Assembly (NCBI RefSeq): GCF_028473665.1
Contig: NZ_CP098774.1
Location: 2,542,001 to 2,606,000, forward strand
Direction of reading: 5' to 3'
Origin: Sphingomonas sp. QA11
Lineage (GTDB): Bacteria > Pseudomonadota > Alphaproteobacteria > Sphingomonadales > Sphingomonadaceae
DNA: 64,000 nucleotides
The position numbers and the translations under genes are program-made. This document shows positions 1-64,000 of this stretch, piece after piece (position 1 is the stretch's first letter; the number at the start of each line of letters is the position of its first letter). The notes below the pieces were generated by a model, which saw nothing but the letters and a program-made list of their open reading frames with translations, ran no database searches and was not told where the DNA came from.

Positions 1-911
1 TTGCCATAACCACCTGCGCGCTCGGCGCGATCGATGATGCCGTCGGCGGTGGCGTAGATCGGCGTTCCCATCGGGCCGGGGATATCCACGCCCGCGTGCA
101 TCGCGGCAGTGCCGCGGAACGGGTCGGCGCGGACGCCGTAGTTGCTGGTGAAGGCTAGGCGCTCGACCGGCTGGGCGGAAGGGATCGCGATCACGCCCTG
201 CTCGAGCGAATCGAGCTTCTTCCAGGTCATGAACAGCGAGCGGAACTGCATGTCGGCGCGAAGATCGGCTTCGGCCTCGGCACTGTCGGCGGCCTCGAAC
301 GGACCGCCCATCGCGGCCATGCGCGGCGCGAAACGCTCCGGTGCGATGCCCAGCTTGCGAACATGGGCGACCGTCAGCGCGTAACGCTGCTCGGCGGCTT
401 GGCGTGCCTTGACCGCCATCGCAACCTGGCGCTGCTCGACCTTCTTGAGCGGCGCGAGCACATCGGCAGCGATCTTGTCGGCATGGCTGTTCACCGTCGG
501 CGCAACGAGCGTCAGGGAGCGGGGATCGCCCTTGCCCGAGATGACGGCGGAGATCAGCGCCTGGCGCTGCTCAACGCGGGTGGCATGGGCCTTGGCCGCC
601 TGCTTGATGGTTTCGACATCGGCCTGCATCGCGGCGACCTTCGCCTGCATCTGCGCGACCTTGGCTTCGGGCGACAGCGGGGCATCGACGATGCCGCTCA
701 TGGCGACCGCACCAACCGCCGCCTGGGCGACGCCGTAGGCGGAAAAGCACAGGGTGATCCCGGCGACGCCGGCCATCAGCGCCTGGGTGCGCCCCCCGAC
801 GCTGAAGCGGCGCAAGTCACGACCGTCGTGAAAAATAAAATCCCGGGTGGTGAAGTGCGTCTTCAGCCGCGACACAAACTGCGCGCTCGACGCGATGGAA
901 ATTTTGCTCAT
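1..911 (-). CDS. M23 family metallopeptidase (LytM-type), C-terminus cut by window edge
   Basis: Peptidoglycan endopeptidase-like protein; M23 enzymes cleave cross-links in the periplasm, or act as inactive activators of amidases. About 303 residues are visible from an ATG at 911. A hydrophobic segment lies near residues 45-70 and acts as signal anchor. A long charged, probably coiled-coil stretch (about 80-170) follows, and the LytM domain begins near residue 275. The zinc-binding HxxxD motif is visible as MHAGVDIPG, followed by GTPIYATADG, typical of this family. The second zinc motif (HxH) would lie beyond the left edge, so activity cannot be judged. It is the first gene of the minus-strand stretch and is separated by about 110 bp from the DUF455 gene. 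Confidence 0.85.
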   Translation of the reverse strand, partial: MSKISIASSAQFVSRLKTHFTTRDFIFHDGRDLRRFSVGGRTQALMAGVAGITLCFSAYGVAQAAVGAVAMSGIVDAPLSPEAKVAQMQAKVAAMQADVETIKQAAKAHATRVEQRQALISAVISGKGDPRSLTLVAPTVNSHADKIAADVLAPLKKVEQRQVAMAVKARQAAEQRYALTVAHVRKLGIAPERFAPRMAAMGGPFEAADSAEAEADLRADMQFRSLFMTWKKLDSLEQGVIAIPSAQPVERLAFTSNYGVRADPFRGTAAMHAGVDIPGPMGTPIYATADGIIDRAERAGGYG

Positions 912-1019
912 CAATCCCCGGCGACCATGAATGCGATTGCCGGAAATCCAGCGCCCGCCCCTAAGTGTCCTGGTCGCAGCCCCTCCACGTCCTGGACGTG
1001 TCGCAATTGGCCTAATTTT

Positions 1020-1823
1020 TCAGGAAGGGGCAAGCGCGCCGTAATATTCTAGCGTCAGACCGGCTGAGTCGCGCGCCGAGTCGTTGAACGGCGGCTTAAT
1101 CATTCCCCGAAAATATCGCTCGACCAGCGACCGCCAGTGCGATTCGGGCGTGAATCCCTTGGCGGCGCAGGCAAATTCGAACCAGACGGTGCCAGCGCGG
1201 ACATGCCGTATTTCGTCGGTCAGGATGCGCTGGAGCATGCGCGCGCTCGGTTCGTCCTGCGCCGATCTGAAGCGCAGGATCGTCTCCGGCGTCACGTCCA
1301 GCCCACGTGCCTCAAGCACCATCGGCACGACCGCGAGACGGGCCATCGGATCATGGGCTGTCGCGGTCGCCGATTCCCACAGGCCGTCATGCGCCGGCAT
1401 CGCGCCATAGTGACTGCCCAGCATGCGCAACCGCCGGTCGAGCAGCGCGAAATGCATCGCTTCATCCGCGCCGACCCCAATCCAGTCGTCGGTGAAACCG
1501 CGCGGAAAATCGCCACCGAACCGTCCGACCATGTCGAAGGCGAGATCGATCGCGACGAATTCGATATGCGCCAGCGCGTGGAGCAGCGCGATCCGCCCGC
1601 GTTCCGAGCCGCCCTTGCCGCGCCGGGGCATCTCGTGCGGCGGCAGCAATTCGGGCGAGGCCGGCCGCACCGGGCGATCGGGCATGGCGACGCCGAACTC
1701 ATGCGTCAGCAGCCCGCGCCGCCACGCCCGCGCCGCCGCCCGGGCGGCACGAATCTTCGCCGCGGGGTCGCCCGTTTCCAGTACGCCCCGCGCCGCCTCC
1801 GCGATGCTCGTGCCGATGATCAG
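1020..1823 (-). CDS. DUF455 family ferritin-like protein, probable CTG start
   Basis: Ferritin-like helical-bundle protein of the DUF455 family; the biochemical role is not established. The metal-ligand-type pattern is visible as HIEFVAIDLAFD, DEAMHFALL and EIRHVRAGT. The first ATG is at 1685, but the reading frame continues upstream with family-like sequence (VLETGDPAAKIRAARAAAR, then WRRG) and no ATG, GTG or TTG. The best start is CTG at 1823-1821, which overlaps the TGA of the upstream bcp gene. It is preceded by a perfect AAGGAG ribosome site (1834-1829) at 5-nt spacing. This gives 267 aa, the usual family length, whereas the ATG at 1685 gives only 221 aa and removes conserved sequence. 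The start codon is an inference; the gene itself is secure. Confidence 0.8.
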   Translation of the reverse strand: MIIGTSIAEAARGVLETGDPAAKIRAARAAARAWRRGLLTHEFGVAMPDRPVRPASPELLPPHEMPRRGKGGSERGRIALLHALAHIEFVAIDLAFDMVGRFGGDFPRGFTDDWIGVGADEAMHFALLDRRLRMLGSHYGAMPAHDGLWESATATAHDPMARLAVVPMVLEARGLDVTPETILRFRSAQDEPSARMLQRILTDEIRHVRAGTVWFEFACAAKGFTPESHWRSLVERYFRGMIKPPFNDSARDSAGLTLEYYGALAPS

Positions 1824-2293
1824 TCTAGCTCCTTCAGCGCCTCGAGCACGTCGATCACGTGCCCTGGCACCCGCACGCGCCGCCAGATACGCACCAAGCT
1901 GCCCTTCGCATCGAACAAGAAGGTCGACCGGTCGATCCCCATATAGGTCTTGCCGTACAACTGCTTCTGCACCCAGACGTCGAACGCCTCCATGGCACGA
2001 TTCTGGTCGTCGGTCGCAAGCGGCACGGTCAGGTCGTATTTGTCGATGAACTTCTGATGCTTGGCCGGTGTGTCGCGCGACACGCCGAGAACCTCGACAC
2101 CCCGTGCCTGGAATTCGGGATAATGCTGGCTGAAATCCTGCGCCTCGCGGGTGCAGCCGGACGTGTCGTCCTTCGGATAGAAATACAGGACGAGCGGCTT
2201 GCCGAGATAGTCGCGCAGGTTGATCCTGCCGCCGCTCGGCGTGGTCAGGTCCACGTCCGGAAGCTTGCCGCCCTCTTCGATACCCGCCGCCAT
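1820..2293 (-). CDS. bcp: Bcp-type thioredoxin-dependent peroxiredoxin
   Basis: Thiol peroxidase of the AhpC/TSA Bcp subfamily, reducing hydroperoxides with thioredoxin in the cytoplasm; 157 aa, the family norm. The peroxidatic Cys is about residue 47 in DDTSGCTREAQDF. The resolving Cys five residues later, present in E. coli-type Bcp, is absent here, so this is an atypical- or 1-Cys-like form. The start chosen is the ATG at 2293, preceded by GGGAG. The frame is open further upstream into glnE, but that extension is Arg-rich and unlike the family. It lies 13 bp after glnE and overlaps the DUF455 start, so the three genes are probably co-transcribed. Confidence 0.93.
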   Translation of the reverse strand: MAAGIEEGGKLPDVDLTTPSGGRINLRDYLGKPLVLYFYPKDDTSGCTREAQDFSQHYPEFQARGVEVLGVSRDTPAKHQKFIDKYDLTVPLATDDQNRAMEAFDVWVQKQLYGKTYMGIDRSTFLFDAKGSLVRIWRRVRVPGHVIDVLEALKELD

Positions 2294-2306
2294 CGTCCGT
2301 CTCCCG

Positions 2307-4994
2307 TCATCCCTGCTTTCCGGCACCGGCCACCGCCGCCCAGAAATCGGAAACCTCCTGCCGGGTCGACGCGAACGACGCAACCACCGCCTCCCAATCA
2401 GCGACGTCGAGCGCGCGGGCGATCAGGTTGCGGGTGGCCTGCGCCGGGGGCTGCGCGTCGGGCGCGACCAGCCGAAGCGTCACCAGCAGCCGAGTCAGGA
2501 ACTCCTGCGCGGCGGCGATAGGCGAAGGCGCCAGCCCGGCCGAAACAAGCTCGCGGATCGCGGCGCCGAGATGCGGGTCAAGCCCGGCATGCCGGGTGAG
2601 CTGCACGACATGCACCGCGAATTCCAGGTCGACGAGGCCGCCGGGCGACAGCTTGGCGTCAAGCGGCCCTGCCGGCGGCTTGTGCGCCGCCATTTCCGCC
2701 CGCATCCCGATCGCATCGGCGACCACGTCGCGCATCGGCCTGTCTCCGCGCAGCACCGCATCGATCACCGCCTGGGTCGCCGCCCGTGCCTCCGCTGAAC
2801 CGAACACCGGCCGCGCGCGGGTCAGCGCCATATGCTCCCAGGTCCAGGCATCCTCGCGCTGGTAGCGCGCGAACCCGTCGAGAGAGACGACCAGCGGCCC
2901 CTGCGTGCCTGAAGGCCGCAGCCGCGTGTCGATGTCGTACAATGGCCCGGAAGCAGTCGGCGCTGACAGCGCACCGCTCACACGCTGCGCGAGGCGGTTA
3001 TAATAAAGCACTGCACCCAAAGGCTTTTCACCATCGGATTCAGCCATGTAATCGCCGGTAAAAAGATAGATCAGGTCAAGGTCGGAGGCATGAGTCAACG
3101 CTCCGCCACCCATCCGCCCCAGCGCCAGGATGACCAGTTCGCTCCCCGGCACCGTGCCATGCTTGAGCGTGAATTCGGCCACCGTCGCTTCGGCGAGCAC
3201 GACGATCGCCGCCTCCGCCACCCGTGCATAACCAGCCGACACCTCGAGCGGATCGCTGACCCCCGCGACGATCTGCGTGCCAAGCGCGAACCTCTTCTCG
3301 CCGACGACGCGCCGGACATGGTCAAGCCGGGCCTGATAGTCGCCGCCTTCACCGCGCATTTCATCGGCGATGGCCGCGACCGATCCGACCGGATCGAGTG
3401 CACTGGCATCGATCAGCCCGTCGAACAGTTCGGGCCTGCGCCCCAGCGCCTCGGCAAGGGTCGGGGTATGGCTCAGGATCGCGCCGAGCAGCCGTGCCAG
3501 TACTGGCCGCGCTTCGAGCAGGCGGAAGAAATTGATCGCGCTCGACAGTTTCGCCAGCATGACGTCGAGCCGCACGATCGCCCCTTGCGGGTCAGGCGCC
3601 CTGGCCAGCGCCTCGATCAGCCCGGGCAGCACCGCCTCGAGCGCTTCGCGTGCCGCGGGGCTGCGCAGCGCCGGATAGGTGCCCCCGCGCCATTGCTCGA
3701 TCCTGCGCGCCGCCGCAGGCGGATCGGCAAAGCCTGCCGTGCGGAGCTGCTCCTCCAGATGTTCCCCGTCCTGCGACAGCGCGCCTTCATCGTCGGGATC
3801 GAGCGAATCATAAGTCCGCGCGGTCGAATCGACATAGGGGCGCAGCAGCTCGAGCAGCGTCGCACTATCGGTGACGCCATGAAGTCGCGCCAGTCCATCG
3901 AGCGCCGCCCCGGTCGGCAGGTGGTGCGCCTGCCGGTCATCGACCATCTGGACCCGGTGCTCGATCGTCCTGAACAGGGTATAGGCAGCGGTCATCGCCT
4001 CCGCCTCCCCCGCCGCGATCCATCCCGCCTCCGCCAGTCGCGCCAGCGCGTCACGTGTCGCCGGCGCCCGCAGCGACGGATCACGCCCGCCATGGATCAA
4101 CTGGTGGATCTGCGCGAAGAACTCGATCTCGCGGATTCCGCCACGGCCGCGCTTGAGGTCGAAGCCAGGGCCGAAAACCTGGCCCTGCGCATGATGGTCG
4201 CGGATTCGCCGCGAGATGCCCCTGATCTCGCCGATCGCGCCGAAATCGAGCGCACGACGCCAGATGAACGGCCTGATCGTCTCGAGGAAGCGCGCGCCCA
4301 GGGCCAGATCCCCGGCCGCTGCCCTGGCTCGGATGAAGGCGGCGCGTTCCCAGGGCAGCGCCAGCGATTCATAATAGGAAATGGCGGCGTCGACCGGCAG
4401 TACGATCGGCGTCACTTCGGGTGACGGCCGCAGTCTCAGGTCGACACGCAGGACATAACCATCGCCGTCGCGGGCCTGCAGGATCTCGACCACCCGGCGT
4501 CCGATCCTGACCGCGGCCTCCTCCGGCTCCTCGCGCGGCCTGCATGGCAGGGTTTCGGGGTCGAAGAGGAGGATCGGATCGATATCCGACGAATAGTTCA
4601 GCTCGTGGCTGCCCTGCTTGCCGAGGGCGATGGCGGCGAAGCCGGCCGGCTGCGCTCCCGGCGTCCGCTCCGCGATCGCCGCGACGATCGCCGTGTCGAG
4701 CGCGCGGTCGGCAAAATCGGACAGCGCGGCGGTGACGGCGGTAAGATCATAAGCGCCCGCCAGGTCTCCCGCCGCGACAAGCAACGCCAGCCGCCGCCGC
4801 TCCAGCCGCAGCCGGCGCATTACCGGCATATCGGGGTCGTCGATCGGCACGGCCGAAAGTAGTGGCAGCCTCCCCTGCTCAAGCTGGGCCGCGAGCGCCG
4901 GCTCGCGATCGAGCAACAACGTCAGAAAGGGCGATTCACCCCGTGCGCGACGCACCGCATCCTTGATCAACTCTTCGGAATACGTGTCAGCCAT
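2307..4994 (-). CDS. glnE: Glutamine synthetase adenylyltransferase/adenylyl-removing enzyme
   Basis: Bifunctional regulator of glutamine synthetase: it adds AMP to GlnA when nitrogen is plentiful and removes it when nitrogen is scarce, under PII control. It has 895 aa, within the usual range. Both nucleotidyltransferase modules are visible. The N-terminal de-adenylylation module carries GSHELNYSSDIDP (about residue 128), and the C-terminal adenylylation module carries GGGALTHASDLDL (about 636). Each is followed by the RLRPSP/RLRPSG motif (RVDLRLRPSPE; DIDTRLRPSGT). It starts at an ATG at 4994 after an AT-richer intergenic stretch, and is the first gene of the glnE-bcp-DUF455 run. Confidence 0.95.
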   Translation of the reverse strand: MADTYSEELIKDAVRRARGESPFLTLLLDREPALAAQLEQGRLPLLSAVPIDDPDMPVMRRLRLERRRLALLVAAGDLAGAYDLTAVTAALSDFADRALDTAIVAAIAERTPGAQPAGFAAIALGKQGSHELNYSSDIDPILLFDPETLPCRPREEPEEAAVRIGRRVVEILQARDGDGYVLRVDLRLRPSPEVTPIVLPVDAAISYYESLALPWERAAFIRARAAAGDLALGARFLETIRPFIWRRALDFGAIGEIRGISRRIRDHHAQGQVFGPGFDLKRGRGGIREIEFFAQIHQLIHGGRDPSLRAPATRDALARLAEAGWIAAGEAEAMTAAYTLFRTIEHRVQMVDDRQAHHLPTGAALDGLARLHGVTDSATLLELLRPYVDSTARTYDSLDPDDEGALSQDGEHLEEQLRTAGFADPPAAARRIEQWRGGTYPALRSPAAREALEAVLPGLIEALARAPDPQGAIVRLDVMLAKLSSAINFFRLLEARPVLARLLGAILSHTPTLAEALGRRPELFDGLIDASALDPVGSVAAIADEMRGEGGDYQARLDHVRRVVGEKRFALGTQIVAGVSDPLEVSAGYARVAEAAIVVLAEATVAEFTLKHGTVPGSELVILALGRMGGGALTHASDLDLIYLFTGDYMAESDGEKPLGAVLYYNRLAQRVSGALSAPTASGPLYDIDTRLRPSGTQGPLVVSLDGFARYQREDAWTWEHMALTRARPVFGSAEARAATQAVIDAVLRGDRPMRDVVADAIGMRAEMAAHKPPAGPLDAKLSPGGLVDLEFAVHVVQLTRHAGLDPHLGAAIRELVSAGLAPSPIAAAQEFLTRLLVTLRLVAPDAQPPAQATRNLIARALDVADWEAVVASFASTRQEVSDFWAAVAGAGKQG

Positions 4995-5036
4995 TCAACA
5001 ACCATTGACGATCCCGCCAATTAACCCAGTCTCGCA

Positions 5037-5055
5037 AGCAACGAATTCGGTTGCT
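5037..5055. promoter_or_regulatory. Inverted repeat in glnE / small-gene intergenic region
   Basis: AGCAAC at 5037-5042 and GTTGCT at 5050-5055 form a 6-bp dyad around GAATTC. It lies in the short region between the divergent glnE start (4994) and the NepR-like small gene (5072). It could be an operator or a small hairpin; nothing in the sequence decides which. Confidence 0.3.
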
Positions 5056-5071
5056 CGTTCGTTCTTGGTTC

Positions 5072-5263
5072 ATGTCAAACAAGATCACGCCCTCCCTGGA
5101 AGATGCCGTGCCTCAAGCGTACATCGTCGCCACACCTCGGACGAGCGACATGATCAGCGGAGCACTTTTCGCAGCTTTCGGACGCCAAGACGCCAGGGTG
5201 GATGACTTTACCGCATTGCTCCGCCAGATCGACATCGCCGACCGGGACAGTCATTCCCGTTAG
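5072..5263 (+). CDS. Small NepR-like protein (63 aa)
   Basis: Small soluble protein encoded beside, and converging on, the EcfG sigma factor gene. Its central part, ISGALFAAFGRQDARVDDF followed by TALLRQID, resembles the helix-linker-helix core of NepR anti-sigma factors (IGxxLRxxYdxxvxExvPdxxxxLLxxLD) with a 2-residue deletion. The resemblance is by eye and imperfect: the first helix lacks the usual Tyr/Arg residues. A true nepR lies at 7299, so this would be a second or diverged copy. The start is uncertain. ATG 5072 lacks a clear ribosome site, and an in-frame TTG at 5051 is possible. It could also be an unrelated small protein. Confidence 0.5.
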   Translation: MSNKITPSLEDAVPQAYIVATPRTSDMISGALFAAFGRQDARVDDFTALLRQIDIADRDSHSR

Positions 5264-5281
5264 AATTCGGACGTAGAGAGA

Positions 5282-5962
5282 TCAATCGCCGCGGTCGCGG
5301 CTGAGATCCTCGACCTCGCCCATGATCGAATCCAGCGCCGTCATGCCCGGCTCGTTGCTGTGCGTGCGCCGCGACGGGAGCGAGTTGTCGTTCATGATCG
5401 TCTCAAGCGCGACTCGGCCACGCGCCACCCGGCTCTTGATCGTGCCGACAGCGACGCCGCAGATTTCGGCCGCTTCCTCATAGGCAAAGCCGCCCGCGCC
5501 GACCAGGATCAGCGCCTCGCGCTGCGGTTGCGGCAGATGGAGCAGCGCGCGCTGCATGTCGCCAAGCTCGACGTGCCGGTCCTGGCTCGCCGGGGCGGCA
5601 AGGATCCGGTCGGCGACCAGATCGTCCCATTCGCCCTTGAAGCGCGCACGGCGCATCTGGGAGAGATAGAGGTTGCGCAGGATGATGAAGGTCCAGGCGC
5701 GCATGTTCGTGCCGGCCTGGAAGCGCAATCGCGCCGCCCATGCCTTCATCAGCGTCTCCTGGACCAGATCGTCAGCGAGATCGCGATTGCCCGACAGCGA
5801 CCGCCCGAAGGCGCGCAGATGCGGAATTACCTGCGCCAGTTGCGTCTTGAACTCGGAATCGGACAGGGCGACATGCTCCACCGGCTCGGGCGGCGTATCC
5901 TCGTCGTCAGTCTCGAAGGCGTCGGTCATGAACATCCGTTTCGTGTTCCAGGAAGCGAACAT
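5282..5962 (-). CDS. ecfG: EcfG-type RNA polymerase sigma factor (general stress response)
   Basis: Extracytoplasmic-function sigma factor of the EcfG (ECF15) group. In alphaproteobacteria it drives the general stress regulon and is held by NepR until PhyR~P releases it. Region 2 is visible around HLRAFGRSLSGNRDLADDLV with NMRAWTFIILRNLYLS. Region 4 carries QREALILVGAGGFAYEEAAE and GTIKSRVARGR, the GAGGFAYEEAAEIC stretch being characteristic of this group. There is an extra ~35-residue C-terminal tail. The start is uncertain: ATG 5962 follows a hairpin with no ribosome site, and ATGs at 5935 or 5929 are also plausible. It is transcribed in the phyR direction, after the 45-aa membrane protein gene, rather than with nepR. 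Confidence 0.88.
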   Translation of the reverse strand: MFASWNTKRMFMTDAFETDDEDTPPEPVEHVALSDSEFKTQLAQVIPHLRAFGRSLSGNRDLADDLVQETLMKAWAARLRFQAGTNMRAWTFIILRNLYLSQMRRARFKGEWDDLVADRILAAPASQDRHVELGDMQRALLHLPQPQREALILVGAGGFAYEEAAEICGVAVGTIKSRVARGRVALETIMNDNSLPSRRTHSNEPGMTALDSIMGEVEDLSRDRGD

Positions 5963-5965
5963 GGG

Positions 5966-5988
5966 GGTGGACTCAAGTCAAGTCCACC
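5966..5988. promoter_or_regulatory. 8-bp inverted repeat upstream of ecfG
   Basis: GGTGGACT (5966-5973) and AGTCCACC (5981-5988) form a perfect dyad with a 7-nt spacer, ending 4 bp before the upstream-most ecfG start codon. In RNA it would form a hairpin over the ribosome-binding position. In DNA it could be an operator. Function is inferred from position only. Confidence 0.4.
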
Positions 5989-6017
5989 ATACCGTGCGTT
6001 TTCGTCCACGTGTTTGA

Positions 6018-6155
6018 TTAGCGGAGAAGCAGGACCGCGAAGATCACGATCACCAGCACCAGCGAGATGCCCAATATATATCGGGTCATATGCGGCGCGG
6101 CGCCTGCCCGCGCCTGCTCGCCGCTCAGATGTGCCGGTTCTTCTGGATTTGCCAT
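6018..6155 (-). CDS. Small single-pass membrane protein (45 aa) between phyR and ecfG
   Basis: A short reading frame starting at ATG 6155 and ending at TAA 6018. The first ~22 residues are hydrophilic (MANPEEPAHLSGEQARAG). One strongly hydrophobic helix follows (YILGISLVLVIVIFAVLLL), ending in Arg. This is a typical small inner-membrane protein with an N-terminal cytoplasmic part. It sits between phyR and ecfG on the same strand, so it is likely expressed with the stress-response regulators. The ribosome site is weak (AGGCAA region). I do not recognise a family, and a direct role in the stress response is not shown. Confidence 0.7.
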   Translation of the reverse strand: MANPEEPAHLSGEQARAGAAPHMTRYILGISLVLVIVIFAVLLLR

Positions 6156-6234
6156 TTGCCTATAACCCCCGAGCATTGTTTTGGGTCCGTACCAGATGGA
6201 ACTCCAAATGCCGGGGGCTGGCCAAAAGTTCCCG

Positions 6235-7041
6235 TCAGAGTGCGGGAACTGTCGCTGAATCGAAGAACAATGCCTGGCTGATCGCCGCTTTCACCGTCGA
6301 TCGCTGGAACGGTTTGGTGATCAGGAAGGTCGGTTCGGGCCGCTCGCCGGTCAGCAGGCGTTCCGGGAAAGCGGTGATGAAGATCACCGGCACCTGGAAC
6401 TCGGCAAGGATGTCCTTCACCGCGTCGATGCCCGAGCTGTCGTCGGCAAGCTGGATGTCCGCGAGCACGAGGCCGGGACGATCCTCCATCGCCAGCGCGA
6501 CCGCCTCGTCGCGGGTCACGGCGACGCCGGTGACGTCATGGCCCAGATCGCGCACGATCGTTTCTATATCCATCGCGATGATCGGCTCGTCCTCGATGAT
6601 CAGCACTCGCGCGCGCGTCTGCTTCTCGATCTCGGCCAGCGCTTCGTTGACCAAAGCGTCGACCTCGCCCGGCTCGACCTCGATCAGATAGGCGGCGTCT
6701 TCCGGCGTGAAGCCTTCCATCGCGGTGAGCAGCAGCGCCTGGCGCGACAGCGGGGTCATCCGGGCAAGGCGTGCCCGGGCGATCGCCTCCTGACTGCTGC
6801 TGGCATCGGCCCCCGCATTCTCGGGCGTCTCGTCATAGTTGGTCGATCCCCAGATCGCCTGGAACGTCCGATAGAGACCAAGCCGCGGGTCGACGTCGCG
6901 CGGGAATTCCGCAGGCGCGGCGACGATCGCTTCGAGCGTCGCGCGCACATAGCGGTCGCCGTGCTGCTGGCTGCCGGTCAGCGCCCGGCCATAGCGGCGA
7001 AGGAAAGGAAGGTGGGGGGCAAGCTGCTGTCCAAGCGACAT
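6235..7041 (-). CDS. phyR: PhyR: sigma-factor-like response regulator, anti-anti-sigma factor
   Basis: Master regulator of the alphaproteobacterial general stress response. Residues ~1-135 mimic EcfG (region 2-like GQQLAPHLPFLRRYGRALTG; region 4-like MTPLSRQALLLTAMEGFTPE). Residues ~143-260 are a receiver domain with the acidic pair (IIEDEP), phospho-acceptor Asp near residue 195 in LVLADIQLADD, and the conserved Lys in FLITKPF. When phosphorylated it binds NepR and frees EcfG. The start is placed at ATG 7041, giving the family-typical MSLGQQLAPH N-terminus. An in-frame TTG at 7062 would add seven atypical residues. It is divergent from nepR. Confidence 0.95.
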   Translation of the reverse strand: MSLGQQLAPHLPFLRRYGRALTGSQQHGDRYVRATLEAIVAAPAEFPRDVDPRLGLYRTFQAIWGSTNYDETPENAGADASSSQEAIARARLARMTPLSRQALLLTAMEGFTPEDAAYLIEVEPGEVDALVNEALAEIEKQTRARVLIIEDEPIIAMDIETIVRDLGHDVTGVAVTRDEAVALAMEDRPGLVLADIQLADDSSGIDAVKDILAEFQVPVIFITAFPERLLTGERPEPTFLITKPFQRSTVKAAISQALFFDSATVPAL

Positions 7042-7168
7042 GGCTGTCGGGGTCTCCTCCAAGAAAAACGCCAGGGTCTGACGGGGGTCCTTGTGGAAGC
7101 GGCCCCCCGCCTTTGCAACGCGTTTCGATAGCCCGAGCGAAGGTGCCGGGCTTTTTCACATCGAACAG

Positions 7169-7193
7169 GGAACTATCGACGCGATCTTTGGTT
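7169..7193 (+). promoter_or_regulatory. Candidate EcfG promoter upstream of nepR
   Basis: GGAAC at 7169-7173, a 16-bp spacer, and GGTT at 7190-7193 match the EcfG consensus GGAAC-N16/17-CGTT at 8 of 9 positions. The site is about 105 bp before the nepR start. Autoregulation of the anti-sigma gene by EcfG is known in relatives, so the location is as expected. No transcript mapping is available here. Confidence 0.55.
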
Positions 7194-7298
7194 TCATGCA
7201 TTCGTCGCGGATTGTATGCGCGATATGCCCGGCCGTTTTCCTCGGCCGGGTTTCTCGATATGCCCGGTTTATACACCGGATGCTCAAGGGGGACGATT

Positions 7299-7463
7299 TT
7301 GCGTTCGGGCGACGAGTCTTCGAAAAAACCGCGAGCCACAAAGGCGACCAGGGTCCAGAGCAAGGACCGTGATATGGGTGCAGCATTGCGCACCGTGTAT
7401 CAGAAGACGGTGGACGAGACGATTCCGCCCGAAATGCTCGACCTCCTGAGCAAGCTCGACTGA
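7299..7463 (+). CDS. nepR: NepR anti-sigma factor (TTG start)
   Basis: Small protein that binds and inactivates EcfG until captured by phosphorylated PhyR. The diagnostic core is complete: MGAALRTVYQKTVDETIP followed by PEMLDLLSKLD. The best start is TTG 7299, six bases after an AAGGGGG ribosome site, giving 54 aa with a basic N-terminal tail (SSKKPRATKATR), as usual in NepR. An internal ATG at 7374 would leave only 29 residues and no tail. The stop is 8 bp before the phyP start, so nepR and phyP form an operon divergent from phyR. Confidence 0.9.
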   Translation: MRSGDESSKKPRATKATRVQSKDRDMGAALRTVYQKTVDETIPPEMLDLLSKLD

Positions 7464-7471
7464 GCAGGCTC

Positions 7472-9055
7472 ATGGCGGATTCCGCCGCCGGGCCCCAGGC
7501 TCCGGCCCGAAACCAGAAATTCGTCGCGCAGATCCCGACCGGCGCCAAGATCTTCCTGATCCTGAGCGCGGCGTTGCTGCCGCTTGCCATCATCGCCTTC
7601 TTCGCTTCGCTGAAGACCACTCAGACCGCGGACGAAACTGCCCGGGCACAGCTCCGCCTCGCTTCCGCCGAAAGCGCCCGAAAGCTGGCCATCGAGCTGG
7701 TCGGGGACATGACCGCGCTCCGTGTCGCCCTGAACGCCCTCGACATCGACAATGGCGATGCGCCCAGCTGTGCCCGCGCGCAGGGCGTCTTCGCGCAGCA
7801 GGCGGTCAGCGGCACGCGCTTCGTCATCAGGGATCGCCGCGCCCGGACCTTGTGCGGCGCGGATTTCCCGCGCGATCTGGCGCGGGTGCCGGCCAACACC
7901 GAACCCATCGCCGCCCGGGTCGTCCCGGGTCGCGGCCTGCTCCTCTCCATCGCCGGCGCCAGCGGCACCACCGCGACCGCATTCTTTCCCTCCGGCTTCC
8001 TCGCCGAAACAGGCAAGCCAAGCGATTTCGCACCACCCTATGAAGCCGTGCTGACACATGGGGAAGGCTCACTGCCCCTGACTCAACTTCCGCCTCGCAG
8101 CGCGCTGGAACGGCGCGAGACGATGCGAACCTCGCTCGGCCTTGGCGGTCTGGCGCTGCAGACGAGCGTGCGCAGCGCGCCGATCACGTCGCCCCTCCTT
8201 ATCGCGATGCTGCTGCCGATTCTGATGTGGGCGGCCGCGGCGGGCATCGGCTGGTTCGTCGTTGACCGGTTGCTGATCCGTCCACTCCGCCGACTGCGGA
8301 CAAGCGTCGCCGCCTATGTACCCGGCGAGGAGATCGACCCGGCCGAAGTCCGCGCCCTCCCCGCACAGGAAATTCGGGAGCTGGGCGACACTTTCCGCAT
8401 GATCAGCCGGACGGTCGCCGAGCACGAGGCCGGCCTGGCCGAGGGCCTGGTGCGCCAGACCCGGCTTACGCGCGAGGTCCATCACCGCGTGAAGAACAAT
8501 CTCCAGGTCATTTCGAGCCTGATCAATTTCCATGCCCGCGGTGCACGCAGCAAGGAAGCGACCGCCGCCTATTCCTCGATCCAGCGTCGGGTCGACGCAC
8601 TCGCGGTCGTCCATCGCCACCATTTCGCCGAGCTCGAGGAGAATCGCGGCCTCTCCCTCCGATCCGTGATCGGCGAGCTTGCCTCGAACATCCGTGCGAC
8701 AGCGCCGGAAGGGTCTTCGCAGCTCGGCATTGCGATCGATATCGATCCGTTCCTGGTCAACCAGGACGTCGCGATCGCGGTTGCCTTCCTGATCACCGAA
8801 ATCGTCGAGCTGGCGATGACCTCCAATCCGGTCGCGCAGATCCGTATCTCGGTGAAGCCGGGCGAGACGCAGGATCGCGCCGTGCTGCGGGTCAATTCCC
8901 CCGCCCTGGTCGACGGAGACGACCTGCGCAAGGTCGTCGAGGAACGCTATGGCCGCGTGATGGAAGGCCTGTCGCGCCAGTTGCGCTCAAGGCTGCATCA
9001 CGACCCGCTGGTCGGCGCCTACGAGATTTCGATCGCCGTCACCGGGCGTGACTGA
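7472..9055 (+). CDS. phyP: PhyP-like HisKA_2 sensor kinase homologue
   Basis: Membrane sensor of the general stress response. N-terminal TM ~25-46, an extracytoplasmic domain with two Cys (about residues 100 and 128), TM ~242-264, HAMP-like linker, then a HisKA_2 dimerisation domain. The phospho-His (about 338) lies in EVHHRVKNNLQVISSL. The ATPase part is degenerate: where related kinases have a TELVTNAL-type N box, this protein reads TEIVELAM, and no clear G1/G2 glycine boxes are visible. In Sphingomonas, PhyP, encoded beside nepR, acts as a PhyR phosphatase and negative regulator. Position and degeneracy fit that role. Naming rests on context; kinase activity is unlikely but untested. Confidence 0.85.
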   Translation: MADSAAGPQAPARNQKFVAQIPTGAKIFLILSAALLPLAIIAFFASLKTTQTADETARAQLRLASAESARKLAIELVGDMTALRVALNALDIDNGDAPSCARAQGVFAQQAVSGTRFVIRDRRARTLCGADFPRDLARVPANTEPIAARVVPGRGLLLSIAGASGTTATAFFPSGFLAETGKPSDFAPPYEAVLTHGEGSLPLTQLPPRSALERRETMRTSLGLGGLALQTSVRSAPITSPLLIAMLLPILMWAAAAGIGWFVVDRLLIRPLRRLRTSVAAYVPGEEIDPAEVRALPAQEIRELGDTFRMISRTVAEHEAGLAEGLVRQTRLTREVHHRVKNNLQVISSLINFHARGARSKEATAAYSSIQRRVDALAVVHRHHFAELEENRGLSLRSVIGELASNIRATAPEGSSQLGIAIDIDPFLVNQDVAIAVAFLITEIVELAMTSNPVAQIRISVKPGETQDRAVLRVNSPALVDGDDLRKVVEERYGRVMEGLSRQLRSRLHHDPLVGAYEISIAVTGRD

Positions 9056-9096
9056 TTCAAGCGATTCTAAAGAATCGAAAAAAATTCGAAAACCCT

Positions 9097-9121
9097 GGAA
9101 CCGGTCAGCGAAAGCTACGTT
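9097..9121 (+). promoter_or_regulatory. Consensus EcfG promoter
   Basis: GGAAC (9097-9101), a 16-bp spacer and CGTT (9118-9121) match the EcfG/sigma-T consensus exactly. It begins 42 bp after the phyP stop. Transcription would start near 9127 and run into the C-rich hairpin RNA and terminator ending at 9232, before the small lipoprotein gene. Confidence 0.75.
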
Positions 9122-9126
9122 CTTAG

Positions 9127-9232
9127 CTTCGGATAGTGAATTTATGCCCCCCCGCTCTCGCTATCCAAGACATGGGCCCGAAAGCGTCAACCCTCCCCCC
9201 CGGTGGCGCTCTCGGGCCCAAATTCTTTTTTG
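9127..9232 (+). ncRNA. Candidate EcfG-dependent small RNA with two C-rich loops
   Basis: About 105 nt bounded by a consensus EcfG promoter and a rho-independent terminator, with no convincing reading frame. Hairpin 1: 9132-9140 pairs with 9159-9167 (9 bp, one U-G), leaving an 18-nt loop holding seven consecutive C (9148-9154). Hairpin 2: 9175-9182 pairs with 9213-9220, then after one mismatch 9184-9187 with 9208-9211. Its loop also holds seven consecutive C (9196-9202). A U6 tract follows at 9227-9232. Exposed C-rich loops that pair with ribosome-binding sites are typical of alphaproteobacterial sRNAs, including the sigma-T-dependent GsrN of Caulobacter. Homology to GsrN is not claimed. The alternative is that this is only the 3' end of nepR-phyP mRNA. 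Confidence 0.6.
9175..9232 (+). terminator. Strong rho-independent terminator
   Basis: A GGGCCCGA / TCGGGCCC stem (8 bp, then 4 more after a mismatch), a 20-nt C-rich loop, and a TTTTTT tract at 9227-9232. It ends the putative small RNA and would also stop read-through from nepR-phyP. Confidence 0.85.
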
Positions 9233-9261
9233 GCTCAAGGATATTGCGCCGCTCCTTCCAC

Positions 9262-9286
9262 GGAACGAACGCGACCGCCGATCATT
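9262..9286 (+). promoter_or_regulatory. Second candidate EcfG promoter (entericidin-like gene)
   Basis: GGAAC (9262-9266), N16, CATT (9283-9286), 8 of 9 consensus positions. Transcription would begin ~25 bp before the lipoprotein start codon at 9315, downstream of the terminator at 9232, so the lipoprotein gene has its own likely stress promoter. Confidence 0.5.
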
Positions 9287-9314
9287 GAATCGTCGGCATC
9301 TCAGGAGATATTCC

Positions 9315-9449
9315 ATGCGTAAGCTCGTTGGACTGGCCCTCGTCGCCGGAGCGCTGATGATCAGCGCCTGCAACACCGTCGAAGGCATGGGCAAGGATGT
9401 GTCCTCGGCCGGCAGCACCGTCGCCAAGACGGCTGACCAAGCCAAATAG
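9315..9449 (+). CDS. Entericidin A/B-family small lipoprotein (44 aa)
   Basis: Tiny envelope lipoprotein of the entericidin type. It has a signal peptide (KLVGLALVAGALMISAC) with a lipobox Cys near residue 18, followed by the family pattern NTVEGMGKDVSSAGSTVAK. An AGGAG ribosome site lies 8 bp before ATG 9315. In enterics, entericidins are stress-induced bacteriolytic lipoproteins and antidotes. In sphingomonads small proteins of this kind are commonly stress-induced, which fits the preceding EcfG-like promoter. The exact role is unknown. Confidence 0.88.
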   Translation: MRKLVGLALVAGALMISACNTVEGMGKDVSSAGSTVAKTADQAK

Positions 9450-9477
9450 GCAGCCCTTTTCCTTCAGGCACACCCGG

Positions 9478-9505
9478 GCCCTCTCCCGCAAGGGAGGGGG
9501 CTTTT
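9478..9505. terminator. Terminator between entericidin-like gene and tatC
   Basis: A GCCCTCTCCC stem, GCAA loop and a GGGAGGGGGC strand (one wobble) followed by TTTTC on the plus strand. It sits between the convergent entericidin-like gene and tatC, and belongs to the same C-rich palindrome style as repeats elsewhere in the window. Confidence 0.75.
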
Positions 9506-9506
9506 C

Positions 9507-10289
9507 TTATTCGGTCTCGGGAGTTTCCACCGGCAGCTTCGAGCGTCTCCGCTCGGTGAACCAGATGCCGATCAGCGCCAGTTCGTAGAGCAGGCACAGA
9601 GGAATCGCGAGCAGCAGCTGCGATCCGATATCAGGCGGGGTCAGCACCGCCGCGATCGCGAAGGCGCCGACAATGGCATAGCGGCGCGCGCTCACCAGCT
9701 GCTTGCGCGTCACGATCCCTGCGCGCTCCAGGAGCATGAGCACCACAGGCAGCAGGAACGACACGCCGAACGCGAACAGGAACTGCATCACGAACGACAG
9801 GTAGTTGGCGACCGACGGCAGCGCCTCCTGCTTGATTCCCCCGCCAAGGTCCCCCTGGTAGGAAAGCAGGAAGTGCAGCGCCATCGGCACCGCGATGTAA
9901 TAGGCCATCGCAGCGCCGCCGATGAACAGCACCGGCGTCGCCAGCAGGAACGGCAGCAGCGCCTTCTTCTCCTGGCGGTACAGGCCCGGCGCGACGAACT
10001 GCCAAAGCTGGTTGGCGATCACCGGGAAGGACAGCATCATCGCCGCAAAGAACGCGACCTTCACCTGGACGAAGAATGCCTCGAAAATCTGGGTGTAGAT
10101 GATCTTGCTCTGCCCCGCCGCGGCCAGCGGGTGCACCAGGAAAGCGAAGATCGGCTCGGCGAAATAAAAGGCGATCGCGAAGCTCACCACGATGGCCGCC
10201 ACGCAGTAAAGCAGCCGCCGCCTCAGTTCGATCAGGTGATCGAGCAACGGTGCGCGGCTGGCATCGAGATCGTCGACCGGCGCGTTCAT
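9507..10289 (-). CDS. tatC: Twin-arginine translocase subunit TatC
   Basis: Multi-spanning receptor of the Tat pathway, which recognises twin-arginine signal peptides and exports folded proteins. It has 260 aa with six hydrophobic segments. The conserved cytoplasmic N-terminus is LLDHLIELRRRLL, and the second conserved loop includes FPVIANQLWQFVAPGLY. It overlaps tatB by 4 bp and is last in the tatA-tatB-tatC order. The DUF1501 protein at 16258 carries a plausible Tat signal. Confidence 0.97.
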   Translation of the reverse strand: MNAPVDDLDASRAPLLDHLIELRRRLLYCVAAIVVSFAIAFYFAEPIFAFLVHPLAAAGQSKIIYTQIFEAFFVQVKVAFFAAMMLSFPVIANQLWQFVAPGLYRQEKKALLPFLLATPVLFIGGAAMAYYIAVPMALHFLLSYQGDLGGGIKQEALPSVANYLSFVMQFLFAFGVSFLLPVVLMLLERAGIVTRKQLVSARRYAIVGAFAIAAVLTPPDIGSQLLLAIPLCLLYELALIGIWFTERRRSKLPVETPETE

Positions 10290-10744
10290 GACTCGGCTTT
10301 CGCGGCGGGCTTGCGCACCCGCTTTGCCGCCGGCTTGGCATCGGTGTCGGTCGCGGCCTTTACGGTCCTCTTGCGAACCGGCTTCGCGACAGGCGCGGGC
10401 GGCACTTCCGGCTCGGGCGCCGCGGCGATCACCGGCGCCTCGACCAGCACTGGCGCAACGTCCTCATGGTCGATGGCTTGAGTCATGGGCAACATCTGCT
10501 GGGGCGTGGGCGGATGCTCGCGCATGATGCGCTCATTCTCCTCAGCCCATTTCTTCTCCATTTCCTGGAGTTCCGCCTCGCGCATCATCGAATCGAAGCC
10601 CGATCGGAACTGTCGCGCGACACCGCGTGCGCGTGACACCCAATAACCGACGAAACGCATCGCCTTGGGCAAGTCCTTCGGTCCGATGACGATCAGCGCC
10701 ACCATCCCGACGAGCATCAATTCGGTGGGGGCGATATCGAACAT
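10286..10744 (-). CDS. tatB: Sec-independent translocase subunit TatB
   Basis: Single-span partner of TatC in the Tat receptor complex. The N-terminal helix is ELMLVGMVALIVIGPKDLP, followed by the conserved amphipathic helix (KAMRFVGYWVSRARGVARQF) and a long charged tail rich in Ala, Pro and Lys; 152 aa. The gene starts at ATG 10744, 122 bp after tatA, and overlaps tatC by 4 bp. Confidence 0.95.
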   Translation of the reverse strand: MFDIAPTELMLVGMVALIVIGPKDLPKAMRFVGYWVSRARGVARQFRSGFDSMMREAELQEMEKKWAEENERIMREHPPTPQQMLPMTQAIDHEDVAPVLVEAPVIAAAPEPEVPPAPVAKPVRKRTVKAATDTDAKPAAKRVRKPAAKAES

Positions 10745-10866
10745 GCGAAAACTCTATGGAGCAGTCAAAAAACGGGACCCGGCCGGCTTCACGCGCTCTC
10801 GACCGCGCCAGCCGACATGATTCCGCCATGCCGGGCCCGTCCCGACAGGGCGTCTGCCGGCAAAGC

Positions 10867-11100
10867 TCAGCGCTCCTCGCGCAGCTTCTCGGCTTCGACC
10901 TCGATCGCGGGCTCGGCCGCTTTCTTGGCATCGATACGGCTCGGCTCGCGGACGGACTCGTCGTCTTCGGCCATGCCCTTCTTGAACTGCTTGATGCCTT
11001 TGGCGACGTCACCCATCATATTCGAGAAGCGTCCGCCGCCGAGCACGAGGATCGCGATCACGCCGAACACCAGCCAATGCACGAGGCTGAAACTACCCAT
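10867..11100 (-). CDS. tatA: Twin-arginine translocase pore subunit TatA
   Basis: Pore-forming Tat subunit of 77 aa: a short N-terminal helix (WLVFGVIAILVLGGG), a conserved Phe-Gly-type hinge region (GGGRFSNMMGDVAKGIKQF) and a charged tail. The start is placed at ATG 11100, seven bases after AGGAG, giving the typical MGSF N-terminus. TTG 11106 would add two residues. It follows scpB with a gap of about 27 bp on the same strand. Confidence 0.95.
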   Translation of the reverse strand: MGSFSLVHWLVFGVIAILVLGGGRFSNMMGDVAKGIKQFKKGMAEDDESVREPSRIDAKKAAEPAIEVEAEKLREER

Positions 11101-11127
11101 CACCAATCTCCTAGGACGTAGGCCTAT

Positions 11128-11730
11128 CTAGTCCTGATCGTCAGTCTTTTCTACCTCGGTGTTGTTGTCATCGCGTTCGCCGGCATGTTCAAGCGCCAGA
11201 TCGATCGGGTCGAGCAGCCCGGCTGCCTTGAGATCGTCGATTCCGGGCAGGTCGCGCCTGCTGGCAAGGCCAAAATGCGCCAGGAACTCGGGGGTCGTCG
11301 CATAGAGCAGTGGCCGCCCCGGCACCTCGCGTCTTCCCGCGGGACGGATCCAGCCGGCCTCCATCAGCACGTCGAGCGTACCCTTGGAGATTTGAACCCC
11401 GCGAATCGCCTCGATCTCCGCGCGAGTCGCCGGTTCGTGATAGGCGATGATCGCCAGCGTCTCGATGCCCGCGCGGCTCAGCTTGCGCGCCTCCTCCTTG
11501 TCGCGGCGCAGCAGGTGCGCCATGTCGCCCGCCGTCTGGAAATGCCAGCGGTCGCCGCGCCTGACCAGTTCGATCCCGCGCCCGGCGAAATCGGCCTGGA
11601 TCTCCTCGAGCACGCTCCGGACATTGTCCGCATTGCCGAGGTGCGCGCGGATCGCGTCGACCGTCATCGGCTCGGTCGCCGCGAACAGCACCGCTTCCAC
11701 GGCGCGGGTCAGATCGTCGGCGCGCTTCAT
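11128..11730 (-). CDS. scpB: Segregation and condensation protein B
   Basis: Winged-helix subunit of the SMC-ScpAB condensin that compacts and separates chromosomes. It has 200 aa with the family pattern AVEAVLFAATEPM, SRAGIETLAIIAYHEP and RGVQISKGTLDVLMEAGWI. It overlaps scpA by 4 bp (scpA first), the standard pairing, so the two are translationally coupled. Confidence 0.96.
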   Translation of the reverse strand: MKRADDLTRAVEAVLFAATEPMTVDAIRAHLGNADNVRSVLEEIQADFAGRGIELVRRGDRWHFQTAGDMAHLLRRDKEEARKLSRAGIETLAIIAYHEPATRAEIEAIRGVQISKGTLDVLMEAGWIRPAGRREVPGRPLLYATTPEFLAHFGLASRRDLPGIDDLKAAGLLDPIDLALEHAGERDDNNTEVEKTDDQD

Positions 11731-12470
11731 GCCCCCACCTTCAGGACGGGCGCCTTCAGGTAGAGCGGGGCGAAGGGCGATTTCTGGCGAAGCTCTACCC
11801 TGCCCTGCCGCGCCAGTTCGAGTGCAGCGACGAAGCTTGAGGCAAGCGCCGACTTGCGGAAGATGCCGGAAGCGGCTTCGGGCAGGAAGGTTTCGATCAT
11901 GCTCCAGTCTATCCGTTCCCCGACCAGGCGGGAAACCCGCTCCAGCGCCGCCTCAAGCGTCATCACCGGCCGATTGGCGACAATATGCATCACCGGCCGC
12001 GTGCGTGCGCTGATCCGGCCATAGGCGGAGATCAGGTCGTATATCTCGGCCTGCCACAAGGCCTTTCGCACGGTGCGCAAGCCCTCCGGCGCGCCGCGCA
12101 GGAAGACGTCGCGATCAAGCCGGTCCCGTGCCATCAGCCGGGCCCCGGCCTCGCGCATCGCGTTGAGGCGTTCGAGCCGAAGCTGGAGACGCAGCGCCAG
12201 TTCCTCCGGGCTTGGCTGCTCCTCGGGGTCGCGCGGCAGCAGCAGCGCCGATTTGAGATAGGCGAGCCACGCCGCCATCACGAGATAGTCAGCCGCCAGT
12301 TCAAGCTTGATCGCCCTCGCCTGCTCGACGAAGCGCAGATACTGATCGACCAGCGCAAGGATCGATATCTCGCGCAGATCGACCTTCTGGCTGCGCGCTA
12401 GCGCGAGCAGCAGATCGAGCGGGCCTTCCCAGCCGTCGATATCCAGGGTCAGCGTCTCGGCATCGTCCAT
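11727..12470 (-). CDS. scpA: Segregation and condensation protein A
   Basis: Kleisin subunit bridging the SMC head domains. It has 247 aa; the N-terminal motif WEGPLDLLLALARSQKVDLR and the segment ADYLVMAAWLAYLKSALLLP are diagnostic. The C-terminal winged-helix region (VAALELARQGRVELRQ) binds the SMC head. It lies 58 bp after nagZ and overlaps scpB. Confidence 0.96.
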   Translation of the reverse strand: MDDAETLTLDIDGWEGPLDLLLALARSQKVDLREISILALVDQYLRFVEQARAIKLELAADYLVMAAWLAYLKSALLLPRDPEEQPSPEELALRLQLRLERLNAMREAGARLMARDRLDRDVFLRGAPEGLRTVRKALWQAEIYDLISAYGRISARTRPVMHIVANRPVMTLEAALERVSRLVGERIDWSMIETFLPEAASGIFRKSALASSFVAALELARQGRVELRQKSPFAPLYLKAPVLKVGA

Positions 12471-12506
12471 CGGACCGTTCTGGCGAAGCGCGAGGCGCTA
12501 CACAAT

Positions 12507-12526
12507 CCTCCCCGGCACGGGGGAGG
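12507..12526. repeat. Short C-rich palindrome between nagZ and scpA
   Basis: CCTCCCC (12507-12513) pairs with GGGGAGG (12520-12526) around a 6-nt loop. There is no T-tract on either side, so it looks like one of the C-rich palindromic repeats of this genome rather than a terminator. Confidence 0.5.
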
Positions 12527-12528
12527 CG

Positions 12529-13536
12529 CTAAGCCATACCCAGCAGCGTATCCCGCCTGGCGATGAGTTCAGCCATCTCACCCGGCGGCTTCGCCCCCGC
12601 GATCGTCGCCATCGCCCGCTCCAGCCGCTCAAGCGACTTTGCCGGCATCTCGCCGAGCCGCGACGCGATCTCTTCCATCTCGTCCATCCGTCCCCAGCAG
12701 TCGAGCACCACGTCGCACCCGGCGGCGATCGCGCCTTCCGCCTTGTCGCCGGCGCTGCCGGTCAATGCCTTCATGTCGATATCGTCGGTCATCAGCAGCC
12801 CGTCGAAGCCGATCCGCTGACGGATCACCTCCTCGATCACGATCGGCGACAGCGTCGAGGGCCGATCCGGGTCCCACGCCTCGAACACGATGTGCGACGT
12901 CATTCCCATCGGTGCCCCCGCAAGTGCCCTGAAAGGCGCAAGGTCGATCTCGAGCTCAGCCTCGGACGCGGTGACGGTCGGCAGGTGGTAATGGGTGTCG
13001 ACCCTGGCCCGGCCATGCCCCGGCATATGCTTGACCACGCCGACCACGCCCCCGTCGCGCAGCCCCTCGATGATAGCCCGTCCCATCGCGGCGACGCGCA
13101 TCGGCTCCGATCCCAGCGCCCGGGTCGAGATTGCCTCGGTGGTGTCGGGCTGCGACACGTCGAGCAGCGGCAGGCAATCGACCGTTATCCCCATCTCGGC
13201 CAGCATCAGCGCGATCGCCTGGGCATTGGCGCGCGCCGCCTCGATCGCGGAGATCGGCGCCGTCTCATACAGGGCGTCGAAAGCCGGTCCCGCCGGAAAG
13301 GCGGGCCATTCCGGCGGCCCCATCCGCGCGACGCGCCCGCCCTCCTGGTCGATCAGGATCGGCAGGTCGTCGCGGCCGGAAAGCGCGCGCAGATCGTCGG
13401 TCAGCGCGCGGAGCTGCGCGCGATCAGCAATGTTCCGCTTGAACAGGATATAGCCGACCGGGTCGGCCTGCCCGAAGAACGAACGCTCGCCGGGCGTGAG
13501 GGTCAGGCCCGACAGGCCATAGATGACTGGCTTCAT
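12529..13536 (-). CDS. nagZ: Beta-N-acetylhexosaminidase (GH3, peptidoglycan recycling)
   Basis: Cytoplasmic glycoside hydrolase family 3 enzyme that removes GlcNAc from anhydro-muropeptides. The conserved loop KHMPGHGRARVDTHYHLP supplies the acid/base His/Asp, and LLMTDDIDMKALTG contains the catalytic Asp nucleophile. The substrate site ILIDQEGGRVARM is intact. It has 335 aa, normal length, and lies between the SPOR protein and scpA on the minus strand. Confidence 0.95.
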   Translation of the reverse strand: MKPVIYGLSGLTLTPGERSFFGQADPVGYILFKRNIADRAQLRALTDDLRALSGRDDLPILIDQEGGRVARMGPPEWPAFPAGPAFDALYETAPISAIEAARANAQAIALMLAEMGITVDCLPLLDVSQPDTTEAISTRALGSEPMRVAAMGRAIIEGLRDGGVVGVVKHMPGHGRARVDTHYHLPTVTASEAELEIDLAPFRALAGAPMGMTSHIVFEAWDPDRPSTLSPIVIEEVIRQRIGFDGLLMTDDIDMKALTGSAGDKAEGAIAAGCDVVLDCWGRMDEMEEIASRLGEMPAKSLERLERAMATIAGAKPPGEMAELIARRDTLLGMA

Positions 13537-13566
13537 CGGGGCTGCCTATCAGGAAGCCCCCCCGTC

Positions 13567-13595
13567 AAAAAGCCCCTCCCCCGAAGGAGAAGGGC
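13567..13595 (-). terminator. Terminator after the SPOR-domain gene
   Basis: Read on the minus strand, a 10-bp stem (13595-13586 with 13581-13572, two wobbles) is followed by TTTTT (13571-13567). It lies just after the SPOR gene stop, and probably reduces read-through into nagZ. Confidence 0.65.
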
Positions 13596-13606
13596 CGAAA
13601 CATGCC

Positions 13607-14332
13607 TCAGTCGTTCGCGACGAAACAGGCTTCGCCGGCGACCTTCAACTTGCCGCACAGCTCGCTCGCCGCGCTCGCGCTGCCCGCATTGACTCGCAGG
13701 CGATAGACGGTGCGGCCGTTGACCTCGGCCTTCTGCACCGACTTGCCGAGCGGTGCGAGATAGGTGAAGCGCTTGGACGCTTGGGCCCATGCCACATTGG
13801 CCGAGCCTTCGTCGGGGAAGGAGCCGAGCTGCACCAGCGACCCGCGCGACGTCGGGCCCGCGGCCGGCGCCGCGGTTTGAGTCGCCGCCGTCAGCTTGCC
13901 GCCCGATGCCGGTATCGCCACGACCGCCTTGCTCGCCCCGCCAGCGCTGGCTGCCGCGGGTGCCACCTTGGTTCCCGCGACGGGCGTTTCCGGCGTCGCG
14001 TTGAGATCGATCGCGGCATTGCCGCCGCCCGCACCATCGCTGGTCGCGACCGCGGTCTCGCCCTCGCCCTCGACCTTCAGGCCGCCGGGATCGTCGGGCT
14101 TGACCTTGTAGTCGCCCTCCTGCGCAGCAATCAGCGCGCCATTGCCGTCCACGCCCTGATGCTTCCGGTACCAGTAATAACCGAAGATCGCCGCAGCGAT
14201 GATCGCAAGACCAAGCACGACCATGAGGACCACGCGAAAGATCGACGGGCCTTCGTCATAATCCTCGTCGACGGTCTCGAGCCACGGCAGCCGATCCTCG
14301 TCGCGGACCTCAAAGTCGCTCGACGTCGCCAT
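13607..14332 (-). CDS. SPOR-domain membrane protein
   Basis: Single-span inner-membrane protein whose C-terminal SPOR domain (about residues 170-240: GSLVQLGSFPDEGSANVAWA onwards) binds denuded septal peptidoglycan. There is a cytoplasmic acidic N-terminus, a TM helix around residues 30-50 (VVLMVVLGLAIIAAAIFGYY) and a low-complexity Ala/Gly linker. The start is ATG 14332, which shares a base with the argS stop (TGATG), so it is coupled to argS. Start codons further upstream would add Arg-rich residues read from inside argS. A septal role is inferred from the domain. Confidence 0.88.
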   Translation of the reverse strand: MATSSDFEVRDEDRLPWLETVDEDYDEGPSIFRVVLMVVLGLAIIAAAIFGYYWYRKHQGVDGNGALIAAQEGDYKVKPDDPGGLKVEGEGETAVATSDGAGGGNAAIDLNATPETPVAGTKVAPAAASAGGASKAVVAIPASGGKLTAATQTAAPAAGPTSRGSLVQLGSFPDEGSANVAWAQASKRFTYLAPLGKSVQKAEVNGRTVYRLRVNAGSASAASELCGKLKVAGEACFVAND

Positions 14333-16059
14333 CAGTTCATCTCCTGGACCGCCTGCACCCCCATGATGCCGAGTCCGTTGCGGACAATTTGCCCGATTGC
14401 GTCCGCCAAGAAAAGGCGTGCACACGTAATCTCCTGTTCGCCCTCAATCACGAAACGGCGCCCGGGATTATCATTGCCGAGATTGTACAGCGCGTGGAAC
14501 GCAGCAGCCAAGTCATTGAGATAGAAAGCTACACGATGCGGTTCGCGCGCCGCGGCAGCGGTTTCGATGATCCGCGGGAACTGGGCTGCGAGTTTCACCA
14601 GCTCCAGTTCGGTGGTATCAAGTTGGGACAGATCGGCAGTGCCGCATGTCATTCCGAACTCAGCCGCCTTCCGATTCAGCCGCGCGATGCGTGCATGAGC
14701 ATATTGAACGTAGAAGACCGGATTCTCCCGCGACATTTCGACGACCTTGGCGAAATCGAAATCCATCTGGGTGTCGGCCTTGCGCGTCAGCATGGTAAAG
14801 CGGACGACATCCTTGCCGACTTCCTCGACGACTTCGGCGAGCGTCACGAAATTGCCCGAGCGCTTCGACATCTTCACCGGCTCGCCGGCGCGCAGCAGGC
14901 GCACCATCTGCACCAGCTTCACGTCGAACCGGGTCTTGCCGCCGGTAAGCGCCTGCACCGCGGCGACGATCCGCTTCACCGTGCCGGCATGGTCGGCGCC
15001 CCAGATGTCGATCAGCGCATCGGCCGACTGCGCCTTCTGGTAGTGATAGGCGAGGTCGGCGCCGAAATAGGTCCATTGCCCGTTCGACTTCCTGATCGGC
15101 CGATCCTGGTCGTCGCCGAACTGGGTCGACCGGAACAGCGGCAGCACCACAGGCTCCCAATCCTCGGGCGTCTCACCCTTGGGCGCTTCGAGCACGCCGT
15201 CATAGATGAGGTCCCGCGCGCGCAGTTCGGCCTCGGCCGCCTCGGGCTTGCCCGCCGCCTGCAGCTCAGCCTCGGACGAGAACAGGCTATGGTGGATGCC
15301 GAGCAAGGCGAGATCGGCCTTGATCAGCTCCATCATCGCCGCAACCGCGCGGACTCGGAACAGCACCAGCCAGTCGCTTTCAGGCAGTGCCGCATATCTG
15401 TCGCCGAACTCGGCGGCCAGCGCCTGGCCCACCGGCACGAGATAGTCGCCGGGATACAGCCCTTCCGGAATCTCGCCGATATCGGCACCAAGCGCTTCGC
15501 GGTACCGCAGGTGCACCGACCGGGCGAGCGTGTCCACCTGCCCACCCGCGTCGTTGACATAATATTCGCGGATCACCCTGGCGCCGGCGAACTCAAGCAG
15601 GCTGGCCAGCGCATCGCCCACCACCGCGCCACGGCAATGGCCCATGTGCATCGGGCCGGTCGGATTGGCGGAGACATATTCGACATTGACGGTCGTGCCC
15701 GCCCCCTTGGTCGAGCGGCCGTAATCGTCGCCCTCTTCATGGATCGTCGAAAGCTCCGCGCGCCAGGTGTCGTCGGTCAGCGCCAGATTGATGAAGCCCG
15801 GGCCGGCGACCGACACGTCGCGCACCTCGTCCAGCTTGCCCAGTTCGGCCGATATCTTCTCCGCCAGCGCGCGCGGATTGGTCGCCGCGGGCTTGGCCAG
15901 CACCATCGCCGCATTGGTCGCGAGGTCGCCATGGCTCGGGTCGCGGGGCGGCTCGACGGTCACATTCGCGCGATCCAGCCCTGCTGGCAGATCGCCCGTC
16001 GCGACAAGGGCATCAAGCGCCGCATCGAGATGCGCGGCGAAACGGGTATAAAGGGTCAT
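14332..16059 (-). CDS. argS: Arginyl-tRNA synthetase
   Basis: Class I aminoacyl-tRNA synthetase charging tRNA-Arg; 575 aa. The HIGH signature appears as ANPTGPMHMGHCRGAV and the KMSKS signature as VKMSKRSGNFVTL. The N-terminal Add-1 domain and the C-terminal DALR anticodon-binding domain (ends FLADAIGQIVRNGLGIMGV) are present. It heads the argS-SPOR-nagZ-scpAB-tatABC stretch. Confidence 0.97.
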   Translation of the reverse strand: MTLYTRFAAHLDAALDALVATGDLPAGLDRANVTVEPPRDPSHGDLATNAAMVLAKPAATNPRALAEKISAELGKLDEVRDVSVAGPGFINLALTDDTWRAELSTIHEEGDDYGRSTKGAGTTVNVEYVSANPTGPMHMGHCRGAVVGDALASLLEFAGARVIREYYVNDAGGQVDTLARSVHLRYREALGADIGEIPEGLYPGDYLVPVGQALAAEFGDRYAALPESDWLVLFRVRAVAAMMELIKADLALLGIHHSLFSSEAELQAAGKPEAAEAELRARDLIYDGVLEAPKGETPEDWEPVVLPLFRSTQFGDDQDRPIRKSNGQWTYFGADLAYHYQKAQSADALIDIWGADHAGTVKRIVAAVQALTGGKTRFDVKLVQMVRLLRAGEPVKMSKRSGNFVTLAEVVEEVGKDVVRFTMLTRKADTQMDFDFAKVVEMSRENPVFYVQYAHARIARLNRKAAEFGMTCGTADLSQLDTTELELVKLAAQFPRIIETAAAAREPHRVAFYLNDLAAAFHALYNLGNDNPGRRFVIEGEQEITCARLFLADAIGQIVRNGLGIMGVQAVQEMN

Positions 16060-16215
16060 TGCTGGTCCGGTGATAAGAGCGAGCGCGGCCCTTAGCGGAA
16101 GGCGGGGTATGACTCAAATCGGGAGGAGCCTCTCCACACCAACATCGTCACCCGGGACTCGTTCGGGGGTCCACGGTTCCGCAAATCAACCGCTTTCAGT
16201 CGTGCGGAGCGGTGG

Positions 16216-16236
16216 ATGCCGGAACAAGTCCGGCAT
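16216..16236. repeat. Short palindromic repeat (ATGCCGGA dyad)
   Basis: ATGCCGGA and TCCGGCAT flank ACAAG. The same arrangement in shorter form (CCGGA-ataag-TCCGG) occurs at 49505-49519. It sits downstream of the DUF1501 gene. It has the look of a dispersed intergenic repeat. Confidence 0.6.
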
Positions 16237-16257
16237 GATGGTGGACCTTTGGTCGTC

Positions 16258-17412
16258 TCAGGTTCGGACCAGCCCCTCGACCGGCCGCGCCGCGCCCGCA
16301 TCCGGGAACAGCGCCTTCATCGCCCGCCCCGGCTCGACCGAGAAATGCTCTGCCACCGCCCCCGCGATGAACGGATCGAGCTGGATCGTCGGCCTGAGGT
16401 CGCGTCCTTCGAAGAGGGCGGTCTGACCAAGCCCCGGCCAGTCCGCCAATACCCGCCCGCCCTTCACGCTGCCGCCAAGCAGCATCGCGGCGCTTGCCGT
16501 GCCATGATCGGTGCCGCCGGTACCGTTCACCGCCACCGTCCGCCCGAACTCCGTCGCGACCAATATCATCGTGTCCGCCCAGAGCGGGCCGAGCCCGGCC
16601 TGCAGCGCGCCGACCATCGCGTCGAGGCCGCGAAGCTGCAGGCCGAGCCGCACCCGCTGCTGCGCATGGGTATCCCAGCCATTGGTCTCGATCATCGCGA
16701 TCCGCGCGCCATTCTCCGGCACGAGCAGTTTCGCCGCCAGCGCGCCGGTCGCCGCGGCATTGCGGCCGTCGTCATTGGTCATGCCGTTGGTCAGCGCGCG
16801 CGTGGCCATCGCCTCGCTCCACAATGCATGAAGCTGGCTGTCGCCCTGATAGAGCATCGAGACCCGATCGAGCAGCCCGGCCGACGCATCGGGCAAGGCT
16901 GACGGCGCGTAGGAAGAAACCTCATGCCCGCCGCGCAGCGCCATCGGCACCGTCGCCGAGATCGCGATCGCCCTGGCACTGGTCGGCGGCAGGATGCCGA
17001 GCATCCGGTTCAGCCAGCCATCCTTGACCTGATAGGCCCCTGCCCCACCCGTCTCGAGCACATTCTGGCCGTCGAAATGCGACCGATCGCGATAGGGCGA
17101 AGCCACCGCATGCGCGAACAGCGCCTGGCCCTGGCCGTAAAGCGTCCCGATGCGGCCGAGCGACGGATGCAGCGCGAACATCGAATTCAGTTTGCTCGCG
17201 CTGGCAAAATCCTCGGCCAGCACACCCCGTGCGCCCGCAAAGGCCGGATCACCGACCGGCGCCACCGTGCCGAGGCCGTCCGCCGCCCCGCGCTGGATGA
17301 TGAAGACGAAGCGCTTGTCGGTTTCTGCCTTGGCGAAGGCGAGGCGCGGCGCGAGGCTCATGGCGAGAGCGCCCATCACGCCCGCACCGACGAAGGAACG
17401 ACGATCGATCAT
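16258..17412 (-). CDS. DUF1501 domain protein, predicted Tat export
   Basis: Secreted protein of the DUF1501 family, which is related to alkaline phosphatase/sulfatase folds; the function is not established. The N-terminus MIDRRSFVGAGVMGALAMSL with AFA cleavage near residue 27 looks like a twin-arginine signal, consistent with tatABC nearby. It has 384 aa. Conserved features include GAADGLGTVAPVGDPAF and FGRTVAVNGTGGTDHGTA near the C-terminus. It follows the DUF1800 gene by 3 bp, the usual pairing in proteobacteria, so the two products probably act together. Confidence 0.9.
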   Translation of the reverse strand: MIDRRSFVGAGVMGALAMSLAPRLAFAKAETDKRFVFIIQRGAADGLGTVAPVGDPAFAGARGVLAEDFASASKLNSMFALHPSLGRIGTLYGQGQALFAHAVASPYRDRSHFDGQNVLETGGAGAYQVKDGWLNRMLGILPPTSARAIAISATVPMALRGGHEVSSYAPSALPDASAGLLDRVSMLYQGDSQLHALWSEAMATRALTNGMTNDDGRNAAATGALAAKLLVPENGARIAMIETNGWDTHAQQRVRLGLQLRGLDAMVGALQAGLGPLWADTMILVATEFGRTVAVNGTGGTDHGTASAAMLLGGSVKGGRVLADWPGLGQTALFEGRDLRPTIQLDPFIAGAVAEHFSVEPGRAMKALFPDAGAARPVEGLVRT

Positions 17413-17415
17413 GAG

Positions 17416-18927
17416 TTATCTCCGCATGAATTCGGGGGCGACGAGCAGCAGCGCGAGCGCCTGCCCGGCGCTTTCCGCCCGGGCCAGCGACTGCGCCGTC
17501 CCGGTCGAAAGAGTCGCGGGGAACAGCCTGGGCGCGAGCGCGCGCGCATCGATCTGCTCGCCCGCCTTTGCCGAAAAACGTTCCGCCGCCTCGACCCGGC
17601 GCAGGATCGCGTCGGGCCCTGCCCAACTCGCCGCGATATCGTCATAGCCGGCCGGCGATCCCGGCTTCCAGGCCGGCTGGCCGAGCTGGTTGAGCAGGCC
17701 AGTCACCGCCTGGGGTTGGACCGTTTTCATACCGAGAGCACGATAGGCCGAGATCGACCATTCCCAGGGCGTCTTGAACTTGGCCGGCTCGGCGGCCCAT
17801 GCCGCGGGTGAATCGATCAGTACCCGGTAGACGCTGGGCAAATCCCCGCCTGTCTTCACGAAAGCAGCCTGCATCCGCTGCACCAGCGACGGAGACGGCG
17901 TGTCGCCGGTGAAATGCCGCGCAAGCTTGGTCGCGATATGGGTCGCGGTCGCCGGGTGCGCGGCCAGGTCGTTCAAAACGGCCTGCGCCTGGCCCTCGCC
18001 ATTCTGGCCATAGGTCTTGCCCATGATCGTGCGCGTACCCGGCTCGTGCAGCGGCGCAGCGAAGATGAAGTCGCCCGCCGTGCCCTCTACCCCGGCGAAG
18101 CGGGCGCGGAGGCCCCGGGTCAGGCCCGCGACGCTCCACCCGGTCATTGCCCGGGCGAATTCGGTCACATCGGCCTGATCATAGCCGGTGCGCACCCCCA
18201 GCGTGTGCAGTTCCATGATCTCCCGCGCGAGATTCTCGTTCAGCCCGAGATTGCGGTTGCCACGCCCCGACGCCCGTGCGCCGACCACGCTGTTCGGCCC
18301 GACCGACTGCGCCTGGTCGAGATAGAGCAGCATCGCCGGATGCCGCTCGACCGCGTTCAGCATGTCGCCGAACCTGCCCAGAACATGTGGCCGGATCGCC
18401 TCGAACTCCAGCAGGCCGCCCAGGCCGACCACCTGCACCTTGTCGATCGAGATGGCGAAATGGTTCGCCCAGAAATGCACCAGCCGCTCGACGAACGGTG
18501 CGGGCGTGACGAGCGCGGCGCTGGCACGCGCCCCTACCGCGCCGACATAATAGTCCCGTGCCTGGCGCTGCGCGAAACGGCGCGCCTGCTTCACCGGATC
18601 GTTCGCATCGGCGGGATCTTCCGACTTCGCACCCGCACCCATCATATTGGGCGCCATCCTATCCTGAGTCATCGACGATGGCGCCATCGCGGCGGGGCGT
18701 TGAGAATTCCCTGCCGCCCCCTGCTGCCTGAGCATGCGGACCTGATCGAGATAGTCGGCCAGTTCTCCAGCAATCACCTGGCGGTTGGGCTGGGCCGCGA
18801 TTACCTGGGGTTTCGGATCGAAGGCGTCGAACTGTCCGAGCAGCCATTTGCGCGGATCGCCCGGCACTGCCTCGTCGGGCCGTGCACCCAGTCCGAAACG
18901 ATTTAACGCGATGCCGGCGTCTGCCAT
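17416..18927 (-). CDS. DUF1800 domain protein
   Basis: A 503-aa protein of the DUF1800 family, almost always encoded next to DUF1501; the biochemical function is unknown. Recognisable segments are ALNRFGLGARPDE at the N-terminus, LVHFWANHFAISIDK, and NENLAREIMELHTLGV followed by GYDQADVTEFARAMTGW. No clear signal peptide is visible, although family members are thought to act in the envelope. It is first of the two-gene operon with DUF1501. Confidence 0.9.
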   Translation of the reverse strand: MADAGIALNRFGLGARPDEAVPGDPRKWLLGQFDAFDPKPQVIAAQPNRQVIAGELADYLDQVRMLRQQGAAGNSQRPAAMAPSSMTQDRMAPNMMGAGAKSEDPADANDPVKQARRFAQRQARDYYVGAVGARASAALVTPAPFVERLVHFWANHFAISIDKVQVVGLGGLLEFEAIRPHVLGRFGDMLNAVERHPAMLLYLDQAQSVGPNSVVGARASGRGNRNLGLNENLAREIMELHTLGVRTGYDQADVTEFARAMTGWSVAGLTRGLRARFAGVEGTAGDFIFAAPLHEPGTRTIMGKTYGQNGEGQAQAVLNDLAAHPATATHIATKLARHFTGDTPSPSLVQRMQAAFVKTGGDLPSVYRVLIDSPAAWAAEPAKFKTPWEWSISAYRALGMKTVQPQAVTGLLNQLGQPAWKPGSPAGYDDIAASWAGPDAILRRVEAAERFSAKAGEQIDARALAPRLFPATLSTGTAQSLARAESAGQALALLLVAPEFMRR

Positions 18928-19137
18928 GGTCTCGTTCCCGTCATTTACCCGATCCTTGTATGCTCCTGATGTCGCAAGAGTTTGTCATTTCGCATTCCAG
19001 AAGCAATTCATCGTTCGTTTCTTGCAACTGGCCGCGCAATCTTTGCGGTTGGGATTTTGCTGCACTGCAATATCCTGAGCCCACACAACAGAAACGGGGG
19101 ATGCTGATCTGGCTTTCGAGCACCGAAAGGAAAGATC

Positions 19138-19434
19138 ATGACCAAGACGTTCCTCGCCGCCGCCGCGATGCTCGCGGCCTTCTCCGCCCCCGCCTTCGCC
19201 AAGGACAGCGCGCCGGAGCGCCGGTTCACCCGCGACGGCCAGACCTATGTCTATACGATGGTGGCCAAGACGAACCGCGTCGTCATCAGCGGCCGCCGCT
19301 ATCCGTCCGGCAGCGCGTTCGAGCTCACCGTTCGCGGCGATCAGGTCAGCGGCATCTCGGGCGGCGAGCCCGTGTCGTTCAGCGTAAAGAACGCCCAGGC
19401 CAAGCTGACCCCGGTCGCGCTTGCCTCGCGCTAG
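19138..19434 (+). CDS. Small exported protein of unknown function (98 aa)
   Basis: It begins with a clear signal peptide ([20 protein letters not shown], cleavage after AFA near residue 21). The mature part is ~77 residues, basic and beta-rich ([19 protein letters not shown]), resembling small periplasmic proteins common in sphingomonads. A GAAAGGAAAG ribosome site precedes ATG 19138. It converges on the dgt gene with a 4-bp overlap of ends. I do not recognise a characterised family. Confidence 0.85.
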
Positions 19435-20606
19435 AACCCCTCCGGCAGATCGATCGGCCCGACCACCTCGCGATAGCGGGTGACGGCATAGCGATCGGTC
19501 ATGCCGGCGATGAAGTCGGCAATGTGGCGGCTGCGCGCGGGTTCCTCCGCGGGCAGCCGTGCATGCCAGTCGGCAGGCATCAGGCGCGGATCGGCGTGAT
19601 AGGCACTGTACAGTCCCGCGACCAGTTCCCCGGCAATCCGTGCCGCCTCGAGCTGGCGCGGGTGATGGTACAGATTGGCGTACATGAAGCGCTTGAGCGA
19701 TCGCTCGGCATCGCGCATTTCGTCCGAGAAGCCGGCCAGGCATGTGCCGGCGGCCCGCACATCCCCAGCGGTTTCGACTCCCGCCATGGCCACGCGGCGG
19801 CGTGTCTCGGCGATCAGGTCGTTGACCATCGTGCCGATCTGGGAGCGCACCAGCTCGCCGACCAGCCTGTCGGCCGCGATGTCCGGAAAACGACGCCGGG
19901 TCTCCTCCCAGCCGGCCGCGACCACCGGCACCTCAAGCATCTGCTCAAGCGTCAGCAGCCCGGCGCGCAAACCATCGTCGATGTCGTGATTGTCATAGGC
20001 GATGTCGTCGGCGATCGCCGCGACCTGCGCCTCGAGCGAGGGCCAGCGGGTGAGATCGAGCGGGAACGCCGCATCCGCCTCGGCCAGCGCCCAGGCAGGC
20101 TCAGCGATCGGGCCGTTGTGCTTGGCCAGGCCCTCGAGCGTCTCCCAGGTCAGGTTCAGCCCGTTCCATCTGGGATAAGGGCTGTCGATCACCATCAGCG
20201 CGCGCAGCGTGTTGCCATTGTGGTCGAACCCGCCCTGGCCCGCCAGCGCAGCCTTCAACGCATCCTCGCCAGCATGGCCGAACGGCGGATGGCCGATATC
20301 GTGCGCGAGGCACAGTCCCTCGGTCAGGTCCTCGTTCAGCCCGAGCGTGCGCGCCACGGCGCGACCGATCTGCGCGACCTCCAGACTGTGAGTCAGGCGG
20401 ACTCGGAAATGATCGCCATCAGGCGCCATGAACACCTGGGTCTTGTGGCGCAGCCGACGAAAGCTGATCGAATGGATGATCCGATCCCGGTCCCGCTGGA
20501 ACGCGTCGCGCGGTCCGCGCACCGCTTCGCGCTGCTCCTCATGCAGGCGGCCACGGCTGTTTGCCGGGTCGGCCGCCCACGGCGCGTGACGCTGCCCGTC
20601 CCTCAC
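19431..20606 (-). CDS. dgt: Deoxyguanosinetriphosphate triphosphohydrolase-like protein
   Basis: HD-domain dNTP triphosphohydrolase of the dGTPase-like family (391 aa). Metal ligands are seen in [12 protein letters not shown] and [19 protein letters not shown], with [13 protein letters not shown] further on. The N-terminal [11 protein letters not shown] motif is typical. It starts at GTG 20606, overlapping the stop of the TPR/SPOR gene (GTGA). The type-2 subgroup is named dGTPase-like because substrate preference varies. Confidence 0.93.
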
Positions 20607-22789
20607 TTGGGGGCCAGCTTCGTGACTTTCTGGCCCGCCTCGCTGGTGAAGGAAAAGGCGGATAGCCCCTCCTTGGCGAGCGCATTGACGAAGGATCGTG
20701 CCTCGTCACTGGTCTTGAACGGCCCTGCCAGCACGCGATTGGTCGCGCGCAACGGCGTGGTCCAGCCCGATTTCCCCTTGAACACCATCGGGGCCTTGGC
20801 GCGAACCTTCTCCCATTCCTTGGGCAAAGTGTCTTCATTCGCGCCGCCCGCCACCTGGACCCAGATGCGCGAGGGTTCGAGGATCTTCGGATCGTTCTTC
20901 TTCTTCAGCTCAGCCGCCTTCTTCGCCTCAGCTGCCTTCTTCGCCTCGGCCAGTTTCTTCGTCTCGGCCGTTTTCTTCTCGGCAAGCGCCTGCTTGTCGG
21001 CAGCCGCCTTCTTCTCCGCCGCCTCGCGTGCCGCAGCCCCGGTGTCGACCGGTTCAGGCGCGGCCTGGGCCGGAACCGGGGGCGGCGACTCGGCCCGTGC
21101 GGTCTCGATCGGCGCGACCCCCAATTCGGAGCCCGGCACCGAGATATTGGCGATGATGCTGGCCAGGATCGAATCCTCGCTCCGCACCGGCGTCGGTGCC
21201 GATGCGACGTGGACCGGGCGCTCGGACGGGGTCGTCGGCGCGGGAGTCGCAGCAGCGAATGCCTCGGGGCCACTTGCGGCAGAGACGGGGGCGGACGGGG
21301 CCACCGTCGTCGGCGGGGGTGAAGCTTGCGGGGGCGACGCCTGCGGCACAACGGGAGAGGGTCGCGGCGCGCTTTCCGGAATCCGCGTGTTCGCCTCGGT
21401 GACCGGCAAAGAAGACGGCACACTTGCTGGCGGCGCTGCCGCTGCGATCGCCGGGCGACTCGGCAGGTTTGAAGACGCGAGAACCACCGGCCCGGAAGCC
21501 GATGGCGGCGGCGAGACCGGCCGGCCGGCCGGCGTCTGGTTCGAACCGCCCGGAATTCGCGTATCCACTTCCGGCGGCAACGTGCTTCGGTCCGCTATCG
21601 GCGGCCGGGCCGACGCCACAGCAGTTGGCGGGGTCCGGGACGGCGCAGGCACAGCGAACGACGATCCGGTCGCGGGCGCGAGGGTCATGTTCCGCCGCCC
21701 GCTGTCAGGGGTCCGCGCCGGCACCACTGAAGCCATCTGAACCGGGCTCGGTGGCGCGTGGACCGGCTGGTCGACCGGATCGACGCTGGCGACATAGACC
21801 GGCGGTTGCGGCAACGGCTCGGGCTGCGGTTGCACCGCTGGCGGTGCCGTCGTCGCGACCTGGATCTCATATTGCTTGCGTTTCTTGCCCCGGCTGCGGC
21901 GATCCGCCGACTTGTCGGGCCGTGGCGCAGCCTGCACCGCCGCGACCGTCGTCGCCGCGGGCACGACCGGAAGGCCCGGCTCGGGCGGCAGCGGCGCCAG
22001 CACCGGGATCATCCGGGCGTCGGCGGTCCGCTCGGGCGTGGCGCGCAATTCGCCGAAATGGACCGCAAAGGCGCGGTCGGTCGGCCCAAGGCTGGGGAGT
22101 CGCTCGAAAAAAGGCTGCAACCCCTGCGCCAACCCCGGTGGCATCATGTTGGTCGCGATCCGCGACGCCCCCTGATCGTCGCCGTTCATTGCCAGGATGA
22201 AGGCGCGCGCGCGCCAGGCGCCCCGGTCGCTCTTCCGCAGCAACGGATCGAGTTGCTTGAGCGCCATGTCGCGCTTGCCGGATATGCCGAGCGAGAGAGC
22301 ATAGCGCCGTATCGTCTCGTCGGCCGACCCGTCCTTGAGGGCCAGGCGATAGTCCCGCTGCGCACGCTCCTGCTGGCCGATCAGGTCATAGGCCAGGCCG
22401 CGATCGGCGGCATAGTTGCGCGGGTCCAGCCCCAGCGTCTCGGCCTCGGCGAACCGGCGCAGGGCTTCGCCCGGCCGCTCGGACTGGACGAGGATGCTGC
22501 CCATTCCCGCCTTGATCCGCGCGTTGCGCGGATCGAGCCGTTCCGCCCGAGCGAAGAAAGCACCGGCGGCGGTCGGATCGCCGAGCTTCAGCGCCAGTTC
22601 GCCGGCACGGACCAGCGCGTTGATGTCGAGAGGATTGGCCGCCAGCAGCCGCATTTCCGCCGCGAGTTCGTCGCCCAGCGGGTTGAGCGGCTGCACCGTC
22701 TGCACGGGTTGCACCTGCACGCCAGCCATCGCGCCCGCGAAAGGCACGACAAGAGCAACGACGGACCCGAAAAGGTGGAAAGCACGCAT
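20603..22789 (-). CDS. TPR and SPOR-domain secreted protein
   Basis: 728 aa from ATG 22789: a signal peptide ([20 protein letters not shown]), two to three tetratricopeptide repeats (about residues 30-150; [20 protein letters not shown]), and a long Pro/Ala/Ser-rich linker. A highly charged Ala/Lys/Glu helix follows ([18 protein letters not shown]) and then a C-terminal SPOR domain ([14 protein letters not shown] onwards). SPOR domains target septal glycan, which suits its position immediately downstream of the division cluster. A GTG at 22888 would add 33 residues without a signal and is less likely. Confidence 0.88.
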
Positions 22790-22900
22790 GAGAAGCCAGC
22801 CTAGAGCCCAGTCCGGCTGAACCGGCAATGTCCGGATCGGTCGAGGCGCGCCAGAGTGACACGCACCGGCGATGAACCGGCCGCGCACTCCGGCGTCATC

Positions 22901-24361
22901 TCATTGATTGTTCTGGCGATGCAAGAAGCGCGGGATATCGACCGAATCCTTGTCGGAAGGCTCGTCTTCGCGCGCCGCGCCGCGCGACACGCTCGACATG
23001 CGCTCGAACAGAGTCCCCCCCAGCTTGACGCGCGGCGCGGCGGGGACCGGCTCGCTTGCCGGAGCCGGCGCTTCCTCGGCAGCCGGGGCGCCGGGCGACA
23101 ACCAGCGGCGACGCACTGCGAGATCGGGATCGGGCGCCGCTGCCGGCTCGGCGGCGGTCACTTCCTCGTCGCCGAACACCGGCATGGCTGGAACCTGGGT
23201 CTCGCTGCCCAGTACCAGCTCGTCGGCGGCGTCGGGCGCTTCCGCCGCAACCGGCTCCTGGGTGTCGAATGCGACCGGCTCGGCGGCCAGCGGCGCGGGT
23301 GCCTCGACGGCGGGAGCTGGCGCTTCCTCCGCCTTCTTCGGCGCGGAGAAGGTAAAGGCGCGCGACGACGGCGCCGGTGCCGCGGCCGGACGCGCTTCCG
23401 CCTCGATGCCGGTCGCGACGACCGACACGCGGATCACCCCTTCCAGGTCAGGGTTGAAGGCCGAACCCCAGATGATATTGGCGTCTTCGTCGACCAGTTC
23501 GCGGATATGGTTCGCCGCCTCGTCGACTTCGAGCAGGCGCATGTCGTCGCCACCGGTGATCGAGACGATGACGCCCTTGGCGCCCTTCATCGACACGCCG
23601 TCGAGCAACGGGTTGGCGATCGCCTTGGACGCAGCCTCGATCGCGCGATTGTCGCCGGACGCTTCGCCCGTGCCCATCATCGCCTTGCCCATTTCCTGCA
23701 TCACCGAACGCACGTCGGCGAAGTCGAGGTTGATCAGGCCGGGCATGACCATCAGGTCGGTGATGCCGCGCACGCCCTGTTGCAGCACCTCGTCAGCCAT
23801 CTGGAACGCCTCCTTGAAGGTGGTGTTCGCGTTGGCGACCAGGAACAGGTTCTGGTTGGGGATGACGATCAGCGTATCGACGTACTTCTGTAGTTCCTCA
23901 ATGCCCGCCTCGGCGCTCTTGGCGCGGCGATTGCCCTCGAACGCGAACGGCTTGGTCACGACGCCGACGGTGAGGATGCCCATGTCACGCGCCGCCTTGG
24001 CGATGACCGGCGCAGCGCCCGTGCCCGTGCCGCCACCCATGCCGGCGGCGATGAAGCACATATGCGCGCCTTCGAGCATCTTGGTGACCTGCTCGAGCGT
24101 CTCCTCGGCGGCGGCGCGACCGATCTCCGGCCGCGAACCGGCACCCAGGCCCTGCGTGATCTTCGCGCCAAGCTGGATCTTGTGAGCGGCGGTCGACTGC
24201 TTGAGCGCCTGCGAATCCGTGTTGGCGACAAGGAAATCGACGCCCTGGACTTCAGCGCGCATCATGTTCGCGATGGCGTTGCCTCCAGCGCCACCAACCC
24301 CGATCACCGCGATGCGCGGCGTCAGCTCGTCGACTTCGGGGGGAAGGAATTCGATGCTCAT
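22901..24361 (-). CDS. ftsZ: Cell division GTPase FtsZ
   Basis: Tubulin homologue forming the Z ring; 486 aa from ATG 24361. The nucleotide-binding loops are [12 protein letters not shown] and the tubulin signature [13 protein letters not shown], with the T7 loop [12 protein letters not shown] long Ala/Pro/Glu-rich linker (~320-455) leads to the conserved C-terminal peptide DIPRFLHRQ that docks FtsA. The linker is long, as is common in alphaproteobacteria. It follows ftsA by 112 bp and is last in the dcw cluster. Confidence 0.98.
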
Positions 24362-24473
24362 CGCCTGTCTCCGCACCACCCCAAACACCGGGGCGCTCAA
24401 TAATGATACTGCCCGTTCTGCACCATCCCTTGCGGTGACTCCAGCACGAACAGCTAAGTCTTGTCGTATTTCT

Positions 24474-25736
24474 TTAATAATTCGCCCGGGCAGTCGCCAG
24501 CAACCGCTTGAAGATCGCAAGTCCCTTCGGCCGGTGCACCAACTGATTCGACGGCGACAGTGCCCGCAGATCGACCGGATCGGCCGCGGCGTAGAATGCC
24601 AGGCCCGCCAGTGTCGCAAAAGCGGGGCCGCCATGGGCCTCGGGTAGTGCGGTCAGTCCGCGCGGGCGGCCGATCCTGACCGATCGCCCAAGCGCCTGCT
24701 GCGCATAATCGGCGATCCCCTTCAGCTCGGCGCCCCCCCCGGTCAGCACGACCTGGCGACCCACCGGTCCTTCGAACTTCAGCTCGACCAGCGCCTTCTG
24801 GACCTCGCCCATCAGATGGTCGAGCCGCTGGCGGATCACCGCGATCAACTGCGCGCGGGTGATGCGCGTGCCGTCGCCCGCGCCATCCTCCGCCGAGATC
24901 GGCGCGACGTCGATCATGTCGTGATTGTCCCGCGGGCTGGCATTGGCCGACCCGTAGAAGCACTTCATCCGCTCCGCCTGCGCCCGGCGCGTGCCGAAGG
25001 AGGAGGCGATATCGTCGGTGATGTCGGCCGCCCCGATCGGGATCGAGGTCAGGCCGACCAGCATGCCGCCGGCGAACAGCGAGACATTGGTGATCCCGGC
25101 GCCCATCTCGACCAGCGCGACACCCAGCTCGCGCTCTTCCTCGGACAGGCAGGCCATGCCGGTCGCGACCGGCGAGGCGATGATCGCCTTCACTTCGAGA
25201 TGCGCGTTGGCGACGCACAGGCCCAGGTTGCGCACCGGCGATCCGTCGGCGGCGACGACATGGATATGCACGCCCAGCCGGTCGGCATGAAGCCCCAGCG
25301 GCCGCTTCACCCCGGTCAGCCCGTCGAGCGTGTAGAGCGCCGGTTGCGCGTGCAGCACCATGCGGCCAGCGGGATCGATCGATTCACGTCCTGCCTGGAG
25401 CAGCGCGTCGATGTCGGATTGCTCGACCCGGTGTCCGCCAAGCTCGAACTCGATCGAGGCGACGTCGGACACGAGCCCGCCGGCCGAGAAGCTGACCCAC
25501 ACATTCTCGATATTGGTCCCGGCGATCCGCTCCGCCTGCTCGACCGCCTCGCGCACCGCGACTTCGGTCGCCGCCGCATCGGCGATGTAGCCGCGCTTGA
25601 CACCCCGGCTCTCGCGCTGGCCGGTGCCGAGCACGATCAGCTCGCCGCCATCGCCCTTCTGCGCGATCATCGCCGAAACCTTTGACGACCCGATATCGAG
25701 CGCCGTAATCAGTCCCTCGGGTGCTGCCTTCGCCAT
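24474..25736 (-). CDS. ftsA: Cell division protein FtsA
   Basis: Actin-like protein tethering FtsZ to the membrane; 420 aa. The phosphate-1 motif [16 protein letters not shown], the phosphate-2 and adenosine region ([13 protein letters not shown]) and the SHS2/1C domain are present. The C-terminal amphipathic tail ([15 protein letters not shown]) would serve as membrane anchor. It is 5 bp after ftsQ. Confidence 0.97.
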
Positions 25737-25741
25737 ATGCC

Positions 25742-26692
25742 TTACCCCTGTACCATCGTGAACGCCGTGTGCTTCGCCTCGATCAGGGCAGGCCGTTGCG
25801 GCGCATTCTCATCTTCCGGATCAGCTATAGCACGATTGACCACCTGCCCCGGCTTGCGTGCGACCAGCTTGCTCGGATCGCGCATGTCGAAACGAATCCA
25901 GCCCTTGCCCAGCAGCGGGCGGACCCCGTCGAGCTGGGCAAATTTCACCAGTGCCTTGGCCGCATCGGAATCGCCCTCGGGCAGCGCAAGTGTCTCGCCG
26001 GATTCGAACAGCAGGTTCCAGCGCCGGTTGCCGACCCAGGTCGCCGCCTTCACCACCGGGCGAAGCGCCGGCGCGGCATCGAGCAGCTTCTGGTACGCTG
26101 CCTCCTGCTCGTTCGCGCCCGGGCCGATGACCAGCGGCAGGTCGGGCATTGCCTCTGCTTTCACCGGCTCGAGCCACACGCCATTCTCGGCGATCAGCGA
26201 GAGCTTGCCGCGATCCTGCCATACCGCCGTCGGCTTGCGCTCGACGATATGGACAAGCAGCGTGTCGGGCAGCCGGCGCGAGACATGCGCATCGGCGATC
26301 CAGCCATAGGACAGCAGCTTCTGGCGGACGTCCTCCAGGTTGACGAGCGGCATCGCGCGGGATTTCTGGTCGAGCGCGACGGCATAGACCGTCATCCGGT
26401 CCATCCGGCTGAGGCCGGTCACCTCGACCTGTTCGACACGCAGGCCCGCCCGCCCGACGCCCTCGGCGATCGCGACGCCGATCGCGCCGGGAACGCCGAA
26501 CCAGGTCGCCGTGGCGATCGCCACCGCGCCCACCGCGCCGACGATCGACCAGGTGGCGATCCGGCGCACCGTATCGTGGCTGATCGGCAGCACCTCGATG
26601 GCGCGGTCGACGATCGACGCCTTGGGCTGCTGCCGACGCTTGGTCTGGATCTGCCGCCGCGGCGGCGATCCGCGCTTGATCGTACGGCTCAC
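25742..26692 (-). CDS. ftsQ: Cell division protein FtsQ
   Basis: Bitopic divisome protein that recruits FtsL/FtsB; 316 aa. It has a basic cytoplasmic N-terminus (SRTIKRGSPPRRQIQTKRR), a TM segment near residues 45-65, a POTRA domain (RVEQVEVTGLSRMDRMTVYA) and a beta domain. The start is GTG 26692, which overlaps the ddl stop (GTGA). Upstream in-frame starts would lie inside ddl. Confidence 0.93.
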   Translation of the reverse strand: MSRTIKRGSPPRRQIQTKRRQQPKASIVDRAIEVLPISHDTVRRIATWSIVGAVGAVAIATATWFGVPGAIGVAIAEGVGRAGLRVEQVEVTGLSRMDRMTVYAVALDQKSRAMPLVNLEDVRQKLLSYGWIADAHVSRRLPDTLLVHIVERKPTAVWQDRGKLSLIAENGVWLEPVKAEAMPDLPLVIGPGANEQEAAYQKLLDAAPALRPVVKAATWVGNRRWNLLFESGETLALPEGDSDAAKALVKFAQLDGVRPLLGKGWIRFDMRDPSKLVARKPGQVVNRAIADPEDENAPQRPALIEAKHTAFTMVQG

Positions 26693-27606
26693 AGGGCCTC
26701 CTCCACGATCTTCTGGACGAGCTCGGCATAGCTCAGGCCGATATAGCGCCCCTGTTCGGGTACCAGGCTGAGCGCGGTCATGCCCGGCTGGGTGTTGACC
26801 TCGAGCAGGAACAGTCCATCGATGCCCTGGCTGTCGTCCCAGCGGAAATCGGACCGCGACACGCCCGAGCAGCCGAGCAGGCGATGCGCGTCGAGCGCGA
26901 TTCGCTTGCAGGCATCGGCGATCTCGTCGGGGACTTCGGCCGGGCATATATGCACCGTCAGCCCGTCGGTATATTTCGCGTCGTAATCATACCAGCCGCT
27001 CTTGGGCTTGAGCTCAGTCACCGCCAGCGCCTCGCCTGCCAGCACCGCCGTCGTAAGCTCGCGGCCCCGAATATAGGGCTCGGCGAGCAGTTCCTCGAAC
27101 TCGCCCCACGGCCCCGTCACGCCACGCGCGATCGGGTTGCCGTAATTGCCTTCGTCGGTGACGATCGCGACGCCGACCGACGATCCTTCGTTGACCGGCT
27201 TCAGCACATAGGGCCGCGGCAACGGATCGCCTTCGAACAGCGTCTCGCTCTTCACGATCCGCCCACCGGGCATCGGGATGCCGTGCGGCACCAGGGTCTG
27301 CTTGGTCAGCAGCTTGTCGATCGCGATCACCGAGGTGACCAGGCCCGAATGCGTGTATTTCAGCCCCATCAGGTCGAGCATGCCCTGCACCGACCCGTCC
27401 TCGCCCGGCGTCCCGTGCAACGCGTTGAACACGACGTCGGGCGCCGCCTCGACCAGCCGCGACGCGACGTCGCGGCCCATATCGATCCGGGTGACCTTGT
27501 GGCCAAGGCTTTCAAGCGCGTCGGCCACGCCAGCACCGGACATCAGCGAGACTTCGCGCTCGGCCGACCATCCGCCCATCAGGACTGCCACGTGAAGCTT
27601 GCTCAC
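26689..27606 (-). CDS. ddl: D-alanine--D-alanine ligase
   Basis: ATP-grasp enzyme making D-Ala-D-Ala for the peptidoglycan stem; 305 aa from GTG 27606 (overlapping the murB stop as GTGA). Conserved segments: VLMGGWSAEREVSLMSG, FNALHGTPGEDGSVQG, VLKPVNEGSSVGV, SRSDFRW and EVNTQPGMT. It follows murB and precedes ftsQ with 4-bp overlaps. Confidence 0.97.
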   Translation of the reverse strand: MSKLHVAVLMGGWSAEREVSLMSGAGVADALESLGHKVTRIDMGRDVASRLVEAAPDVVFNALHGTPGEDGSVQGMLDLMGLKYTHSGLVTSVIAIDKLLTKQTLVPHGIPMPGGRIVKSETLFEGDPLPRPYVLKPVNEGSSVGVAIVTDEGNYGNPIARGVTGPWGEFEELLAEPYIRGRELTTAVLAGEALAVTELKPKSGWYDYDAKYTDGLTVHICPAEVPDEIADACKRIALDAHRLLGCSGVSRSDFRWDDSQGIDGLFLLEVNTQPGMTALSLVPEQGRYIGLSYAELVQKIVEEAL

Positions 27607-28541
27607 TTCCTCACCCCTACGAATCCCCTGTCGGCGCCGTCGGCGAGCACGCCGACACGCTGAATCTCCCATTCGAGCTCGACCCCGGAGGTCGCCCTCA
27701 CCTTCTCGCGCACTTCCTCGCCAAGCGCCTCGATCTCGGCGCTGGTCGCGCTACCGAGGTTGAGCAGGAAGTTGCAATGCTTCTCGCTGACCTGCGCGTC
27801 GCCGCGGGTCAGCCCCCGGCAGCCCGCCTGGTCGATCAGCGCCCAGGCCTTGTGCCCTTCCGGATTCTTGAAGGTCGACCCGCCGGTGCGCGAGCGCAGC
27901 GGCTGCGACGCCTCGCGCTCGGCCGCGATGCGATCCATCTCCGCACCGATCACCGCTGGATCGCCCGGCACGCCCTCGAACACCGCCTCGACCACTACCG
28001 CGCCTGCGGGCAGGTCGGAATGGCGATAGACATAGCCGAACTTCGCCGCCGGCCAGACCTCGACGTCGCCCGACCGGGTCACGACAGTCGCCTCGATCAG
28101 GATGTCCGACGTATCGCGGCCATAGGCGCCGGCATTCATCTTCACCGCGCCGCCGACCGTGCCGGGAATGCCGCGCAGGAACTCAAGTCCAGCGATCCCG
28201 GCGTCGCGTGCTGCGCTGGCGACCGAAATTCCCATCGCCGCGCCGCCCGCGCGTACCCTGTTGCCCGGCTCGATCGCCGACTTCGCCATCGCCTTGGGCA
28301 GGCGCACCACCACCCCCGGCACGCCGCCATCCCGCACGATCAGGTTCGACCCGACACCCACCGGCAGCACCGGCGTCTCGGGATCGAGCGCGGCGAGGAA
28401 GACGGAAAGATCGTGCACGTCCTTGGGTCGCACCAGCCACTCCGCGGGCCCGCCGGTGCGGAACCAGATGAAATCGGCCAGGCTGCCCTCATGCTGGGCG
28501 GTTCCCTGCAGGGGCGGCAAAGCGTAACAGACGGTGCTCAT
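27603..28541 (-). CDS. murB: UDP-N-acetylenolpyruvoylglucosamine reductase
   Basis: FAD- and NADPH-dependent reductase forming UDP-MurNAc; 312 aa from ATG 28541, overlapping the murC stop (ATGA). FAD-binding [14 protein letters not shown], the catalytic region [19 protein letters not shown] and the C-terminal [13 protein letters not shown] and [11 protein letters not shown] segments are all recognisable (type I/II MurB pattern with GSTFKNP). Confidence 0.97.
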
Positions 28542-29941
28542 CGCGCTGCCTCGATGGCATCGGCGAGGCCCGCGGCCCACTTAGTAATATCCCCTGCCCC
28601 CAGGCAGACCACCATGTCGCCGGGCTGGACGACACCGGCCAGCGCGGTGGCCAGCGCCGCCGCATCGGGCACGATTGCCGCCGACCGGTGTCCGCGAGTC
28701 TTCAGGCCATTGGCCAGCGCCTCGGCATCGACGCCATCGATCGGGGCCTCGCCTGCGGCATAGACTGGCGTCACGAACACCATATCGGCGTCGTTGAACG
28801 CCTGCTGGAAGTCTTCCATCAGATCGCCCAGCCGCGAATAGCGGTGCGGCTGCGCCACCGCGATCACGCGGTTCGCCACGCCCTCGCGCGCCGCCGACAG
28901 CACGGCCCGGATCTCGACCGGATGATGCGCGTAATCGTCGATGATGGTGACGCCACCCGTCTCGCCCACCTTGGTGAAGCGCCGTTTCACCCCGCCGAAC
29001 TTGCCGAAACCCTGCTGGATCGTCGCATCGTCGATGCCGAGCTCAAGCGCCACGCCGATCGCGGCAAGCGCGTTCTGGACGTTGTGGCGGCCCGGCATCG
29101 GCAACTCGATCCCCTCGATCGACCGCGTCGTCCCGTCGCGGCTCCGCACCAGCGCCTCGAAGCGGTTGCCGCCGGGGATCGGCGTGACATTGACCCCGCG
29201 CACGTCCGCCTGCGCCGAGAAGCCATAGGTCACCACGCGCCGGTCGCGCAGGCGCGGGATGATGCCCTGCACCTCGGGATGATCGAGGCACAGCAGCGCC
29301 GCACCGTAGAAGGGTACATTCTCGACGAACTCGACAAAGGCGTCCTTCACCGCATCGAAGGAGCCATAATGGTCGAGATGCTCGGGATCGATATTGGTGA
29401 CGACGGCGATGGTGCCGTCGAGCCGCAGGAAGCTGCCGTCGCTCTCGTCCGCCTCGACCACCATCCAGTCGCTCGCGCCGAGCCGCGCGTTGGAGCCGTA
29501 ACTGTTGATGATCCCGCCGTTGATCACCGTCGGATCCACCCCGCCTGCGTCGAGCAACGCCGCGACCATCGACGTCGTCGTGGTCTTTCCATGCGTGCCG
29601 GCGACCGCGACGGTCGATTTCAGCCGCATCAGCTCGGCCAGCATCTCCGCCCGGCGCACCACCGGGATACGCCGTTCGAGCGCCGCCTCAAGCTCGGGAT
29701 TGCCCCGCTTGATCGCCGTCGAGGTGACGATCACCACGGCGTCGCCCAGATTCTCGGCCTTCTGGCCGATATGCACGGCGATACCCTTGTCGCGCAGCCC
29801 CTGCACGACATAGCCCTCGGCCATGTCGGATCCCTGCACCTTATAGCCAAGATTGTGCATCACCTCGGCGATGCCGGACATGCCGATCCCGCCGATGCCG
29901 ACAAAATGGATCGTCCCGATATCGGTTGCGACACCCCTCAT
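28538..29941 (-). CDS. murC: UDP-N-acetylmuramate--L-alanine ligase
   Basis: First Mur ligase, adding L-Ala to UDP-MurNAc; 467 aa. The N-terminal Rossmann motif is [16 protein letters not shown], the ATP-binding P-loop [13 protein letters not shown], followed by [10 protein letters not shown] and [10 protein letters not shown]. It overlaps murG and murB by 4 bp each. Confidence 0.98.
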
Positions 29942-31098
29942 GCGTAGATCGGCTTTCCGTTGGCGCCCATCGGCAGCGGCACGCCGATCGGCATGTCCCC
30001 GGGCGTGTCGTTCAGGCTCTCGACCAGGTCGGCAAGGTCGCGCGCGGCATCGGGCCGCCCGCAGCTCCGCGCGCGGCCCGCGGCGTTCTGCAACGCAGCG
30101 GGGTCAAGCCCGAGCTTCTGCATCTGCTTGGCAAGCTCGACCGGCGTGAAGCTGCGCTGGTCGATCGTCCGAGCTCCACCCGCCGCCGTCATTTCCCGCG
30201 CGTTGACGGTCTGGTGGTCGTCGGTCGCGCTCGGCAGCGGCACCAGGATCGCCGGCCGGCCGGCCACGGTCAGTTCCGCCAGCGTCGACGCGCCGGCGCG
30301 CGCGATCACCAGATGCGCCCAGGCAAGCTGCTCGGGCAGGTCGGGCAGATAGGTCGCCAGGTCGGCCGCGATCGACAGCTCGGCATATTTGGCGCGCGCC
30401 GCCTCGATATCCTCGATCCGCGCCTGATGAGTCACCTGCAACCGGCGGCGGAAGCTGACCGGCAGCAGCGACAGGCCGTCGGGCACGACCTGGCTCAGCA
30501 CGCTGGCGCCCTGGCTGCCGCCAGTCACGAGCACGCGGAAGATGCCGTCTTCCTCAAGCAGCGGATAGGGCCTTGACCGAAGCGTCAAAACCGAATCACG
30601 CACCGGATTGCCGACAAGGTGAGTCTTGCCGTGATATTTGGGCGCGAGGCGTTCGACATTGGCATAGGACGTCGCGATCGCGCTGACCTTGCGCGCGACG
30701 AGCCGGTTGACCCGGCCAAGCACGGCGTTCTGCTCGTGCACCGCGGTCGGGATATTCTCGTGGAACGCCGCGAGCAGCGCCGGTAGTGCCGGATAGCCGC
30801 CGAAGCCAATCACCGCGGCGGGGCGGAAGGCGCGGTACAGCTCGATCGCCATCGAACGGCCCTTGACCATCGCCGCCGCGGCGCGCGCCCAGCCCACTGG
30901 CCCGCCCGCCAGCCGACCGGCGGGAAGCACATGAGTCTGGATGTCCTCGAACAGCCCGGGGAAGCGCACGCCGCGCTCGTCGCTGATCAGCGCGACATGA
31001 TGGCCGCGCTTCATCAGCTCGGCGGCAAGCGCCGCCGCCGGGACCATATGTCCGCCCGTTCCTCCCGCGGCGAGAACGAAATGCCGTGCCTGGTTCAT
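29938..31098 (-). CDS. murG: UDP-GlcNAc:undecaprenyl-PP-MurNAc-pentapeptide transferase (lipid II synthase)
   Basis: GT28 glycosyltransferase converting lipid I to lipid II at the inner leaflet; 386 aa from ATG 31098 (ATGA overlap with ftsW). The glycine-rich loop [27 protein letters not shown] and the UDP-GlcNAc site [12 protein letters not shown] are present, and the acceptor-side [11 protein letters not shown] is intact. Confidence 0.97.
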
Positions 31099-32330
31099 TC
31101 CCCGCTCCATCGTGCGATATAGGGTGACCGCGATACGAACGGATTGCGCCGGGTGAAAGCCAGCAGCAGACCCATGCCGATCGACAGCGCGATCATCGAC
31201 GATCCGCCATAGCTGATAAAGGGCAACGTCATGCCCTTTGACGGCGCGAGTCCCGTATTGACCGCCATGCTGATCAGCGCCTGCACCCCGAACTGGGTTG
31301 CCAGCCCCGCCGCCGCGAACAGCCGGAACTCGTCCTGCTCGTCGAGCAGCTTGACGAACACCCGCACCACGATCGCCAGGAACAGCAGCGCGATGATCAT
31401 GCAGGCGATCAGCCCGAACTCCTCGCCGATCACCGAGAAGATGTAGTCGGTATGCCCCTCGGGCAGGCGGAACTTCATCGATCCGCCGCCCGGCCCGGTG
31501 CCGCGCCAGCCGCCCGCGGTGATGGTGTCATGCGCCGCATTGGTCTGGAAATGGTCGGAGGCACCCACACCCTCATGGTTCGGGAAGAGATAGGCGTCGA
31601 TCCGCGTCCGCGCGGTGCCGTAGAAGAAATAGGCCGCGATCACGCCAGCCGGCACGCAGCCGATCAGCCCCGCCATCACCTTGGGCGAGGTTCCGGCGAT
31701 CATCAGCAGCGCGAGCCACACCGCGGCGAACACCATGGTCTGGCCGAAATCCGGCTGGAGCATCAGCAGCAGCGCGACGAGCGCGGTCATCGCACCGGTG
31801 ATCACCACGACCGGCAGCGCCTCGTCCTTGGCGCGCATCGACAGCAGCCACGCGCAGGTCACGATGAAGAACGGCTTGAGGAACTCGGACGGCTGAACCA
31901 GCGACACGCCGAAATTGAGCCACCGCGTCGCGCCGTTCTTCTCCACCCCGAAGAACGGCACCGCGATCAGCAGCACCAGGCAGACGACCGTGCCGATCAA
32001 CGCCATCCGCCGCGCAAAGGCGACCGGCAGCATCGAGACGATGAACAGGATCGGCAACGACACGCAGACCCAGGCAAGCTGCCACCAGAGATAGAACAGC
32101 GCCGGGAAATGATGCTTCTCGTCGGAATAACGAGTTGCGGCCGCCGGCGACGCGGCGCCGACCGCGATCAACCCGACTGCGATCAGCAACAGGGTCAGCA
32201 GCAGCAGCAGCCGGTCGATATCCCAGAACCACATGCCGAGCGCCGAGCGGTCGCCGCGGCCGCCCTCACCCTTCATGCGCTTCCACAAGGTGAGCGTCCC
32301 GGTGTTCGCCCCGGCGTTCGTCCTGCTCAT
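31095..32330 (-). CDS. ftsW: SEDS glycosyltransferase FtsW
   Basis: Septal peptidoglycan polymerase of the SEDS family, working with FtsI; 411 aa with about ten TM helices. SEDS features: VQPSEFLKPFFIV, QPDFGQTMVFAAVW, the large loop FRLPEGHTDYIFSVIGEEFG, and PFISYGGSSMIALSIGMGLL near the C-terminus. It overlaps murD and murG by 4 bp. Confidence 0.97.
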   Translation of the reverse strand: MSRTNAGANTGTLTLWKRMKGEGGRGDRSALGMWFWDIDRLLLLLTLLLIAVGLIAVGAASPAAATRYSDEKHHFPALFYLWWQLAWVCVSLPILFIVSMLPVAFARRMALIGTVVCLVLLIAVPFFGVEKNGATRWLNFGVSLVQPSEFLKPFFIVTCAWLLSMRAKDEALPVVVITGAMTALVALLLMLQPDFGQTMVFAAVWLALLMIAGTSPKVMAGLIGCVPAGVIAAYFFYGTARTRIDAYLFPNHEGVGASDHFQTNAAHDTITAGGWRGTGPGGGSMKFRLPEGHTDYIFSVIGEEFGLIACMIIALLFLAIVVRVFVKLLDEQDEFRLFAAAGLATQFGVQALISMAVNTGLAPSKGMTLPFISYGGSSMIALSIGMGLLLAFTRRNPFVSRSPYIARWSGE

Positions 32331-33700
32331 GCGAGCCCTCCGACCAGGGTGCGGAACCGGTCGCCGCGATCCTCGAAATCGCGAAACTGGTCGAATGACG
32401 CGCAGGCCGGCGAGAGCAATACGGTGTCACCCGGCCGGGCGTTCGCCGCGGCGCTCTTCACTGCCTGGGCCAGGGTTCCGCTTTCCTCGACCGACATGTG
32501 CGGCGTCAGGATCGCGGCGAAGCGCGGCCCGGCCTCGCCGATCGTATAGGCGCGCGCAACATGCCCGAACCAGGGCGCGCAGGCGTCGAGATCGTCGGTC
32601 TTGGCCTGCCCGCCCACGATCCAGTGAATCCGCGAAAAGGCGGCGAGCGCCGGCGCGGTGGACTCGGGGTTGGTCGCCTTGCTGTCGTTGACGAAGGCAA
32701 CACCATCCCGGCTGACGACCAGCTCCATCCGGTGCGGCAGGCCGGAGAAGCTCTCCAGCCCGCGATCGATCACCGCGTCATCGACACCGAGCGCCTTGCA
32801 CGCATCGATGGCGGCGAGCGCGTTCTGCGCATTGTGCGGCCCTTGCAGCGACGGCCAGCGCGACTGGTCCATGCACGTGCCCGGCGCGATCTTCGTCAGA
32901 TGCTCGCCCCGCGCCGACAGCGACCGGGCGATCCGCGCCGAGGCAGCATCGGCGATCCCGATGATCGCGGCATGATCCGGCGACTGAATCGCGAACAGCC
33001 GCGCCTTCGACGCGGCATAGCCCTCGAACCCGTCATAACGGTCGAGATGGTCGGGCGTGATGTTGAGCAGGATCGCGACATCGCAATCGAGGCTCGTCGT
33101 CAGGTCGATCTGGTAGCTCGACAGCTCAAGCACATAGACGCCACCGTCAGGCAACGGCTCCTCGCCCAGGATCGGCTTGCCGATATTCCCGCCCAGCCGC
33201 GCCGGCACCCCGGCCGTCTCCAGGATATGGTGAATCAGCGCCGTCGTGGTCGACTTGCCGTTGGTGCCGGTGATCCCGACCACCTTGTGCGGCGGCAGGC
33301 TGGCCCGCGCCTGAGCGAACAGCTCGATATCGCCGATGACCGGCACGCCCGCCGCCCGCGCCTTCGCGGCGACCGGATGGCGATTGATCGGCACGCCCGG
33401 CGAAACGACGAGCCCATCGAAACCGGCGAGGTCAATGTTCTCGGGGTCGGCGAACGACAAAAGCCCTCTCTCCTCTGGGGAGAGGGTTGGGAGAGGGGCA
33501 GTAGAAGGCGACAGCGCTTGTGGCTGCCCCTCTCCCCTGCCCTCTCGCGCGGAAAAAAGCGCATCACGCGCCGCCTCGTCCGAATCCCACGCCACCACCT
33601 CGGCTCCGCTCGCCACGAGCGCGCGCACCACGGCCGCGCCCGAGCGCGCAAGCCCCAGCACCGCGAAGCGTTTGCCGCGCCATGTGGGGCTGGTGATCAC
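32327..33700 (-). CDS. murD: UDP-N-acetylmuramoylalanine--D-glutamate ligase, with in-frame repeat insertion
   Basis: Second Mur ligase, adding D-Glu; 457 aa. N-terminal [16 protein letters not shown]-loop [17 protein letters not shown], and later [16 protein letters not shown] are all present. In the N-terminal domain, between [15 protein letters not shown] and the conserved VSPGVP, there are roughly 30 residues (about 50-80) of low-complexity sequence ([15 protein letters not shown]). These are encoded by a C-rich palindromic element at 33462-33548. The frame is kept and all catalytic motifs are intact, so the protein is probably active. It overlaps mraY and ftsW by 4 bp. Confidence 0.95.
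33462..33548. repeat. C-rich palindromic (REPIN-like) element inside murD
   Basis: The element contains CCCTCTC/GAGAGGG (33464-33470 with 33480-33486). It also has a perfect 13-bp inverted repeat, 33489-33501 with 33524-33536 (GGGAGAGGGGCAG and its complement), around a 22-bp centre. The same C-rich palindrome style is found between genes (9478, 13567, 36152). Here it lies within the murD reading frame without breaking it. Confidence 0.75.
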
Positions 33701-34776
33701 CGAAGCTTCAAGGTCGACAGGCCAGCAAGCGCGAGCACCAGCGCGATGATCCAGAAGCGGATCACGACGGTCGGCTCGCTCCAGCCGAGCTGCTCGAAAT
33801 GATGATGGATCGGCGCCATCTTGAAGATGCGCCGGCCGGTGCGCTTGTAGAAGAACACCTGGATGATGACGGACAGTGCCTCGATCACGAACAGGCCGCC
33901 GATGATGCCGAGCACGATCTCGTGATGCGCGACGACCGCGATGGTGCCGAGCGCCCCGCCGAGCGCTAGGCTGCCGGTATCACCCATGAAGACCGCCGCC
34001 GGCGGTGCGTTGAACCACAGGAACGCAAGCCCCGCCCCGATCATCGCGCCGCAGAAGATCGCAAGGTCGCCTGCCCTGGGGACATGGGGAATGCCGAGAT
34101 AGGTTGCGAACTTCGCGTTGCCCGCCAGATAGACGATGATCATGAACGCGACCGCGGCGATGATCACCGGCATGGTCGCGAGGCCATCCAGCCCATCGGT
34201 CAGGTTCACCGCATTGCCGAACGCGACGATCGTGAAGGCAGCGAACAGGATGTAGAAATAGCCGAGATCGACCCACCAGCCATTGGTGAAGGGCAGATAG
34301 AGATGCGTGCCGGTCGCATTGTTCTGATGAATGATCAGCCCGGCCGCGATCGCCGCGATGGTGAACTCGCCGACCAGCCGCATCCGCCCCGACACGCCCT
34401 TGGTGCTCGCCTTGCGCACCTTGTCGTAATCGTCGAGGAAACCGATCGCGCCGAACCCGAGGGTCACGAAGGTGCAGGCCCAGACGAACGGGTTGCTCAG
34501 GTCCATCCACAACAGGATCGACAGCACCAGCGACGTCAGGATCATCAGCCCGCCCATGGTCGGCGTACCGCGCTTGGCCAGGTGGCTCTGCGGCCCGTCG
34601 TCGCGGATCGGCTGCCCCTTGCCCTGGCGAACGCGCAGCCAGCCGATGAACCGGGGCCCGATGATTAGGCCGATGATCAGCGCGGTCGCCACCGCCCCGC
34701 CCGAGCGGAAGCTCAGATAGCGGAAGAGGTTGAGGACACCGGGAAAACCCAGATAGTTGGCGATGAAATAGAGCAT
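33697..34776 (-). CDS. mraY: Phospho-MurNAc-pentapeptide translocase
   Basis: Polytopic enzyme making lipid I from undecaprenyl phosphate; 359 aa, ten TM helices. Catalytic Asp motifs: [19 protein letters not shown] and the HHHFE loop as [12 protein letters not shown], with [12 protein letters not shown]. The start ATG shares its A with the murF stop (TAATG); its end overlaps murD. Confidence 0.98.
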
Positions 34777-36149
34777 TATGCTGTCCCGTTCGCCAAAGCG
34801 GCGACCACGCTCGCCAACCCGACTCCGTTCGAACCCTTGATGAGAACCGCGTCGCCGGGCGCCAGCATTTCCAGCAGGCTTGCCCGCGCGGCAGCGGTAT
34901 CGGGCACATGGACGAAATCGACCCTGCCCTCAAGCGCGTTCGCGAGGGGCCTCATCGCTTCACCGACCAGAATGACCCGTTCGACGCCCGCGGCGATCAC
35001 CGGGTCGGCAAGCGCCGCATGATAGGCGTCGCTCTTCTCGCCCAGCTCGCGCATCTCGCCCAGCACGGCAAGCTTCCGTGGCGCCGCTTCCGCGCCCAGC
35101 ACCGCCAGCGTCGCCCGCATCGATGTCGGGTTCGCGTTATAGCTTTCGTCGATCACCAGCGCTTCGCCGCCGGCAACCTTGACCGTCAGCCGCGCGCCGC
35201 GCCCGGCCAGCCCGCCCAGCTCGGCCAAAGCCAGCCCGGCCAGCGCCAGGTCGCCGCCGACCGCGTCGACGGCCGCCAGCACCGCCAGGGCATTCGACAC
35301 CCAGTGCATGCCCGGCTGCCCGACGGTGAAGCTCAGTTCCTTTTCGCCCAGCGATGCCGTGACGAAGGTTCCGCCAGTCGCGGTGCGCATCGTCTCGATC
35401 GCGCGGACGTCGGCGCCCGGATCGATTCCGAAGGTCACGATCCTGGCGGCATGGGGCCTGGCGTGCCCGATCAGCCGGTCGCGGTGCGGGCTGTCATAGG
35501 GGATGATCGCGACCCCGCCCGGCTCGAGCCCGGCGAAGATCTCCCCCTTGGCATCGGCAATGGCCGATTCGTCCGGGAAGAAAGCCGTATGGGCTGGCGC
35601 GATCGCGGTCACCATCGCGACGTGCGGCCGCACCAGGGTCGTCAGGTGCGCCAGTTCGCCTGCATGGTTCATGCCCATCTCGAACACGCCGAAACGGCTT
35701 GCCGCCGGCATGCGCGCCAGGCTCAGCGGCACGCCGGTGTGATTGTTGTAGCTTTTCACCGACCGGTGCGCGGCGCCCGGCGCGCCACGATCGAGTGCCG
35801 CGAACAGCGCTTCCTTGGTACTTGTCTTGCCGACCGATCCGGTCACCCCGATGATTTTCGCCGGGGTCCGCGCGCGCGCGGCACGGGCCAGCGCCTCGAG
35901 CGCCGCCATCGTATCGGAAACCAGGACATGCGGGTGCGGTGTCGCAACGGCGACAACCGCACCCGACGCTCCCCGCTCGGAGCTCTGGTCGAGGAATTTG
36001 TGCCCGTCGCTCGTCTCGCCCTTCAGCGCGACGAACAGGTCGCCCGGGCCGACTTCACGGGAATCGAAGGTCACGCCGGTGGCGGCGAACTCGGTCGAGG
36101 CGGTGCCCCCGGTAGCGGCCGCGATCTCGGCTGAGGTCCACAAGCTCAT
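34776..36149 (-). CDS. murF: UDP-MurNAc-tripeptide--D-Ala-D-Ala ligase
   Basis: Last cytoplasmic Mur ligase, adding D-Ala-D-Ala; 457 aa. P-loop [21 protein letters not shown], then [11 protein letters not shown], and the C-terminal [13 protein letters not shown]. It is separated from murE by 115 bp holding a palindromic repeat, in contrast to the overlapping genes around it. Confidence 0.97.
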
Positions 36150-36151
36150 AG

Positions 36152-36244
36152 CCCCTCCCCTTCAGGGGAGGGGTTGGGGTGGGGCAGTCCCGCAAATGCC
36201 GGGGTTGGTTTGAGCCGGAAGGCGCCACCCCTGAAGGGGAGGGG
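36152..36244. repeat. Long inverted repeat (REPIN-like) between murE and murF
   Basis: Two 17-bp C-rich arms, 36152-36168 and 36228-36244, are exact reverse complements, with about 59 bp between them. Each arm can also fold on itself (CCCCTCCCC ttca GGGGAGGGG). It fills most of the 115-bp murE-murF gap inside an otherwise tightly packed operon. Confidence 0.8.
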
Positions 36245-36264
36245 AGAAAAAATGAGATAGTCGC

Positions 36265-37680
36265 TCACGCCGCCATCTCCCGCGCGACGCTGACATCGTC
36301 GAACGGCAGCACCAGATCGCCGACGATCTGCCCCTGCTCATGCCCCTTGCCCGCGACCAGCACGATATCCTGCGGCCCCGCCTCGGCGATCGCCGTGCCG
36401 ATCGCCTCGCGGCGCGATCCGATCTCCGTTGCGCCCGGCGCACCTTCCATCACCATCGCCCGGATAGCCGCCGGATCCTCCGACCGCGGATTGTCATCAG
36501 TGACATAGACCTTGTCGGACATTGTCGCCGCCACCGCCCCCATCGGCGCGCGCTTGCCCTTGTCGCGATCCCCGCCAGCGCCGAACACCGTGATAAGCCG
36601 TCCCGAGACATGCGGCTTCAGCGCCGCGATCGCCGCCTCGATCGCATCGGGCGTATGGGCATAATCGACATAGACCGGCGCCCCGCTCCGCGCGATCACC
36701 GCGCGCTCGAGCCGACCGCGTACCGGTTGAAGCCGCCCGAGCGCCGCAAGCGTCTGCGCGACATCGCCGCCGGTCGCGATCACCAGTCCCGCCGCGGTCA
36801 GCGCGTTCGCGGCCTGATAGGCACCGATCAGGGGCAGCATCACCTTGTACGTCTTGGCCCCGGCCTCGATGACCAGCCCCTGCCCGAGCAGGGTCGGGTC
36901 GCGCGACACCAGTTTCAGCGTCTCGCCGCGCGTTCCGACCGTCAGCACGGAAAGGCTTCGTCCCCGCGCGATCTCGATCACTCGCGCCGCATGGGGATCG
37001 TCGGCCCACACCACGGCCGCGCCGCCATCGACCACCACTTCCGAGAACAGCCGAAGCTTCGCCTCGAAATAGGCCTCCATCGTACCGTGATAATCGAGAT
37101 GATCGCGGCTGAGATTGGTGAAGGCAGCGGCCGCGACCGGCAGCCCCTCGGTGCGATATTGCGAGAGGCCGTGGCTCGACGCTTCGAAGGCAACATGACT
37201 CACGCCCTCGCGCGCCAGCCCCGCCACGTTCGACAGGAAGGTGACGATGTCCGGCGTGGTCAGCCCGGTCGAGACCTGGTCGTCAGCCGTGGTCACGCCC
37301 AGCGTGCCGATCGACGCGGCATGGAAACCCGCCATCCGCCACAATTGCCGGGCCATTTCGACGGTCGAGGTCTTGCCGTTGGTTCCCGTCACCGCGACAG
37401 CGGTCTGCGGGAAGGGAGCGAAATAGCGCGCGGCCAACCCGGCGAAACGCTTGCGCGGATTGGCATCCGCGATATGCGCGGCACCCTCGACCCGCGCCTC
37501 GGGCCGCGCCACCACCGCGATCGCGCCGCCGGCGATCGCCGCCGGAATGAAGTCCTCGCCATTCACCTGCGCGCCCTCGAACGCACCGAAGACGGTGCCG
37601 GGCGCCACCTTGCGATGGTCTATCGCGAAGCCGGTGACCGTTGCGTCCTCCGCTCCACCGGTCAGCGCGCCAAGCTTCAT
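36265..37680 (-). CDS. murE: UDP-MurNAc-L-Ala-D-Glu--diamino acid ligase
   Basis: Third Mur ligase, adding (probably) meso-diaminopimelate; 471 aa from ATG 37680, overlapping the ftsI stop (ATGA). P-loop AVTGTNGKTSTVEMARQLW; VYVDYAHTPDAIEAAI; the DNPR motif selecting mDAP appears as VTDDNPRSEDPAAI. An upstream GTG or ATG would start within ftsI. Confidence 0.97.
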   Translation of the reverse strand: MKLGALTGGAEDATVTGFAIDHRKVAPGTVFGAFEGAQVNGEDFIPAAIAGGAIAVVARPEARVEGAAHIADANPRKRFAGLAARYFAPFPQTAVAVTGTNGKTSTVEMARQLWRMAGFHAASIGTLGVTTADDQVSTGLTTPDIVTFLSNVAGLAREGVSHVAFEASSHGLSQYRTEGLPVAAAAFTNLSRDHLDYHGTMEAYFEAKLRLFSEVVVDGGAAVVWADDPHAARVIEIARGRSLSVLTVGTRGETLKLVSRDPTLLGQGLVIEAGAKTYKVMLPLIGAYQAANALTAAGLVIATGGDVAQTLAALGRLQPVRGRLERAVIARSGAPVYVDYAHTPDAIEAAIAALKPHVSGRLITVFGAGGDRDKGKRAPMGAVAATMSDKVYVTDDNPRSEDPAAIRAMVMEGAPGATEIGSRREAIGTAIAEAGPQDIVLVAGKGHEQGQIVGDLVLPFDDVSVAREMAA

Positions 37681-39404
37681 TCGGCGTCCGCCGGGTTCTC
37701 GCCCGGGGCATGCCACAACAGCGGCAGCAATTCGGAGACATCGACGTCGCGACGATTGTCGGGCGTCACGCCAAGCATCGCGCCGGTGCGGGAGATGACA
37801 CGGCTCACGACCGGGGCCGCCGTCCAGGCGGCGGTGGTGAGGCCAAAGGATTCGGCGTTGCCGATAGGCGAGTCGAGCATTGCGATCACCACATAGCGCG
37901 GCGCATCCATCGGGAAAGCCGCCGCGAAGGTCGAGACGTTCGTTTTCTTCGAATAACCGCCCGCCCCCGCGACTTCGGCGGTGCCGGTCTTGCCGCCGAC
38001 GCGATATCCGGGCGCCTCGCCCTTGCGGCCGGTGCCTTGGGTCACGACCAGCCGCAGGAGCTGGCGCATCCGCGCGCTGGTCGCCTCGGAGAGCACCCGG
38101 CGGCCCTCCGGCGCCTTGCCCGGGGCGACCTTCAACAACGTCGTCGGCCGCCAGATCCCGCCATTCACCAGCGTCGCATAGGCGTTGGCGAGGTGAAGCG
38201 GCGTCACCGCGATGCCGTGGCCATAGGCAGTCGTCATCACCGTGGTGCGCGCCCAGAACACAGGCCAGATCGGCTTCTGCTTCTCGCGCAGTTCGATCTC
38301 GGGGCGGGTGTCGAAGCCCATCGCCTTGAACATCGCCGCCATACGGTCCTTGCCGATCTCGTCGGCGATCCGCGCGGTCACGATGTTCGACGAATGGATC
38401 AGTGCCTCGGGGATATCGAGGAAACGCTTCTGCGCATGGTCGTCATGGATGGTGAAGCCGCCTACATGCAACGGCTGGGTCGCATCGAAGCGACGCGCCA
38501 TCGAGGTCACGACGCCGGTCTCGATCGCGTTTGCCATCGTGATCGGCTTGAAAGTCGATCCCAGCTCGTACACGCTCTGAGTCACGTTGTTGCGCAGCGC
38601 GTCGCTGCTCGTGCCGGCGATCTTGTTCGGGTTGTAGACTGGCAGCGAGACCATCGCCATCACTTCGCCGGTATGGACGTCGAGCACGACGCCGGTCGCC
38701 GACTTCGCCTTGAACGCGATCATCGCCCTGCCCAGCTCGCTCTCCATCGCCGCCTGCACCCGGCTATCGATCGACAGGGTCACCGGGGTGGCGCGCGTGG
38801 AGGGGCTCGTCAGCTGGTCGTCGAAGGCGCGTTCGATCCCGGCACGGCCCATGATCCGCCTGTCGTCGCCCGTCGGACCGATATAGCCGAGCACATGCGC
38901 GGCCATGGTGGTCTGCGGATACAACCGCTCAGGCTCCCGCGCGAAGGCAAGGCCGGGCTCGCCCAGCGCATGGATCGCGTTGACCAGCGCCGGCGAGGCG
39001 TGGCGCTCGAGATAGGTGAAATTCACCGGCAACGTCAGCTTGGCATAATACCAGGACTCGTCATGGCCGGGCACGATCGCGGCAAGCTTCGCCGCCAGCT
39101 CGCGACGATCGCCAAGCAGCTTGCCCGGGTGCACGCCGATCGTCCACGCCTCGATCGTCCGCGCCAGCGGCTCGCCGTTGCGGTCCAGAATATCCCCGCG
39201 CTGCATCAAGCCCGAAACCGGCCCCTGAGCGCTGGCAGGCTCGGAGACGAAACCGAGCATCGCGATCCGCCCAATCACCAGCGTGAAGCCGGCGGCGAGC
39301 AGCAGCATCAGCATCATCAGCCGCACATGCGCCGTCGCGACCAGCGCATGGCGCTGGCCGGTCAGGCGCCGTTGCGGCTGTGGTCGGGCGACGAGTGCCG
39401 TCAA
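37677..39404 (-). CDS. ftsI: Septal class B penicillin-binding protein FtsI (PBP3)
   Basis: Monofunctional transpeptidase cross-linking septal peptidoglycan; 575 aa. It has a short cytoplasmic end, a TM helix (~28-48), a PBP dimer domain (RGDILDRNGEPLA) and a transpeptidase domain. The active-site motifs are SxxK in LGSTFKPITMANA, SxN in HSSNIVTARIA, and KTGT in VGGKTGTAEVAG. It overlaps ftsL and murE by 4 bp. Confidence 0.97.
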   Translation of the reverse strand: MTALVARPQPQRRLTGQRHALVATAHVRLMMLMLLLAAGFTLVIGRIAMLGFVSEPASAQGPVSGLMQRGDILDRNGEPLARTIEAWTIGVHPGKLLGDRRELAAKLAAIVPGHDESWYYAKLTLPVNFTYLERHASPALVNAIHALGEPGLAFAREPERLYPQTTMAAHVLGYIGPTGDDRRIMGRAGIERAFDDQLTSPSTRATPVTLSIDSRVQAAMESELGRAMIAFKAKSATGVVLDVHTGEVMAMVSLPVYNPNKIAGTSSDALRNNVTQSVYELGSTFKPITMANAIETGVVTSMARRFDATQPLHVGGFTIHDDHAQKRFLDIPEALIHSSNIVTARIADEIGKDRMAAMFKAMGFDTRPEIELREKQKPIWPVFWARTTVMTTAYGHGIAVTPLHLANAYATLVNGGIWRPTTLLKVAPGKAPEGRRVLSEATSARMRQLLRLVVTQGTGRKGEAPGYRVGGKTGTAEVAGAGGYSKKTNVSTFAAAFPMDAPRYVVIAMLDSPIGNAESFGLTTAAWTAAPVVSRVISRTGAMLGVTPDNRRDVDVSELLPLLWHAPGENPADAE

Positions 39405-40012
39405 CGCATCCGCCCCGATTCAGCACGAGCGCCGCTGAACAGGTCGCCGATCGTCGAATCGCTCAGCAGCTTGTGGTCGAGGAGCGCCACCGTCTGGGCC
39501 TTGCCGCCGGAAACGGCACGCTCGCGGACAGGTGCCGCGGTCGCCACGACGGCCGCTCGAGACTTGGCCGTCGCGGGCGCGGTAGCCACAGGCGCGGCAG
39601 CGGCCGTTTCCACGACACGGGTCACCACTGCGGGCGTCGCCGCCGGGCGCATGGTCGAGCCGTCGGGCAGCGACGGCACGACCAGCGACGCGGTCTGGAT
39701 CGTCGCGTCATGGCCCTGGTTGAGATCGAGCGAGGCAAGCGCCCCCTCGTCGGACACGAACTGGGCCGCCGCCGGCGCCGTCAGGCGCAGCGTGTCGCCG
39801 TTCCATCTCTCGAGCTGGGCGAGGTTGGCGCGCGTGTCGAACTCGGTCTCCAGCGCGCGGATGTCCCGTTGCGCCTGGCCGATCAGCGCAACCGTCCTGT
39901 CGAGCTTCTTGCGCTCGGCCGCGACCTGCAACGGCACCAGCAGGAAACCCAGAGCAACGGCAACGCCGGCCAGGAACCAGCCAAGACTTTTCCAAGCATA
40001 CGCAAGCATCAC
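39401..40012 (-). CDS. ftsL: FtsL-like cell division protein with long C-terminal tail
   Basis: Position between rsmH and ftsI, one N-terminal TM helix ([19 protein letters not shown]) and a following coiled coil (~30-65) identify FtsL, which links FtsQ/FtsB to FtsWI. At 203 aa it is much longer than the usual 90-120 aa. The extra ~100 residues are Ala/Val/Thr-rich and low in complexity ([19 protein letters not shown]). It starts at GTG 40012, or at ATG 40009 next to it; the GTG overlaps the rsmH stop. Confidence 0.85.
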
Positions 40013-40959
40013 AACGCTCCTTCAGAAGTCCAGGCCACGGCATCGGTCCGCAGCGCTGTCCGCAACGTTGCCGATCTGGCGCGGGGGTTTCGCGCAATCT
40101 CGGCATCGTCGGCGCGCACCGCGCGACCGACCTTCTCAAAACTTGGTTTTGCGTTAACCATCAATTCAGGAAGATGACGGGATCGTCCCGGTAACGATCC
40201 GCTGCGCTCGCGCAGGAACCGCTTCACCATCCGATCCTCAAGCGAATGGAACGTCACGATCGCGAGCCGGCCGCCCGGCTTCAGCACGCGCTCAGCCGCG
40301 GCCAGCCCGTCCGCCAGCTCGCCCAGCTCGCGATTGATATGGATGCGGATCGCTTGGAAGGTCCGGGTCGCGGGATCCTTCTTGTCGTGCGGCTTGTACC
40401 CGAGCGCACGGCGAACGACCTGCGCCAGCTCGCCGGTGCGGTTGATCGGCCGCGCCGCCACGATCGCGCGCGCTACCCTGCGGGACCGGGGCTCGTCGCC
40501 ATATTGGTACAGGATATCGGCAATCACCGCCTCGTCGGCATGGTTGACGAAATCGGCCGCACTCTCGCCTTCCTGGCTCATCCGCATGTCGAGCGGCCCG
40601 TCCGACTGGAAGGAGAAGCCGCGCTCCGCCTGGTCGAGCTGCATCGACGACACGCCGATATCCATCGTCACGCCGTCGACCGGGGTCGCGCCCCGCGCCT
40701 CCAGCTCGGCGTCGAGCGCCGAGAAGGTCGTCGGGATCAGCGTCAGCGCGCCATCCGATGCGGCCTCCAGCGCCAGCCCGCCTTCGATCGCGTCGGGATC
40801 GCGGTCGAAGGCGAATACGCGGGCGCCGAGGGAGAGCAGCGCCCGCGTATAACCGCCCGCACCGAAGGTCGCATCGACATGACGTTCGCCAGGGGTAATG
40901 GCGAGCGCGTCGACGACCTGGGCGAGCAGCACGGGGATATGGGGCTCGGGGTCGCTCAC
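40009..40959 (-). CDS. rsmH: 16S rRNA (cytosine(1402)-N(4))-methyltransferase
   Basis: SAM-dependent methyltransferase of 16S rRNA C1402; 316 aa from GTG 40959, overlapping the mraZ stop (GTGA). The N-terminal [13 protein letters not shown], the SAM site [14 protein letters not shown], and the conserved [18 protein letters not shown] and [14 protein letters not shown] are present. Confidence 0.97.
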
Positions 40960-41456
40960 AGCGCGATCCCCTTGAGCTGGCAATGGTAGCGGGCGCAGGA
41001 CTTCACCATCTCGGCCACGCCCTCGGCCTCGATCAGTGTCTTGGGGTCCCAGATCTCGAAATAGTCGAACACGCCGTAGAAGAAGGCGTTCGCGCCGATC
41101 TTGGCGTGGAAGCGCGGGAAGCCCGGCATGATGAAGCGGCCGCTGCCGTCGAACGGCGTCGCCTCTCCCTGCGCCGCGCGGCGCTTGATATTGTAATCAT
41201 ATTCGCCGTCATCGGCGGTGTAGGCCTCTTCGCGCGCGTCGAGCTTGGCCTTCAGGATGGGCACATAAGCGGGGTCATAGGCAATCAGGCAGGGGTGCTT
41301 CTGATGGACGCCGATGATGACGGTGCCGCCGTCCTTGCCGTCGGGACGCGGGCTGTTCGCAGCCAGGATGGCCCTGAGCGAAGCGGGGATCGCGACCCGG
41401 CCCTTGTCGTCGACAAGGCCAAGTCCGTCTCCCTGATATTCTGCCCTTTGCGCCAC
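40956..41456 (-). CDS. mraZ: Transcriptional regulator MraZ
   Basis: First gene of the dcw operon; a SpoVT/AbrB-fold DNA-binding protein that forms a ring and represses its own operon. It has 166 aa, somewhat longer than the ~150 aa of E. coli. Two repeated domains are recognisable ([16 protein letters not shown] and [16 protein letters not shown]), the latter being a degenerate copy. Upstream lies a six-fold GGG box array at exact 10-bp intervals, matching the known MraZ operator style. Confidence 0.96.
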
Positions 41457-41566
41457 GCCGTACCCCGAACTCCAGCAGGCATGACTCCCCCGTCCTCGAA
41501 AGACGGCCTTCGCCGCCCTCCAGCGCCACGTCGCGCAGGCGAGATGAGTTTACCCCTGTCAGCACA

Positions 41567-41620
41567 GGGTTAACTCGGGTTAGTCGGGGATTCAAGGGGA
41601 AAGCCGGGGAAAGTCGGGGC
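41567..41620. promoter_or_regulatory. MraZ box array upstream of mraZ
   Basis: GGG triplets begin at 41567, 41577, 41587, 41597, 41607 and 41617, an exact 10-bp period on the plus strand. Another in-phase GGGG lies at 41647. Known MraZ operators are direct repeats of a G-rich core spaced by 10 bp (three in E. coli). The array is 110-165 bp before the mraZ start codon and probably overlaps its promoter or leader. Within the 340-bp region 41457-41798 I see no gene. Confidence 0.75.
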
Positions 41621-41798
41621 AAATGCCCTAATATCTTCGATTCTCCGGGGAATTAATTGCAGTCATTTCAACCTGTTCTCGGTGTGTTCTTGGGATCTCG
41701 GGGCTTGGGGGGCGTTTTCCCCGGATCGCCCCGGAGCTGGGCCATGTTTTCCCTGATTCTCCCCGTCGGCGCCGTGGGCCTGACAGGGGATATCGGAC

Positions 41799-42119
41799 TC
41801 ATTTGGTCTTCGCGGCGTGAGGCTCTGCACGGCGCGAGGCCTGGGCGAGGTTGAGATCGGCCGTGGCGCTCGGCGCGACGCCGAGTTCGGCCAGCGGCTC
41901 GCTGGTCGCGCCTTCGACCGGCAGCATCTGGTTGCCGGCCGCCATATTGGCCACCACATCCGGACGGGCGCCGCCGACAACAACCAGGGGCCGCTCCCTG
42001 TTGGCGGTGGAGAAGATCGCGGCGGCCAGGCCGATGAGAAGCAGAACCGCGGCGAGGCCGATCATGCCGACCTTCACCCGTTGCGACGTCTGCGCCGGAT
42101 CTTGAATCATGATTTTCAT
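41799..42119 (-). CDS. Small membrane-anchored protein of unknown function (106 aa)
   Basis: ATG 42119 gives 106 aa: a short polar N-terminus (MKIMIQDPAQTSQRVKVG), one TM helix (MIGLAAVLLLIGLAAAIF) and a ~70-residue outer part rich in Ala, with no Cys or recognisable domain. It is on the same strand as the dcw cluster, about 340 bp upstream of mraZ, and may precede it transcriptionally. I do not recognise a family. Confidence 0.7.
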   Translation of the reverse strand: MKIMIQDPAQTSQRVKVGMIGLAAVLLLIGLAAAIFSTANRERPLVVVGGARPDVVANMAAGNQMLPVEGATSEPLAELGVAPSATADLNLAQASRRAEPHAAKTK

Positions 42120-42168
42120 ACGTGTGGCATAAATGTAACGCATGAAAAGAGTCTTGTCGATGGCCCGG

Positions 42169-43161
42169 CTATTCGCGCTTCAGCCGGTCCGGAACGGTCA
42201 GCCCCTTGGACTCGAGCCAGGCCCGATTGTAGAGCGTCGATAGGTAACGGAATCCGGTATCGCACAGGATCGTCGCGATCCTTTTGCCCGGGCCGAGCTC
42301 CCTGGCAAGCCGCACCGCGCCGGCGACGTTGATGCCCGACGACAATCCCAGGCAAAGCCCCTCCTCGTCGAGCAGCCGGGTCACCCACTCAAGTCCCTCC
42401 TCGTCGGAGATGCGGAACTGGGTATCGATCGGCGCGCCTTCCAGATTGGCGGTGATTCGCCCCTGCCCGATCCCTTCGGCGACCGAACTGCCCTCCGACT
42501 TCAGCTCGCCACAGGCGTAATAATCGTAGAGCGCGGCGCCGAATGGATCGCTGAGCGCGATGCACACGCCCTCGTCCTTCGCCTTCAGCCCCAGCCCCAC
42601 GCCGGCCAGCGTGCCGCCGGTGCCGACCGAGCAGGTAAACCCGTCGATCCGGCCGTCCATCTGAGTCCAGATCTCTTCCGCCGTGCCAACGATATGCGCT
42701 CGGCGATTGGCGATATTGTCGAACTGGTTGGCCCAGATCGCGTTGGGCGTCTCCTCCGCGATCCGGCGCGAGGTGTGAACGAAATGACCCGGATTCGAAT
42801 AAGGGGCGGCCGGCACCAGCACGAGCTCGGCGCCCAGCGCGCGCAGCGTGTCCATCTTCTCGCGGCTCTGGGTCTCCGGCATGACGATGATCGTCCGGTA
42901 CCCCTTGGCATTGGCGACCAGCGCCAGGCCGATGCCGGTATTGCCCGCGGTTCCCTCGACGATCGTCCCGCCCGGCTGGATCAGCCCACGCTCCTCCGCA
43001 TCCTCGACGATGAACAGGGCGGCGCGATCCTTCACCGAGGCGCCGGGATTGGCGAACTCGCATTTGCCGAAGATATCGCAGCCGGCGGCCTCGCTTGGGC
43101 CATTCAGGCGGACGAGCGGTGTGTTGCCGATCAGGGCGAGCGTGTTGGGGGCGGTGTGCAT
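42169..43161 (-). CDS. cysK: Cysteine synthase A-like O-acetylserine sulfhydrylase
   Basis: PLP-dependent enzyme forming cysteine from O-acetylserine and sulfide; 330 aa from ATG 43161. The PLP Lys is in NPGASVKDRAA. The substrate loop is VEGTAGNTGIG, in which the usual TSGNTG is TAGNTG, and the phosphate loop is SVGTGGTLAG. TAGNTG and GxGxITxNLEG-type segments are common in a CysK-like subgroup, so cystathionine-synthase-like specificity is not excluded. Confidence 0.9.
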   Translation of the reverse strand: MHTAPNTLALIGNTPLVRLNGPSEAAGCDIFGKCEFANPGASVKDRAALFIVEDAEERGLIQPGGTIVEGTAGNTGIGLALVANAKGYRTIIVMPETQSREKMDTLRALGAELVLVPAAPYSNPGHFVHTSRRIAEETPNAIWANQFDNIANRRAHIVGTAEEIWTQMDGRIDGFTCSVGTGGTLAGVGLGLKAKDEGVCIALSDPFGAALYDYYACGELKSEGSSVAEGIGQGRITANLEGAPIDTQFRISDEEGLEWVTRLLDEEGLCLGLSSGINVAGAVRLARELGPGKRIATILCDTGFRYLSTLYNRAWLESKGLTVPDRLKRE

Positions 43162-43265
43162 GGGCGCTAGATAGAAGCGCCACCCCCTGCTGGGCAAGCA
43201 AGCGAAACTTGTGTCGGAGGATCGACCACTTCCGCGATAGCCAAGTTCGCCCGATCACCGATAAG

Positions 43266-44630
43266 ATGCGCCCGATGACCACGCCCGATCCCGTTCAAGC
43301 GCTTCACGAAACGCTCGTCAGGCGCGACACGCCGGAGACGGTGGCGGCGCTGATCGCATCCGCGCTGCCGCCGCCGCAGGATCGCAAGCTCACGGCCGAG
43401 CTTCAAAAGATCATCCGGGGATCGGGGGCGCGACGCTTCGGCTGGTCCTCGATGGCCAGCGTGTTCCGCGCACCGGACCGTATGGACCGGCAGATCGCGA
43501 AAGCGCGCGAGCTGGCCCAGCTCTTTCTCGATAATGCACTGCCGGAATCCGACGATGCCGACGCACTCGATTCCTTCATCGCGCGCTTCAACGTGTTGAT
43601 CGGCAAGCAGCCCGGCCGGGCCAGCTTCAAGCATGACCGACACAATCGGCAGGCGCGGGGCGCGCTCGGCCTCGATATCTCGCGTCGCCGGTATGTGAAG
43701 CTGTTCCGCGTCGCCGCCCGCCTGGAACGGCGGCTCGCAGCATTGAGGCGCGAGGAATCACGCCACCGCCTGGTCCTGCTGGGCAAGGCCGCGCTCGCCC
43801 CCGACCTGACCTTGGGCGATCTCGGCGGCCATGCGCCGACAGCAGCCTTTGTCGCTTATTATGCAGCGCGCATGAAACTGCGTAGTGAATTCACGATCAG
43901 TGGTCAGCAACAACCATTCGATCATCTTGCGGCCGCCCTGCTCGACCTGTGCGCTCGGGATACCCGGACCCGCTGGTATGCGATCGCCCATGTCTTTCCG
44001 CGCCATGACGTACTCTCGCATCTGTCGGATGCCGAAAAAGGCCAGCTGCTCGGCCGCTGGTTCGATATTCTGAACGAGATTTCGGATCGGCTCGAGGCGG
44101 CGTACCGGACCACCGACATCGATCTTGCCAGCATGATCGTGAAGCGGGGCAATGATTCGTCGACCTGGAATCTGCTTGCCACCGCATGGAACCGAGCACG
44201 CGATCACTGGATGGCCTTGATCGTCGCGCTCGGCCTGGAGCCGGTGTTCGAGCAGATGCTACCCGGCAAGGTCATGCGCCTGATGGCAGCGGACGTGGCT
44301 TATTGGCACCGCAGCGCCGGTGGCGGAATCCATCCCGATACCTTGGTCTGGCAGGCCCTCCCCAAACCATGGGAGGTGCTTCACGGAGAGGTGAAATGCA
44401 CCCGCGAAAAGGTCGAGGTCGCCTGCGCGGAAAAGGACGTCGACCCGATCAAGGCCGGCTGGACAGCGCCGCAGTCGCGTCGCGCCGTGGCGTCCGCAAA
44501 GCCGACACCCGAACTTGTCCATGGGGTTACGGTCAACAATCCCTATTTCGCCTCGTTGCTTCGTGACATGGGTGCTTTCAGCGGCAAACCTCCACGAAAG
44601 CGATTCTTCGACCTGCTGTTCGGCGATTGA
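43266..44630 (+). CDS. Large cytoplasmic protein of unknown function (454 aa)
   Basis: The gene starts at ATG 43266 or ATG 43275 (MTTPDPVQALHE) and is divergent from cysK. There is no signal peptide or TM helix, and it is rich in helices. Notable segments are RRYVKLFRVAARLERRLAAL, TRTRWYAIAHVFPRHDVLSH, ASMIVKRGNDSSTWNLLATA and KPWEVLHGEVKCTREKVEVA. The combination of Trp/His clusters suggests a conserved proteobacterial family, but I do not recognise it and do not assign a function. It is followed by the tRNA-like sequence and the VapBC pair, so it may belong to an accessory insertion. Confidence 0.8.
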   Translation: MRPMTTPDPVQALHETLVRRDTPETVAALIASALPPPQDRKLTAELQKIIRGSGARRFGWSSMASVFRAPDRMDRQIAKARELAQLFLDNALPESDDADALDSFIARFNVLIGKQPGRASFKHDRHNRQARGALGLDISRRRYVKLFRVAARLERRLAALRREESRHRLVLLGKAALAPDLTLGDLGGHAPTAAFVAYYAARMKLRSEFTISGQQQPFDHLAAALLDLCARDTRTRWYAIAHVFPRHDVLSHLSDAEKGQLLGRWFDILNEISDRLEAAYRTTDIDLASMIVKRGNDSSTWNLLATAWNRARDHWMALIVALGLEPVFEQMLPGKVMRLMAADVAYWHRSAGGGIHPDTLVWQALPKPWEVLHGEVKCTREKVEVACAEKDVDPIKAGWTAPQSRRAVASAKPTPELVHGVTVNNPYFASLLRDMGAFSGKPPRKRFFDLLFGD

Positions 44631-44660
44631 CAGACAACCGCGCGAAAGATCAAAAGTCAG

Positions 44661-44740
44661 GTGCCCCCCGGTAGCTCAGTGGCAGAGCAGTCGGCTCGTC
44701 TCCGACCGGACGCTGGTTCGAGCCCAGCTCGGGAGGCACC
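44661..44740 (+). tRNA. tRNA-like gene, anticodon CGT (Thr), unusual acceptor helix
   Basis: A D arm (GCTC/GAGC), an anticodon arm GTCGG-CTCGTCT-CCGAC (anticodon 44697-44699, CGT, Thr) and a T arm GCTGG-TTCGAGC-CCAGC are all well formed. The acceptor is odd: 44661-44671 can pair with 44729-44739 over 11 positions with one mismatch and one wobble, longer than the standard 7 bp. The base after the anticodon is C, where A or G is normal. CCA is not encoded cleanly (CACC then TT). It could be a divergent or mobile-element tRNA, or a decaying pseudogene. Confidence 0.65.
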
Positions 44741-44968
44741 TTATTCTCCCGCCGTTGTATCGATACGAGACGCTGGGTCAACTTGACAGCCGGTGGCGGC
44801 GTTGGAGCCCTCAAGACACGAGCCAGGCGTCGCCGATCATGCGAATTGTAGGAGCCGGCGCGCGGCGCGCACGGTAGTGTGGGCAAGCAAGCTAGATCAT
44901 CGCCCCTAAGTTCGCCGTTGTCGCGTCCGCGTACCCATGGTAGAATTTTCCACCTAGGAGGTAGAAAC

Positions 44969-45241
44969 ATGGGCGTTCAGCTCAACATCAAGGACGAAGA
45001 AACCGTCAGGCTGGCCCGCGAACTCGCCGCCGAAATGGGCGAGAGCGTTACCCAGGCGGTACGCATCGCCCTTCAGGAACGGCGCGCTCGCACGCCGCCG
45101 CCGCGGCGCCGGGCACGCGTCGAGGAAACGATGGCGGTCGTTCGCGGTTTGCAAGACCATTGGAAACCGGAGCTTCGTGATCAGGAATTGTCGCTGACGC
45201 ACGGCGACCTGCTCTATAATGAGGATGGCTCGTTCAAGTGA
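44969..45241 (+). CDS. vapB: VapB-family antitoxin
   Basis: Antitoxin of a type II toxin-antitoxin pair; 90 aa. The N-terminal part (MGVQLNIKDEETVRLARELA followed by ESVTQAVRIALQERR) fits the ribbon-helix-helix 'PSK/VapB-like' transcription-factor family. The C-terminal part would wrap around the toxin. A strong AGGAGG ribosome site precedes ATG 44969. It overlaps vapC by 4 bp and is expected to repress its own promoter. Confidence 0.9.
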   Translation: MGVQLNIKDEETVRLARELAAEMGESVTQAVRIALQERRARTPPPRRRARVEETMAVVRGLQDHWKPELRDQELSLTHGDLLYNEDGSFK

Positions 45242-45630
45242 TTGTCGATACGTCGGCGATCATTGCGATCTTGCGAGACGAGCCTGAGGCGAGAGCCTTT
45301 CTGGAGGTGATGGCCACGGCAACGAGCTTGCGGATATCCGCCGGTTCCTGGCTGGAACTGACGGTGGTCACGACGCGCGGGGGCGATGCGTTGATTGGCG
45401 AGGCTGCCGACACGTTGCTGGCACGCTTCGACGTCCAGATTGAGGCTGTAACTAAGGAAATCGCGACAATCGCGAATGACGGCTATCGGCGATATGGTCG
45501 AGGCACCCGGCATGCCGCCGATCTCAATTTCGGCGATTGCTTCGCCTATGCACTCGCGAAAGCGACGGGCGAACCGCTCCTCTTCAAAGGCGACGATTTC
45601 ACCAGGACTGATATCGTCCCAGCCCTTTGA
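45238..45630 (+). CDS. vapC: VapC-family PIN-domain ribonuclease toxin
   Basis: Toxin endoribonuclease; 130 aa from GTG 45238, which overlaps the vapB stop (GTGA). The PIN acidic residues are visible: Asp4 in MIVDTSAI, Glu40 in SWLELT, Asp100 in LNFGDCFAYA, and Asp119 in FKGDDF. All are intact, so the toxin is probably active. VapC toxins of this kind cut tRNA or rRNA; the neighbouring tRNA-like sequence makes that worth noting but does not show a target. Confidence 0.92.
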   Translation: MIVDTSAIIAILRDEPEARAFLEVMATATSLRISAGSWLELTVVTTRGGDALIGEAADTLLARFDVQIEAVTKEIATIANDGYRRYGRGTRHAADLNFGDCFAYALAKATGEPLLFKGDDFTRTDIVPAL

Positions 45631-45957
45631 TCAGACAATCCCCGCCGCGTGCAGATGCGGCCCCAGCCGCCCGGTCAGCCACAGGAAGAACATCCGGTAA
45701 TCGCTGAACAGGGACCAGAGCGGATAGGTGAAGGTTGCCGGCCGGTTCTTCTCCACCGCGAAATGCGCGCCCCAGGCAAAACCGTATCCGGCGAGCGGCA
45801 CCAGCGCCCACCACCAGCCACCCTTCGTCAACGCGAGCGCGAGGAAGACGAAGGTCAGCGCCGTGCCGACATAATGCAGTCGCCGCGTCTCGGGCTTCGC
45901 ATGCTCGCGAAGATAATAAGGCCAGAATGCGGCATAAGTGGTGATCTGCTGTACCAT
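45631..45957 (-). CDS. DUF962/Mpo1-like membrane protein
   Basis: Small polytopic protein (108 aa from ATG 45957) of the DUF962 family, related to yeast Mpo1, a dioxygenase acting on 2-hydroxy fatty acids. Family features are [39 protein letters not shown] and [12 protein letters not shown]. Conserved His residues could bind iron. The bacterial role is not known. Its stop is directly adjacent to the convergent vapC stop. Confidence 0.88.
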
Positions 45958-46167
45958 GAGTCGGGATGCTAGCGTCGCGGCCAAGCATGTCGACCGATAA
46001 TTTCGGCACGCCTTCGGAGCGGGAATATAGCTCTCGGAAAGTACGGTTTTCCGCCGGAATCCAATATCCCCTCATGAGATAGGAAAACGCTTGCCAGCCC
46101 GAAAAAGCCGTGACACAAACACGGCGAAAATGAGGCCCAAATAAGGCAAGCATCTAGGGAGCATGTC

Positions 46168-47739
46168 ATGAAGTCCAAGACGATCCTGTGCTGCGTCGCG
46201 TTGGCGGCGGTGACGGCCGGCTGTTCGAAGCCGGGCGGCAACAATTATTCGACGCCCAGCTATGAAGCGAGCGACACCGCCGAGGCTGGACTGGTCACCC
46301 CCGATGCAAGCGGCGAGAAATACAAACCCAATGCCATCTCGCCGGTGCACATGGTCGCCGACGCGCCCGTCTCGACCTTTGCGGTCGATGTCGACACCGC
46401 CGCCTATGCCAATGTCCGCCGCTTCCTCACCCAGGGACGGAAGCCGCCGGTCGACGCGGTCCGCACCGAGGAAATGATCAACTATTTCCGCTATGACTAT
46501 CCCCTGCCCTCGGACCGCGAGGCGCCGTTCAGCGTAACCACCGACGTCGCTCAATCGCCCTGGAACCAGGAAACGAAGATCCTGCGCATCGGCCTGCGCG
46601 GTTATGACCTTCCCTATGCGCGCCGCCCGGCCGCGAACCTGGTCTTCCTGGTCGATGTCTCGGGGTCGATGGACGAGCCGGACAAGCTGCCCCTGGTCAA
46701 ATCCGCCCTATCCACCCTCGCCGACAATATCGGCCGCGAGGACCGGGTCGCGATCGTCGTCTATGCCGGTGCGGCCGGCGTGGTGCTCGATTCAACCAGC
46801 GACCCGTCGGAGATCAAGGCGGCGCTCGACACTCTCAGCGCTGGTGGCTCGACCGCCGGCGGCGAAGGACTCCAGCTCGCTTATTCGATCGCCCGCGAGC
46901 ATTTCATCAAGGGCGGCGTCAATCGAATCCTCCTCGCCACGGATGGCGACTTCAATGTCGGCATCACCGACCAGAAGGAGCTGGAGACGCTGATCGAGCA
47001 TGAACGCGACGACGGCATCACCCTCACCACGCTCGGCTTCGGCCAGGGCAATCTCAACGACTCGATGATGGAATCGATCGCCGATCTCGGCAACGGCAAC
47101 TATGCCTATATCGACAGCGCGATGGAGGCGAAGAAGGTCCTCTCCGAGGAACTCGCCTCGACTCTCTTCACCATCGCCAAGGACGTGAAGGTCCAGGTCG
47201 AGTTCAATCCCGCCTATGTCAGCCAGTACCGCCTGATCGGCTATGAGAACCGCGCGCTGGCCGAGCAGGATTTCGACAACGACAAGGTCGACGCGGGCGA
47301 CATTGGCGCCGGCCATCAGGTCACCGCGATCTACGAGGTCGTGCCCGCCGGAACGAAGGGCTGGATGTCCGACCGCCGCTACACCGACAACCGCCGCACC
47401 GCGCAGACCTCGGGCAGGCAGGACGGCGAGCTGGCGTTCGTCCGCCTGCGCTACAAACTGCCGGACGGCGACACCTCGCGCCTGATCGAACGCCCGGTCG
47501 ATGCCCGCCAGCTCGCCACCCATTCCCTGCCACAGGGCGACATGGCCTTTGCCACCGCGGTCGCCGCCTTCGGGCAGAAATTGCGCGGCGACACGCGGCT
47601 CGGCGACCTCGGCTATGCCGATATCCGCCGCCTCGCCGGTAATGCGGACGGCTATTGGCGACAGGAATTCATCAAGCTCACTGAACTCGCCGAGGCGGGG
47701 CAGGTGCCTGCGGCGTCGCGCCGGGGCTGGATCGGCTAG
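46168..47739 (+). CDS. YfbK-like von Willebrand factor A lipoprotein
   Basis: Envelope lipoprotein of 523 aa: a signal with lipobox Cys near residue 19 (ALAAVTAGCSK), an N-terminal YfbK-type domain (STFAVDVDTAAYANVRRFL), a VWA domain with metal-ion-dependent adhesion site DVSGSMDEPD (about 165) and ATDGDFNVG, and a C-terminal DUF3520-type part. The role is likely protein binding at the membrane; the exact function is unknown. It has a GGGAG ribosome site and is followed by a strong terminator. Confidence 0.92.
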   Translation: MKSKTILCCVALAAVTAGCSKPGGNNYSTPSYEASDTAEAGLVTPDASGEKYKPNAISPVHMVADAPVSTFAVDVDTAAYANVRRFLTQGRKPPVDAVRTEEMINYFRYDYPLPSDREAPFSVTTDVAQSPWNQETKILRIGLRGYDLPYARRPAANLVFLVDVSGSMDEPDKLPLVKSALSTLADNIGREDRVAIVVYAGAAGVVLDSTSDPSEIKAALDTLSAGGSTAGGEGLQLAYSIAREHFIKGGVNRILLATDGDFNVGITDQKELETLIEHERDDGITLTTLGFGQGNLNDSMMESIADLGNGNYAYIDSAMEAKKVLSEELASTLFTIAKDVKVQVEFNPAYVSQYRLIGYENRALAEQDFDNDKVDAGDIGAGHQVTAIYEVVPAGTKGWMSDRRYTDNRRTAQTSGRQDGELAFVRLRYKLPDGDTSRLIERPVDARQLATHSLPQGDMAFATAVAAFGQKLRGDTRLGDLGYADIRRLAGNADGYWRQEFIKLTELAEAGQVPAASRRGWIG

Positions 47740-47773
47740 GGAGATCCAGCTCAGCCGCGATCGTCGCAGCAGG

Positions 47774-47816
47774 GAGCGGCCGGGGATGTGTCCAACCCCG
47801 GCCGCTCTTCATCTTT
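47774..47816 (+). terminator. Terminator after the VWA lipoprotein gene
   Basis: A 12-bp perfect stem (47774-47785 with 47796-47807, GAGCGGCCGGGG and complement), a 10-nt loop, then TTCATCTTT. A standard intrinsic terminator. Confidence 0.8.
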
Positions 47817-47947
47817 ACGCGTTCCTTATGCCGATGCCCCCAGGTCGCCGTCGAAGCTTAACGCCCCCCGCGCCTATCTGAGGGCCGCGGCACGACAACG
47901 CGCCGCGCCATCGTCGGCGGCCCCCTTGCCGGCGCAGGAGCATCCCG

Positions 47948-48169
47948 ATGCAGACCCGTCCCGCCGATCCCGGTGCGACACCCCATATCCTCCAGGTCGG
48001 GCAGGATCGCCGCGGCCGCTGGATGGTCCAGGAAAATCACGGCCTGATCGAGGGCGTGTTCATCTCCCGCGACGCGGCCCTCCATTTCGCCCGCCTCGAA
48101 CGCCATGCCTTTCCCGGCGCGACGGTGGAACTCGCGAGCCACCCGCTCACCTCGACCCTCGCGGCCTGA
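47948..48169 (+). CDS. Small conserved-looking protein (73 aa)
   Basis: It has an AGGAG ribosome site before ATG 47948. The protein is soluble, with a beta-hairpin-like segment (HILQVGQDRRGRWMVQENHG) and a following helix (SRDAALHFARLERHA), the pattern of DUF2188-type proteins often found in proteobacteria. No catalytic residues are evident. It is the first of three genes reading the same way toward the methyltransferase. Confidence 0.7.
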   Translation: MQTRPADPGATPHILQVGQDRRGRWMVQENHGLIEGVFISRDAALHFARLERHAFPGATVELASHPLTSTLAA

Positions 48170-48183
48170 CATGGAGAAAGACG

Positions 48184-48342
48184 ATGTCCCCGGATCCCAC
48201 CGGCCTGCTGGTCATCGCCCTGATCGGCCTCGCCCTGACGAGCCTCGCCCTGCTCTGTCGCCTCCGCACGATACGCACGCCCAGCCGGCACCCGGCGCCC
48301 CACCCCGACATCACCCTCGGATTCAGGGATCCCTGGCGCTGA
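48184..48342 (+). CDS. Small membrane protein (52 aa)
   Basis: ATG 48184 follows GGAG at good spacing, 15 bp after the previous gene. One hydrophobic helix (LLVIALIGLALTSLALLC) is followed by a basic Pro/His/Arg tail (RTIRTPSRHPAPHPD). I do not recognise a family. A polytopic role is excluded by length. Confidence 0.6.
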   Translation: MSPDPTGLLVIALIGLALTSLALLCRLRTIRTPSRHPAPHPDITLGFRDPWR

Positions 48343-48409
48343 GGCCCTTCCGCCGCCCGGTTGATCGCGACCCCGGCAATCATTGAATCCCCCCTTTCAG
48401 GAGCCACCC

Positions 48410-49339
48410 ATGGCAACCCGCCTTGCGTTCGACGACATCACGGACCCGGACCCTCTCCCGGCCGGCGTCGAAATCGCCCTCGCCTATGACGCCGCCGGCA
48501 CGGACTATCGTGACTATGCCGATGGCGACGCATCGTCCGGTTTCTCCGGCCGCTACGACTTTGCCGATCGCGAGCTGTGGCTGCGGATCGACAAGACCCT
48601 GATCGAACTGCGCGCCCAGGGCCGCCACGCCATCCGTATCCTCGATCTCGGCTGCGGCCCGGGCACCTGGCTGCTGCGCACCGCCGCCCGCGCCCGCGAT
48701 CTCGGCTTCACCGCGATCGAGGGACGCGGCATCGACATCTCCCCGGCGATGATCGCCCTCGCCAACCAGGCCGCCGCCCGCACGACCGACCCGAGGATCG
48801 GCCTGACCTTCGACGTCGGCGACATAGTGGAGACGCTCGAACAGGAGGGCCGCCATGCCTGCGACATCGCGCTCTGCCTCTACGGGGTGCTCAACCATGT
48901 CGCGCCGTCCAGCTACCCCGCCGTGGCACGCGCGCTGGCCGGGGTGACCGACGGCGCGCTGATCGCCACCGTCCGGTCGACCGGCAGCCTCCCGTCGATC
49001 TTCATCTCGGGGCTGGAGAAGGCGCGGCATTTCCACCAGGACCATGAGCATGACCGGCTCGAGATCGACCTGCTCGACGGTCGCCACCTCGAATTCGGTC
49101 TTCACCTGTTCAGCGCCCGCGAGGTCCGCGCCCTGTTCGCCCCTCACTGCGCGATCCGCGAGATAGCCGGCATCGACGTCTTCCACAGCCGTTTCCGTCC
49201 CGAACGCGACTGGAATCCGGCGACCGAGGACCCGGCGCTCGAGGCAAGCCTCGCCCGCCTCGAACATTTCTGCGCCACCGATCCGACCTTCATCGATCGC
49301 GCCGCGCATATCCTGCTGCTCGCCGGGCCGGCCGAGTAG
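48410..49339 (+). CDS. Class I SAM-dependent methyltransferase
   Basis: 309 aa from ATG 48410 (AGGAG before it). The Rossmann SAM site is IRILDLGCGPGTWLLRTA, followed by the acidic strand end (GRGIDISPAMIALA) and the motif-II-like CDIALCLYGVLNHV. The substrate cannot be inferred; the N-terminal ~75 residues could select it. It is third in the small-gene run. Confidence 0.85.
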   Translation: MATRLAFDDITDPDPLPAGVEIALAYDAAGTDYRDYADGDASSGFSGRYDFADRELWLRIDKTLIELRAQGRHAIRILDLGCGPGTWLLRTAARARDLGFTAIEGRGIDISPAMIALANQAAARTTDPRIGLTFDVGDIVETLEQEGRHACDIALCLYGVLNHVAPSSYPAVARALAGVTDGALIATVRSTGSLPSIFISGLEKARHFHQDHEHDRLEIDLLDGRHLEFGLHLFSAREVRALFAPHCAIREIAGIDVFHSRFRPERDWNPATEDPALEASLARLEHFCATDPTFIDRAAHILLLAGPAE

Positions 49340-49628
49340 AATGAAGGCAACCGCCGCCCCTCTAGGCTGAGGCTGCTGCCTTTGTCCCATTGCCGCTCCC
49401 CGACCGTTCGCGTCGCGCGCCCCTCGAGACTCGGTACGCCCTCACCGGCATGCCCGAACCCGCGCGGCGCGAACGGAAAGGGCGTCTAGGCCCCCGTCAT
49501 CACCCCGGAATAAGTCCGGCACGGCGGAAATCATCGAAACGCTTGAAACGCCACCGCCAGCCGGAAGCGTTTGACACCCCCCGAACCGCCCCCTTAGCCT
49601 GCCGCTCAAAACCCCGGGGGAACCATCA
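49340..49628. other. Non-coding stretch with degenerate palindromic repeat
   Basis: I see no gene. It holds a short palindrome CCGGA-ataag-TCCGG at 49505-49519, related to the one at 16216. The ribosome site and start of the M20 peptidase gene follow. Confidence 0.6.
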
Positions 49629-51047
49629 ATGAAACCACTCGCCACAGCCGCCGCAACCGCGCTCGCCCTGTTCGTCTCCCACGGCGCCACGGCCCAGACT
49701 CAAGCCCCCCGCCCCGACCAGCTCGCCTTCCGCGATCTCTACCGGGAACTGGTCGAGACCGACACCTCGGTCTCCACCGGAAGCTGCACCGCCGCCGCGG
49801 AGAAACTCGCCGCGCGGCTGAAGGCGGCCGGCTATACCGACGATCAGCTCACCCTGTTCAAGGCCGACGGCTTCCCGCTCGACGGCGGGCTGGTCGCGCA
49901 ACTTCCCGGCACGTCGCCCAAGGCGAAACCGATGCTGCTCCTCGGCCATCTCGACGTGGTCAATGCCCGCCGCGAGGACTGGCAGCGCGATCCGTACAAG
50001 TTCATCGAGGAGGACGGCTATTTCTACGGTCGCGGCACCTCGGATATGAAAGCGATGGTCGCGACCTGGGTCGACACGCTGATCCGCTTCAAGCAGCAGG
50101 GCTACAAGCCCAAGCGCACGATCAAGCTCGCCCTCACCTGCGGAGAGGAATCCGGCGCCCGCATGAATGGCGCCCAGTGGCTTGCGGAGAACCGGCCCGA
50201 GCTGATCGCCGCCGAATTCGCCCTCAACGAAGGCGGCGGCGGCCGTACCGACGGGCATGGCAAGGTCGTCACCCAGGCGATGCAGGTCGGCGAGAAATCC
50301 AATCGCAGCTTCGAGGTGGAGACGACCAACCCCGGCGGCCACAGCTCGATCCCGATCGACGACAACGCCATCTACGAACTGGCCGACGCGATCGAGAAGC
50401 TGCGCGCCTACACTTTCCCCGTCCGCTTCAATGACACCACCCGCGCCTTCTTCGCCAAGGCAGGCGCCGAGCGGAACGACGAGACCGGCCGCGCCATGGC
50501 GGCGCTCGCCGCCAACCCGGCCGACCGGGCGGCAGAGGCGATCGTCTCGGCCGACCGCACCTTCAACTCGATGCTTCGCACCACCTGCGTCGCGACGATG
50601 CTCGAGGCGGGGCATGCCGTGAACGCGCTGCCGCAGCGCGCCAAGGCGACGGTGAACTGCCGGATCGTGCCCGGCGAGGATGGCGATACGACCCGCGCCG
50701 CGCTGATCGCGGCGATCGGCGATGCGAAGACGAAGGTCACAATGGTCGGCCGCCTCCGCCCGGTCGCCGTCCCGCCGCCGCTCGACCCGAAGATCATGGG
50801 CCCGGCGGAAAAGCTCGTCGCCCGCTATTTCCCGGGCGTCTCGCTCATTCCCACCATGTCGCCCGGCGCCACCGACGCCACCTACCTCGCCCCGATCGGC
50901 ATCCCGACCTATGGCGTGCCCGGAAGCTGGGGCGACCCGGACGGCAACGGCGCCCACGGCCTCAACGAACGGCGCGAAGTGCGGTCGGTCTATGTCGGGC
51001 GGGATTTCCTGTTCGACCTGGTAAAGGCTTATGCCAGCGGCAGCTAG
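49629..51047 (+). CDS. M20 family metallopeptidase, exported
   Basis: 472 aa with a signal peptide (MKPLATAAATALALFVSHGA, cleavage near TAQ). M20/M25/M40 zinc motifs are visible: LLLGHLDVV (ligand His and catalytic Asp), RGTSDMKA (bridging Asp), CGEESG (base Glu and ligand), and the C-terminal GAHGLNE. It contains a bacterial exopeptidase dimerisation domain (EVETTNPGGHSSIPI). It is predicted to cleave dipeptides or acylated amino acids in the periplasm. It is convergent with the M14-like gene. Confidence 0.93.
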   Translation: MKPLATAAATALALFVSHGATAQTQAPRPDQLAFRDLYRELVETDTSVSTGSCTAAAEKLAARLKAAGYTDDQLTLFKADGFPLDGGLVAQLPGTSPKAKPMLLLGHLDVVNARREDWQRDPYKFIEEDGYFYGRGTSDMKAMVATWVDTLIRFKQQGYKPKRTIKLALTCGEESGARMNGAQWLAENRPELIAAEFALNEGGGGRTDGHGKVVTQAMQVGEKSNRSFEVETTNPGGHSSIPIDDNAIYELADAIEKLRAYTFPVRFNDTTRAFFAKAGAERNDETGRAMAALAANPADRAAEAIVSADRTFNSMLRTTCVATMLEAGHAVNALPQRAKATVNCRIVPGEDGDTTRAALIAAIGDAKTKVTMVGRLRPVAVPPPLDPKIMGPAEKLVARYFPGVSLIPTMSPGATDATYLAPIGIPTYGVPGSWGDPDGNGAHGLNERREVRSVYVGRDFLFDLVKAYASGS

Positions 51048-51096
51048 GCGCCGGCTCAGGCTATCCGAGACCGGCCTTCGGGCGTCGAAAACAGCC

Positions 51097-51124
51097 GCTG
51101 CCGCCCCCTGACCGGGGCGGCAGC
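51097..51124. terminator. Bidirectional hairpin between convergent peptidase genes
   Basis: A perfect 11-bp stem (GCTGCCGCCCC, 51097-51107, with 51114-51124) around a 6-nt loop, between the ends of the M20 and M14 genes. On the minus strand TTTT follows after a few bases, so it may serve as a terminator. Confidence 0.6.
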
Positions 51125-51131
51125 GATCCGT

Positions 51132-52052
51132 TCACGCCTGCGCCAGCGCATAGTCCAGCGCCGCGCACACGGCGGTCACCTGCGCATGGTTGCACTCCTC
51201 CGGCGTAGCGGTCGCGCTGTCGGGATAGACCTCGGTGGTGGTCGTGTAGCGCGCACCCGTGATCGAGGTGCAAAGCGCATAGTCGGCCAGCGGATATTCG
51301 ATCACACCGTGCGCGACCACGGGCGAACCGATGATCTCTCCCTTGTCGTCCGGCGGGGCGATATGGGTCACCCGTTCGACCGCGGCGATGATGGCTTGCT
51401 GGAAGCCCGGCTGCGGATTTGCGCTGTCGTCCACCAGATAGAAGCCATCGGGAATGGTTTCCGGCTCATAGGCCTTGCCGTCGCGCGCGGCCAGAGCCGG
51501 ACGGAACTCGCCCTCGTCGCTGTCAGTGGTCTCGTGCAGGTCGATATGCAGCAGGAACGTTTCGTGCACGGAGGCAACGAGCTCGATCAGCGCGGTGGCT
51601 TCCCGCGCCGGACCATCGGCCCGGAAATTCCGGTTGGGGTCGACCGCGTCATAGTTCCAGCGGTTGATGCGTTCATAACCCCATGGGCTGACACAAGGCA
51701 CCACCAGTAGATTGACCTTGCCCGCATAGGCGGCGGCGCGCTGCTCGAGGAAGTCCAGCGCCCCCATCACGCCGCTGGTTTCGTAACCGTGCACGCCCCC
51801 GGTCACCAGTGCGGTGGGCAGCGCGGGGTCGACATGCCGGTCGCGCAAGGCAAGCAGCGTGTAGGTTTCGCCAGCATAGTCGAGCCGGCCATAGGCGATT
51901 TTCTCGTACCGGTCGGCCAGCGCCTCGATGCGCGGGACGACGTCCTCGTCATAGCGGCGCTGGCGCGATTGCCGTGCCCGCCACTGGTTCAAGTCATCCT
52001 CGTTCCATGGCTGACCGGGGGTGCCCACGGGGTAGAAGCTGGTGTTCGTCAT
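51132..52052 (-). CDS. M14-family metallocarboxypeptidase-like protein
   Basis: 306 aa without signal peptide. The zinc motif HxxE appears as GGVHGYETSG and the third ligand His in HIDLHETTDSDE. The catalytic Glu would be in TTEVYPDS, and the substrate Arg region in NYDAVDPNRNFR. This fits the M14/succinylglutamate-desuccinylase-like fold. It probably acts on a small peptide or N-acyl amino acid; the substrate is unknown. It is downstream of, and on the same strand as, the serine hydrolase gene. Confidence 0.88.
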   Translation of the reverse strand: MTNTSFYPVGTPGQPWNEDDLNQWRARQSRQRRYDEDVVPRIEALADRYEKIAYGRLDYAGETYTLLALRDRHVDPALPTALVTGGVHGYETSGVMGALDFLEQRAAAYAGKVNLLVVPCVSPWGYERINRWNYDAVDPNRNFRADGPAREATALIELVASVHETFLLHIDLHETTDSDEGEFRPALAARDGKAYEPETIPDGFYLVDDSANPQPGFQQAIIAAVERVTHIAPPDDKGEIIGSPVVAHGVIEYPLADYALCTSITGARYTTTTEVYPDSATATPEECNHAQVTAVCAALDYALAQA

Positions 52053-52183
52053 CTCATTCTCACTGACCGGCCTTCCGGCCCCTTCGATTGCAGCGCCGGG
52101 AATGTCGGTCCGGGCGCATGCCCGGCCTAGTCGTCTCGATCGACGATTGGCAAATCATTCGCCCCTGCCGCGTGACCGCCGCC

Positions 52184-53614
52184 TCAACGGATGCGGGGAA
52201 TCCCGCGAATTTCGAAAACCATCCGCCCTTCCCGTTCGCCGAGGGTCGCCACCACCCCCGATTGGGAATCGACAAATCGCCCGTTGCCCAGCGGAAGCAG
52301 CTCCGCAATCTGCACGGGGCCGATCAGAACCAGCAGCGCATCCCCGGCCGGCGATCGCTCGAGCCGGCAGGAATCCGAACTGGATCGGTAAACGCCTTCG
52401 TAGCGAAGCAGATCGCCCGGCGGGACTGATGCGCCGGCGACCTTGACCGGATCGAACCCCGACCAGCCATTGGCCTTGGCGATCGCCTGGATAATCTCCG
52501 CCGCCAGTTCCTGACCGCGATCGCCATTGGTCATCACGACCACGCCCTGCCGCCGCTCCGGCAGCCCGATCATCATGCCGCGGAAGCCGAAATTCGCGCC
52601 GCCGTGGAAGAAGCGAAGATCGTGCCCGCTGCCCGCGACCGACACACCCAGCCCCCAACCGTCCTTGTCGGGCGTCAGCATCGCCCGCGCGGTGCCGGGG
52701 CGCAGGATCGCTCCCGGCCGGCCGGCATAGGCATCCTCGATCCCGATCACCCAGCGGGCAAGATCGCTAGGCGTGGTCCACAGCCCGGCGGCGGCCATCT
52801 CGGGATAGGTATTGTAGCGCCCGGCGAGCGGATCGCCCTGGTAGAGGTAGGCGGTTGCCGCGCGAGCGACGAGCGCCTGCGGCAGCGGCTGCAGGAAACC
52901 GCTGTCCGCCATTCCCAGCGGCGCAAGCACGCGCTGCTTCATCACCGCGTCGAACGGCTTGCCGGATACATCGCCGATCAACTTCTGCACGACCGTGAAA
53001 CCGCCGCCTGAATAGCGGTTGATCGACCCGGGCTGGACGTTGACGACCACCGGCACGTTGTTGGCGGGCGCCGCGCCGGACAGAATGGCGGTAAGGTCGG
53101 GCAGCGGTTTCCCCGGCGAATAACCGGTGAAGCCGGAGACGGTGAGTCCGGCCCGGTGGGTGACCAGATGGCGCAGCGTGACGGGATGACCAGCGGTCAG
53201 GTCGTTCTCCGGGATCGTCCATCCGCGCAGTTGCTGATTGACCGGCCGGTCGAGCGCCAGCTTGCCCTCGTCGACCATCGTCAGCGCAGCGCTGGCCGTC
53301 ACTGCCTTGCTCATCGAGGCTGCCTGGAAGAGGGTACGGACATTTACCCGGCGGCGCGCCTCCCGGTCCGCCCAGCCTCGGGTCGCGGTCCAGGCGATTC
53401 GCCCCTTGTCGATGAAGACGATGCTGATCCCCGGGACGCGAAGCCGCTCCATCTCGTCGGCAAGGCGACGCGGGGAATAGTCGCGCCCCTCGATCTGCAC
53501 CTTGGGATAAAGCTGGTCCAGCGGCTGCTCGGATCGCGGCGACCCGGCCGAGACTGGTTGCGAACAGACGATCAGGGCGGAACAGACCGTCGCGCCACGG
53601 AGAATAGAATGCAT
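52184..53614 (-). CDS. Beta-lactamase-family serine hydrolase (class C/esterase-like), exported
   Basis: 476 aa from ATG 53614 with a signal peptide (GATVCSALIVCSQPVSA). The active-site SxxK is AASMSKAVTAS. The Tyr of the YxN-like motif is RYSGGGFTV. The third motif is FFHGGANFG (HGG in place of KTG). HGG in this position is common in esterases and D-Ala-D-Ala peptidases rather than true beta-lactamases. It sits downstream of the XRE-cupin regulator and a 28-bp palindrome. Confidence 0.9.
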   Translation of the reverse strand: MHSILRGATVCSALIVCSQPVSAGSPRSEQPLDQLYPKVQIEGRDYSPRRLADEMERLRVPGISIVFIDKGRIAWTATRGWADREARRRVNVRTLFQAASMSKAVTASAALTMVDEGKLALDRPVNQQLRGWTIPENDLTAGHPVTLRHLVTHRAGLTVSGFTGYSPGKPLPDLTAILSGAAPANNVPVVVNVQPGSINRYSGGGFTVVQKLIGDVSGKPFDAVMKQRVLAPLGMADSGFLQPLPQALVARAATAYLYQGDPLAGRYNTYPEMAAAGLWTTPSDLARWVIGIEDAYAGRPGAILRPGTARAMLTPDKDGWGLGVSVAGSGHDLRFFHGGANFGFRGMMIGLPERRQGVVVMTNGDRGQELAAEIIQAIAKANGWSGFDPVKVAGASVPPGDLLRYEGVYRSSSDSCRLERSPAGDALLVLIGPVQIAELLPLGNGRFVDSQSGVVATLGEREGRMVFEIRGIPRIR

Positions 53615-53780
53615 CGGCCGCTCCCACATTCGATGGCGAGGCGGCGCATCGCCGGCCCGCGTTTCCCAGCCTCAAGACCCCGGGGTGCTTTGCCCGATCG
53701 TCATTCCGCAACGCCCGATGGGCCGCCAGCCCGTTTCAGGGGCTGCTCCCGGTGGTGAAGCTTGGATATCAGTAGGATAG

Positions 53781-53808
53781 GAAAAATTCTCTTGCAAGAG
53801 AATTTTTC
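53781..53808. promoter_or_regulatory. Perfect 28-bp AT-rich palindrome
   Basis: The two 14-bp halves (53781-53794 and 53795-53808; half-site GAAAAATTCTCTTG) are exact reverse complements. It lies 28 bp beyond the regulator's stop and 167 bp before the serine hydrolase start. The T-run in each direction could make it a bidirectional terminator. Its AAAATTCTCT half also occurs upstream of the regulator (54471-54480), which suggests an operator. Confidence 0.7.
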
Positions 53809-53836
53809 TCATATGGCAATCGAAGCCTGCGGCGTA

Positions 53837-54427
53837 TCATACGTTCAGATTGACCGAGACGATCCAGGCCTCGCCCTCCCCGGCATTGAGATAAGCGTGG
53901 CCCATGCGGCTATCGATATAGGCACCCTCGCCGACATCGAGCACCCGGGGTTCGTAGAATTCGGTATGGATCTCGACCCGCCCCTGTACGACCAGAACGA
54001 ATTCTTCCGCGTCATGGCGCAGCAAGTCGCCAAATTCTTCCAGCGTATGCGCCTTGCACTGGCAATGGATCGGTATCATCGCCTTGACGCGCAAGTCGTT
54101 GCACAAATAATGATAATTATATTTCTGGGTCTCGACCAGCAGTCCGGAACCACGGAGCGCCCAGCTGATCCGTCCCGTCGGCGCGGCCCGCACGCTTTCC
54201 TGTGGCGTCTCGGGCGAGAGGAATTCGGAAAAGCTGACGTCGAATGCTTCGGAGATTTGCTGGATGCGATCATAGTTCAGCGTCAGCAGACCGTGCTCGA
54301 CCTTTGACAGCGTCGACAACGGGATGCCGGACTTCTCGCTGAGCTGCGCCAGGCTCCACTTGCGCGACTTGCGCAGCGTCTTGATCCGCTGCCCCATCAG
54401 CTCGCCATGCTTACGCGAAACGTCCAT
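53837..54427 (-). CDS. XRE-family regulator with C-terminal cupin domain
   Basis: 196 aa from ATG 54427. The helix-turn-helix (about 10-65) is MGQRIKTLRKSRKWSLAQLS with SGIPLSTLSKVEHG. The cupin domain is about 120-195 (EEFVLVVQGRVEIHTEF, then DSRMGHAYLNAGEGEAWIV). Such HTH-cupin proteins sense small ligands and control neighbouring catabolic genes. The half-site AAAATTCTCT upstream of its start (54471) points to autoregulation. It is read in the same direction as the serine hydrolase. Confidence 0.9.
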   Translation of the reverse strand: MDVSRKHGELMGQRIKTLRKSRKWSLAQLSEKSGIPLSTLSKVEHGLLTLNYDRIQQISEAFDVSFSEFLSPETPQESVRAAPTGRISWALRGSGLLVETQKYNYHYLCNDLRVKAMIPIHCQCKAHTLEEFGDLLRHDAEEFVLVVQGRVEIHTEFYEPRVLDVGEGAYIDSRMGHAYLNAGEGEAWIVSVNLNV

Positions 54428-54470
54428 CGATAATCCTTGGCGCCTGCGCTTCCCTGGGATGAGGAAGCGT

Positions 54471-54480
54471 AAAATTCTCT
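54471..54480. promoter_or_regulatory. Candidate regulator half-site upstream of XRE-cupin gene
   Basis: AAAATTCTCT, identical to one arm of the palindrome at 53781, lies 44 bp before the regulator's start codon. Confidence 0.4.
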
Positions 54481-54587
54481 GCGGGATAGCTATCGATATC
54501 GCCAGGGTCAAAAGCCCCCGGCCATCATTCTCGCATGGAGAACGACCGGGCGCCCTATCCCGTCCCGCGGACCGGCGCCGCGCGGGG

Positions 54588-56243
54588 TCAGGGCCGCCGC
54601 AATGCGTCGATCCGCCTGGTCAACTGCTCCTGTTCGGCGGCTGATTTCGTCCGCCACCAGTCAGCGACATAGCCACTGCTCATCGGTACCAGCCGGCCGG
54701 GCCACCGGGCCATCTGGGCTTTCGGGAAGTGGTTATCGATACCGCGCAGATAATGGTCGAAAAAGCCCAGCACCATGTCCTTCTGCGTGTCGATCAGGTC
54801 GCGCGCAGGCGCGCCGCCGAGCAGCACTCCCTTGAGCGGCTGGCGTATGAACAACGGGAAATCGGTGATGCCGACATGCTTCGAATCGACCAGCATCACG
54901 CGATGGAGATCAGGAAGGCGGCCGGCGTCGGCGAAGCGTTCATAGGAAAATTCGTTGCTGCCACGCGGCTCGGCCGGCACCGGCGCGCCGAGCAGCTTGA
55001 ATATATTGAGCGGATCCGAATGGAACATCAGGAATGGCACCGGCATATTGCGATCGAAGGCGTCATAGCCAAGATCAGTGCCGTCCAGGTTCACGCCGGC
55101 CGCGCAGCGCCGGTCGACCATGCATACCGCGCCGGTCGTTGCCCCGCCGAACGACATGCCCAATTCACCCACCCGGTCATAGCGGCCGGCGGCGACCAGC
55201 CGGGCGACCGATGCCGGCACCGCCCCCTTCTGCAACTGGTCGTGCACGAACAGCCGGTCCGCCAGCCAGGTCGTGGCGCTGCGCATGCCGATCCGGTCGT
55301 TCGTCCTGACGGCATCCGCACGCAGCTTGAGCATCGCGTCCAGGCGATCGCCGGGGCTTACACCGGTAACCGCCTTCACAAGAACAGGGTCGGGCTTGCC
55401 GTCCGACTTCTTGCGCTGGGGCATCGGCTCCATCGGAATCACATCGCCATTGGGAAACATCGTGGCGCCGGAGTCGCCGGCATGCTGGATCGAGACGATC
55501 ATGTAGCCGTGGCTCGCCAGTTGCTCGAGCAAGGCGCTGTTCTGCGCCAGGAATGCCATATAGCCGTGGCTGAAGAACAGCACCGGAAGCTGATGGGCGC
55601 CTGGCGCCAGCGGCGCATCCTCATAGGCATTCGACATGACGTGCCGCAAATGATCGAAGAGCAGCGGGAAACCCACGGCCTCCCCGATCGCACGAGCCGA
55701 ACTATGGGCTTCGGCCCTGGTCAAATAGGGGCGAGGGCTCATCCCGCGGACGTCGCCCGCCGGGTACCAGATGCGCACCAGCAACCGCCTCGGCTGGTCG
55801 GCCGGAACGCCGGAGACGCCCTTGCGTGAAGGATCGTCGAGCTCGAAGGTGCGCACGCCGACCGCATATTTGCCGTCGGGCCTGGGCAGCGGCCGCACCG
55901 GAAACATCCAGACCGGAAACAACAGGGGCAGCGCCAGGAACAGCCACAACAGCCCCGTCACCCAGGGCAAGCGCCAGGGCCTTGCCGGACGCCCGGCCTT
56001 TTCGGCACGCGCCGCCCGCCAGCGCGACGCCCCGATGGCTGACAGCGCCAGCAGGCCAAACAGCACACAGCCGCCGACCTGCCAGCGATCGATCGCAATC
56101 CCCCAGATCGCCGTCGCGATGATCGCGATCGCCAGCGCCGACAGCACCGGCCGCCGCCGCTGGTCGCGCCAGAAGAGCCAGCAGCCGATAAACCCGGCCA
56201 TCAGAATGACCTGCAACCAGTCGACGATCATCATCGGACGCAT
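54588..56243 (-). CDS. Membrane-anchored alpha/beta hydrolase (PAF-acetylhydrolase-like)
   Basis: 551 aa from ATG 56243. The first ~120 residues hold four or five hydrophobic segments (IVDWLQVILMAGFIGCWLFW; LPWVTGLLWLFLALPLLF). The hydrolase domain follows, with the oxyanion strand LPVLFFSHGYMAFL and nucleophile elbow GELGMSFGGATTG. Catalytic Asp in NLDGTD and His in DSKHVGITDF are plausible. This is the platelet-activating-factor-acetylhydrolase-like/dienelactone-hydrolase fold, probably acting on an ester in the periplasm. Divergent from the TonB receptor gene. Confidence 0.9.
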   Translation of the reverse strand: MRPMMIVDWLQVILMAGFIGCWLFWRDQRRRPVLSALAIAIIATAIWGIAIDRWQVGGCVLFGLLALSAIGASRWRAARAEKAGRPARPWRLPWVTGLLWLFLALPLLFPVWMFPVRPLPRPDGKYAVGVRTFELDDPSRKGVSGVPADQPRRLLVRIWYPAGDVRGMSPRPYLTRAEAHSSARAIGEAVGFPLLFDHLRHVMSNAYEDAPLAPGAHQLPVLFFSHGYMAFLAQNSALLEQLASHGYMIVSIQHAGDSGATMFPNGDVIPMEPMPQRKKSDGKPDPVLVKAVTGVSPGDRLDAMLKLRADAVRTNDRIGMRSATTWLADRLFVHDQLQKGAVPASVARLVAAGRYDRVGELGMSFGGATTGAVCMVDRRCAAGVNLDGTDLGYDAFDRNMPVPFLMFHSDPLNIFKLLGAPVPAEPRGSNEFSYERFADAGRLPDLHRVMLVDSKHVGITDFPLFIRQPLKGVLLGGAPARDLIDTQKDMVLGFFDHYLRGIDNHFPKAQMARWPGRLVPMSSGYVADWWRTKSAAEQEQLTRRIDALRRP

Positions 56244-56772
56244 CCTCCCAACGCAATGCTCGCGCCCCGGTAACCGCCTTCCGCTGGCCTGTGCCCGTTA
56301 GCGGGCAGGAAGGCGCATCCGCAGGAAATCCCGTGACGCATTCGGAACGCCTCTAGCCGCCAGAGAAACGCCTGTCGCCATTTTTTTCTTATCAGAAAAT
56401 TTCTCTCAGCCGTTGCACCCGATCGCGGGACATTTTGCGATCATGGTGGCGTCCGCCTCACCCTGTCTCGACATCGCGGTAGAGTCCGAAATGCGGCAAA
56501 AACCACAAATTCCGCCACTGCTGACGAAATGAAGGAACCTATCCCCGGCCTCGACGCCACGATCGAGCGGCGCGCATCGGACGCATCAACCAGTAAATGG
56601 TAATGCGAGACAAATTCCCCGATATGAAATATTTTCTAATCAGGATTGATTTTTGCCCGGTGGGCCGCATATTCAGCGAACAGCCCGAAGATGGCGACCA
56701 CCTGCCCGGCACAGAATCAGGAAGCAGGCCGGGATGCCCAATCGGGAGGAATGCATAAAAATGGGGAGGACC
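56244..56772. other. Divergent intergenic region with operator-like dyad (56384-56399)
   Basis: 529 bp between the hydrolase and the TonB receptor gene. TTTTCT-tatc-AGAAAA at 56384-56399 is a dyad resembling the core of the palindrome at 53781 (TTCTCT...AGAGAA). An AT-rich stretch at 56600-56650 may hold the receptor promoter. I see no gene. Confidence 0.5.
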
Positions 56773-59502
56773 ATGAAGTTCAATCATCTGCACTGGCTCG
56801 CCGGCACCGCGCTGTCCGCCATGGCCATCGCGTCGCCGGCCTTCGCGCAAGAAGGGAATGCCCGGGTTGCCGAAGCCACCTCACCCGATACCAGGCCCGA
56901 CGAGGATATCGTCGTCACCGGTTCGCGCATTCAGCGCTCCGGTTTCGATGCACCCACGCCGACCACCGTCCTCGATGAGAAGGCGCTGAGCATCGGCGAT
57001 CGTCCCGGTATCGCGCAGGCGCTCAATGACGCGCCGCAGTTCCGCCCGTCGCTGACGCCCGAAACCACGGTCGCCAACACCAACGCGGCCGCGACCGCGG
57101 CAGATCTGCGCGGCCTCAACCCGGTTCGCACACTGACCCTGCTCAACGGCCACCGCTTCAGCGGCAGCAATGATCTCAATTCGGTCCCGCAGAATGCCGT
57201 CAAGCGTGTCGACGTCGTTACTGGCGGCGCGTCGGCGGCATGGGGCTCAGGCGCCGTCGCCGGCGTCGTCAATATCGTTCTCGACGACGATCTGACCGGA
57301 CTGAAGATGGGAGTCGATTCGGGGATTTCCTCACGCGGGGATGGCGGCCGCTATGGCGCTGATCTTGCCTGGGGCAGCAAGTTCGCCGGCGGGCGCGGAC
57401 ATATCCTGATCGCCACCGAATATCAGAAGAGCGACGGCGCGCTCGATCGCGCGTCGCGGCCCAATATGAACGGCGGCATGTTCCAGCGCGCCGACGGGCA
57501 GCTGGTTCTCGCGAGGGACGTCAATTTCACCATCGCCAACAACGGCGGCGCGATCGTCAACCCGTTCACCGGCGCCCCCTATAATCTGGTGTTCAATCGC
57601 GATGGCTCGATCGGGCCGCTCACTCTCGGCAGCGAGACTGCGGGCCAGCTCACGATCGGCGGCAACGGCCAGAACCTGACACAGTATCTCAACGTCAGCA
57701 CGCCCTATGAGCGCATCAACCTGCTGGCGCGGGCGAGCTATGATGTCACCGATTCACTGAAGGTCTGGGCCGACTTCAGCTTCAACCAGATGACCGCGAG
57801 CTTCGGCTTCTTTCCGGACACGGCGCTGGCGGTCATCATGCCTGACAATGCGTTCCTGACCCCGACCGCCCGGCAGCAGCTCGCGGCCGCGGGCGTGAGC
57901 GGCCCGTTCATCCTGGGCCGCCTGCTCGACGATGTCGGCCCAACCCACCTGCTCAACTACGCCTATAACCGCCGCAACCTCGAAGGCGCCGTCGGTTTTG
58001 AAGGGAGCTTTGGCAGCGGCTGGAAGTATCAGGGCTATTACGATCATGGCGAGTTGCGGAACCGGCAGTCGCTCGACAACCAGCGAATCCCCGCCAATTT
58101 CAACCGCGCCCTCGACTCGGTACTGGTGAACGGCAAGGCGGTGTGCCGTGTCAACGCCGACGCCAACCCGGCCAACGACGATCCGGCCTGCGTTCCGCTC
58201 AACCTTTTCGGCAACGGAAACATCTCAGACGCGGCGCGCGCCTATTCCTTCGCCAAGGGGAGCGGGATCAGCACCAACAAGCTCGACGCAGCCGGCGTCA
58301 GCCTGAGCGGCCAGCCCTTCTCCACCTGGGCAGGACCGGTCGATCTCGCCGCCGGCAGCGATTTCCGCTGGGAAAAGTTCGTCACGAACTACACCGACCC
58401 CCTCTCCCAGGCCATGGCGCTTGCCCCGCTCAACTTCGCGCCGACCAATGGCGGCTTCAGCGTCAAGGAATTTTTCGGAGAGCTCAACGCGCCGTTGCTC
58501 AACCAGCCGGGCGCGATCAGGCTCGAGATCAACGGCGCGGCGCGCTATTCCGACTACAGCACCAGCGGCGACATCTGGTCGTGGAAATTTGGCGGCACCG
58601 CGCGGCTGTTCAACGATCTTCTCCTGCGCGGGGTCTATTCGCGGGATATCCGCTCGCCGAGCATCACTGAATATTTCCTCGGTCGCTCCACCAATCTCGG
58701 GGCGGTGCTCGATCCCTACAAGAACAACAAGTTGGTCCAGTCGGTCTACAATTACTCAAGCGGCAATCCCGATCTGAAACCGGAAGTGTCGCATACCCTG
58801 ACCGTCGGCGGCTCCTATTCGCCGCACGGCATCCCCGGCCTGCGCGTGTCGGTCGACTATTACCGGATCAAGATCGACGGCGTGATCGTCACCCTGCAGC
58901 CGCAGGACGCCCTGAACCTGTGCGTGGCACAATTTCCCGGCGACAATCTCTGTGGCGGCCTGATCGAACGCGGCTCCGACGGCGAGATCAAATCCCTGAT
59001 GCGCAAGATGATCAACCTTGCAAAATACCAGACGAATGGCCTCGATATCGAAGCTTCGTATCGCAGGCAGCTCGGATCGGGCACGCTGAGCGCCCGCATC
59101 CTCGCGACACATGTCTTTCAGCTGCTGATCGACGATGGGGTCAAGACGACCGATCGCGCCGGCATCATCGGAAGCGAAACCAGCTTCTCCACCCCGAAAT
59201 GGCGCGGAACCGGGTCCATCAGCTACGACGACCGGAGTTTCGGCACTGATCTGCGCCTGCGCTATGTCGATGGCGGCCTCTACAGCAACCAGGTCGGCCC
59301 CAACGGGAAACTGTCGCTCAACAACGATGTGGCCAGCCGCCTCTATGTTGACCTGGGATTGCGGTTCAGGACAGGGCCGTTCACGCTGTACGGCAACGTC
59401 AACAACCTGTTCGATCGGCAGCCGCCGCTCAGCTATTACAGCAGCCCGAACTATGACGTGATCGGCCGCTACTTCTCGGCGGGCGTCAAGCTGCGGTTCT
59501 GA
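56773..59502 (+). CDS. TonB-dependent outer-membrane receptor
   Basis: 909 aa from ATG 56773, preceded by GGGAGG at ideal spacing. An ATG at 56761 would add four residues. Signal peptide MKFNHLHWLAGTALSAMAIA with cleavage near AFAQ. The TonB box and plug region follow (DEDIVVTGSRIQRSGF, then a plug ending RVDVVTGGASAAWGSGAVA), then a 22-strand barrel with a C-terminal Phe (GVKLRF). This is the sphingomonad-type receptor for carbohydrates or peptides. Substrate unknown; the neighbouring hydrolases suggest an ester- or amide-containing compound. Confidence 0.95.
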   Translation: MKFNHLHWLAGTALSAMAIASPAFAQEGNARVAEATSPDTRPDEDIVVTGSRIQRSGFDAPTPTTVLDEKALSIGDRPGIAQALNDAPQFRPSLTPETTVANTNAAATAADLRGLNPVRTLTLLNGHRFSGSNDLNSVPQNAVKRVDVVTGGASAAWGSGAVAGVVNIVLDDDLTGLKMGVDSGISSRGDGGRYGADLAWGSKFAGGRGHILIATEYQKSDGALDRASRPNMNGGMFQRADGQLVLARDVNFTIANNGGAIVNPFTGAPYNLVFNRDGSIGPLTLGSETAGQLTIGGNGQNLTQYLNVSTPYERINLLARASYDVTDSLKVWADFSFNQMTASFGFFPDTALAVIMPDNAFLTPTARQQLAAAGVSGPFILGRLLDDVGPTHLLNYAYNRRNLEGAVGFEGSFGSGWKYQGYYDHGELRNRQSLDNQRIPANFNRALDSVLVNGKAVCRVNADANPANDDPACVPLNLFGNGNISDAARAYSFAKGSGISTNKLDAAGVSLSGQPFSTWAGPVDLAAGSDFRWEKFVTNYTDPLSQAMALAPLNFAPTNGGFSVKEFFGELNAPLLNQPGAIRLEINGAARYSDYSTSGDIWSWKFGGTARLFNDLLLRGVYSRDIRSPSITEYFLGRSTNLGAVLDPYKNNKLVQSVYNYSSGNPDLKPEVSHTLTVGGSYSPHGIPGLRVSVDYYRIKIDGVIVTLQPQDALNLCVAQFPGDNLCGGLIERGSDGEIKSLMRKMINLAKYQTNGLDIEASYRRQLGSGTLSARILATHVFQLLIDDGVKTTDRAGIIGSETSFSTPKWRGTGSISYDDRSFGTDLRLRYVDGGLYSNQVGPNGKLSLNNDVASRLYVDLGLRFRTGPFTLYGNVNNLFDRQPPLSYYSSPNYDVIGRYFSAGVKLRF

Positions 59503-59513
59503 TCCCTCTCATT

Positions 59514-59542
59514 GTCGGCGGTCCGCCTGCGCGGCCGCCGAC
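59514..59542 (+). terminator. GC-rich hairpin after the TonB receptor gene
   Basis: GTCGGCGG (59514-59521) pairs with CCGCCGAC (59535-59542). There is no T-tract, so it may be a weak terminator or a simple repeat. Confidence 0.45.
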
Positions 59543-59621
59543 ATCGTTCCTGGCCAGGCCCTGGCCGCATTCTGCATCGCCCCATCGACGCCCCGCCCCC
59601 ACCCCGCTACACCGCCGCCCC

Positions 59622-60128
59622 ATGACGACTCAGCTCTACGATCTCACCATCCCGGTCTTCCTCCGGGGCTTCCACGCCATGTCCGGCTTCCTCGCCAAGG
59701 GTGAGGCCTGGGCGGCCGAAAACGGCGTCGATTCAGCCGCCCTGCTCACCGCGCGGCTGTTCGAGGATATGGCGCCGCTCACCGGCCAGGTGCAACGCGC
59801 TAGCGACGCGGCGAAGTTCACCGCCGTCCGCCTCGGCGGAGTCGAGAATCTGGCCATGGCCGACGAGGAAACAAGTTTCGCCGACCTGCAGGACCGGATC
59901 GCGAAGACGGTCGCCTTCCTCAAGGCGGTTCCGCGCGAAGCGATCGACGGCAAGGAGGATGCCGCCGTCACGCTCACCACCCCGCGCGCCACGTTCGATT
60001 TCACCGGCCGTGATTATGTGCTGAACTTCGTCCTGCCGAACTTCTATTTCCACGTCACGACAGCGTACGGCATCCTCCGCCACAAGGGCGTGCCGGTCGG
60101 CAAGATGGATTTCCTCGGCGGAGTCTGA
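59622..60128 (+). CDS. DUF1993 family protein
   Basis: 168-aa helical protein (MTTQLYDLTIPVFLRGFHAM, then LFEDMAPLTGQVQRASDAAK) of the DUF1993 family, which has a DinB-like four-helix fold; the function is unknown. Conserved C-terminal DYVLNFVLPNFYFHVTTAYG is present with a metal-ligand-type His. The stop and the next start share bases (TGATG), so it is co-translated with the following lipoprotein gene. Confidence 0.9.
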   Translation: MTTQLYDLTIPVFLRGFHAMSGFLAKGEAWAAENGVDSAALLTARLFEDMAPLTGQVQRASDAAKFTAVRLGGVENLAMADEETSFADLQDRIAKTVAFLKAVPREAIDGKEDAAVTLTTPRATFDFTGRDYVLNFVLPNFYFHVTTAYGILRHKGVPVGKMDFLGGV

Positions 60129-60532
60129 TGCCAGTGCCGGGTTCGACCGCAACGCCGCTGCGTGCAACCGCGCTGGCCGCCGCCCTGCTGCTCGCCGGCT
60201 GCGGCGGCGCTGGCGCTGGGGGCAAATCCGGCGGCACGACGGCGATGGCGTTCACGCCGATCGCGCCGGGCACCTTCGCTGTCGTGATCGATCCGAACGC
60301 AAATGTCCCGAAGACCGAGGCAGCATTCCGCAAGCAATGCGCTGGCAGGCAGGATTGCACCATCCTCGCCTGGACGAAGGCGGGCGCCGCCGCGCACGGC
60401 ATGCCGCTCAGCGACCAGCAAACTGCGGCGCTCGCCCTTCGCTATGTCCACCGCGCGGCCGGCCAGGACGAGATGATGTGGGATTGCGTCAACTTCCCCA
60501 CCGCCAAGGCGCCTTGCCTGTCAAAGGCGTGA
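60128..60532 (+). CDS. Small lipoprotein of unknown function (134 aa)
   Basis: It begins with a signal and lipobox (ATALAAALLLAGCGG; Cys near residue 24), a Gly-rich linker, and a ~95-residue soluble part with three Cys (KQCAGRQDCTILAW; MWDCVNFPTAKAPC), which may form disulfides. There is no recognisable family. It is coupled to DUF1993. Confidence 0.8.
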   Translation: MPVPGSTATPLRATALAAALLLAGCGGAGAGGKSGGTTAMAFTPIAPGTFAVVIDPNANVPKTEAAFRKQCAGRQDCTILAWTKAGAAAHGMPLSDQQTAALALRYVHRAAGQDEMMWDCVNFPTAKAPCLSKA

Positions 60533-61304
60533 TTTGGGGCTGAGCCCGACGCCTTGCTCACCAACGGCTTTGCCGTTCATGTCGAGCAGAGATCGAACAG
60601 GCGCAGCCGTATCGAGAGCTCGTATCGAGGTACAATTGAAGCGCGAAACACCTGTCCCTCGATACGCCATCTCGACACGCTCGACGGCTACTCGGGACGA
60701 GCGGACATGGTCCGGATGCAGCGCTCGGTACCTGGCGCCGATTCAAACCCACGCCTCGTCATGCTGGAATCGCCCGGAACCCCACGCCCCTTCCGGCGCG
60801 GGAAAGAGCCCGAACTATTCGATTCCGAACGCAGGAAAAGCGTGATGAAAATCCGATACCCCTCGCGAAATTCGGTAAATATTCTGGCAGTATCGTGGCA
60901 ATATGCCGGATCGCCGCTCGACGCGAATGGGCAGTCCCCAGACCATCCCGGATGTCGTTCTTCACTATTCGTCGTGACACATCCAAGAATGCCGGATTCC
61001 ACCTCTCTCGTGGACGCGTCGCGAAAATCGGAGAATATTGTGACATTTTCCACAAACCGGCCCGCATCGGGCCACGAATTCATGGCGATTATTGTTACGC
61101 CGCTCCAATATCTCGCCGATCCGCCCCTGCCCCGGTGGCTGCGGCCGACCCCGATTCAATCCTGCCATCAGCGCGGCTATCCATGATCGCGCAGGGGTCA
61201 CGCTTCCTGCCGCTCTTTCCACCGTGCAGCTCTTCATCTGATCCTCGCTGAAGATCGTTGCCACCGGCTTCGACAAGTGTGCCGCGATCGGTAAAGCAGG
61301 TGTC
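60533..61304. other. 772-bp non-coding stretch with imperfect repeats
   Basis: No convincing gene: open frames here show unnatural composition. It contains GTATCGAG at 60609 and 60622 and its complement at 60658 (a 9-bp stem 60622-60630 with 60657-60665). It also has a 27-bp imperfect direct repeat, 60863-60889 and 61019-61045, differing at five positions. The base composition is more AT-rich than in the neighbours. Confidence 0.6.
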
Positions 61305-61799
61305 GTGGTCATCGCGAAACGTTCCTTTCCCCCGGTCGTGAACCCCGAGGTCCGGCTGCTGATGCTCGGCAGCCTCCCCGGAGACCGCTCGCTCGCCGCG
61401 GGGCGCTATTACGCTCACCCCCAGAACCAGTTCTGGCGCCTGATGTCGGGCGTCATCGGCCGCGATCTCGTCGTGCTCGACTATGACGACCGCCTCGCCG
61501 CCCTGCTCGCCGCCCATGTCGGCCTGTGGGATGTCGTCGCCAGCGCCCGCCGCGACGGCAGCAGCGACGCCGCGATCCGCGATCCCGTCGGCAACGACCT
61601 GCCGGGACTGGTGAGCTCGCTCCCCGCCCTCCGCACGGTCGGTTTCAATGGTGCGACCGCCTTCCGGCATGGGTCGGCGCGGCTGGCCGGGGTCACTGAC
61701 ATCTCGCTCGTCGCTCTTCCCTCCAGCAGCCCGCTCCACACCGTGGGGATCGCGGCGAAGCAACCGCTATGGGATCGGCTTCGCGAAGCCCTGAGCTGA
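61305..61799 (+). CDS. DNA-deoxyinosine/uracil glycosylase-like protein
   Basis: 164 aa from GTG 61305. It resembles the family-6 uracil-DNA-glycosylase-like (hypoxanthine-DNA glycosylase) proteins that remove deaminated bases. The active-site strand is LMLGSLPGDRSLAAGRYYAH, followed by PQNQFWRLMSG. The later motif ALPSSSPLHT is the DNA-reading loop. The start is uncertain, since no ATG lies nearby. It is separated by ~156 bp from the repeat-peptide gene. Confidence 0.85.
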   Translation: MVIAKRSFPPVVNPEVRLLMLGSLPGDRSLAAGRYYAHPQNQFWRLMSGVIGRDLVVLDYDDRLAALLAAHVGLWDVVASARRDGSSDAAIRDPVGNDLPGLVSSLPALRTVGFNGATAFRHGSARLAGVTDISLVALPSSSPLHTVGIAAKQPLWDRLREALS

Positions 61800-61955
61800 T
61801 CCCTCCACCCTGCCCCCAACCGGCTCTGGTCCGTCCGGCTCCGGCAAGGGAACATGATTGCTCCGTTTCGGCGGTATATCCGTCTCCTGTCCCGCCGGGG
61901 ACATGATAGACTCTTCCATGCGCTCGCCGATAAGCGAGCCGACAGGGGAGCCGAT

Positions 61956-62252
61956 ATGCCAGACGACGAGGGAACCCGGATTCCGACCGGTGACGACATG
62001 TTCGAACATCCCGCCGAGTTCGCTTCGGACCCGAATCCCCCGGCGCCGGGCACCGCCGTCGGAAAGGGCACCGCCGGCCAGGATGCCCAGCGCCGTCGCA
62101 ACGGTGGAGATGGTGGTGGAGGCGGTGGGGGTGGTGACGACGGCGATGGCGATGGGGGCAGCAGCAAGCGCATCTCCGGCACTGACGCGCAACGCCGCCA
62201 CAGCGGTGGCAAGGGCACTGCCGGCCAGGACGCCCAGCGCCGCCGCAATTGA
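61956..62252 (+). CDS. 98-aa Gly/Arg-rich repeat peptide, possible RiPP precursor
   Basis: ATG 61956 follows AGGGGAG at good spacing. An acidic leader-like part (residues 1-33: MPDDEGTRIPTGDDMFEHP) is followed by GKGTAGQDAQRRRN (36-49), a Gly/Asp tract (50-68), SGTDAQRRHSGG (74-85), and a second exact GKGTAGQDAQRRRN (85-98) that ends the protein. The repeat is also evident in the DNA (about 86% identity by eye). The next gene encodes an asparagine-synthetase-like enzyme, the kind used in peptide modification. It does not have a canonical lasso-peptide core. The precursor role is inferred from layout only. Confidence 0.6.
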   Translation: MPDDEGTRIPTGDDMFEHPAEFASDPNPPAPGTAVGKGTAGQDAQRRRNGGDGGGGGGGGDDGDGDGGSSKRISGTDAQRRHSGGKGTAGQDAQRRRN

Positions 62253-62289
62253 CCTGCCCCCCGGTCTGAACACCTGGCTCTGAACATCG

Positions 62290-63918
62290 ATGCTTTCCCT
62301 GCATCTGTTGGCGGGCGATGCCGGGCTCGACTGGCACCGCACGGCGACCGGCATCGCCCGCGGGTCGAGCCAGGTCGATCCCTATCGCCATGATGCCCTG
62401 GAGGAGGTCATCGCCGTCAACGGCGAGCGGCTGCTCGTCTGCGTGCGGGAACGATGCGCTGGACTGATCGGGCCTGAGATCGACATCCTCGCCGGGTCGG
62501 CGTCGCCAGCCCCGATCGACGCCGAACGGTTCGACCGGCTGGTCGGCAGCCTGCGCGCCTGGCCGCTGCAATGGCACCTGCTGATCGTCGATCGCGATAC
62601 GGCCCGGCTTGAGGCGGGCCATTGGGGCACGGCGCCGGTTTTTCTCGTCGCCCGGCCCGGCGGCGAGCTGCGGGGGCATTGGGATGCCGACCGGCTGTTG
62701 CCTGGCCTGGAGCGCACCAGTCTCGATCCGGCCCGCGCCGCGCGCTGGATCGCCGAATATGACGCGCCTTATGCGCGACGGACCCTGTTTCGCGATCTGA
62801 TGCTGCTCACCGAACGGGCCGTTGCGACGTGGCGCCGGGCTCCGGGCGGGGATCACGGACTGGACATCGCCTATCCCGCTCCATGGCCGCGGCCAGTCCC
62901 CGGCACCCTCCGCCCGGAGGCCGACCCGCTCGACGCATTCGAGGACATCCTGCGCTCCTCGATGCGTCGATGGACTCGTCTCGCGCGGGAAACGCTTGGC
63001 GCGGAGTTGAGCGGCGGCCTCGATTCCGGCCTTGTCGCGGCGATCGCGTCGCGGGAATCGGCGAGCCCCTTGGCAAGCTACGGACTCGCCATCCCCGGGA
63101 TGGCGGACGCCGTCGCGGATCAACCCGCGCGCCGGGCGGATCTGATCGCGGCGTTCGGCCTGCGCGACACGGAAATCCCGATGGAGGATTTCCTGCCGCT
63201 TGCGCCCGGCAGTTGCCGGCTCGACGGCAACGCGCCGGTCCTCCCGTGGGAGGAGGGCTATTACGAGGCGATGGATCATCTGCTGGAGCGGGCCTATGCG
63301 GCGGGCACGCGGGTGATGCTGACTGGCTTCGGCGGAGACGAGCTTTGCGGCCTTCGCCCGTCCGAACAGCGCGCGCTTGGCCTCGCGCCGGAACCGGCCT
63401 GGTCCCTCTCGCCGCCGGAAGGTCCCGCCTTTCTCACTCCGGTGGCAAGCGCTACCCTGGCGACGTCGCCGGACCAGCCGCCCCGCGCCGCGAGCTGCGA
63501 TTCATCGGTCGAGGTCGCCGCGTTCAGCGCGGCACGCTATCTGCGGCATGGCATCTGGCCGGTTCATCCGTTGTGCACGCCGGAACTTGTCCATTTCTGC
63601 GCGCGCCTCCCCGCCGCCTGGCGCGCCGACCGCACCATCGAGCGCGCCCTGCTCGCGCGGCTCGGCGCGACGCGGCGGGTGACTCATCCGGCCTTTCGGG
63701 ACGATCTTTCCCCGGCGCTCGTGCGCGGCATGCGTTTCAGTGCCCGGCCGCTGCTCGACCGCCTGTTCGCCCAGTCGAACCTTGCCGGACAAGGCATCGT
63801 CGATGGCGCCCGGCTGCGACGCGATTATGCCGAATGGTGCGAGCGCGACGACACTGATGGAGCCGAACGCTATTACGCCGTCGCGATCCTGGAACTGTGC
63901 CTTGCCAGGATGCGCTGA
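62290..63918 (+). CDS. Asparagine-synthetase-like enzyme (peptide-modifying, lasso-C type?)
   Basis: 542 aa. The ATP-pyrophosphatase domain (about 225-540) has the PP-loop ELSGGLDSGLVAAIA and the signature LTGFGGDELCGLRP. The N-terminal ~210 residues resemble a glutaminase-like fold, but the chain begins MLSLHLLAGD and lacks the Cys2 nucleophile, so it cannot use glutamine in the usual way. Cys-less homologues of this type activate an Asp/Glu carboxylate in lasso-peptide synthesis. Together with the repeat peptide just upstream, this suggests a RiPP system. True asparagine synthesis is unlikely. Confidence 0.85.
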   Translation: MLSLHLLAGDAGLDWHRTATGIARGSSQVDPYRHDALEEVIAVNGERLLVCVRERCAGLIGPEIDILAGSASPAPIDAERFDRLVGSLRAWPLQWHLLIVDRDTARLEAGHWGTAPVFLVARPGGELRGHWDADRLLPGLERTSLDPARAARWIAEYDAPYARRTLFRDLMLLTERAVATWRRAPGGDHGLDIAYPAPWPRPVPGTLRPEADPLDAFEDILRSSMRRWTRLARETLGAELSGGLDSGLVAAIASRESASPLASYGLAIPGMADAVADQPARRADLIAAFGLRDTEIPMEDFLPLAPGSCRLDGNAPVLPWEEGYYEAMDHLLERAYAAGTRVMLTGFGGDELCGLRPSEQRALGLAPEPAWSLSPPEGPAFLTPVASATLATSPDQPPRAASCDSSVEVAAFSAARYLRHGIWPVHPLCTPELVHFCARLPAAWRADRTIERALLARLGATRRVTHPAFRDDLSPALVRGMRFSARPLLDRLFAQSNLAGQGIVDGARLRRDYAEWCERDDTDGAERYYAVAILELCLARMR

Positions 63919-63948
63919 GGCGATCGGCAGCCGACTCCCCATAGCGCC

Positions 63949-64000
63949 ATGTTCATGATATGTTCCGCTTGTGCCGGACGACTCGCCCCTCCTGCCCCCG
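63949..64000 (+). CDS. Possible start of a further gene, cut by the window edge
   Basis: After the asparagine-synthetase-like gene, frames open from ATG 63949 (MFMICSACAGRLAPPAP) and from GTG 63971 (reading PDDSPLLPP) run off the right edge. If the operon continues, a further modification or protease (B protein) gene would be expected here. Only about 17 codons are visible, so this is a pointer, not an identification. Confidence 0.25.
   Translation, partial: MFMICSACAGRLAPPAP

Follow-up and report, generated by a model that had tools for sequence, protein, structure and literature searches.

A conserved candidate small RNA with C-rich loops beside the general stress genes of Sphingomonas

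Genes and features of the locus

The analysed window, a stretch of 64 kb from the genome of Sphingomonas sp. QA11, contains a phyR-nepR-phyP locus together with an ecfG-like gene. In the general stress pathway, stress activates PhyR, PhyR sequesters NepR, and EcfG is freed. The original prediction placed an unannotated small RNA (sRNA) directly after nepR-phyP, and this location was confirmed by Pfam, which identified NepR and the HWE kinase as well as PhyR and the ECF sigma factor (Table 1). Downstream of the sRNA, Pfam also assigned TatC. This genome carries one copy of the element.

Table 1. Coordinates of genes and sequence features at the stress locus (position 1 is the first nucleotide of the window)
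Feature	Position	Strand	Evidence
ecfG-like ECF sigma factor gene	5282–5962	−	PF04542, PF08281
phyR	6235–7062	−	PF22029, PF22233, PF00072
nepR, putative start	7284–7463	+	PF18557 on 7284–7460
phyP-type HWE/HisKA_2 histidine kinase gene, upstream of the sRNA	7472–9055	+	PF07568/PF07536
−35 element GGAAC of the σEcfG-type promoter	9097–9101	+	exact match
−10 element CGTT, N16 spacer from −35	9118–9121	+	exact match
sRNA body according to the covariance models R1 and R2	9126–9226	+	R1 118.2 bits (this sequence is among those used to build R1), R2 106.9 bits
Hairpin 1, 9-bp stem GGATAGTGA/TCGCTATCC	9131–9166	+	predicted fold; 8 of 9 pairs with changes on both sides
Loop 1 motif TG-CCCCCCC-GCTC, proposed base-pairing seed	9145–9157	+	conserved in the 53-locus set, predicted unpaired
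Hairpin 2, C7 loop at 9195–9201, terminator-like	9174–9219	+	predicted fold; 17 of 18 helix pairs with changes on both sides
T6 tract, putative transcript end	9226–9231	+	sequence
Second EcfG-like site, GGAAC-N16-CATT, preceding the entericidin gene	9262–9286	+	sequence
Entericidin EcnA/B-like lipoprotein gene	9315–9449	+	PF08085

The site in front of the entericidin gene resembles one given for transcript #1442 of S. melonis Fr1 in the available text of an earlier study, where this transcript is described as 'Predicted small secreted protein' (GGAACGAATGGCCCGACCGATCATT, log2 ratio −4.7) (PMC6599016). Transcript #1442 is probably the same gene as the entericidin gene of the window.

Homologous loci and gene order

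The element was detected by BLASTN (E ≤ 0.01) in 197 of 201 Sphingomonas genomes; three of the four genomes without a match are less than 85% complete, while one (G193) is 98% complete. DNA was inspected for the best 30 of the 197 matches, and 18 of these 30 sequences were used to build the covariance model R1. This model yielded 105 matches in 103 of 298 family genomes, representing 35 of 96 genera; in many other genera of Sphingomonadaceae the element went undetected. Of the 105 matches, 55 were inspected, namely two paralogues (L064 and L089) and 53 loci that are compared below; three of the 53 belong to the genus of the window, one being the window itself.

The usual gene order is phyP, RNA, entericidin gene and tatC. 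Among the best 30 genus loci, phyP was found upstream in all 30, tatC downstream in 28 and the entericidin gene downstream in 26. Within the flanks of the 53 further loci (1.5–2.5 kb), phyP was present upstream in 41, the entericidin gene downstream in 42, tatC in 45 and at least one of them in 51, some of the misses being due to the shortness of the flanks. In genome G229 (L301, 3600–4250, minus strand), phyP, the entericidin gene and tat genes are kept, and in the interval between the first two no copy of the sRNA was seen.

Promoter of the candidate sRNA

A perfect GGAAC-N16-CGTT promoter had been predicted, and it is present exactly at 9097–9121. When both strands of the window were scanned for GGAAC-N15-17-CGTT, this was the only match. 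Since 1.17 chance matches are expected in shuffled sequence of 64 kb, the motif by itself is weak, proves nothing and was rejected as sole evidence; it is the comparison with relatives that makes the assignment of a promoter and an RNA convincing. In all of the best 30 genus loci (of 197), a GGAAC…NGTT site precedes the first stem by not more than 45 nt. The site starts 34 nt before this stem in 28 of them and 35 nt before it in L031; the promoter of L005 was missed in this count of distances, for which a stricter −10 element was used. In 52 of the 53 further loci, the site begins 28–32 nt ahead of the modelled RNA start, L083 being the locus without a site. GGAAC serves as −35 element in all 52, the spacer comprises 16 nt in 48 and 17 nt in four, and the −10 element is CGTT in 41, GGTT in nine and TGTT in two. 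The spacer is mostly near random (0.02–0.34 bits per position), with the exceptions of the base after GGAAC (1.52 bits) and one other position (0.63 bits). Elsewhere in these loci, the same motif occurs at a background rate of about 1.8 × 10⁻⁴ per position. As the regular expression itself fixes most of the two boxes, the evidence for the promoter lies in its position and frequency.

For Sphingopyxis, the EcfG promoter was described as GGAAC-N16-CGTT (available text of PMC7083833), and for S. melonis as GGAAC-N17-20-GTT (available text of PMC6599016). These published motifs agree with the promoter found here, the one of S. melonis being close. The GGAAC-N16/17-NGTT promoter that marks the σEcfG regulon was thus in place at the genus loci and at nearly all further loci.

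Predicted structure and 3′ end

The promoter was predicted to be followed by a segment of ~105 nt with two hairpins, each presenting a C7 loop, and folding bore this out. For the interval 9127–9233, the predicted fold had −45.8 kcal/mol compared to a mean of −27.55 kcal/mol for shuffled sequences (z = −5.13), and none of 200 shuffles was as stable. The C7 run of loop 1 occupies 9147–9153. The sRNA would be expected to start near 9127 and to end near 9231. The strong U6 terminator that was also predicted stood in part: the T6 tract is present here, but a strong T tract is not general, a run of at least five T near the modelled RNA end being found in 21 of the 53 loci. Hairpin 2 was absent from the output of a simple terminator scan, which allows loops of 3–8 nt only.

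No Rfam family matched the element at or above its gathering threshold, and the only Rfam match of the window was a tRNA. Scr3202 of Streptomyces (RF02833) reached 27.5 bits (cut-off 52) in a weak whole-length alignment and was rejected; this likeness is most likely a chance similarity of GC-rich hairpins. Plasmid and phage records contained no match to the element at E 10⁻³.

Covariation and conservation of the loops

Conservation of the stems in relatives had been named beforehand as a check, which the element passed. In an alignment of 49 sequences, which was fitted to the model and is hence biased towards it, 94.2% of the cells were paired compared to 81.4% after shuffling, and 25 of 29 pairs had changed on both sides. 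None of 500 shuffles reached any of five covariation measures, a result that is not to be read as a probability because shuffles ignore relatedness; in slid controls the paired fraction dropped to 34–46%. In a structure-blind MAFFT alignment, used without a shuffle control, two-sided changes were likewise visible in hairpin 1 and in the lower part of hairpin 2. Within the genus, covariation was modest (4 of 28 pairs).

The C-runs, whose conservation had likewise been named as a point to check, were kept in both loops, with loop 1 nearly constant. Its run comprises six or seven C in 46 of the 53 loci, has GCTC after it in 50 and TG before it in 49, and the run of loop 2 varies from 5 to 13 C; the model through which these loci were found was trained on the genus and favours the loop motif. 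The median unpaired probability of the C-run over the 53 loci was 0.88 for loop 1 and 0.99 for loop 2. In the divergent copies L124, L125, L126, L128 and L322 the C-run is retained and the GCUC after it is absent. By inspection, a loop like loop 1 sits on different stems in the two paralogues and in two weaker copies, L203 and L207. Constancy of loop 1 while the stems differ points to this loop as the functional seed.

Several loci represent second copies or diverged relatives, in which a C-rich loop with GCTC sits on different stems. These are L089 (2446–2540, plus strand) and L064 (2545–2638, plus strand) and, among the loci listed, L203, L207, L219 and L183. A GGAAC…GTT site lies upstream of L089, L203, L207, L219 and L183, but not of L064; in the last four of these it was demanded by the scan pattern.

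Distribution beyond the genus

A wider model (R2, 49 sequences) used with strict filters matched 65 of 246 order genomes in 14 of 71 genera, and all 65 belong to Sphingomonadaceae. G629, a genome of the same genus as the window, gave no R2 match under these filters, and weak matches without a promoter in G237 and G623 (locus L321) were left out of the copy count. R2 was also run with laxer filters on 40 genomes that R1 had not matched, 39 belonging to genera in which R1 had matched nothing, and 23 of the 40 had some match at E ≤ 0.5. Most of these resemble plain terminators without a promoter, whereas L124, L125, L126 and L128 have a promoter and two C-loop hairpins, and so has L322 from a further genus. 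The genus of L124 was already among the 35 reported by R1 and the other four loci add four genera, so that at least 39 genera carry the element if the figure of R1 is taken as it stands. The copy L322 (genome G287) adjoins tatC. No convincing copy was seen in 28 phyR regions taken from genomes without an R1 match, including G287 and G623, each of which has an R2 match elsewhere. Several promoter-like sites followed by C5 in these regions were rejected, as the fold is not one of two C-loop hairpins.

Class-wide, R2 matched 6 of 385 genomes. Two are Sphingomonas, and by inspection the other four have no EcfG promoter at that place. Three of the class-level loci (L121–L123) look like GC-rich terminators or repeats on inspection; L120, from another family, has two C-rich hairpins at 1501–1596 (34.5 bits with R2) and no EcfG site, and all four were rejected. 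No convincing homologue was found outside Sphingomonadaceae with R2 in these 385 genomes, GsrN of Caulobacter being compared by description only.

A scan of labelled genomes for promoter and loop gave at least 80 loci, at least 35 of them labelled Sphingomonadales. Among the loci listed, R2 matched 33 of the 35 with this label, three weakly (L203, L207 and L219), and also the more vaguely labelled L183 and L228, and none of the other 43. Two loci were missed by R2, L180 (Novosphingobium panipatense) and L233, and on inspection both resemble coding sequence. Strong carriers among the matches listed include Sphingomonas, Sphingobium, Stakelama, Sphingorhabdus and Pacificimonas. A term search of papers on Zymomonas sRNAs tied no homologue to a named Zms RNA.

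The sRNA was not found in the literature searched by title and beginning of the abstract; supplementary files and subscription papers, e.g., the dRNA-seq study on TFA, may list an unnamed transcript. A find-search of the available main texts of PMC6599016, PMC7083833 and PMC5898713 gave no sRNA at this locus.

Search for targets

Candidate sites complementary to loop 1 were searched narrowly, with ATG starts and two G-rich patterns. GCGGGGGG-N2-12-ATG occurred 16 times in the own genome (9 in the control) and GAGCGGGGG-N2-14-ATG 165 times in 21 genomes (100 in the control). No genus-conserved target gene was present among the 30 of the 165 GAGCGGGGG loci that were inspected, and a target could be missed because DNA was seen for these 30 matches. 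A G6 stretch precedes the start of flgC in this genome (L352/L354) and in G033 (L355). As a conserved target flgC was rejected: its first 60 residues were found in 6 of 41 genus genomes, and G6 is missing from the four remaining leaders that were inspected, that of L359 having G5. Similarly, GAGCGGGGGGC precedes the ATG of mutL in three Sphingomonas genomes, G010, G113 and G019 (L394, L395 and L392), and mutL was rejected since 2 of 50 mutL leaders (L394–L443) contain it; these leaders were drawn from the 128 genomes with a match among 131 searched, and G019 was picked because of its match. Single appearances were ftsA (L366), a pyrB-like gene (L379) and a lipoprotein gene (L351), with names read from the translations.

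Two side observations were made. Most of the mutL leaders inspected share a TTGG(G/T)CTA box ~10 bases before the start codon, and their transcripts may be near-leaderless. In the window, a G7 run on the minus strand (13557–13563) that precedes the start of nagZ (13536) by ~20 nt is complementary to loop 1 (CGGGGGGGC).

Discussion

The element is real and conserved, and it has no Rfam family. Its reading as a general-stress sRNA is partly supported as a whole, namely by the fixed EcfG-type promoter, the covarying stems, the conserved C-rich loop and the linkage to phyR-nepR-phyP. We regard it as probable that a trans-acting, EcfG-driven sRNA of ~105 nt is encoded here that pairs with G-rich mRNAs. 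Judging from the promoter, RNA polymerase with σEcfG would transcribe it once PhyR has removed NepR. The RNA would fold into the two hairpins, and its conserved 5′ loop (UG-C6-7-GCUC in most copies) could pair with G-rich stretches near ribosome sites or in mRNA leaders, assisted by the C-run of the second loop. Such pairing would change translation or stability of the mRNAs, and the sRNA would thereby add a post-transcriptional arm to the general stress response of sphingomonads. In this sense we infer its expression and EcfG dependence as well as its pairing partners, the sign of regulation and a possible need for Hfq.

The closest precedent is GsrN of Caulobacter crescentus (ccna_R0081), for which the available text of the GsrN study describes an EcfG/SigT-type promoter and six tandem C in the 5′ loop; the data given there fit a role of these six C in target choice, and pairing with the G-rich katG leader raises KatG (PMC5869019). 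According to the same text, homologues are predicted in Caulobacteraceae and Rhizobiales, and most GsrN relatives lie near the stress locus, as is the case here, C. crescentus itself being the exception (PMC5869019). For the Rhizobiales RNAs, assignment rested on closeness to this locus together with an EcfG site, and for some of them on expression as well (PMC5869019, available text); compared by description only, they have a C-rich 5′ loop as here, whereas the gene order differs.

GsrN and the sRNA described here share a size of ~100 nt, an EcfG-type promoter and, by the fold predicted for our sequence, a C-rich 5′ loop, and both carry a terminator in the 3′ half, intrinsic in GsrN and terminator-like in hairpin 2. 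Two marks of the GsrN family, the C-rich 5′ loop in an RNA of ~100 nt and closeness to the phyR/nepR/ecfG locus, were thus found, the former in the predicted fold. Further traits of this family are cleavage to a 5′ isoform, stabilisation by Hfq and targeting of katG. Unlike GsrN, the sRNA has two C-rich loops, loop 1 being mostly UG-C6-7-GCUC, and its gene follows phyP. The resemblance is one in kind, and the mechanism is proposed by analogy. The element is very probably a σEcfG-dependent sRNA working like GsrN. Other sRNAs with C-rich loops, such as RsaE of Staphylococcus and CcsR of Rhodobacter, expose a C-rich single-stranded seed for G-rich mRNA sites, and differ from the present one in promoter, fold and lineage.

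In a reading compatible with the preferred one, the gene could be truly orthologous to gsrN of Caulobacter, divergence having made this unrecognisable by sequence. Class of sigma factor, size, C-rich 5′ loop and the proximity to the stress locus seen in most GsrN relatives speak for it, but the outcome of the class-wide R2 search speaks against it, with GsrN known by description, as does the statement in the available text of the GsrN study that no gsrN-like gene is apparent in Erythrobacter litoralis (PMC5869019). We consider orthology doubtful. Somewhat less likely still is an RNA induced by stress that uses its C-rich loops to bind or titrate a protein, or some other G-rich RNA, with no regulation by mRNA pairing. 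Two predicted single-stranded C-rich loops would suit such a role, and the target search gave no conserved mRNA start with complementarity to loop 1; however, this search was narrow, and GsrN, whose promoter is of the same class and whose loop is also C-rich, sets a precedent for base pairing (PMC5869019, available text).

The segment might also have no role in trans and simply form the 5′ leader of the mRNA for entericidin, or else the 3′ end and terminator of nepR-phyP. It does share its strand with phyP and the entericidin gene, which flank it, and read-through is possible because the T tracts are often weak. We nevertheless judge this very improbable: the entericidin gene has an EcfG-like site of its own, the promoter ahead of the RNA recurs in the further loci, no entericidin gene was seen downstream at 11 of the 53 loci (some with short flanks), and a terminator needs neither a conserved loop nor paralogues elsewhere (L089, L064). 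A short coding region is scarcely conceivable. Some open frames cross the segment, but sequence changes preserve base pairs, and the length of the loop-2 stretch modulo 3 is distributed 14/8/8 over the best 30 genus loci; since varying C-runs change the frame, a coding frame was rejected.

Returning to the preferred trans-acting sRNA, a broader view can be offered tentatively, with the odds rather against it: a Sphingomonadaceae-wide RNA family with EcfG-driven siblings might have arisen independently of GsrN as a post-transcriptional arm of the stress response, its two C-rich loops holding two G-rich sites at once. The covariance model combined with the promoter register allows easy annotation of the gene in related genomes. 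In the available texts of the papers checked, the sphingomonad EcfG response has so far been described as a regulon of protein genes. If the proposed function is true, an sRNA with an EcfG-type promoter of its own next to the genes of the switch could enable EcfG to turn genes down as well, and EcfG-linked C-loop RNAs would not be limited to Caulobacterales and Rhizobiales.
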